Source: a virus. Taken from it: DNA of 29,646 nucleotides. Positions 1 through 29,646 of this stretch are shown in pieces (positions within the stretch are counted from its first letter, which is position 1; each line of letters opens with the position of its first letter). A program made the position numbers and the translations under genes. Where the stretch lies: positions 1 through 29,646 of IMG/VR virus record IMGVR_UViG_3300025674_000258; one strand, 5' to 3'. Under the pieces are notes generated by a model that did not search any database, was not told where the DNA came from, and worked only from the letters and a program-made list of their open reading frames with translations.

Positions 1-2
1 GT

Positions 3-194
3 GAGTGCTGTGGCATTAGTGATTGGAACGGCTTAGAAATAACTTTACAAGTAGATCATATAAATGGACTTGCAAACGATAATAGTATTGAAAACTTGCG
101 TTTGATATGTCCAAATTGTCACTCACAAAGTGACACATTTAGCGGGCGTAATAAAGGACAAGGACGAGCAGCACTTGGAATGGAGTTGCGATAG
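3..194 (+). CDS. HNH endonuclease, C-terminal part (5' end outside window)
   Basis: Reading frame open from the window edge to TAG at 192-194. The translation carries the C-terminal HNH signature: a CCG-x4-WNG stretch, then VDHINGLANDNSIENLRL and CPNCHSQ, with the metal-binding His and Asn and the second zinc-knuckle cysteine pair visible. It then ends SGRNKGQGRAALGMELR. This family makes site-specific nicks or double-strand breaks and is common as free-standing homing endonucleases in T4-like phages. Only about 63 residues are visible, so start and length are unknown. The last codons run directly into a sequence shaped like the 3' end of a tRNA-Gly, which suggests insertion in or beside a tRNA gene. 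Family assignment is firm; the homing role is inferred. Confidence 0.85.
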   Translation, partial: ECCGISDWNGLEITLQVDHINGLANDNSIENLRLICPNCHSQSDTFSGRNKGQGRAALGMELR

Positions 195-217
195 TTCGAT
201 CCTGATCACCCGCTCCA
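186..217 (+). tRNA. tRNA-Gly-like 3' fragment (probably non-functional remnant)
   Basis: The sequence reads as a T arm (GATAG, loop TTCGATC, CTGATC) followed by ACCCGCT and an encoded CCA at 215-217. U73 and the CCCGCUCCA end are typical of bacterial tRNA-Gly. The T stem has an extra G, and no convincing D or anticodon arm precedes it because that DNA codes for the conserved HNH tail. Either the 5' half lies upstream of the window (a tRNA split by the HNH gene or an intron) or this is a decayed tRNA. Confidence 0.35.
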
Positions 218-232
218 AATTAAAAAAAGTGG

Positions 233-261
233 TTGACAAACCAAACTAAATAAAGTATAAA
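233..261 (+). promoter_or_regulatory. sigma70-type promoter overlapping a T4-type late motif
   Basis: TTGACA at 233-238, a 17-base spacer, and TATAAA at 256-261. The same -10 region reads TATAAATA (256-263), the exact T4 late promoter consensus, so the site could serve early and late. It sits just upstream of a 20-codon ORF, a terminator and the tRNA cluster. Confidence 0.7.
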
Positions 262-287
262 TAAGTATAGACAAAAGGAATACTAAC

Positions 288-350
288 ATGTTCAAGACTA
301 ACACAACATCGATAATATGTTGGCCATCACGAAAGTGGGGTATGTCTTGA
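288..350 (+). CDS. Small ORF (20 aa) or structured small RNA
   Basis: ATG at 288 follows an AAAAGGAA ribosome-binding site with good spacing. The ORF (MFKTNTTSIICWPSRKWGMS) ends at TGA 348-350. The same bases can fold as a three-way junction: CAAGAC 293-298 with GTCTTG 344-349, CAACAT 304-309 with ATGTTG 317-322, and a third arm capped by a GAAA tetraloop (CAC 328-330 with GTG 335-337). With a promoter in front and a terminator behind, this is a self-contained unit. It could be a small peptide gene, a small RNA or a leader for the tRNA operon. I do not recognise it as a known family. Confidence 0.35.
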   Translation: MFKTNTTSIICWPSRKWGMS

Positions 351-377
351 CGTGACTTTTTAAAAAGTTATTTCAAC

Positions 378-411
378 AGCCCCTAGCATTAAGTTGTTAG
401 GGGCTTTTTTT
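378..411 (+). terminator. Rho-independent terminator
   Basis: An 8-bp stem AGCCCCTA (378-385) with TAGGGGCT (398-405), a 12-base loop and a run of seven T. It closes the small unit starting at the promoter at 233 and lies 26 bases before the first tRNA, so the tRNAs need read-through or their own processing. Confidence 0.85.
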
Positions 412-437
412 ATTAAAGGAGTGAAACATAGTTTTTT

Positions 438-525
438 GTCGGTTCGGTGCAGTTGGAGTGGCACACTGGTCTCCAAAACCAGGATTAGAAATAATCAGGG
501 GGTTCGAATCCCTCAACCGATGCCA
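438..525 (+). tRNA. tRNA with anticodon CCA (Trp by codon), type II body
   Basis: Acceptor GTCGGTT pairs with AACCGAT, G73, and CCA is encoded. D stem GTGC/GCAC; anticodon stem CTGGT/ACCAG with loop CTCCAAA, so anticodon CCA (reads UGG, Trp); T arm GGGGG-TTCGAAT-CCCTC. The variable region is unusual: GATTA-GAAA-TAATC plus A forms a 5-bp stem, as in Leu, Ser or Tyr tRNAs. Positions 8-9 are CG instead of the usual U8 plus purine. Functional identity is therefore somewhat uncertain, although G73 and the loop agree with Trp. Confidence 0.85.
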
Positions 526-527
526 AT

Positions 528-604
528 CTTGGTGTGGCCTAGTCTGGTAAGGCGCTTGATTTGGGTTCAAGAGATCGCAGGTTCGAATCCTGCCACCAAG
601 ACCA
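528..604 (+). tRNA. tRNA-Pro (anticodon TGG)
   Basis: Perfect cloverleaf: acceptor CTTGGTG/CACCAAG, D arm GCCT/AGGC with GG in the loop, anticodon stem CTTGA/TCAAG with loop TTTGGGT (anticodon TGG), T arm GCAGG-TTCGAAT-CCTGC, A73 and an encoded CCA. It follows the previous tRNA by two bases, which implies one processed transcript. Confidence 0.97.
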
Positions 605-609
605 AATAT

Positions 610-686
610 GTGCGTGTGTCGCTGAATGGTTAGGCACCGGATTGCAAATCCGTTTCATGCAGGTTCGAGTCCTGTCACGCACTCCA
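610..686 (+). tRNA. tRNA-Cys (anticodon GCA)
   Basis: Acceptor GTGCGTG/CACGCAC, T73 (usual for Cys), encoded CCA. The anticodon loop is TTGCAAA, closed by CGGA/TCCG with a mismatch at 27-43. The T arm is CAGG-type with loop TTCGAGT. It lies five bases after tRNA-Pro. Confidence 0.96.
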
Positions 687-688
687 AA

Positions 689-776
689 GGAGAGTTGGCT
701 GAGCGGTCGAAAGCGGCGGTCTTGAAAACCGTTGATGTGAAAGCATCCGGGGGTTCGAATCCCTCACTCTCCGCCA
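689..776 (+). tRNA. tRNA-Ser (anticodon TGA)
   Basis: Acceptor GGAGAGT/ACTCTCC, G73, encoded CCA, and a long variable arm (GATG...CATC) as expected of tRNA-Ser. Anticodon loop CTTGAAA gives UGA, reading UCN and especially UCA. It lies two bases after tRNA-Cys. Confidence 0.96.
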
Positions 777-780
777 CTGT

Positions 781-872
781 GGAAGTGGGTGTCGGTACAC
801 AGGGAGTCCTTATAAGACTTTCAGCGCCAGATTAGCGTTCTCGACCAGGTTCGACTCCTGGCACTTCTACCA
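781..872 (+). tRNA. Atypical type II tRNA, anticodon TAT by position (Ile by codon, Leu-like body)
   Basis: Acceptor GGAAGTG pairs with CACTTCT (first pair G-U), A73, encoded CCA. T arm CCAGG-TTCGACT-CCTGG is perfect. Anticodon stem GAGTC/GACTT with loop CTTATAA puts TAT at 34-36, an AUA-reading anticodon. The variable region is about 24 bases with a GCGC/GCGT stem, as in tRNA-Leu or Ser. The D arm is very short (GTGT-CGGT-ACAC). It may be an Ile tRNA, a Leu-derived tRNA with a changed anticodon, or a decaying gene; charging cannot be read from the sequence. Confidence 0.65.
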
Positions 873-875
873 TAA

Positions 876-882
876 CTAAATA
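876..882 (+). promoter_or_regulatory. T4-type late promoter motif (CTAAATA)
   Basis: CTAAATA followed by exactly five T and then ATG at 888. In T4 the late element spans about -13 to -6, so transcription would start on the A of this ATG. The 14-base string TAAATATTTTTATG recurs at 1847-1860. Confidence 0.55.
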
Positions 883-887
883 TTTTT

Positions 888-1112
888 ATGTATAGTGTAG
901 AGTTTGACCACGACGAAGTGTGTATCACCATAATGGACGATCACGGGATACACGGTGATTTGATAGTAAACAGTTTTGACGATTTGGTTTACATCAGACA
1001 ATATGATCCAGAAACAGATACAGATTTTATAATAGAAATAAGTCCTGAACAGTGGGAAGAGTTGATTGCTGCTATTCACAGTAAAGAAGGGTTTTTTCGT
1101 AGACAACGATGA
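888..1112 (+). CDS. Small acidic protein of unknown function
   Basis: A 74-residue acidic protein (MYSVEFDHDEVCITIMDDHG...) with an alternating beta-like pattern and a C-terminal EQWEELIAAIHS helix. No family recognised. It starts five bases after a late promoter motif and has no ribosome-binding site, which suggests a leaderless message. Its stop overlaps the ATG of the next gene (ATGA at 1109), so the two are translationally coupled. Codon pattern and tight packing argue that it is real. Confidence 0.75.
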   Translation: MYSVEFDHDEVCITIMDDHGIHGDLIVNSFDDLVYIRQYDPETDTDFIIEISPEQWEELIAAIHSKEGFFRRQR

Positions 1113-1849
1113 AATATTTAGTTACATCAGGGTGTAGTTTCAGCAAGCCAGGTGATTATACAAAAGGTACATCAGCTACGCCATGCACATGGCCTGAATG
1201 GCTAACACATTATTACAAACCAGAAAGTTTTTTACATTTAGGCATAAGCAGTAACGGACAAGAGTTGATTAGTAGAAATGTTATACATGCAGTTAGTAAT
1301 CTTTTAAAAGAATATGATGCTAAAGATTTTCTTGTTGGCGTTATGTGGAGTACAGAAGATCGAAAACAGTTTTACCTGCCAAATAAAAATAACTTAGATT
1401 ATATGCTAAGTCCAAATCCTAGTCCAAGCGGCAGACACCAATGGCCAAGCAACGATGAATACGGTACTTGGCATTTGCAAAATGTAGGATTTACAAACAA
1501 GTTTTCACAAACCTATTACAGATATTTTTACGATACAACACAAAGTATTGTTAACAGTTACGAACATGTTTTAAGAACACAATGGTATCTTGAAAAACAT
1601 AAAATCAAATATTTTATGAGCACAATAAATGATTACACATTTGAAGGCGACTGGGAAAATACTGCGCAAATAGACTATTTAAAAGAACTAGTAGATTGGT
1701 CTAAGTTTTTACCAGCTCAACTACCATGGGTGATTAAAAATACAAAACAGTTTACAAAAGAAGAATTTTTTCATCCAAACAGTGAACAAAATAAAATTTA
1801 TGTCGATAAAATAATCATTCCTTTTTTACAAGAACATTACAAAATATAA
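1109..1849 (+). CDS. SGNH/GDSL-hydrolase-like phage protein
   Basis: A 246-residue protein. Near the N terminus LVTSGCSFS (residues 4-12) matches the block I nucleophile region of SGNH hydrolases (GCS in place of GDS, Ser10 as candidate nucleophile). SSNGQE around Asn49 could be a block II/III oxyanion element, and HPNSEQN with His222 matches the late catalytic block. Members hydrolyse esters or deacetylate glycans. A related protein lies at 4231-4983. The substrate is unknown; modification of phage or host surface sugars is inference. The fold call is fairly sure, activity unproven. Confidence 0.65.
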   Translation: MKYLVTSGCSFSKPGDYTKGTSATPCTWPEWLTHYYKPESFLHLGISSNGQELISRNVIHAVSNLLKEYDAKDFLVGVMWSTEDRKQFYLPNKNNLDYMLSPNPSPSGRHQWPSNDEYGTWHLQNVGFTNKFSQTYYRYFYDTTQSIVNSYEHVLRTQWYLEKHKIKYFMSTINDYTFEGDWENTAQIDYLKELVDWSKFLPAQLPWVIKNTKQFTKEEFFHPNSEQNKIYVDKIIIPFLQEHYKI

Positions 1850-1852
1850 ATA
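1845..1852 (+). promoter_or_regulatory. T4-type late promoter (perfect TATAAATA)
   Basis: Exact T4 late consensus TATAAATA, overlapping the stop codon of the upstream SGNH gene. Five T separate it from ATG 1858, placing the expected +1 on the start codon. Confidence 0.65.
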
Positions 1853-1857
1853 TTTTT

Positions 1858-2013
1858 ATGATTACGGCGGTTAAAGAAATCATCTGGCATCTCACGTGTA
1901 ATGCGTGTAAAGGATATTGGTCATTTGCTACTATGGAAGAAAAATATTGCATAGAAAGAGGTAACCAATATTGTCCACATTGCGGCACCAAATGTCAGGT
2001 TAAAGTCAAATAA
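1858..2013 (+). CDS. Small zinc-ribbon protein
   Basis: A 51-residue protein (MITAVKEIIWHLTCNACKGYWSFA..., ending CPHCGTKCQVKVK). CNAC and CPHC are two CxxC knuckles about 25 residues apart, a classic zinc-ribbon layout, plus one extra Cys. Such small ribbons often bind nucleic acid or act as protein adaptors; no specific partner can be named. It lies five bases after a perfect late promoter motif and lacks a visible ribosome-binding site. Confidence 0.7.
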   Translation: MITAVKEIIWHLTCNACKGYWSFATMEEKYCIERGNQYCPHCGTKCQVKVK

Positions 2014-2016
2014 ATC

Positions 2017-2045
2017 TTGACTTGTCTTGTGATAGACTATATAGT
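2017..2045 (+). promoter_or_regulatory. Sigma70-type (early) promoter
   Basis: TTGACT (2017-2022), 17-base spacer, TATAGT (2040-2045). An AGGAGA ribosome-binding site precedes ATG 2071. The spacer holds TCTTGTGA, and AAAACACAGA follows at 2049-2058; both elements recur at the promoter at 27384. Confidence 0.75.
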
Positions 2046-2070
2046 GTTAAAACACAGATAGGAGACTCAC

Positions 2071-3270
2071 ATGGCACGGGCAAGTAAAGTAGCAGCTAAA
2101 CCGAAAAAGAAAACGGTTAGATCTAGTCGTCGCGGTGCAAATATGATGCCACTTATGCCAACAAAAGGTTTAACTTGGCATAAAGCACAATACTACACAC
2201 ACTATGAAGTAGAACCAAAGGAGTGGCTAACAACTGTTAAAACATACATTAAAAAACATTACGACAAAAAGGTTGTTACTGCTATCAATAAGCTACCGGA
2301 TTGGAAGGTTGGTGGGAAGAGTCATTGGACTTGTGCGGCGTACCTTTTAGACAATGATCAAGAGTCTGTTGTACCCGAAGCATATAAAACAGGTATTGAT
2401 CGTTGGATCAAAGAACTTGCCGAAGAAGGTGCTAAGGTAGTAGAAGAAAAGAAAGCAGAAGAAAAAACCAAAAAGAATGTGTATGTGCCAAGCATACAAG
2501 AACGTATTAGAGATCAAGCATACGATACATGTGAAGCCATTGAAGAATGGTTAGACGGTTTTATCACTAACAAGAAAAACTTTGATCCTAAAGGATTTGA
2601 TTTTACTAGTCATTTTTCTAAGTATAAAGTTACACAAGCTCATGCTCGTAAAATTAAAAACTTTTACCTTGGAGAACTTGAAGAAGCACAACTAATACAA
2701 AAACTTCCGACTCCTGGTGAAATCAATCGCTGCAAGGATGAACATGAAAAAGACATGCTACAGCAGCTACGCGAAGGCTACAGCCATCTAACTAAAGCAG
2801 ATGCTAAAGCATACTTAGAAGCATTAGAGACGCTGCACGGCGCTTGTGACGTTGTTATAGACAGTGCTAAAGCTACACGCAAGCCACGTAAAAAAGCGCC
2901 ACTGAGTAAAGAAAAACTTATTTCTAAAATAAAGTACAAAGAGCGTGATGATAAGTTACAGATAGTAAGCATTAATCCTATAGATATTATTGATGCTACT
3001 GAAGTTTGGGTTTATAATACTAAAACTCGTAAACTAGGAAAATACGTTGCACAAGAACATAGCACAATAAAAGTTAAAGGTACAACTTTGACATTTTTTG
3101 ACGAAAATAAAAGTATTCAAAAAACTTTGCGTAAACCAGAAGAAACACTTAAAGACTTTAAAAAAGCAAGTAAAGTCAAGTTACGCAAGTTTTTAGATGA
3201 AATCAAAACAACTGACATTAAGTTAAACGGTAGACTTAATGCAGACACAATAATCTTAAAAGTATATTAA
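2071..3270 (+). CDS. Lysine-rich conserved phage protein, function unknown
   Basis: A 399-residue protein with a very basic N terminus (MARASKVAAKPKKKTVRSSRR) like a disordered nucleic-acid-binding tail. A WHKAQYYTHYEVEPKEW stretch follows, then a Lys/Glu-rich probable coiled segment (about residues 110-135), a helical middle and a second basic patch (KATRKPRKKAPLSKEK, about 270-285). I do not recognise the family. It has its own strong early-type promoter and a good AGGAGA ribosome-binding site, so early high expression is likely. DNA or RNA binding is an inference from charge alone. Confidence 0.85.
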   Translation: MARASKVAAKPKKKTVRSSRRGANMMPLMPTKGLTWHKAQYYTHYEVEPKEWLTTVKTYIKKHYDKKVVTAINKLPDWKVGGKSHWTCAAYLLDNDQESVVPEAYKTGIDRWIKELAEEGAKVVEEKKAEEKTKKNVYVPSIQERIRDQAYDTCEAIEEWLDGFITNKKNFDPKGFDFTSHFSKYKVTQAHARKIKNFYLGELEEAQLIQKLPTPGEINRCKDEHEKDMLQQLREGYSHLTKADAKAYLEALETLHGACDVVIDSAKATRKPRKKAPLSKEKLISKIKYKERDDKLQIVSINPIDIIDATEVWVYNTKTRKLGKYVAQEHSTIKVKGTTLTFFDENKSIQKTLRKPEETLKDFKKASKVKLRKFLDEIKTTDIKLNGRLNADTIILKVY

Positions 3271-3282
3271 AAAGGAAAACCA

Positions 3283-3900
3283 ATGCCCCTAGTACCAATT
3301 GTAGTTGAAAGCGAAGCAAAAGGCGAACGCAGTTATGACATTTATAGTAGACTACTTAAAGACCGCATCATTATGCTACAAGGTGTAGTTGAAGACACAA
3401 TGGCAAATCTTGTAGTTGCCCAAATGCTGTTTTTGGAAAGTCAAAACCCGGATAAACCTATTAAACTGTATATCAATAGCCCAGGCGGCAGTGTTACATC
3501 AGGTCTTGCTATTTACGACACTATGCAGTTTGTTAAAACACCTGTACATACCATGGTAATGGGTCAAGCAGCAAGTATGGGTAGTTTCCTAGCACAAGCA
3601 GGCGCAGCAGGACATCGTTATGTATTGCCAGAAAGCCGCACTATGATCCATCGTGTAAGCTCAGGCACACGAGGCACCAGTGGTAGTATCCACGTACAAG
3701 AACTGGAGTTTGAAGATGCTCGCAGACACTTTGAAGAAAGTAAACGACTGAACAATCGTTTAACAGAATTGTATGTAAAACATAACAGCAAAGGCAAAAC
3801 ATACGATGAACTGTTTGAAACTATGAAGTTTGATACATTCTTATCAGCACATGAGGCAGTAGACAATGGATTCGCAGACAAAGTCATCGAAAGTCGCTGA
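3283..3900 (+). CDS. clpP: ClpP-family serine protease (S14)
   Basis: A 205-residue ClpP homologue. [11 protein letters not shown] (64-74) is the oxyanion and substrate strand, GQAASMGS holds nucleophile Ser98, MIHR holds His123, and [10 protein letters not shown] places the triad Asp at about 184, so the triad is intact. The His-Asp spacing is about 12 residues longer than in E. coli ClpP, so the handle or a loop is extended. It could cooperate with a host ClpX/ClpA-type unfoldase or act as a head-maturation protease; no ATPase gene is nearby. An AAAGGA ribosome-binding site precedes ATG 3283. The 3' end overlaps the next gene by 35 bases. Confidence 0.95.
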
Positions 3901-4231
3901 AACAGTTGCAGCATTAAAGGGGGTTCCTACACGTGAAGAACTTCTTGAAATGTTAAGCAATGAGATTGTTGACGTTACATTCACAAAACTAAATGGCGAC
4001 GAACGCACAATGAAATGCAGTTTGATTCCTAGTATGCTTCCTCCTGCACAGCGTGACGACAAGTTAAGCCAAACAAAAATACGTAACTTAGAAGAAAAAG
4101 TTATTGTTGTTTGGATGATTGGAGAGACTCACGAAAAAAGCGGCTGGCGAAGTTTTAGATACGACAGGATAAAGAAAGCAGAAATAGATGTTTGGTATGG
4201 CAATGGTCATGCCGAAGGAGGAGCATATTAA
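3866..4231 (+). CDS. SH3-like beta-barrel phage protein
   Basis: A 121-residue protein. The core [25 protein letters not shown] ... WRSFRYDRI matches the small SH3-barrel family seen in many myoviruses (consensus: VTFTK-x-DGTER-x-M, later WRSFR-x-D). Its role is unknown. The chosen ATG lies inside clpP; a start further downstream is possible, but the N-terminal helix ([23 protein letters not shown]) looks genuine. The stop overlaps the ATG of the next gene (TAATG), implying coupling. Confidence 0.75.
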
Positions 4232-4983
4232 TGTCAGATAGACTGTATATTGATTTACTTAATGGTGTTAATGGAAACAGCGGAGTACATCAATGGGTAA
4301 GCAGCGATGACGAAGAAAGATGGAATGAAAATCAAAAAAATCCAAAATCAAAAGCAAAGTTAGAAAAGTTAGGATGGACACCTGATAGTTTTGAATATCA
4401 TTGTGATAGTTTAGGTTTTAGAAATAACAAAGACTTAGAAAAAAATGTTCCATATACTTTGTTCTTAGGTTGCAGTCATACATTTGGAATAGGATTGCCT
4501 ATTGAGTGTGTTTGGACCAGCATTGTAACAAAGTTTTTGCAGAAACCTACATATAATGCTGCTAGAGCAGGAGCAGGGATTGACAGTTGCTATAGAATAT
4601 TAAAGTATTTGATCAATCAAGATTACAAGTTTGAAAATCTTTTTTTATTTTCTCCTCATCCAGGCAGAATAGAAATATGGGATGAGTTTGAAAAAAAATG
4701 GATGGTCGCAACATGGTGGTCACACTATCCTAAAGATTTACTATCCTATTTAAACCATCAATATTTTACTCAAATTAACTTTGACAAAACATTAGATGCA
4801 ATCGAAAATCTTTGTGTTAAAAATAAGATTAATCTAGTACACATGAATACAGATTCGTGCGATGATTTAATAATTGATGATTGCAAAGCTAGAGATCTTA
4901 TGCATGCCGGTAAGGATGCCCATGAAAAAATTGCCTACAGATTTATAGACATATATAATAGGCAAAGTTTGCTTAATAAATAA
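4231..4983 (+). CDS. SGNH-hydrolase-like protein, second copy
   Basis: A 250-residue protein. I chose ATG 4231 because GGAGGAG sits at 4217-4223; an earlier in-frame ATG at 4192 would add 13 residues inside the upstream gene. FLGCSHTFGIG (78-88, Ser82 candidate nucleophile), NAARAGAG (109-116) and DLMHAGKDAH (222-231, a DxxH catalytic pair) are SGNH blocks I, III and V. It shares the GCS-type nucleophile with the protein at 1109-1849. Likely an esterase or deacetylase on glycans; the substrate is unknown. Confidence 0.75.
   Translation: MSDRLYIDLLNGVNGNSGVHQWVSSDDEERWNENQKNPKSKAKLEKLGWTPDSFEYHCDSLGFRNNKDLEKNVPYTLFLGCSHTFGIGLPIECVWTSIVTKFLQKPTYNAARAGAGIDSCYRILKYLINQDYKFENLFLFSPHPGRIEIWDEFEKKWMVATWWSHYPKDLLSYLNHQYFTQINFDKTLDAIENLCVKNKINLVHMNTDSCDDLIIDDCKARDLMHAGKDAHEKIAYRFIDIYNRQSLLNK
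4975..4982 (+). promoter_or_regulatory. Possible T4-type late motif (AATAAATA)
   Basis: AATAAATA overlaps the stop codon of the SGNH gene and ends four bases before ATG 4987. Spacing resembles the TAAATA-N5-ATG sites at 876 and 1845, one base shorter. Confidence 0.35.
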
Positions 4984-4986
4984 CAA

Positions 4987-5289
4987 ATGAAGGCAAATAT
5001 TAATAAGGCAAACAATATAGATAAACAGGTGGCCCGTTGGGATTTATATGCTAAAATAGCACCAACGGTTTTTTTGTTGGGATGTTTTGTTTCACTCAGT
5101 TACGGAATAAGTAGTTTTAACATACTATTCAATGTTGGAATGGTGTTGTTTGCTATGACTGCTGTGGTGTGGTGGTTTTGGACTATTTTTACAGTCAGAT
5201 TTATTGTAAAAACTATGAGTAATGCTACCAAAGAACTACTCGAAGTAAAAGACGAATTGGCTGCCATAAAGGACGAACTGAGGGAATAA
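4987..5289 (+). CDS. Small membrane protein with C-terminal coiled coil
   Basis: A 100-residue protein. Two hydrophobic segments (about 25-45 and 48-75, the latter rich in Trp and Val) form a membrane hairpin, followed by NATKELLEVKDELAAIKDELRE, a clear short coiled coil. No enzyme motif. The stop and the next start overlap (TAATG), pointing to joint function with the following single-span protein. It could be an inner-membrane protein of lysis or exclusion type, but nothing proves this. Confidence 0.7.
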   Translation: MKANINKANNIDKQVARWDLYAKIAPTVFLLGCFVSLSYGISSFNILFNVGMVLFAMTAVVWWFWTIFTVRFIVKTMSNATKELLEVKDELAAIKDELRE

Positions 5290-5759
5290 TGAAATACCTA
5301 GCAATAATAAGTATAAACATATTAAGTGGCATCAGTCTTGCCACTTTGATAATAATGGGTGTAACATACCTAAGTTTCAAAAATACGAATGTATTCCAAG
5401 ATGTTAAAATAGAGATTGTTAACAATCCTGTAAGTGGACACGATGATATTGTGTTTCATATGCAAGGCTTCAAACCATATGAATGCGCAAGCACAGATGT
5501 TTATGGTGAAGCATTTTCAGCAGACGGAAGTCATAGTCATAAACTAACCACCTTTACAAAACAAGCCATACGCAATACTCGTCCAGGTGTAGAAGTTCCT
5601 AATGCTTGGGCAATGGAACGACCAAAAGATATGAACAAAGGTGGCAGATATTTTGTCACTATGACTGGCGAGTTTATATGCAATCACTGGGCATTCAAAG
5701 TTCCTAAAACACAATCTTATCACAACATACTTTTAGATGCATTACCAGTTGACAACTAA
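5289..5759 (+). CDS. Single-span membrane-anchored protein, unknown
   Basis: A 156-residue protein. The N-terminal stretch YLAIISINILSGISLATLIIMGVTYL (3-28) is one membrane helix, leaving a soluble domain probably outside the cytoplasm. That domain has three cysteines (CAST, FICNH) and no motif I recognise. Coupled to the upstream membrane protein. There is no lipobox, so an uncleaved anchor is more likely than a lipoprotein. Confidence 0.7.
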   Translation: MKYLAIISINILSGISLATLIIMGVTYLSFKNTNVFQDVKIEIVNNPVSGHDDIVFHMQGFKPYECASTDVYGEAFSADGSHSHKLTTFTKQAIRNTRPGVEVPNAWAMERPKDMNKGGRYFVTMTGEFICNHWAFKVPKTQSYHNILLDALPVDN

Positions 5760-5764
5760 ATTAA

Positions 5765-5780
5765 CTTATATTAATATAAG
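5765..5780 (+). repeat. Perfect 16-bp palindrome
   Basis: CTTATATTAATATAAG is fully self-complementary. It follows a stop codon by a few bases but has no T-run, so it is a weak terminator at best; it could be a protein-binding site or mRNA-stabilising hairpin. Confidence 0.5.
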
Positions 5781-5787
5781 TAATAAC

Positions 5788-5843
5788 AGTGGACTAATAG
5801 GGATCATCCCACTATAAAAATTCTGCCCCCTCAACCAACGAGG
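5788..5843 (+). promoter_or_regulatory. Possible preQ1-I-like riboswitch leader of the QueD-like gene
   Basis: AGTGG (5788-5792) pairs with CCACT (5809-5813), preceded by another C, and is followed at once by ATAAAAA (5814-5820). This is the layout of preQ1-I aptamers, in which an AGAGG/CCTCT stem is followed by an A-rich tail. A loop GGG (5800-5802) could pair with CCCCC (5826-5830) as the pseudoknot. CCTC (5829-5832) can also pair with the ribosome-binding site GAGG (5840-5843), giving an obvious on/off switch. The gene behind it belongs to the preQ0/preQ1 pathway family. The loop is longer than usual and the pseudoknot is not canonical. Confidence 0.4.
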
Positions 5844-5849
5844 TAAAAT

Positions 5850-6302
5850 ATGGCTTACTATAGCACAAAAACTTACGGGCACAACATTGGTTTAAGTGCC
5901 TGTTTCAGACAACCTAATGCAGATCATTCTCATTGTAGTTTGCTGCATGGTTATAGTTTGCAGTTTAAATTTACATTTGCTGCAAATGAACTAGACAACA
6001 AAAATTGGGTTGTCGACTTTGGCGGATTAAAACCGCTTAAGGCTTGGTTAGAAGATAACTTTGATCACAAAGTTGTGCTTACTGATACTGATCCTCATCT
6101 AAATGATTTTTACGAACTTGAAGAAAAAGGATTGGCTGCACTAACTATTTTAGACGGTGTAGGTGTAGAAAGATTTGCATACCATGCATGGAAAAAAGCA
6201 GACAGTCTTGTACGTGAAATGACTGATAATCGCTGTTGGTGTGTAGAAGTGGAATGTGCAGAGCATGGAGCAAACAGTGCAATCTACAAAGCAGTGGACT
6301 GA
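5850..6302 (+). CDS. queD: QueD-like 6-carboxytetrahydropterin synthase / PTPS family
   Basis: A 150-residue T-fold enzyme of the family that converts dihydroneopterin triphosphate to 6-carboxy- or 6-pyruvoyl-tetrahydropterin, an early step to 7-deazaguanines (preQ0, queuosine, modified DNA). Visible motifs: TYGHNIGLS (zinc His11), HCSLLHGY (catalytic Cys29, His33), VVDFGGLK (54-61), FDHKVVL (Asp72-His73) and AEHGANSAIY (Glu138). The usual CxxxHGH reads HGY, so one zinc ligand position is Tyr35. No other que or folE gene is in the window. GAGG lies six bases before ATG. Confidence 0.85.
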   Translation: MAYYSTKTYGHNIGLSACFRQPNADHSHCSLLHGYSLQFKFTFAANELDNKNWVVDFGGLKPLKAWLEDNFDHKVVLTDTDPHLNDFYELEEKGLAALTILDGVGVERFAYHAWKKADSLVREMTDNRCWCVEVECAEHGANSAIYKAVD

Positions 6303-7083
6303 AACCAAAGAAGTACGTAAAGCTCGCAAAAAGCTAGAAAAAGCAGCTAAAACTGAGGTACAGGAAACTGTACCTACTTCTTTTGATAAAAAATATGTTT
6401 TTTGTTTAAAATGGGGTGATAAGTATTCTCCTGATTATGTAAACAAGTTGCACAATATGGTGCGTAGAAATCTCACAATAGATTATGAGTTTATTTGTTT
6501 TACGGAAAACTCAAAAGGTATTGATCCAAGAATAACAACTTGTCCGTTACCTAACAAGAATCTAAGTGGTTGGTGGTTTAAACCTTGGTTTTTAAGCAAC
6601 GAACTAGGTGTAAATGGCACAGGACTTTTTTTAGACCTAGACTTGATCGTTTTTAAAAATATTAATAAACTTTTTTCCTATGAACAAGATAGTAACTTTG
6701 TTATTATTAGAGATTTTAATCGTGTACATAGAGCCAGTTGGGAAAAAATGAACAGTAGTGTGTTCAGATTTAAAATAGGAAAGCATTCTCATTTATATGA
6801 CGAGTTTGACAAAAACAGTGCTAATCAAAGTAGAAGGTATCCTGGAGACCAAGATTGGATGTATGCTAATATTAAAAAGTTTACCTTCTGGCCAAACGAA
6901 TGGATACAAAGTTACAAATGGGAGATGCGAGGTAGACAGTATTTAGGTCTAGTAAATGGAAAACGCAACTTTACAAAACCAGGCGAACCAGTTGTAAAAA
7001 ATGAAACTAGTATTGCAGTATTTCACGGATATCCAAACATGCACGATTGTATCGATGAATGGCCAAGAAGACATTGGTATTGA
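6256..7083 (+). CDS. GT-A-type glycosyltransferase
   Basis: A 275-residue protein. After a lysine-rich N-terminal helix (about 1-38) comes a GT-A-like fold: YVFCLKWGDKYSPDYVNKL, then the nucleotide-sugar and metal-binding DxD in LFLDLDLIVF (Asp127/Asp129), RRYPGDQDWMYAN and VFHGYPNMHD. These match small phage and bacterial glycosyltransferases that add sugars to surface or DNA-linked acceptors. The start overlaps the QueD gene by 47 bases; ATG 6265 is an alternative. The acceptor is unknown; the nearby SGNH and sulfotransferase-like genes make surface-glycan decoration plausible. Confidence 0.75.
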   Translation: MQSMEQTVQSTKQWTETKEVRKARKKLEKAAKTEVQETVPTSFDKKYVFCLKWGDKYSPDYVNKLHNMVRRNLTIDYEFICFTENSKGIDPRITTCPLPNKNLSGWWFKPWFLSNELGVNGTGLFLDLDLIVFKNINKLFSYEQDSNFVIIRDFNRVHRASWEKMNSSVFRFKIGKHSHLYDEFDKNSANQSRRYPGDQDWMYANIKKFTFWPNEWIQSYKWEMRGRQYLGLVNGKRNFTKPGEPVVKNETSIAVFHGYPNMHDCIDEWPRRHWY

Positions 7084-7108
7084 CAAACTTAAAACTTGAA
7101 TGTATAAT
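7080..7108 (+). promoter_or_regulatory. Perfect-consensus sigma70 promoter
   Basis: TTGACA (7080-7085, overlapping the glycosyltransferase stop), 17 bases, TATAAT (7103-7108). Every base matches consensus. The expected start of transcription (about 7115) falls at the ATG of the next small gene. Confidence 0.85.
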
Positions 7109-7113
7109 AAACT

Positions 7114-7287
7114 ATGATTAGAACTTATATGATGTATGCAGGTCTTACTTTTCTTGGCTACGAGTATGGCGAGACAGAGGACGCAGTGATTTTTAGAACG
7201 GTGGCTAAGTTTGGTCATCCAAACAAATGGAATGAAGATGAATATACAGCAAAACTTATTCCACATCCACAAGAGGCAGTAGCATGA
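7114..7287 (+). CDS. Small protein of unknown function upstream of uvsE
   Basis: A 57-residue protein (MIRTYMMYAGLTFLGYEYGETEDAV...PHPQEAVA). The TGA overlaps the uvsE start (ATGA), so the pair is coupled. Because the promoter would start the message at about 7115, the ATG at 7114 may be leaderless or the real start may be ATG 7129 or 7132. No motif recognised; acidic with a few aromatic residues. Confidence 0.6.
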   Translation: MIRTYMMYAGLTFLGYEYGETEDAVIFRTVAKFGHPNKWNEDEYTAKLIPHPQEAVA

Positions 7288-8318
7288 CTAAACGCATAGG
7301 CTTTGCTTGTAAGTATCTACATTACAATCAAAATCAACCTAAGAAACTATTAGAAGAAATACAACGTCCACTTACAGAAAAGTGTACCACAGTTGCATGG
7401 CTAAATAGACAAACAAAGGACGTTGCAGAAGAACGCTTGTGGGACATTATGGTTCACAACGCAGCAGCAGCAAAAAGGTTAGTTGAATATGTGGGAAGCC
7501 TTCCTCCAGAACTTAGAATGGTCCGATTGGGTAGCAATCAGCTTCCTTGTGCTACCGAGTCTAGCTGGATGTATTTTTGGTCTAAGCCTGACGTGGTGGC
7601 GTACTGCGAGAAACACTACGCAAAGGTCGGTGAAGCAGCCAGACGCTTGGATGTTAGACTCTCAATGCATCCCGGACAGTTCACGGTACTTGCAAGTGAC
7701 AATCCAGAAATCGTTGAAAGGAGTATAGATGAGTTCGAATATCACATCAATCTCGCGAGGTGGATGGGCTACGGTAAAAACTGGCAAGACTTCAAATGTA
7801 ACGTCCACATCTCAGGACGCAAAGGTCCAGCCGGTATCATTGACGTCCTTCCAAGACTGTCTCCAGAAGCACGAAACTGTATTACTATCGAAAACGACGA
7901 AAACTCATGGGGACTCGATGCCAGCCTCGAGTTGGCTAAACACGTACCGTTGGTGGTAGACATTCATCACCATTGGGTTAAAACAGGAGAATATATTGAA
8001 CCAGATGACGACCGCATTAGAACAGTTATTGATAGTTGGCGTGGTGTGCGTCCTGCTATACACTATAGTTTATGCCGTGAGGATTACTTACAAGATGCTT
8101 CGCCAAGTGTACGACCAGACATGGACACGCTACTTGAATCCTCATACAAAAAACAAAAACTGAGAGCACACAGTGACTACTGTTGGAATACCGCATGTAA
8201 TGAGTGGGCCTTGTCACACTGGGAGTGGGCTGACATCATGGTAGAAGCTAAGATGAAAAACTTGGCTAGTTCGCAACTCTACAGTATGACTGAAGAATCA
8301 AAAAAACTTGCAGCATGA
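7284..8318 (+). CDS. uvsE: UV damage endonuclease UvsE/UVDE
   Basis: A 344-residue TIM-barrel endonuclease that nicks DNA 5' to UV photoproducts and starts alternative excision repair. Family motifs are in order: KRIGFACKYLHYN (3-15), MVRLGSNQ (79-86), SMHPGQF (127-133), NVHISGRKG (173-181), ITIENDE (200-206), VVDIHHHW (224-231) and HSDYCWN towards the C terminus; these hold the His and Glu/Asp residues that bind metals. Full length. Driven by the promoter at 7080. Bases about 7500-7960 are clearly richer in G+C than the surroundings, a sign of recent acquisition or recombination. Confidence 0.95.
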   Translation: MTKRIGFACKYLHYNQNQPKKLLEEIQRPLTEKCTTVAWLNRQTKDVAEERLWDIMVHNAAAAKRLVEYVGSLPPELRMVRLGSNQLPCATESSWMYFWSKPDVVAYCEKHYAKVGEAARRLDVRLSMHPGQFTVLASDNPEIVERSIDEFEYHINLARWMGYGKNWQDFKCNVHISGRKGPAGIIDVLPRLSPEARNCITIENDENSWGLDASLELAKHVPLVVDIHHHWVKTGEYIEPDDDRIRTVIDSWRGVRPAIHYSLCREDYLQDASPSVRPDMDTLLESSYKKQKLRAHSDYCWNTACNEWALSHWEWADIMVEAKMKNLASSQLYSMTEESKKLAA

Positions 8319-8950
8319 TAGTTGTATACAGTCACAAACTACAAAAGTTTATAGTAGCACCAAATAAAACTGGAAGTGTAACTATCGAAACTATTGGAAA
8401 TTATCATCTTGATAGAAATATATGGAAAACAACTAAGTTGTCTTATTATGAGCCAGCACATTTTATTGCATGGAAAAACTTTGAATCAGCAATAATGATA
8501 AGAAATCCTATAGACTGGCATGCTAGTGGTTACGCATTTAGTAGAACTGGAAGGCTTGGTCGACATTCTGATAGTTTTGAAAAGCATTTAAGAAGAGTGA
8601 TAACAGCACGGGATTATATTAAAACACACGGTCATGTTAATAAAAAAGATTTATTAGATCCACTATGGTTCAGTCATTGTGTTATTAACCCTGCTGACGT
8701 TTTAGACACACTGCCTAACCGTCCTTCAACCTATATAAAGTTAGAATATGCTCGTAGAGATAAACAACTACAACGTTTTTTTGAAGATAATATAAAAGTA
8801 AATCATACTAACAAATCTAATTTAGAACTTCTCCCTAAGTTAGATAACACTACAATAGGTCTTTTAGAAACTTTGTATTATGGTGAACAATTTGGATATA
8901 ATATAAAAACTGATATAGAACGTTACAATCTTAGACTAAATACGTTATGA
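8315..8950 (+). CDS. Sulfotransferase-like protein
   Basis: A 211-residue protein. VAPNKTGSVTIET (14-26) looks like the 5'-phosphosulfate loop of PAPS-dependent sulfotransferases (PK-x-GST-x-x) and IMIRNPIDWHASGY (60-73) like the 3'-phosphate site (RNP...S). These two motifs at this spacing are characteristic of the sulfotransferase/kinase-like fold. The acceptor is unknown. The start overlaps the uvsE stop (ATGA) and the stop overlaps the next ATG, so it belongs to the same transcription unit. PAPS use is inferred from motifs. Confidence 0.65.
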   Translation: MIVVYSHKLQKFIVAPNKTGSVTIETIGNYHLDRNIWKTTKLSYYEPAHFIAWKNFESAIMIRNPIDWHASGYAFSRTGRLGRHSDSFEKHLRRVITARDYIKTHGHVNKKDLLDPLWFSHCVINPADVLDTLPNRPSTYIKLEYARRDKQLQRFFEDNIKVNHTNKSNLELLPKLDNTTIGLLETLYYGEQFGYNIKTDIERYNLRLNTL

Positions 8951-9243
8951 CAAATTTTTTATCAACAATGTATGCACGAAAGCAAGCAGCGCAAAAAGCA
9001 GTGCAAGAAAAGAATCCTAACCGTGTGCTTGGAGGATTAAAAGGTCACGGCGTAGATCATTATAGTGTACTAGGGGAAGATGGAACTGAACGACAAGTTC
9101 CTACTAGAGCTTATGTACAAGGTTTAGAAGAGAAAGTAAAACAGCAAGATGCACGACTTGCTGTCCTAGAAAAACAAATCAGGAGGTTAAACAATGATCA
9201 AAAAATGGATCGAGCAGCGTTTAGCAGAACGCTCAACCGTTGA
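8947..9243 (+). CDS. Small coiled-coil protein, unknown
   Basis: A 98-residue protein. Basic N terminus, a GLKGHGVDHYSVLGEDGTERQVPTRAYV segment with beta character, then a heptad-like coil (VQGLEEKVKQQDARLAVLEKQIRRL, about 57-82). Could be a small virion or assembly factor; no family recognised. Coupled to the sulfotransferase-like gene by ATGA. The next small gene starts inside its 3' end. Confidence 0.7.
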   Translation: MTNFLSTMYARKQAAQKAVQEKNPNRVLGGLKGHGVDHYSVLGEDGTERQVPTRAYVQGLEEKVKQQDARLAVLEKQIRRLNNDQKMDRAAFSRTLNR

Positions 9244-9358
9244 TGGAGTGCTTATGGTTGCAGCAGGTGCAGCAATCATTATATTTTCACCATTAACTAA
9301 ACTTATTGCATATGCAGCTATTGCATACGGTGCATGGACAATATGGCGTAAAGGTTAA
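9194..9358 (+). CDS. Small two-helix membrane protein
   Basis: A 54-residue protein (MIKKWIEQRLAERSTVDGVLMVAAGAAIIIFSPLTKLIAYAAIAYGAWTIWRKG). Amphipathic N-terminal helix, then two hydrophobic segments split by SPLTK, with a Lys/Arg tail. A perfect AGGAGG ribosome-binding site at 9181-9186 supports the start, although it overlaps the upstream gene by 50 bases. Holin-like in size and topology, but equally a generic phage membrane peptide. A terminator follows at once. Confidence 0.65.
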   Translation: MIKKWIEQRLAERSTVDGVLMVAAGAAIIIFSPLTKLIAYAAIAYGAWTIWRKG

Positions 9359-9627
9359 ATTTTCTTTAAACTACTGGCATCCATTATTTTGCGATTTTGG
9401 ATGCCTTTTTCTTGAGCAAATCTTTTTGCATCACAGTTTTCACAAACATGAAAGTAGTTATTAGTAATTCTTTTAGGATCCATACTACCTCTTGCACGAG
9501 TAAACTCTTCATTACAAGCATCACAACATAAAACAACCATAGTCTTTTTACGATTATAGGTGTGTTGCTTGCCAAGTTTACTACGGCGCATATGCCAAGT
9601 ATCTATCAAATATTCTTTTACAAACAT
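9355..9627 (-). CDS. Zinc-finger-like protein, the only minus-strand gene
   Basis: About 90 residues from ATG at 9627; an upstream in-frame ATG at 9663 would add 12 residues. VVLCCDACNEEFTRARGS ... FHVCENCDAKRFA has two CxxC knuckles about 28 residues apart, a zinc-ribbon or HNH-knuckle-like layout, and the rest is basic. I prefer 9627 because TAAATA lies exactly five bases before it on this strand, as at two plus-strand starts. The 3' end meets the upstream plus-strand gene head-on and contains its terminator. Function unknown; nucleic-acid binding is likely from the charge. Confidence 0.7.
   Translation of the reverse strand: MFVKEYLIDTWHMRRSKLGKQHTYNRKKTMVVLCCDACNEEFTRARGSMDPKRITNNYFHVCENCDAKRFAQEKGIQNRKIMDASSLKKI
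9376..9410 (+). terminator. Rho-independent terminator (plus strand) inside the minus-strand gene
   Basis: GGCATCCA (9376-9383) pairs with TGGATGCC (9398-9405), 8 bp with a 14-base loop, followed by TTTTT. It ends the run beginning at the promoter at 7080 and lies within the coding end of the opposite gene. Confidence 0.75.
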
Positions 9628-9660
9628 AACTATATTTACATAAAGATTATAAAAACTAAC

Positions 9661-9668
9661 CATAAATA
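9661..9668 (+). promoter_or_regulatory. T4-type late promoter motif (CATAAATA)
   Basis: CATAAATA 16 bases before ATG 9685, with AGAAAGGA as ribosome-binding site. The string ATAAATATTAGAAAG here recurs at 16359-16373 before another structural gene. It likely drives HesB and the structural block. Confidence 0.6.
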
Positions 9669-9684
9669 TTAGAAAGGATAAACT

Positions 9685-10047
9685 ATGAGTATACTAACAT
9701 TAACTGGTGCAGCACAAAAACAGATTGATTTACTGTGTGAAGAAAATGCCTGCTATGGTATAAGTCTAAATATCAAAGGTGGCGGATGTGCCGGATTTGA
9801 ATATGATTGGGGTACAGTTGCAACACCTATGGATCTTTTAGAAGATGACGAAGTTATAAAAACAGAAAACGGATGTGCTTTTGTTGTTGGTTCGCATAGT
9901 TTAATGTTTCTTATTGGAACAGAAGTTGATTATGTAAAAAGTTTAGTTGGCGCAAACTTTGAAATACGCAATCCTAATGCTCAAAGTTCATGTGGGTGCG
10001 GTGTCAGTGTTAACTTTGATATGGATAGTTTAGTACCAGAATGGTAA
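9685..10047 (+). CDS. hesB: HesB/IscA-type Fe-S cluster carrier
   Basis: A 120-residue A-type iron-sulfur carrier. GGGCAGFEY (Cys35) and SSCGCGVSV (Cys103, Cys105) give the three invariant cysteines that hold a 2Fe-2S or 4Fe-4S cluster for delivery to apo-proteins. Length and fold pattern fit IscA/SufA/HesB. T4-like marine phages commonly carry one such gene, usually beside structural genes as here. It may supply clusters to virion proteins or to phage Fe-S enzymes such as the radical SAM protein at 23713; that link is inference. Preceded by a late promoter motif. Confidence 0.92.
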   Translation: MSILTLTGAAQKQIDLLCEENACYGISLNIKGGGCAGFEYDWGTVATPMDLLEDDEVIKTENGCAFVVGSHSLMFLIGTEVDYVKSLVGANFEIRNPNAQSSCGCGVSVNFDMDSLVPEW

Positions 10048-10058
10048 AGGAAAAGTAA

Positions 10059-13000
10059 ATGGCAAAACAAGAAATTGATATTGGTGTTGAGGGTAATGAC
10101 GGTACAGGCGATAGTATCCGTGAATCCTTTAAAAAGGTAAACGACAACTTCAACGAACTATATGCTATTTTTGGTTTAGGAGGCGATATCAGTTTCACAA
10201 ACCTTAATGACACACCAAACGAAATAATAGGCAATGAAGGTAAGGTTGTTCTAACCAAACAAGACGGTACAGGATTAGACTTTTTTGAATTTGTATCTGA
10301 TGACGGAACAAATAATGTTAATAGTACTACAAATACCATTGCTTTTGAAATTGATGGAACAAAGTTAAAAGTTACTGCTATCAATACAAAAATTGAAAGA
10401 GACCCTACTCCAAATACAGATTTTCCATTTAAGTTTGGCGCTGTCACGGCCTATACACCTGCTATTCAAAGTAGTTTACTTACACCAAGTGGAAGAACTA
10501 CTTTAGTTAATACATGGAATGATACTCACGGTGCACCAACTATTACAGAAGACAATATTCTTACTAGTAAAGGTTATAACGACCAAGCATATGTAAACAT
10601 CACAGGTGACACACTTACCGGACATCTAAGCACTATTAGTGGTGCTACAGGCACACAAGTTCCGCAAATACAAGAAGTTATTAAAAAGTCTGGCGATACT
10701 ATGACAGGTGCATTGACACTTAGCGACCATCCTGCTCCTTTTGCTGGTGTTGGTACTCCAAACAGTGCTGATGATTTACAAGCAGCAACAAAGTATTATG
10801 TAGATGCACAAAGTTTTAGCAGTACAACCAACCTTTTTGTATCTACTAGTGGTACAGATGATCATACAGCTACACCAGCAGGTAAAGCAGGTAGAAATGA
10901 AGCATATGCATACAGAAGCATTGCAGCGGCATTAGAAAAAGCTGAAAAAATACAGCAGGCAGCCACACCTGATATTGGCCCATATGTTCAGCTTCTTACA
11001 CATACCAATGGTGCAACAAACAGTACAGTGGTTACAGGTGCAGGAGACACGGGTTATACTGTAGGTGGAAATCAACAAACAGTTGCAAACACTATTGATG
11101 CAGAAAAGTCAAATGCCATTGCAGCAGCTATTACAGCTACAAATGATCAATATCCTGACTTTGTTTATGATCAAGCATTGTGTGAAAGAGATTTAAACCT
11201 TTTGATTGATGCAATATCTTTTGATATAAAGGCAAGTACCACATCAATCAAACACAACTATTTAACACGATATAGTGCATTAAGATACTACGCAAATCCA
11301 AGTGCAGAGATTGCTATCGATGCACAGTACACCCAAACTATATATGCAATACAACGAGCAGAAATTTATTTGCTAGATGCTATTGAAACAGCATTAGGTA
11401 CAAACTCTGATCAGTGGTATACAGCAGTTGATACTCTATTTGATAATATCTATACATATATAAACGATGACTCAACAGATGATCCTGCACTAATAGAATC
11501 TTCTAACTACTATCAACTTTATGTAGACAGCGGACCAAACAAATACACCGATGCATCTGGTAATCCATTGCTAGATAATCCAAATATTGATATTTTTCCT
11601 GGTAAAGTTATAAGAGGTGCAACAAGTAAAGCAATTGGTAGAGTTGTGACATATACTAGAGGTGTTGACACAGTAGGAACACCGGGTTATGATACAGTAC
11701 AACTACAACTTCTTACTACACAAGAGTTTACTCAAGGCGAAGAACTACAATATGGCAACTACGTTAAAAAACAACAAGTATCTGTACGTGTAGAAACTGG
11801 TATTTACGAAGAACAATATCCTATTCGTGTTCCTGAAAACACAAGTATTAAAGGTGATGAGTTTAGACGTGTTATCATTAGACCTGCACCTGGCGTAAGC
11901 ACTAGTCCGTATGCATTAACCCAGTTTTATAGAGATGCAACAGTTGACGGACTTACTACCGCAACAGGCGGAACATCTGCTATTGATGATGTTACCCTAG
12001 CTCTGAGAGGATATTATGGATACCATTATCTAACCGATCCAACTGATATTACAAGCACTCCTAAAAACAATGACCAAATGGATGTGTTCTTGATGAATGA
12101 TGCAACTATTTTAAGAAATGTTACCTGTCAGGGACACGGTGGATTTATGATGGTGCTTGATCCAACAGGATCAATCCTCACTAGATCGCCATATGCTCAG
12201 ACATGTACAAGTTTCAGTAAAAGTGTTAATGCTAAAACATTTGCTGGTGGTATGTTTATCGATGGTTATTGTTATAACATGCCTGCTACAGTTGTTTCAA
12301 AAGATGACTTCTTTACACTTAATATCGAAGCACCTATTGATAGTATATTAGGACAACGTAGACCTAACTTGCCATGTACCTTTTATGAGTTTGGAAGACG
12401 TTATCAGATCAACGCCATCACAAACTATACTCTAAATGAAGGCACAGGAAAAGTTACAGCTACACTGATACTCGATGAAACATCACATGACGGTATAGGA
12501 TTTGACGACGATATAGATTCAGCTGCTGGACCAGTTGATATCGTTATACAAGGTGCTGGTAACCGCAGTATGCTTGCAAACGACTATACACAAATAAACG
12601 ATTTAGGTTATGGTGTTATTGCTACTAACAATGCACTGACAGAACTTGTTAGTGTGTTTACTTATTATGCAAACATAGGTTATTATTCAAATAATGGTGC
12701 ACAAATAAGGTCGCTTACAGGCAACAATAGTTATGGTAACTTTGGCCTAGTTGCCGAAGGCAATGACCCAGATGAAATACCAAATGATGCTACACTAGCA
12801 CAAGATTTAGTACAACCTTTAAAAATATATAATGTTGCACAAGAACTAACACTTGCAGGAGATTTGAGCGCAAACCTAACAGATGGCGAAACTATTAGTC
12901 AACAACAAGGATTAAATGCGGTTATTGTTAGTGGTAGTCTTGCTTTCTTTGAAGTTACCGGAGGTAACACAATATTGTACCTTGAAAATATAACAGGAGG

Positions 13001-15962
13001 TGCATTCAATGATCAGGAAGATGTTTACGAAGCAAGCTCAACTATACTAGGTATTCCAAGCACAGTTACAAATAGAAACTATACTGCTAGTGAAGACAAT
13101 GTGACTGTATACGTTTACGATGCAAGCTCATATCCAATGAATGCTAGTGAAATCGAAATATTACATGCTGATGGTCTATATCAACCGTATGAGGTTGTAA
13201 CTGTAACTGACACAACTCTTGAGATTCCTACAAGTAAAGAAGCCGATTTGTGCGATAGTACAAACGCAGAACTTAGAAGAAAAATTTGGCAGCTTAGTTT
13301 AACTTCTGGTGTTGCAACAGCAGACAGTGGTCTAGATCAAGAAACAGCATTTGGTACACTAGCAGTATTTAGATTAAAACAATCGTTCCTACTAAACGGT
13401 ATTACAAGTAATATTCTAACAAGACCTAGTACAGCCTTAATATTTGACGAAAACAGTGACTATACCTATAGAACACTAGCATTTGAAAATACAGTAGTGA
13501 GTGGTATTCCAGTTGACGGCGTGCAATCTGCTGTGGTTGTGGATGATAACTTTGCCTACATTGATTTGAATGTGCAAAATGCAAGATCATTATACACCAT
13601 TGGTGCTTATAGTTTAACAGGTGGCACAACACTTGGTGCAACACAAGGTGACCAACACATTGCTATTGCAGTTCTAGATGCGGGAGATATTGATAGAATC
13701 AATAACAGCGATGTTGATATGATTTTCACTTGGGGAGGTAAGGTACATGTGATTACAACCTATACTGCTGCAAGTGACGGTGACGGTGACTTTGGTATTA
13801 TTTCATTTACTGATTTGTATACTATTAACCCAGATTATGCTGGTACAGGATTGGCAGTGCCTGCAAGAAGTGCAGTTGGTAATAATATAGCACTTAAAGC
13901 AGGTTTGCAATCAGGTGAAGCAGCAAACATTACAGTGAATATTAGTACATGTCGTGCTACATCTCACGATTTCTTAGATATCGGTACAGGTGGATATAAC
14001 AGTTCTAACTATCCAGATAGAACATTTGGTGCTCCTATTACTAGAGCAGTAACAGATGAAGAAAGCATTGACCAAAACGGCACAAACTCAAAAGCACAAG
14101 TTCAGGAACGCACAAGGGGACGTTGTTTCTTTGCAAGTACTGACCAAGATGGTTTCTTCCGTGTTGGTAGATTCTTTACAGTTGACCAAGGTACAGGTAG
14201 AGTAACATTCAATGCTGCACTTGTTCTTACAAACATTGACGGTATTGGTTTTAAACGTGGTGTGCGAGTAAACGAGTTTTCCCCAGATGTTACATTTGAG
14301 AATGCAGGCGGTGATGTTGTTCCAACAGAGGCAGCAATAGAAGGTTACATAAACCGACGTTTGGGATGGGATAGAGAAGGCGATGCTATTGATTTAGCTG
14401 ATATTATTGGTGTACGTGCAATAAAAGCAGCAGGCGACACTTTTGATGGAACAGTTAGCATGGGCGGTAATCAGATTCTTAATGTTGGCTCGCCAACAAC
14501 AGGAACTGATGCTGCAAACAAAAACTATGTTGACAATGCAATACAAAGTTTTGATACATTAGAAGAACTACTTGATACTGATATCAATTCAGAGCAAGCT
14601 CTAGCTGATAATCAGTTCTTAGTTTACGATGCTACATTGGCAAAATGGACAAACGCTTCCTGGGACACAAACAATGACGGTGGAACACCAGCAGTACCAA
14701 ATAGTGATATAACAGTTACATACAATGAAACTACAAATACACTTAGAGGTGCTATATCTGCTGGTGCTATTGTGAACGCAGATATTAGAAGTAATGCAGC
14801 AATAAGCCAAAGCAAATTGGCTATGACAGCAGCAACAACTAGAGCTAATGCAACTGGTATAACACAAGCAGACTTGGGTCTTGCAAGTTTTGATAATGCT
14901 GATTTTACGATTACTAATGGTTGGGTAGAGATTGCCACAGGTGGTGTGTCAAATGATCAACTTGCAGGTAGTATTGCTAACGGCAAACTTGCTAATAGTA
15001 GTGTTACATTTAGTGATGCAATAACACCTACACCAAATACCACAAATGTAGCATTAGGCGGCACATTTACCATAGAAGGTACAGCGAATCAAATCAATAC
15101 AACTGTAAGTACAGGAAAAGTTACACTGAGCTTGCCAGCAACTCTTCAAGTAGGTGTTCAAGGCGATTTGAATGGTGATATTTACGCAAACAATGGTACC
15201 AGTAAAATTCTTGAAAACGGAACTGATGGTACAGATGCAGTATTCACAGGTAGTTTATCAGGTAATGCTTCTACTGTTACAACCAGTGCAAGAAATACCA
15301 CCAATGCTGTTCACTATATAAGTTTCTTAACAGGAACAAGTGGCAGTCAGCAGTTGTATACAGACGATACCTTAACCTACAATCCAAATACCAATACCTT
15401 AACTGTAGGCGGGTTAACCACAACAGGCACATTAACCATTGGTGATTTAAGTGTTACCACAGGTAATATATTGCCAGGTGCAAACGATCCAACAGATAGC
15501 GGCCAAAGCATCGGTAGTGCTACAAACAAGTGGAATACTGTGTATGCAACAACCTTTAGTGGTGTTGCAACAGAAGCACTATATGCTGACTTGGCAGAAA
15601 ACTATTTAAGTGATGATGATTACGAACCAGGCACAGTACTAGTGTTCGGCGGTGATGCGGAGGTTACTGTAACTGGTAGCAAAGGTGACAGAAGAGTAGC
15701 CGGCGTGGTAACAACTAACCCAGCTTACTTGATGAACAGCATGTTAGAGGGCGAACATGTTACAGCTATAGCATTACAAGGAAGGGTGCCCTGTCGGGTA
15801 TTAGGAAAAGTATCCAAGGGTGACTTGCTTGTAAGCAGTGCAGTGCCAGGATATGCCATTGTAGACAATGATGCAAAAGTTGGTACAGTGATAGGTAAAG
15901 CTCTTGTAAACAAAGCGGATGATGGCAGAGGCGTCATTGAAGTAGTGGTAGGGAGAGTATAA
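10059..15962 (+). CDS. Giant virion fibre/baseplate protein (1967 aa)
   Basis: The N-terminal module IDIGVEGNDGTGDSIRESFKKVNDNF (about 5-40) is shared with two later genes and probably attaches the fibre to the baseplate. Collagen-free, Thr/Asn/Gly-rich beta sequence follows, with typical tail-fibre strings SGDTMTGALTL (about 211), ATKYYVD (about 245) and GDTFDGTVSMGGNQILNVG then NKNYVD (about 1457-1495). The middle (about 580-800) has a right-handed beta-helix look (NDATILRNVTCQGHGGFMM). The C-terminal ~125 residues (ADLAENYLSDDDYEPGTVLVFGG...) form a distinct domain seen at the ends of phage fibres, perhaps a trimerising or self-cleaving chaperone. Secreted-enzyme activity is not evident. 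Confidence 0.85.
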   Translation: MAKQEIDIGVEGNDGTGDSIRESFKKVNDNFNELYAIFGLGGDISFTNLNDTPNEIIGNEGKVVLTKQDGTGLDFFEFVSDDGTNNVNSTTNTIAFEIDGTKLKVTAINTKIERDPTPNTDFPFKFGAVTAYTPAIQSSLLTPSGRTTLVNTWNDTHGAPTITEDNILTSKGYNDQAYVNITGDTLTGHLSTISGATGTQVPQIQEVIKKSGDTMTGALTLSDHPAPFAGVGTPNSADDLQAATKYYVDAQSFSSTTNLFVSTSGTDDHTATPAGKAGRNEAYAYRSIAAALEKAEKIQQAATPDIGPYVQLLTHTNGATNSTVVTGAGDTGYTVGGNQQTVANTIDAEKSNAIAAAITATNDQYPDFVYDQALCERDLNLLIDAISFDIKASTTSIKHNYLTRYSALRYYANPSAEIAIDAQYTQTIYAIQRAEIYLLDAIETALGTNSDQWYTAVDTLFDNIYTYINDDSTDDPALIESSNYYQLYVDSGPNKYTDASGNPLLDNPNIDIFPGKVIRGATSKAIGRVVTYTRGVDTVGTPGYDTVQLQLLTTQEFTQGEELQYGNYVKKQQVSVRVETGIYEEQYPIRVPENTSIKGDEFRRVIIRPAPGVSTSPYALTQFYRDATVDGLTTATGGTSAIDDVTLALRGYYGYHYLTDPTDITSTPKNNDQMDVFLMNDATILRNVTCQGHGGFMMVLDPTGSILTRSPYAQTCTSFSKSVNAKTFAGGMFIDGYCYNMPATVVSKDDFFTLNIEAPIDSILGQRRPNLPCTFYEFGRRYQINAITNYTLNEGTGKVTATLILDETSHDGIGFDDDIDSAAGPVDIVIQGAGNRSMLANDYTQINDLGYGVIATNNALTELVSVFTYYANIGYYSNNGAQIRSLTGNNSYGNFGLVAEGNDPDEIPNDATLAQDLVQPLKIYNVAQELTLAGDLSANLTDGETISQQQGLNAVIVSGSLAFFEVTGGNTILYLENITGGAFNDQEDVYEASSTILGIPSTVTNRNYTASEDNVTVYVYDASSYPMNASEIEILHADGLYQPYEVVTVTDTTLEIPTSKEADLCDSTNAELRRKIWQLSLTSGVATADSGLDQETAFGTLAVFRLKQSFLLNGITSNILTRPSTALIFDENSDYTYRTLAFENTVVSGIPVDGVQSAVVVDDNFAYIDLNVQNARSLYTIGAYSLTGGTTLGATQGDQHIAIAVLDAGDIDRINNSDVDMIFTWGGKVHVITTYTAASDGDGDFGIISFTDLYTINPDYAGTGLAVPARSAVGNNIALKAGLQSGEAANITVNISTCRATSHDFLDIGTGGYNSSNYPDRTFGAPITRAVTDEESIDQNGTNSKAQVQERTRGRCFFASTDQDGFFRVGRFFTVDQGTGRVTFNAALVLTNIDGIGFKRGVRVNEFSPDVTFENAGGDVVPTEAAIEGYINRRLGWDREGDAIDLADIIGVRAIKAAGDTFDGTVSMGGNQILNVGSPTTGTDAANKNYVDNAIQSFDTLEELLDTDINSEQALADNQFLVYDATLAKWTNASWDTNNDGGTPAVPNSDITVTYNETTNTLRGAISAGAIVNADIRSNAAISQSKLAMTAATTRANATGITQADLGLASFDNADFTITNGWVEIATGGVSNDQLAGSIANGKLANSSVTFSDAITPTPNTTNVALGGTFTIEGTANQINTTVSTGKVTLSLPATLQVGVQGDLNGDIYANNGTSKILENGTDGTDAVFTGSLSGNASTVTTSARNTTNAVHYISFLTGTSGSQQLYTDDTLTYNPNTNTLTVGGLTTTGTLTIGDLSVTTGNILPGANDPTDSGQSIGSATNKWNTVYATTFSGVATEALYADLAENYLSDDDYEPGTVLVFGGDAEVTVTGSKGDRRVAGVVTTNPAYLMNSMLEGEHVTAIALQGRVPCRVLGKVSKGDLLVSSAVPGYAIVDNDAKVGTVIGKALVNKADDGRGVIEVVVGRV

Positions 15963-16357
15963 TGGCACAGCAAACAGTAAATATCGGCTCAAGTGCAAAC
16001 AAAGGTGACGGCGATCCACTGCGCACAGCATTTACAAAAATCAACGAAAACTTTACTGAAGTGTATGCAGACATTGCAGCATTAGAAGATGGCAATATTG
16101 TTACAGATGTCAAAGGCAATGTGTTTGCAGAGGATAGTAGTTTACTGGTTGATGCTATAAACAGCACTGTTCCGGGCACAGTAACAGGCATAGTAACGCC
16201 TACTAAATTTATGCCGCCTATGTTATCACAAGTTGAAATAGATGCCCTTACACCAGAAGTAGGAATGATGGTGTATAATACAACTACAGGTAAGTTTCAA
16301 GGCTATGCAGAAGATGCCAATAATGATAGCACCACTGCTTGGGCAGATTTGCATTAA
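15962..16357 (+). CDS. Short virion protein with fibre N-terminal module
   Basis: A 131-residue protein. Residues 4-36 (TVNIGSSANKGDGDPLRTAFTKINENFTEVY) repeat the N-terminal adaptor of the giant fibre. After a linker, LTPEVGMMVYNTTTGKFQGYAED is a short beta motif common at the ends of tail-fibre-like proteins. Its start overlaps the upstream stop (TAATG). It could be a small baseplate-attached fibre or a truncated paralogue of its neighbours. Confidence 0.8.
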   Translation: MAQQTVNIGSSANKGDGDPLRTAFTKINENFTEVYADIAALEDGNIVTDVKGNVFAEDSSLLVDAINSTVPGTVTGIVTPTKFMPPMLSQVEIDALTPEVGMMVYNTTTGKFQGYAEDANNDSTTAWADLH

Positions 16358-16365
16358 GATAAATA
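16358..16365 (+). promoter_or_regulatory. T4-type late promoter motif (GATAAATA)
   Basis: GATAAATA, 23 bases before ATG 16389, between two structural genes. Shares ATAAATATTAGAAAG with the site at 9661. Confidence 0.55.
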
Positions 16366-16388
16366 TTAGAAAGAACAGGATTTAGAGA

Positions 16389-18266
16389 ATGGCAAGTAGA
16401 ATTCCACTAGTATTAGATACAGAGGCAGGCGAGCTTAAAGAAATACCTTTAGGCGATACATTGGATTTAACAAATAATCAAATATCAGGATTGTTTGGTT
16501 TAGAGGTTAACGGAACTATTGATGCAGCCGAAATCTTTAAGAATGGGTCAAGTATTTTAAGCCAGGTAAACTACAACGACATTTTAAATCTACCTTCCAT
16601 ACCAGCTGATGTTAATCAACTAGAAGACATTGATAACTTAATTCCCAATGATGTAGCAGATCTAACTGACAATCAAAACCTATTAGGCGGAGCAAACAGT
16701 TTTACTGAGTTATCAGATACTCCGGATTCATTTGTGGGTAGAACAGGACAAATACTTGCTGTAAATCCAGAAGAAACTGCACTGGGGTTTATTGAATTTA
16801 GTGGTAGTGTAACTCAACAAGATATTATTGATGCACTTGGATATACTCCGTACAGTGACGCTAACCCAGATGGATATGTGCAGGCTAGTGCAATAAATGA
16901 TACATTCATTGTAGCCGCTTTGGGTTATACACCATACAATGGTAATACTAACCCATCAGGATATATTTCAGGAATAACTGTAACTGATGTTGTTAACGCA
17001 TTAGGATATACTCCGTACAGTGACGATAACCCCGACGGCTTTTATAGAACAGCGCAAGATATTATTGGAGCACTAGGTTATACACCTTACGATGGAAATA
17101 CTAATGCTGCTGGCTTTATTAATGATAGTTCAGGCATATCCAATGCGTTAGGTTATGTTCCATATGATGCAATAACAAATAACGCTGGATTTTTAACAGC
17201 TGGAACATTAACCAGTTTAGCTATTACAGATGCTTTGGGTTACACACCATATGATGGTAGTACTAACCCAAGTAACTTTATAAATGATGCAACTGGAATC
17301 GCAAATGCATTAGGTTACACTCCATATTCAGAAGCTAACCCTGCTGGCTATATCAGTGGGATTACTGGAGCCGATGTAACTACTGCACTAGGTTATACAC
17401 CGTATAATATTACAAACCCTAGTGGTTTTGTAAGCACGACTACTGAAATAAATGCTTTATATGGTTATGTTCCTTATGATGGTGCTACAAATAACGCAGG
17501 TTTTTTGCAATCTGAACAAGACACGCTTGCAACAGTGACAACAAGAGGCAATACAACCACAAATAGTATTACAGTAGCACAACTCAACTCTACTACAATC
17601 AGTACAAGCGGAAATGCAACAGTTGGAACATTGACAACTGGAAGTATTACTACAGGAACTACAAGTGTAATAGATGGCGGCACAGCAGGAGATACACTAA
17701 GAATAGGTGGTACATCGGCTCTTACATTAGGTAGTAGCGGTAATATTACTATACAGGCTAGTATTATTGGTAGCGACAGTGCAAAAGATTTAGGAACAAG
17801 CGGTGTACCGTTTAGAGCTGCATATATTACAACAGGCAATATTGGTGGTATTGCAATCGCAAGTGATACATTAACAAATAGCGACGGACGCATTACATTG
17901 ACTCCGTCAAATACTGATAGAGTAAGAGTAAGTGCTGGTGCATTTACATTACCAGTGCAAACACCGACAACAAAAGGCAATATAACTGGAATACAATCTG
18001 GCGATACTGTTTATGTGAATGACGGATCACAGCAATACGCACAAACATATGATGGTGCAGGTTCTGTCTGGAAAACAATCACAGGACCAAGATATGTAGT
18101 AGATAATACAAATGCTGCACCAACCTTTAATGGTGCATACTATGGAGAAATGATTGTGTTTGAAAATGTAGATGGAGACCACACTGTATATATTTGGGTA
18201 TTCAATAGTGCAAGCGGTGGAGCAGGTGCAGACGAATGGGTAGCATTGTGGGAAACACCAGCATAA
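16389..18266 (+). CDS. Tail fibre protein with LGYTPY repeats
   Basis: A 625-residue protein. A short N-terminal part (ASRIPLVLDTEAGELKEIPLGDTLDL) attaches, then FTELSDTPDSFVGRTGQILAVNPEETAL, a common fibre linker. Residues about 144-374 hold nine repeats of roughly 25 residues around LGYTPY (twice LGYVPY/YGYVPY), each with a downstream NPSGF/NAAGF element; such repeats form trimeric shafts in phage fibres. A Thr/Ser-rich beta region follows, and a C-terminal domain (TPTTKGNITGIQSGDTVYVNDGSQQYAQTYDGAGSVWKTI) with WVALWETPA at the end. Probably the receptor-reaching fibre or a spike; receptor unknown. Confidence 0.85.
   Translation: MASRIPLVLDTEAGELKEIPLGDTLDLTNNQISGLFGLEVNGTIDAAEIFKNGSSILSQVNYNDILNLPSIPADVNQLEDIDNLIPNDVADLTDNQNLLGGANSFTELSDTPDSFVGRTGQILAVNPEETALGFIEFSGSVTQQDIIDALGYTPYSDANPDGYVQASAINDTFIVAALGYTPYNGNTNPSGYISGITVTDVVNALGYTPYSDDNPDGFYRTAQDIIGALGYTPYDGNTNAAGFINDSSGISNALGYVPYDAITNNAGFLTAGTLTSLAITDALGYTPYDGSTNPSNFINDATGIANALGYTPYSEANPAGYISGITGADVTTALGYTPYNITNPSGFVSTTTEINALYGYVPYDGATNNAGFLQSEQDTLATVTTRGNTTTNSITVAQLNSTTISTSGNATVGTLTTGSITTGTTSVIDGGTAGDTLRIGGTSALTLGSSGNITIQASIIGSDSAKDLGTSGVPFRAAYITTGNIGGIAIASDTLTNSDGRITLTPSNTDRVRVSAGAFTLPVQTPTTKGNITGIQSGDTVYVNDGSQQYAQTYDGAGSVWKTITGPRYVVDNTNAAPTFNGAYYGEMIVFENVDGDHTVYIWVFNSASGGAGADEWVALWETPA
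16818..17510 (+). repeat. Nine coding repeats (LGYTPY type, about 25 residues each)
   Basis: Protein-level repeats in the fibre gene, imperfect at the DNA level (for example ggatatactccgtacagtga occurs twice). The units are (D/A/N)ALGYTPY-x(4-5)-NPxG(F/Y). Third-base differences show they are old duplications, though the most similar copies could recombine and change fibre length. Confidence 0.9.
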
Positions 18267-18281
18267 TAGGGAATAGATAAA

Positions 18282-19022
18282 ATGGCAATAACATTAGTAA
18301 ACTTGGGTAATGCAGCAAATGATGGTACTGGAGACGATCTTAGAGAAGCCTTTGTAAAAGTTAATAACAACTTTACAGAAATAAGTAATCAGCTAGATTT
18401 TAGCGGACAAAACTTAGGATCGGGCGGATTTGAAGTTTTTAGTAAAAAAGAAGATTATGTATTAAAGTTTAGAAGACTAGTTGAAGGAAATAATATTTCT
18501 ATGCAACAGTTTGACAATACCATACAAATAAGTGCAGATATTCCTGACAGCCGTTTTACAGTTACTACAAACTCAGGAACAATCATTTTAGGTAATGGTA
18601 TTAACTATAACCTTGTCGGTGGTGATGGTACTAGTGTATCTGCAAACGAAAATTTAAAAACAATAACAATAGACAGTGGTGTTGTAAACGACACAAGTCC
18701 TGTGCTTGGCGCAAGTTTAGATGGTGACAACTATAATATTACAAATGTTAATAACCTAAGTGCTCAAACATTAAACGCAAATGATGTTTATGTTACTGAT
18801 AATCTTCAAAGTAGTGCTTTAACTACTAATGCATTAGTTGCAAACACTTACAACGGAATAGATTTAAACGATCAACTATTTGGATTTTTAGATTTTGATA
18901 ATGGTGAAATAATATACACAGTTAATAATCAACTTGAGTTTTTAGTAAGATCTTCAGGAATAGATATGGGCTCATTCACAGCACCAGCGGCAGGTCAAAT
19001 TGACAATGGTACAATAGTATAA
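18282..19022 (+). CDS. Fibre-like virion protein with shared N-terminal module
   Basis: A 246-residue protein. Residues 4-36 (TLVNLGNAANDGTGDDLREAFVKVNNNF) are the third copy of the adaptor module. The rest is beta-rich: KEDYVLKFRRLVEGNNISMQQFDNTIQISADI, then SPVLGASLDGDNYNITNVNNLSAQ, a fibre-type string. No catalytic motif. An AGGGA ribosome-binding site lies before ATG. Likely a short baseplate-attached fibre or adaptor. Confidence 0.8.
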   Translation: MAITLVNLGNAANDGTGDDLREAFVKVNNNFTEISNQLDFSGQNLGSGGFEVFSKKEDYVLKFRRLVEGNNISMQQFDNTIQISADIPDSRFTVTTNSGTIILGNGINYNLVGGDGTSVSANENLKTITIDSGVVNDTSPVLGASLDGDNYNITNVNNLSAQTLNANDVYVTDNLQSSALTTNALVANTYNGIDLNDQLFGFLDFDNGEIIYTVNNQLEFLVRSSGIDMGSFTAPAAGQIDNGTIV

Positions 19023-19031
19023 GGGGCATAG

Positions 19032-22000
19032 ATGTTACCAGAATGGACTAAACCTAGTAATACAGTTTTAGATACGCTTGAAGAAAATATTACGATTAGT
19101 ATTCCTTTACCGTTATCTAATCCTTCAGAAACTACAACATCTGTTATAAGCGGAAGTTTGCCAACAGGTTTACGTCTAGAAAATAATATTATATTAGGAA
19201 CACCTGTACAAGTTGCTAGAACTACAACCAATACATTTGTTATTAGAGCTACAACTAGCGAAGGTATTTTAGACAGGACATTTAAATTTATAGTAGAGGG
19301 ACCTGACCAACCAGAATGGATTAGTAATGAAGGTAAGTTACCTGTTGGACCAAACAATGTGTTTTTTGTTTTAGATAGCACACCGCTTGATTTCCAACTA
19401 CTAGCAACTGATGCAGACTTGCCTGCAGGCGAATCTTTACAGTTTTATATAAAAGACGGCGATGGTGTATTACCTCCTGGTTTAAGGTTAACAGAAGATG
19501 GAAGAATAGTTGGAGTTATCGAACCGTTACTTGCGTTGGATATAAACAAAAGAGAAACCGGTTATGATATGGCAGAGTATAGCGAAACACCTTTTGATTA
19601 CAGCATAAAAAGCACTAGCGGTTTAGATAGTTTTTTATATGATTTAGAAGTTTATGATTATGCCGAACGTTCGAGACCTCCAAAAAAACTCAATAGAACA
19701 TACGAGTTTTATGTAACAGTTGCAGATAATGTATCTAGTATAAAAAGAAAGTTTTCTATCTTTGTTGTAGCAGATGATTACTTAAGAGCAGATAATACTT
19801 TATTAGCAGCAGCAGACGGAGTTTTTACAGCAGATGCTACTTATTTACGAGCTCCTATTTGGATAACACCAGAAAATCTTGGCAGACGTAGAGCTAACAA
19901 CTATCAAACTGTGTATCTAGACACACTCGATCCAAACTCGGTATCAGGAACTATTAGATATGTTTTGAGTACCGCTAATCCCGACGGAACTGCATCAACA
20001 TTGCCTCCTGGTTTAACACTAGATAGTGTGACTGGTGAGCTTGCAGGTATAGTTCCCTACCAACCAGCAGTTTCTAAAACATACAACTTTACTGTTGCAG
20101 CAATAAGATTTGATAGTGATGAGGGTATTGTTACAGTTTTTGGTACATTTTATGAAGATACAATGAGTGGTAACAAAACAATAAAACTTGCAAAGTTACC
20201 TGTTGGTACCGAAGATGGTATTGAAGATTTAAATTCTCTAGTCGGTAATACCGTAGAAATACAAAACAAAGCATATGCAATAGTTAGTGTTGACGATACT
20301 AATACCGACTATGATACTATTACGCTAGAAACCATATTAGCACCAATAGCAACTTATGATGTTCTTACTGTTACAAAACCAGCAGCTATAGGGCAAAACT
20401 TTTTCTATGTAAACACAATCACAGAAAGTTCAAAAGATTTTTATAAAAACAAAGAACTTACCTTAAGTAATAATGTTAAACGCAGAATAACAGATGTATA
20501 TCCTTATATAGAGTTTACTATTACTCCTGCAGATAGCAGTACATATTTAGGTTTGAATACCACTATAACAGGAACAGATAATGGTCCTGTTGAGGAACAA
20601 ATATTAATAAACTTTTTTACATACAATGGTAGGATTCCAGAAGTTACTGCAACTAGAGATGGTTTTGGAAATATTCTAGAGTTCAACTTAAAGATTCCTA
20701 GTACAGCAGAAACTAGAAATCAAAACTTTATAAAAAGTTGTTTTGATACATCTGATAGTGGAGATGTAACAGTTTTCCTACAAGGACAATATGATAGAGT
20801 ATTATTAGAAAATAATATTCTTTCGTCGTTGAACGAAAGTAGACAACTTAGCTTTGGTGTAACTAAGGGAGACAGCTTTAGCAAAACACTGCCACGAGCA
20901 GAAATAGATACTGTAGAAACTAAACGTACATTTACAATAGAAGTTATTGGTGAAATAGATAGTATTATTACATGGATCACACCATCTGATTTAGGAACTA
21001 TAAAATCTAATCGTCCTAGTAATCTTAGAGTATCAGCATCAACTACATTGACTGGTTTTGTTTCATATTATTTAAAATCTGGAAAGTTACCTCCTGGACT
21101 AACATTAAAAAAAGATGGAGAAATAACAGGAAAAATTGCAAACAACGGCACTAGTGCAAATCCTGGTCTAACACTGATAGACGGAGATACAACTACATTT
21201 GACGGAGAAAGTTTATCGTTTGATAGACAATATACTTTTACAGTTGAAGCAAAAGATAGAGCAAACTTTACAGCTACAACACGTGAGTTCAAACTATTGA
21301 TCGACGATTCAGATTCCAAGTTGTATAGTAATATTTTTATGAAACCGTTTTTGAAAACAACACAAAGAGAATATTTCCAAGACTTTGTCAATGATAGCAG
21401 AATATTTCCGCCAGGCGCAGTATACAGACCAAGTGACGAAAACTTTGGTGTACAAAAAGAACTTAGAAGTCTCATCTTTTCTGGTTTAGAACAAAGAACT
21501 ATGAGTAATCTTACAGCAGCTATTAGACAAAATCATAAAAGAAAAAACTTTTCTTTTGGTGAAGTAAAAACAGCTATAGCAACCTTGCCAGGTACTAAAG
21601 AAACAGTATATGAAGTTGTGTATGTAGAACTAATAGATCCTGCTATGCCTAAAAAAGGAAAAACAAGAAACAGTTTCAAAACTCTAAGCAATAATAAAAT
21701 CACTGTAGATAGTGTAAAACTTGAAGCAAACGACAGTAATATATTACAAGATGCTTCTTCGGGTGTTGGCATTTCTATAGATGTTAGAAATTCAGAAACT
21801 AACTATATTCTTAGAACAGTCGATGATAAAATCAAGGTTACTACAGTAAATGGCGAGACTTATGAAATAGGTAGTGCTGATGGAATACCAGTTTTGACTA
21901 TTGACTTACTTAGAATCTTTATTCCAGTTACATCAGTTATAGGTAGTAATCTAGATGATGTAACTAGATTCCGTCCTATAAACGAAACAATAACAATAGA

Positions 22001-22349
22001 CAATAATGCAATAAAAATAAGTCAAACAAGTGATGTTTTGAAATATATAAGTAATATTCAAAATATGAGACAGCGATTAAATGATGCAGGATCTACATCA
22101 AAAGATTTTAGACCACTGTGGATGAGAACAGCTCAAGAAGGAAATCTAGTAGAACTAGGTTATGTGTTTGCTGTTCCATTGGTGTTTACAAAACCTGGTT
22201 ATTCGCAAACTATTAAAGAAAATATTGTTGCAAGCAACTTTAGGTTTAATAATATTGATTACGATATAGATAGATATATAGTAGATAGCATACAAGGACT
22301 TGACGGCGAACAATATGTATTTTTTGCTGACTATGCTTACAATGTATGA
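19032..22349 (+). CDS. Large Ig-like virion protein (1105 aa)
   Basis: At least four cadherin/putative-Ig-type units are marked by SLPTGLRL, LPPGLRLTEDGRIVG, LPPGLTLDSVTGELAG and LPPGLTLKKDGEITG (about residues 42, 147, 324 and 685), each followed by a T(Y/F)-x-F-x-V-x-A strand. Such domains decorate tails and baseplates and bind sugars weakly. The C-terminal third (from about 770, FMKPFLKTTQREYFQDF...) is a different, more globular domain, perhaps for attachment. No catalytic motif. AAGGGG precedes ATG. Confidence 0.85.
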   Translation: MLPEWTKPSNTVLDTLEENITISIPLPLSNPSETTTSVISGSLPTGLRLENNIILGTPVQVARTTTNTFVIRATTSEGILDRTFKFIVEGPDQPEWISNEGKLPVGPNNVFFVLDSTPLDFQLLATDADLPAGESLQFYIKDGDGVLPPGLRLTEDGRIVGVIEPLLALDINKRETGYDMAEYSETPFDYSIKSTSGLDSFLYDLEVYDYAERSRPPKKLNRTYEFYVTVADNVSSIKRKFSIFVVADDYLRADNTLLAAADGVFTADATYLRAPIWITPENLGRRRANNYQTVYLDTLDPNSVSGTIRYVLSTANPDGTASTLPPGLTLDSVTGELAGIVPYQPAVSKTYNFTVAAIRFDSDEGIVTVFGTFYEDTMSGNKTIKLAKLPVGTEDGIEDLNSLVGNTVEIQNKAYAIVSVDDTNTDYDTITLETILAPIATYDVLTVTKPAAIGQNFFYVNTITESSKDFYKNKELTLSNNVKRRITDVYPYIEFTITPADSSTYLGLNTTITGTDNGPVEEQILINFFTYNGRIPEVTATRDGFGNILEFNLKIPSTAETRNQNFIKSCFDTSDSGDVTVFLQGQYDRVLLENNILSSLNESRQLSFGVTKGDSFSKTLPRAEIDTVETKRTFTIEVIGEIDSIITWITPSDLGTIKSNRPSNLRVSASTTLTGFVSYYLKSGKLPPGLTLKKDGEITGKIANNGTSANPGLTLIDGDTTTFDGESLSFDRQYTFTVEAKDRANFTATTREFKLLIDDSDSKLYSNIFMKPFLKTTQREYFQDFVNDSRIFPPGAVYRPSDENFGVQKELRSLIFSGLEQRTMSNLTAAIRQNHKRKNFSFGEVKTAIATLPGTKETVYEVVYVELIDPAMPKKGKTRNSFKTLSNNKITVDSVKLEANDSNILQDASSGVGISIDVRNSETNYILRTVDDKIKVTTVNGETYEIGSADGIPVLTIDLLRIFIPVTSVIGSNLDDVTRFRPINETITIDNNAIKISQTSDVLKYISNIQNMRQRLNDAGSTSKDFRPLWMRTAQEGNLVELGYVFAVPLVFTKPGYSQTIKENIVASNFRFNNIDYDIDRYIVDSIQGLDGEQYVFFADYAYNV

Positions 22350-22355
22350 TAAATA
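22348..22355 (+). promoter_or_regulatory. T4-type late promoter motif (GATAAATA)
   Basis: GATAAATA overlaps the stop of the Ig-like gene and lies 21 bases before ATG 22377, with AAAGGA as ribosome-binding site. Confidence 0.55.
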
Positions 22356-22376
22356 ACTACAATAAAGGAAACAAAT

Positions 22377-22946
22377 ATGGCAAGCAGCATTAGCACTACA
22401 AATCTAAACGAAAACTTTCCGGTAGCTGGCATTGATAACGACAGTCAAGGATTTCGTGATAACTTCAATGTAATCAAAGCCGGACTTGATACAGCATCTA
22501 CTGAAATATCTGATTTGCAAGGAAATGTTGCAAGAGTTGATGCAGATAACGATTTTGATAACAATCAAATACAAAATGCTGAGTTATTGGCTGTTTCTAA
22601 CACACGAAGCACAAGTTATTCAACTGGAGTTTCTGGTGAGATAACATGTGATTGGGATATTGCTCAAGCGTTTATTGTAAAGGCAAATGGTGACATAGAG
22701 TTGACTATGCGTAGATTTACTACAGATACAGAATGCACTATGCGTTTTTACCTATTTGGTGACGGTTCTGATAGACTAATAACCTTTCAAAGTTTAAATG
22801 GTCAAGTTGCTACCACAACAGATTTTACTAGTGCTACACTTACTATCAATAGTGCAGTTAATCCAACTATAGTTGATGCATACACTTATAATGGTGGATC
22901 GCTTGTTATGCTTAACAAAGTTAATCTATTTACAGCGGTAACATAA
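22377..22946 (+). CDS. Virion structural protein (189 aa)
   Basis: The N terminus (INLNENFPVAGIDNDSQGFRDNFNVIKAGL region, about 6-38) is a diverged relative of the adaptor module in the upstream fibres: an N-D-x-Q/G-F-R-x-N/A-F core followed by a helix. A coiled linker (ASTEISDLQGNVARVDADNDF) and a beta domain with a TFQSLNGQ strand follow. Probably a baseplate or tail protein expressed late. Confidence 0.8.
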   Translation: MASSISTTNLNENFPVAGIDNDSQGFRDNFNVIKAGLDTASTEISDLQGNVARVDADNDFDNNQIQNAELLAVSNTRSTSYSTGVSGEITCDWDIAQAFIVKANGDIELTMRRFTTDTECTMRFYLFGDGSDRLITFQSLNGQVATTTDFTSATLTINSAVNPTIVDAYTYNGGSLVMLNKVNLFTAVT

Positions 22947-23176
22947 TGCACCCAACATTAAAAGATATATCAGATTTAACAGATTCAGAGTTAGAACAAA
23001 AAATATTAAAGTTAAATGGTATGTACTTTATGACCAGTAACGATGAAGTAAGACAACAAATGATTTTGTTAATAGATACTTATAAAATAGAACTTGAAGC
23101 ACGTAGAGCACATGCTAAACTGCAAGCAGAACAAGATGCAGATAATCCTCTTGACGATTTAATCAACGTATCGTAA
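22946..23176 (+). CDS. Small helical phage protein
   Basis: A 76-residue protein (MHPTLKDISDLTDSELEQKILKLNGMYFMTSNDEVRQQMILLIDTYKIELEARRAHAKLQ...). Two predicted helices in an assembly-factor-like layout with an acidic tail. The start overlaps the upstream stop (TAATG), so expression follows the structural gene. No specific function assigned. Confidence 0.75.
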   Translation: MHPTLKDISDLTDSELEQKILKLNGMYFMTSNDEVRQQMILLIDTYKIELEARRAHAKLQAEQDADNPLDDLINVS

Positions 23177-23185
23177 AATACATTT

Positions 23186-23716
23186 ATGCTTATGAAAACA
23201 GATGAACTAGGAATACCTCGATTTACAAATCGTGACTTGATTGATATGATCTATTCAGGTCATGCGGATAAAGTACACGTAGTATTGTGTAATCCTACAG
23301 ATGAGATAGAAAAGTTTAACAGTGCAATGGAAGCACAAGGTATGAGCCCATTGCAAAAGTATATTCCATTAGATGTAGATCAAAAGACTTTTGACGGTGT
23401 ATGTCAAAGTGAATGGTTTATGCCTGATGAATATAAAGCGATTAGCGTATATGAATATGTTCTAGGTAATGCAGAAACACCTTGCCCGCAACACGTACAA
23501 GATCGTATTTGGGAAGAACTAGACGAATTTGAAAAACGTGGTATGCACGATCTGCTACGCTATATGATCTATCTTGTGGACTTTATGCGTGAGAACGATA
23601 TTGTATGGGGTGTAGGACGTGGATCAAGTGTAGCAAGTTATGTGCTGTATTTGATCGGTGTGCATAGAATTGACAGCATTAAGTATGATTTAGATTGGCG
23701 TGAATTTTTACGATGA
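23186..23716 (+). CDS. DnaE-like (DNA polymerase III alpha) fragment protein
   Basis: A 176-residue protein. The second half, RGMHDLLRYMIYLVDFMRENDIVWGVGRGSSVASYVLYLIGVHRIDSIKYDLDWREFLR, follows the bacterial PolIII alpha palm segment: a DF/NDI helix then GPGRGSAAGSLVxYxLGIxxIDPLxYxLxFERFL; Gly142-Ser147 is the GRGS nucleotide loop. It stops just before the PDFDxDF segment that supplies catalytic Asp residues, so it cannot be a complete polymerase. Start may be ATG 23186 or 23192. Coupled to the radical SAM gene (ATGA overlap). A structural or regulatory role in replication is a guess. Confidence 0.75.
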   Translation: MLMKTDELGIPRFTNRDLIDMIYSGHADKVHVVLCNPTDEIEKFNSAMEAQGMSPLQKYIPLDVDQKTFDGVCQSEWFMPDEYKAISVYEYVLGNAETPCPQHVQDRIWEELDEFEKRGMHDLLRYMIYLVDFMRENDIVWGVGRGSSVASYVLYLIGVHRIDSIKYDLDWREFLR

Positions 23717-25587
23717 AAAATGTATACTTGATACAAACCAGTGATGTATACGGACCAAATAAGTTTTTACCTCTAGCTATTGCATATCAATGGTGCTATG
23801 GCAAGAATGATGATTGTGTGCTCAAAGACACACTTATTGAAAAGATTGATCCAGAAACATATGCTAAAAGCATGGAAAATCCTTACTATGTGCTAATCAG
23901 CAGTTATGTGTGGAACTGGGAATACAATCAACAACTGGCACACTATATTAAACAGTATCATCCAGATGCATTGATTATTACAGGTGGTCCGCAGATTGAC
24001 AAACAGGATCCTGCATTCTTTTTGAAGTATCCTATGTTTGATATCATTGTGCATGGAGAAGGCGAAGATGCTGTAAAAGAAATACTTACAAGAGATACAG
24101 ACTTTGATGGTATTCCTCATGTACAAACTAGAACACACATGCCCAAGCCAGCAGTGCGCAGACGCAACCTCAAAGATATTCCTAGTCCAATACTGGAAGG
24201 CTTTTATGAACCTATCATGGCAAAGTATCCCAAAGATACACTGTGGCAAGTCACATGGGAAAGCCTACGAGGATGTCCTTATCATTGTGCGTTCTGCGAT
24301 ATTGGCGATAGTTATTGGAACAAACTCACACTGTTTGACATGGATCGCTGCAAAGCTGAAATAGAATGGATGGGCAAGAACCGTATTGAATATGTAAGTG
24401 TTTGTGATAGCAACTGGGGATTGTTAGACAGAGATATTGAACTAACACAATGTGTACTAGATACAAAAGAGAAGTATGGTTATCCTATGTGGTTTGATGC
24501 TACATGGGCAAAAAACAATGTGGATAGAAACTTTGAAATAGCAATGATGAACAAACGTGCACCAGTGAACATATTCAAAGGTGTGACATTTGCTATGCAA
24601 AGTTTTAATGATCCTACTCTAAGTGCAAGTGAACGCTTCAATATTAATGATGGGCAAGTTGCTGAATATTTAAAAAGATACAAAGCAGAAAACATTCCCA
24701 CATACAGTGAACTGATTTGGCCTATGCCAGAAGAGACATACGATAGTCTTAAAAACAACGTACAAAAACTTATCGATTTAGGACAAGATAGTTATCTCAT
24801 GATACACCCTTTGGTTATTACATATAACGCCACAATGGGTTCAAAACAATATCAAGAAAAGTGGGGAATGACTGTTAAAAACATTCCATTAGATACATTC
24901 TATCTTGGCGAAGAGGACATAGACAACTACATATTTGAATACACTGATGCAGTGTACAGCACTAGGACAGCTAGTTGGGACGATGTTCTCAAAGGGTTTA
25001 TGTTTAGTTGGGTTGCAATACTTATGTACTACTATGGTTGGGGACACTATCTTGCAAAGTATTTGGCAGCACAAGGTATCAAAGAAACAGACTTTTTTGA
25101 AGCATTAAGACAATGGATTGTTGACAATCCTGATACACTGTTACACAAAGAATACATGGAAACACAGCAGCATCACATTGACACATACCATAATGAAAAA
25201 CTTTGGGGCAGAAAAGTTCGAGGTGAAGATGACATCTATTGGGAATACAAAGGTGCCAGTAGTGTTGTTATGCATGATAATCAAGTTAAGTTAGAAGATG
25301 AGTTGTGTAGATTTTTAAGAGATACAAAACTTGTAAATGATTTTTACATCAAAGATGTTGTCAAACTCAACTTAATAATGTGTAGAAGTAGAGATTTAGA
25401 ATATCCATTTAAAATACAAGCACAAAAATGTGTGATCCAGCAAATGTTAGGTATAAATAGTTCAACAGTAAAGATTGATCACCATGACAAAGATGTAATA
25501 AACAAAGATTTATGGTATCAAAAGGCATATCATTGGGATAGAAAAAGTCGTTACTGGCGATGCAGCGCAGTTGCAGGTGATAAGTAA
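23713..25587 (+). CDS. B12-binding radical SAM protein
   Basis: A 624-residue protein. Residues about 1-140 form a cobalamin-binding-like Rossmann domain (VLISSYVWNW, DALIITGGPQ, IIVHGEGEDAV). The radical SAM core follows: ESLRGCPYHCAFC has CxxxCxxC (Cys188, Cys192, Cys195), and VSVCDSNWG and SELIWPMPEETYDS fit later strands of the barrel. A long C-terminal region (about 430-624) has no recognised motif. This class carries out methylations and rearrangements; the substrate is unknown. Coupled to the DnaE-like gene by ATGA, which may mean a joint role. Confidence 0.85.
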   Translation: MKNVYLIQTSDVYGPNKFLPLAIAYQWCYGKNDDCVLKDTLIEKIDPETYAKSMENPYYVLISSYVWNWEYNQQLAHYIKQYHPDALIITGGPQIDKQDPAFFLKYPMFDIIVHGEGEDAVKEILTRDTDFDGIPHVQTRTHMPKPAVRRRNLKDIPSPILEGFYEPIMAKYPKDTLWQVTWESLRGCPYHCAFCDIGDSYWNKLTLFDMDRCKAEIEWMGKNRIEYVSVCDSNWGLLDRDIELTQCVLDTKEKYGYPMWFDATWAKNNVDRNFEIAMMNKRAPVNIFKGVTFAMQSFNDPTLSASERFNINDGQVAEYLKRYKAENIPTYSELIWPMPEETYDSLKNNVQKLIDLGQDSYLMIHPLVITYNATMGSKQYQEKWGMTVKNIPLDTFYLGEEDIDNYIFEYTDAVYSTRTASWDDVLKGFMFSWVAILMYYYGWGHYLAKYLAAQGIKETDFFEALRQWIVDNPDTLLHKEYMETQQHHIDTYHNEKLWGRKVRGEDDIYWEYKGASSVVMHDNQVKLEDELCRFLRDTKLVNDFYIKDVVKLNLIMCRSRDLEYPFKIQAQKCVIQQMLGINSSTVKIDHHDKDVINKDLWYQKAYHWDRKSRYWRCSAVAGDK

Positions 25588-25607
25588 CATATATAGGAGA
25601 GCAGTAA

Positions 25608-25910
25608 ATGGCCCAAAAATCAAGCGGAAGAAGACTTTATAGGACTGCTAATGGTAAACAAATCGATTTAGATATGTTAATTAGCAGAAATGAGTTGACA
25701 CCTGCTGTAGGAAATGCTAGAGTAAATGCACGTGGAGACGAACTTGGTCCAGGCGGAAAGATCGTTCGTAAACGTGAAGATGTCTTAAAAGACTATTACG
25801 CTTCTCAGCCTGGTATGAAACCAGAAAATGTTGTAGACAAAAAACCAAACATTGAAGAAGCAGAATGGGAAGAAGACGAAGACGGTAACTTTATTAGAAA
25901 AAGAGGTTAA
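25608..25910 (+). CDS. Small conserved phage protein, unknown
   Basis: A 100-residue hydrophilic protein (MAQKSSGRRLYRTANGKQIDLDMLISRNELTPAVGNARVNARGDELGPGGKIV...) ending in an acidic stretch (EEAEWEEDEDGNFIRKRG). The SGRRLYRTANGKQIDLD and NARGDELGPGGKI strings look strongly conserved. AGGAGA precedes ATG. It precedes the cochaperonin gene by two bases; a head-assembly role is possible but not shown. Confidence 0.75.
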   Translation: MAQKSSGRRLYRTANGKQIDLDMLISRNELTPAVGNARVNARGDELGPGGKIVRKREDVLKDYYASQPGMKPENVVDKKPNIEEAEWEEDEDGNFIRKRG

Positions 25911-25912
25911 AA

Positions 25913-26320
25913 ATGGCATTAAACTATGGTAAGGTTTTTAAAGGAAAACTCACACCATTAGGTGATAGAGTACTAGTGACAGATATGTATTTTGGCGAAC
26001 AAAAAACAGCTGGCGGTTTAATCATTAATGATGATAACGGAACTACAAGAGGAATTTATCCACGTTGGGGTAAAGTACATGCAAAAGGCCCCGAAAACAA
26101 AGAAGATTATAATATCGGAGATTGGATATTAATTGAGCACGGACGTTGGACTAGAAGTGTCAATGTTGACAGTGGATCAGGTGAACAAGAAATTAGAATG
26201 ATTGATGCTGAATGTGTATTAGGATGGAGTAGTCAAAAGCCTGAAGGCGTAAGTATTGGTAAAGAATACAGCGACGGTGAATCAGCTACAGTCGATCCAC
26301 AATCATTTGTAAACGCATAG
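25913..26320 (+). CDS. GroES-like cochaperonin (T4 gp31 analogue)
   Basis: A 135-residue protein. LTPLGDRVLVTDMYFGEQKTAGGLIINDDNGTTRGIYPRWGKVHAKG, followed by YNIGDWILIEHGRWTRSVNVD, follows the GroES/Cpn10 beta-barrel: PLGDRVLV start, an AGG-L mobile loop region, a G-x-V-x-A-x-G strand and GD-x-I. T4 gp31 replaces host GroES to fold the large capsid protein; here the analogue probably assists capsid or tail protein folding with host GroEL. The C-terminal tail (about 108-135) is phage-specific. Identity rests on motif order, not close similarity. Confidence 0.8.
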   Translation: MALNYGKVFKGKLTPLGDRVLVTDMYFGEQKTAGGLIINDDNGTTRGIYPRWGKVHAKGPENKEDYNIGDWILIEHGRWTRSVNVDSGSGEQEIRMIDAECVLGWSSQKPEGVSIGKEYSDGESATVDPQSFVNA

Positions 26321-26328
26321 AGGAATAA

Positions 26329-26688
26329 ATGACAAATCCATTTGCAGATATTGAACGCTTTGGCTCAGCGTGTGATCAAGAGCCATCAGAAGCAAACTAT
26401 GATATGTATCTCAGCCTTATTGCAGAAGAATACAACGAACTTGCAGATGCTATAGCAGCAGATGATCGTGTAGAACAACTAGATGCACTAATCGATATTC
26501 TTGTTGTTACTATGGGTGCTATTCGTGCAGGTGGCTTTAACGGCGAAGGTGCATGGAAAGAAGTAATGGATACTAACTTTGCTAAGATCAATCCAGAAAC
26601 AGGCAAAGTTATTAAACGTGAAGACGGTAAGGTACTGAAGCCAGAAGGATGGAAGGCTCCAGAACTTGCACAGTTTATAGGAGACTAA
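26329..26688 (+). CDS. MazG-type all-alpha NTP pyrophosphohydrolase
   Basis: A 119-residue protein. LIAEEYNELADAI (30-42) and EQLDALIDILVVTMGAI (49-65) form the ExxE...ExxD metal site of the MazG/HisE/dUTPase-like all-alpha superfamily, which hydrolyses nucleoside triphosphates to monophosphates. A conserved tail, NFAKINPETGKVIKREDGKVLKPEGWKAPEL, is typical of the phage subgroup. Likely cleans nucleotide pools or affects alarmone levels; the substrate is not readable. AGAGGA precedes ATG. Confidence 0.85.
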   Translation: MTNPFADIERFGSACDQEPSEANYDMYLSLIAEEYNELADAIAADDRVEQLDALIDILVVTMGAIRAGGFNGEGAWKEVMDTNFAKINPETGKVIKREDGKVLKPEGWKAPELAQFIGD

Positions 26689-26689
26689 T

Positions 26690-27376
26690 ATGGTAGCAAG
26701 AACTGCTAATGTTGCAAGCCGAGCTTATGATGAAGGCTTGCGTAAATTTATGATTAATATGTATAACCACACTGCTCTAGGATTAGCAGTAAGTGGTTTT
26801 ATTGCCTACCTTGTTTTTACAACAGGTATGGTATACAACATGGGTGCTCTTATGTGGGTATTCATGTTTGCTCCGCTGGGCATGATTTTATTTTATGGCT
26901 GGGCTGGGCAGAATTGGAGTCTACAGGGCATTACACGGTTTTACTATGCATTTACAGCAGTAATGGGTGTAAGTATGAGCACTATCTTTGTGGTGTATAC
27001 AGCGACGAGTATAGCTCAAGTATTTTTTATCACAGCAGCAACATTCGCAGCCGCCAGTCTCTACGGATACACTACTAAGCGTGACCTCACCACAATGGGT
27101 AGTTTTCTCATTGTAGGCTTGATTGGCATTATTATTGCTAGTATTGTAAACATTTTTCTAGCAAGTTCAGCATTTGCATTTGCAATCAGTATACTAGGTG
27201 TCCTTATTTTTGTAGGTATGACAGCATGGGATACACAAACTGCAAAGAACTTGTATCTTTCTGCACCTAGTATGGATGTAGCAGAAAAGTATGGTGTGCA
27301 AATGGCACTAAGTTTATACTTAGATTTTGTAAATCTATTCCAATTCTTATTAGCATTATTAGGAAATAGAGAATAA
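26690..27376 (+). CDS. Bax inhibitor-1/YccA-family membrane protein
   Basis: A 228-residue protein with seven hydrophobic segments. An N-terminal RAYDEGLRKFMINMYNHTALGLAVSG segment and the C-terminal signature ISILGVLIFVGMTAWDTQTAKNLYLS mark the BI-1/YbhL/YccA family (full length is usually 210-240). The E. coli relative YccA binds and inhibits the membrane protease FtsH, and others act as calcium leak channels; for a phage, modulating host FtsH or membrane damage responses is an attractive inference. AGGAGA precedes ATG at the end of the MazG gene. Confidence 0.9.
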   Translation: MVARTANVASRAYDEGLRKFMINMYNHTALGLAVSGFIAYLVFTTGMVYNMGALMWVFMFAPLGMILFYGWAGQNWSLQGITRFYYAFTAVMGVSMSTIFVVYTATSIAQVFFITAATFAAASLYGYTTKRDLTTMGSFLIVGLIGIIIASIVNIFLASSAFAFAISILGVLIFVGMTAWDTQTAKNLYLSAPSMDVAEKYGVQMALSLYLDFVNLFQFLLALLGNRE

Positions 27377-27383
27377 AAACTAC

Positions 27384-27412
27384 TTGACACCCTCTGTGAG
27401 TTATGCTATAAA
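27384..27412 (+). promoter_or_regulatory. Sigma70-type promoter nested in an inverted repeat
   Basis: TTGACA (27384-27389), 17-base spacer, TATAAA (27407-27412) preceded by TGC (extended -10 look). Start expected near 27419, before ATG 27444. The first arm of a 10-bp inverted repeat lies in the spacer. Confidence 0.8.
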
Positions 27413-27443
27413 TGTAGTGTAGCAAAACACAGAGGGTATTTTT
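27389..27443 (+). terminator. Terminator-like inverted repeat enclosing a promoter
   Basis: ACCCTCTGTG (27389-27398) and CACAGAGGGT (27428-27437) are perfectly complementary over 10 bp, with a 29-base loop, followed by ATTTTT. Read-through RNA from the BI-1 operon could form the hairpin and terminate, while RNA starting at the internal promoter (about 27419) lacks the first arm and escapes. A DNA-level operator is the alternative reading. Confidence 0.55.
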
Positions 27444-27647
27444 ATGACTTGGGAAGTTAGAGCACAAAGAAGCAAAAGAGAAACCTGCGTCAACAGTGAA
27501 GAGTTGGGCTGGAGTTCTGTTTTTGTTGATACTGAACAAGAAGCAGAAGCATGGTTCGAGTGCAGAACTAGAGGCAGAAGATTGGAAAGAAGTGTCCACA
27601 CTATGTTTAATCCTAATGGTAATGTTGTAAAGGTTGCATTCACATGA
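27444..27647 (+). CDS. Small basic protein of unknown function
   Basis: A 67-residue protein (MTWEVRAQRSKRETCVNSEELGWSSVFVDTEQEAEAWFECRTRGRRL...). No motif; EAEAWFECRTRGRRLERSV may be a helix. First gene of the early-type run under the promoter at 27384; no classical ribosome-binding site is visible. Its stop overlaps the next ATG (ATGA), so it is coupled to the exonuclease. Confidence 0.7.
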   Translation: MTWEVRAQRSKRETCVNSEELGWSSVFVDTEQEAEAWFECRTRGRRLERSVHTMFNPNGNVVKVAFT

Positions 27648-28162
27648 TACACGCAATGATTGATTTAGAAACGCTCGATGTTACACCACAGGCAACAGTG
27701 CTCACAGTAGGTGGAGTAAAGTTTGACCCAAACAGTGATAGCGAACCTCACAGTGAGTTTTACTACAAACTAGACTTAGATAGCCAAGATCGCAGTGTAA
27801 ATGACAGTACGATTGCATGGTGGAGTCAGCAAGATGCTAAAGTACAGGAAGAAGCATTTAGCACCGAAGGACGTACACACATTGATGTGTTCTTGGATAG
27901 TTTGCCAAAATGGATGGTAGGAGTTGATGTCCTTTGGGGGCATGGCTATGGTTTTGATATCACTATTGTCGAAGATATGCTTAGACAGCGTGGAAAATCT
28001 ATCCCTTGGCAGTTTTGGCAAGTGCGTGATTCTCGAACCCTGTTTGCTTGTTGCAAAGTAGATCCACGCAAAGTAATGCAAAGTGACCTGCACAATGCAC
28101 TAGCAGATGCGTACTTTCAAGCAAAAGGTGTACAGATGGCTTATAAGGAACTAGGACTATGA
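27644..28162 (+). CDS. DexA-like DnaQ-type 3'-5' exonuclease
   Basis: A 172-residue protein. HAMIDLETL (Asp7, Glu9), VLWGHGYGFDITI (Asp105) and VRDSRTLF (Asp129) with LHNALADAYFQA (His150, Asp155) form the ExoI-III (DEDDh) set of two-metal 3'-5' exonucleases. A STIAWWSQQ string resembles T4 DexA (STIEWWKNQ), which degrades single-stranded DNA from 3' ends. Likely used in host DNA breakdown or repair. Coupled to both neighbours by 4-base overlaps. Confidence 0.85.
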   Translation: MIHAMIDLETLDVTPQATVLTVGGVKFDPNSDSEPHSEFYYKLDLDSQDRSVNDSTIAWWSQQDAKVQEEAFSTEGRTHIDVFLDSLPKWMVGVDVLWGHGYGFDITIVEDMLRQRGKSIPWQFWQVRDSRTLFACCKVDPRKVMQSDLHNALADAYFQAKGVQMAYKELGL

Positions 28163-28386
28163 AAATCGAAGGTTTAACACAAGCACAATGCGATATGCTT
28201 GATGCAATGTGGAATTCGGATACATGTGAAGAACTATACAACTATTTCCAAACTTTATCTTCAGAAGAATATCAAATGGCCATCACATTACAAGAAATGT
28301 TGATTCAAGAATGTGATGAAGATAAGGTTAAAAATACCACCATTGCAAAACAAATGCTACAAGGTATAGGAGTTAATATTGGATAA
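28159..28386 (+). CDS. Small acidic helical protein, unknown
   Basis: A 75-residue protein (MKIEGLTQAQCDMLDAMWNSDTCEELYNYFQTLSSEEYQMAITLQEMLIQECDEDK...). Acidic, helical; QAQCDMLDAMWNSDTCEELYNYFQTLS may pack as a small three-helix bundle. No family recognised. ATGA overlap with the exonuclease stop; the AGGAG for the next gene lies within its 3' end. Confidence 0.75.
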   Translation: MKIEGLTQAQCDMLDAMWNSDTCEELYNYFQTLSSEEYQMAITLQEMLIQECDEDKVKNTTIAKQMLQGIGVNIG

Positions 28387-28660
28387 TAGTCCTATAAACA
28401 CACTGCAACAGTTGATGACAATCACAATGGAAGAATGTGGCGAACTTACACAACGTTGCAGCAAAATAATGCGTAAGTATAAAGAAATTGAAGAAATCAA
28501 TGAAGAACAACTTGCTAAACTTCTCGAAGAAGCAGGCGATGTTCTTTGTATGCTAGAACTAATGGTAGAACATGGTCTATTTACAAATAAAGATTTAGGT
28601 TCTAGAGTAAATGAAAAGAGAGAAAAACTCAAACAGTGGAGCACTCTAATCAATGAATAA
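28379..28660 (+). CDS. Second MazG-type NTP pyrophosphohydrolase (TTG start)
   Basis: A 93-residue protein. TITMEECGELTQRCSKIMRKY (14-34, Glu18/19/22) and LLEEAGDVLCMLELMVEHGL (48-67, Glu50/51/Asp54) are the metal-binding ExxE and ExxD helices. I chose the TTG at 28379 because AGGAG at 28370-28374 is well placed; the next ATG would cut into the first helix. It overlaps the previous gene by 8 bases. Only distantly like the enzyme at 26329, so probably a different nucleotide substrate. Confidence 0.75.
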   Translation: MDNSPINTLQQLMTITMEECGELTQRCSKIMRKYKEIEEINEEQLAKLLEEAGDVLCMLELMVEHGLFTNKDLGSRVNEKREKLKQWSTLINE

Positions 28661-28880
28661 GTTAATCGAAAATTTAATGAAATCGCCTGCTTGGCACGAT
28701 CTACTAGATGCTGTTGTTGTGGAGCGTCTAAAAGATAGCAGAGATGTCTGCATTCAGGAGCGTGAGCGCCTTGATAAAATTGACAATCGCAAGCCATTTC
28801 AAGAAGAAGATTGGCAAAGCCTTGTGCAGGATATTCACGCACTGGACAGAATCATTGAATATTACGGTGGTAATCTTTGA
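28653..28880 (+). CDS. Small phage protein, unknown
   Basis: A 75-residue protein (MNKLIENLMKSPAWHDLLDAVVVERLKDSRDVCIQERERLDKIDNRKPFQEEDWQSLVQDIHALDRIIEYYGG). Helical, charged, with a PFQEEDWQSL turn. Similar size and composition to assembly or regulatory peptides of T4-like phages, no motif. Overlaps the upstream gene by 8 bases. Confidence 0.75.
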   Translation: MNKLIENLMKSPAWHDLLDAVVVERLKDSRDVCIQERERLDKIDNRKPFQEEDWQSLVQDIHALDRIIEYYGGNL

Positions 28881-29077
28881 CTAGACTACGCAAGAAAAGA
28901 CTGCTATTATTAGCACGAAGCGGTGGCGATCACAAACGCTGGTATAGTCAGTATTTAAAACTTCAAAACGAAGGCTTGATTACTTGGCAAATAGGCAGTG
29001 CTTTTTTAACAGATGAAGGTGCTATCGAACTATGGGAGTTAGAACAAGATGAAAGTCAAAATAGGACCATATCCTAA
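28877..29077 (+). CDS. Small basic protein (TTG start), unknown
   Basis: A 66-residue protein (basic start TRLRKKRLLLLARSGGDHKRWYSQYLKLQNEGLITWQIGSAFLTDEGAIELWELEQ). TTGA overlaps the previous stop in the same manner as the ATGA junctions. RKKRLLLLARSGGDHKRWYSQYLKLQNEGLI may be a winged-helix-like fragment; not certain. The start codon choice is the weakest part. Confidence 0.55.
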   Translation: MTRLRKKRLLLLARSGGDHKRWYSQYLKLQNEGLITWQIGSAFLTDEGAIELWELEQDESQNRTIS

Positions 29078-29513
29078 TCATAGGTTTTATCACAATTGGC
29101 TTTACAAATGGTTTGGTTATTCACCAAAACAAAAGACATGGATAAAAATACACAACTATGATACTTGGAGTATGGATCATACACTTGCTCCTATCATCTT
29201 ACCTATGCTCAAACAGTTGAAAGAAACAAAGCACGGTTCTCCGTTTATAGATGATGAAGATGTGCCAGAAGAGTATCGAAGCACTAACGCTCCACCTAAA
29301 GAAAACGATTATGACACAGACGGCAATCACCACAAGCGGTGGGATTGGGTTATGGACGAAATGATCTGGGCATTTGAACAAAAGTGTCGTGACGATTGGA
29401 TGGAAGATTACTACTACAACAAGTGGGATCAAGAAGGTGTGAAAGCACATCAAGATCGTATGTCGAATGGTTTTAGACTGTTTGGCAAATATTATGAAAA
29501 TTTATGGGATTAA
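29049..29513 (+). CDS. Conserved phage protein (aromatic- and Asp-rich), unknown
   Basis: A 154-residue protein. IHNYDTWSMDHTLAPIILPMLKQLKETKHGSPFIDDEDVPEE and HHKRWDWVMDEMIWAFEQKC are strongly conserved strings of a widespread phage family of unknown function, usually near replication or nucleotide genes. Many Trp, Tyr and Asp residues, no catalytic motif I can defend. Overlaps the upstream gene by 29 bases in another frame. Confidence 0.85.
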   Translation: MKVKIGPYPNHRFYHNWLYKWFGYSPKQKTWIKIHNYDTWSMDHTLAPIILPMLKQLKETKHGSPFIDDEDVPEEYRSTNAPPKENDYDTDGNHHKRWDWVMDEMIWAFEQKCRDDWMEDYYYNKWDQEGVKAHQDRMSNGFRLFGKYYENLWD

Positions 29514-29526
29514 AGGAGACTGAAGA

Positions 29527-29646
29527 ATGGGCTATAAGACTGTAACTGTAGATGTAGACGTTTATGTTGATGATGTTATCAACGAAATGGATGATCAAGG
29601 ACTTATTGACGAACTCAACAGCCGTGGATACACTGTGACAAAAGAT
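29527..29646 (+). CDS. Small acidic phage protein, truncated by the window end
   Basis: ATG after AAAGGAGACTGAAGA; the first 40 residues read MGYKTVTVDVDVYVDDVINEMDDQGLIDELNSRGYTVTKD. This short acidic N terminus occurs in many phages, usually as a small stand-alone protein; function unknown. The frame is still open at the window edge. Confidence 0.7.
   Translation, partial: MGYKTVTVDVDVYVDDVINEMDDQGLIDELNSRGYTVTKD

Follow-up and report, generated by a model that had tools for sequence, protein, structure and literature searches.

A pseudoknot in a phage mRNA leader is known from phage T4, where gp32 binds such a structure in its own message and represses its own translation. Small H-type pseudoknots also lead genes of the 7-deazaguanine pathway in the case of the preQ1-I riboswitches, which are characterized by a specificity cytosine directly 5' of the 3' strand of the helix P1 (PMC11625349). 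The preQ1-II (RF01054) and preQ1-III riboswitches are pseudoknotted sensors of this same pathway as well, but their folds are larger and contain more helices than the element described below. Riboswitches are described as a rare feature of phages (PMC9004378), and a scan of phages with a tool that recognizes known classes yielded none (PMC7029224). Phage DNA that contains 7-deazaguanine bases can be protected by them from restriction (PMC6884629). The titles and abstracts listed for phage queD, preQ0/preQ1 and phage riboswitches in open PMC contain no description of the element.

The locus lies in the IMG/VR virus record IMGVR_UViG_3300025674_000258, of which positions 1-29,646 were analyzed (29,646 nt, hereafter the window). 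A 45-nt H-type pseudoknot at 5788-5832 is flanked by a sigma-70-type promoter on its 5' side and a QueD-like gene on its 3' side (Table 1), and the upstream ORF ends at 5759. As the promoter is directly upstream of the element, the transcript is expected to start within a few bases, before the element, and the queD message would thereby carry the pseudoknot at its very 5' end. The earlier note on this DNA had located the element correctly to within a few bases, with the region relevant for expression extending to 5849. A perfect palindrome, CTTATATTAATATAAG, covers positions 5765-5780 and overlaps the -10 hexamer; it could be an operator or a chance occurrence in AT-rich DNA, and the first ~10 bases of this region differ in most homologues. 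Elsewhere in the window, four consecutive tRNA genes are found on the plus strand at 438-773.

Table 1. Coordinates of the features in the window (P, helix; L, loop; A1, alignment of 45 diverse homologous leaders)
Feature	Position	Strand	Remarks
Sigma-70-type promoter	5749..5777	+	TTGACA 5749-5754, 17-nt spacer, TAATAT 5772-5777; 10/12 consensus letters
P1, 5' strand AGUGG	5788..5792	+	pairs with 5809-5813; compensatory changes
L1, ACUAAU	5793..5798	+	ACU nearly invariant, remainder variable in length (A1)
P2, outer 5' strand AGGG	5799..5802	+	pairs with CCCU 5828-5831; covarying helix
P2, inner 5' strand C5805 A5806	5804..5806 (including U5804)	+	pairs with U5824 G5825
L2, U5807 C5808	5807..5808	+	C5808 invariant in A1; putative role
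P1, 3' strand CCACU	5809..5813	+	pairs with AGUGG 5788-5792
L3, AUAAAAAUUC	5814..5823	+	A5820, U5822 and C5823 invariant (A1)
P2, 3' strands U5824 G5825 and CCCU 5828-5831	5824..5831	+	C5826 and C5827 unpaired
Possible SD-masking hairpin, CCUC 5829-5832 with GAGG 5840-5843 (SD)	5829..5843	+	predicted fold
QueD-like gene (6-carboxytetrahydropterin synthase family)	5850..6302	+	PF01242 1e-15; phrog_2389 1.6e-43
Glycosyltransferase-like gene	6256..7083	+	usual queD neighbor, 171/268 loci

Judged by the window sequence alone, the feature is not beyond chance. The folding z-score of the leader (-0.40) is no better than that of shuffled sequences, which says little because thermodynamic folding was applied to what is a pseudoknot, and with Rfam, at gathering as well as permissive thresholds, no family rises above background in the window. 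Judged by the sequences of its homologues, however, the feature lies far beyond chance. Homologous leaders occur in more than 200 IMG/VR contigs with 106 distinct sequences, and their carriers are well over a hundred uncultivated phages that are mostly marine. When 80 related queD genes were drawn from IMG/VR by protein alone and without regard to the leader, 57 of the 77 genes with enough upstream DNA were preceded by a recognizable version of the element. Conversely, two DNA patterns, in which most of the second helix consisted of free letters, were run on IMG/VR without any gene in mind, and among the matches listed 276 of 281 copies were positioned directly 5' of a queD homologue. Of the five exceptions among these matches, two lie at contig ends, where one is followed by the beginning of a queD-like protein and the other by no readable gene, and a third is separated from the QueD-like gene by a 55-aa ORF. 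The remaining two (L284 and L317) were set aside as probable chance.

The alignment A1 shows P1 to be paired in 92% of the cells; for the core of P2, in which columns 16-22 pair with 41-47, the value is 92.6%. Covariation in P2 reaches 0.867, compared to 0.05-0.234 for partners shifted by 1-3 columns, and two P2 positions each show all four of the Watson-Crick pair types. The two helices that the earlier note had read from a single sequence, namely P1 and the pairing of the loop GGG at 5800-5802 with C5828-C5830, are thus both present, and both covary strongly once the homologous phage leaders are aligned. The inner purine-pyrimidine pair of P2 occurs in A1 either as A-U (24 rows) or as G-C (21 rows), with zero exceptions, and it is retained in 103 of 103 distinct parsed sequences of a wider set; one of the search patterns, that for the subtype with a short L3, fixed this pair as A-U, whereas the other left both sides free. 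The model R2, for which 32 sequences were used and the subtype of the window was left out, still recovers the window with 46.9 bits (E 2.4e-13), the next match having 9.5 bits. The model R1 gave one strong match per contig on 30 of 30 long contigs, with a large gap below.

The plan shared by the homologues comprises a P1 of 4-5 bp and a P2 in which a U.C mismatch stands between 2 bp and another 3-6 bp. In the window, the conserved mismatch is U5804.C5826, with C5805-G5825 and A5806-U5824 pairing around it. In the loops of the homologous leaders, ACU, C5808 and UC are nearly invariant, and the pairs G4-C27 and G5-C26 of P1 are invariant in A1. As the search patterns fixed the letters GG, the ACU region and the UC before P2, they account for part of the invariance at these positions, but not for the covariation of the outer P2 pairs. 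The surroundings are also regular: a promoter hexamer pair lies 5' of the element in 120 of 152 leaders, mostly 3-16 nt from P1, and the end of P2 is usually 5-12 nt from the SD and 15-30 nt from the start codon. The association of the element with queD is old, as QueD proteins with as little as 39-43% identity to the QueD of the window carry the same RNA core.

The assignment of the downstream gene to the QueD family, already proposed in the earlier note, holds at the levels of PF01242, phrog_2389 and structure: the AlphaFold model (pLDDT 90.9) matches solved QueD/PTPS structures, including that of E. coli QueD. Cys29, Asp72, His73 and Glu138 are kept in the phage family (the window and 198 other distinct homologues), while Phe/Tyr19 and Tyr35 replace two histidines of E. 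coli QueD that we take to be zinc ligands. With His26/His28 nearby, the metal site may have been rebuilt, as far as can be judged from the sequences, and since these presumed zinc ligands are replaced, the chemistry and product of phage QueD are not certain. The glycosyltransferase-like gene that follows is probably co-transcribed with queD. In 14 loci, including L115, its place beside queD is taken by a gene that by eye resembles KDO-8-phosphate synthase (KdsA), and in the window a UvdE-type UV-endonuclease gene lies close to queD (7284-8318).

Further genes of the pathway were surveyed in 29 long contigs that carry the element. Homologues of folE and of queE were each found in nine of them and a queuosine-precursor transporter in two; NCBIfam supports the names QueE, FolE and transporter, with the curated cut-off being passed by the transporter only. 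A QueE-like protein is encoded by the next gene after queD in 10 of 268 loci, and in L371 and L372 queD and then a queE homologue stand behind one copy of the element. For QueC, there were only two weak partial matches, which are PP-loop proteins (L322:1342-2196 in minus-strand numbering, and L321), and the TGT family gave zero matches in the 29 contigs, for which reason a DNA modification by phage TGT/DpdA was discarded as an explanation. As the contigs may be incomplete, the absence of queC, TGT or the transporter is weak evidence. The gene set, as annotated from sequence, points to a synthesis of 7-deazaguanines as far as 7-carboxy-7-deazaguanine, and we infer that the host completes the pathway beyond this compound. 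With folE, queE and the queuosine-precursor transporter present in part of these phages, a ligand from the 7-deazaguanine or pterin pathway is plausible.

The phage folE genes have a second conserved leader element of their own (L368:826-853, minus strand), which is present in 51 of 53 distinct leaders in L453-L531. It consists of a covarying stem of 4-6 bp with a 6-nt loop (AUCCNC in 49) and a subsequent AAC(A)UCGGAG that includes the SD. Stem covariation together with the loop-SD pairing amounts to 0.478, compared to at most 0.132 when slid. The UCC of the loop could pair with the GGA of the SD but does not vary. No Rfam match above background was obtained for the folE leader element.

The queD element is not obligatory, since it is missing from 20 of the 80 related queD genes. 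In L048, L055, L059, L062 and L066, a promoter and an SD precede queD without a pseudoknot in between, and these loci represent natural versions that lack the element. On the QueD tree, its presence and absence require ~8 changes, at least 7 of which are forced by well-supported branches. Scanning 84,980 species genomes of bacteria and archaea with a stringent pattern gave zero copies, and blastn detected no similar leader in isolate phages. Of the 80 genome loci that include a QueD relative, only those on two contigs of one marine MAG (L376:2936-2983 and L378:2936-2983) have the element; the MAG is labeled Rickettsiales bacterium MED657. These contigs may be phage contigs that were binned with their host, and thus may hint at the host. 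A bacterial origin of the element is rejected on the basis of the genome scan and the occurrence in a single MAG.

How does the element compare with known RNAs? The earlier note had proposed a preQ1-I-like riboswitch, and there are indeed several similarities: a small H-type pseudoknot leads a gene of the 7-deazaguanine pathway, the 5-bp P1 is closed by G-C pairs, an A-rich stretch follows P1 (ATAAAAA in the window, directly after the 3' arm), and the free, invariant C5808, just 5' of the 3' arm of P1, occupies the position of the specificity cytosine of preQ1-I. In most homologues, this cytosine is preceded by AC, as in the types II and III of preQ1-I. In contrast to preQ1-I, however, the first base of L1 is an A (43 of 45 rows of A1; A5793) and not the uridine U6, L3 ends with UC (5822-5823, all rows of A1) where preQ1-I has an adenine that reads the edge of the ligand, L1 is long and variable and L2 has 2 nt, which is the reverse of the preQ1-I loop plan, and P2 contains the conserved U.C mismatch and the covarying purine-pyrimidine pair. 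RF00522 (cut-off 39 bits) matches neither the window nor its homologues, although the B. subtilis control was found in the window search. The preQ1-II model gave nothing in the window and, in homologues, background scores of 14.6 and 15.2 bits (cut-off 47); preQ1-III gave zero matches in both, and no other Rfam family exceeded background in the homologues at gathering or permissive thresholds. The element may work like a preQ1-I riboswitch, but on present evidence from sequence comparison it is not a member of that class.

A masking of the ribosome-binding site had also been suggested, by pairing of CCTC with GAGG. Such a pairing is possible in the subtype of the window, where the hairpin and P2 exclude each other because they share bases of the P2 3' strand, and the sister subtype has an equivalent hairpin (ACUCC/GGAGU) that likewise overlaps this strand. 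Family-wide, shuffled segments are just as complementary to the SD as the real ones, and masking as a general feature of the family was therefore rejected. A constrained-fold estimate, in which the accessibility of the SD rises from 0.47 to 0.72, is biased, since blocking nucleotides mostly frees the SD.

Taken together, we consider it rather probable that the element is a cis-acting RNA, with a translational riboswitch of a class absent from Rfam as its most likely nature; this reading agrees with the 5'-end position, with the short distance to the SD and with the conservation of unpaired bases where P1 and P2 meet. In such a mechanism, a small molecule would bind at the junction of P1 and P2 and pair with C5808 as preQ1 does with its cytosine in preQ1-I (PMC11625349), and by the same analogy the bound ligand would stabilize or lock P2, which in turn would change the access of ribosomes to queD. 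The ligand would probably be guanine-like, i.e. preQ1, preQ0 or 7-carboxy-7-deazaguanine, or else an intermediate of the pterin pathway. In the subtypes with a possible masking hairpin, that of the window and its sister, a ligand-locked P2 could open the SD, and the ligand would be an activator, whereas feedback logic predicts a repressor instead. Both directions are kept in play as the SD complementarity is at the level of shuffled segments in the family as a whole. The more specific proposal of a new riboswitch class that is confined to phages as far as searched, sets the dose of QueD as a 7-deazaguanine/pterin sensor, and holds a guanine-like ligand between P1 and P2 where it is read by C5808, is in our estimation evenly balanced. 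Against any riboswitch it can be argued that the element is found at queD only, while metabolite sensors are often reused, in this case at folE, queE or the transporter. The queD genes without an element, the chance level of SD complementarity and the changed zinc ligands of QueD are further points of this kind.

The restriction to one gene, with one copy per genome, is what an autogenous operator would explain well, i.e. a pseudoknot to which the QueD-like protein, or another phage protein, binds and thereby represses its own translation. This is the main alternative, which we regard as unlikely, and its best argument is the separate, different leader that is conserved before folE in such phages. 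The T4 gene 32 leader would be the precedent, being a pseudoknot in a phage mRNA leader that controls one gene, as is predicted for the element. The strongest objection is that the RNA core remains constant while QueD diverges down to 39-43% identity; moreover, those queD genes that lack the element are scattered among those that have it. Somewhat more doubtful is a divergent, fourth type of preQ1-I that binds preQ1 via an altered pocket, a possibility whose share is counted within the riboswitch reading. The H-type pseudoknot, the GG-closed P1, the invariant cytosine with the preceding AC of types II and III, and the gene of the right pathway would all agree with it, but it would have to accommodate the failure of RF00522, the A in place of the L1 uridine, UC instead of adenine before P2, and the different loop plan with a 2-nt L2 and a long L1.

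It is also conceivable, though we consider it improbable, that the pseudoknot acts constitutively at the 5' end, protecting the message or fixing the level of translation without any ligand or protein. Its position at the transcript 5' end right after the promoter and the existence of natural versions without it (the five loci named above) would be compatible with such a function, but the conserved unpaired bases and the strictly kept mismatch exceed what a plain stabilizing stem needs. Finally, a pistol-like self-cleaving ribozyme (RF02679) came into view as there, too, the loop of a P1 hairpin takes part in a pseudoknot and UAAAUA follows, and a single homologue, L072, gave a sub-threshold match of 11.4 bits over P1 and UAAAUAC. 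With a cut-off of 34.5 bits, and as the element has neither P3 nor the cleavage-site loop, the ribozyme was rejected and can be regarded as extremely improbable.

With its 45 nt and its strong covariation, the element is small enough for direct testing. If QueD binds to it, a new autogenous operator would be at hand. If the ligand is preQ1, preQ0 or 7-carboxy-7-deazaguanine, the element would represent a further solution for the recognition of such compounds beside the three known preQ1 classes. And if it is a true riboswitch, phages would sense metabolites of the 7-deazaguanine pathway with an RNA of their own; they may thus carry a metabolite sensor that has not been described before.
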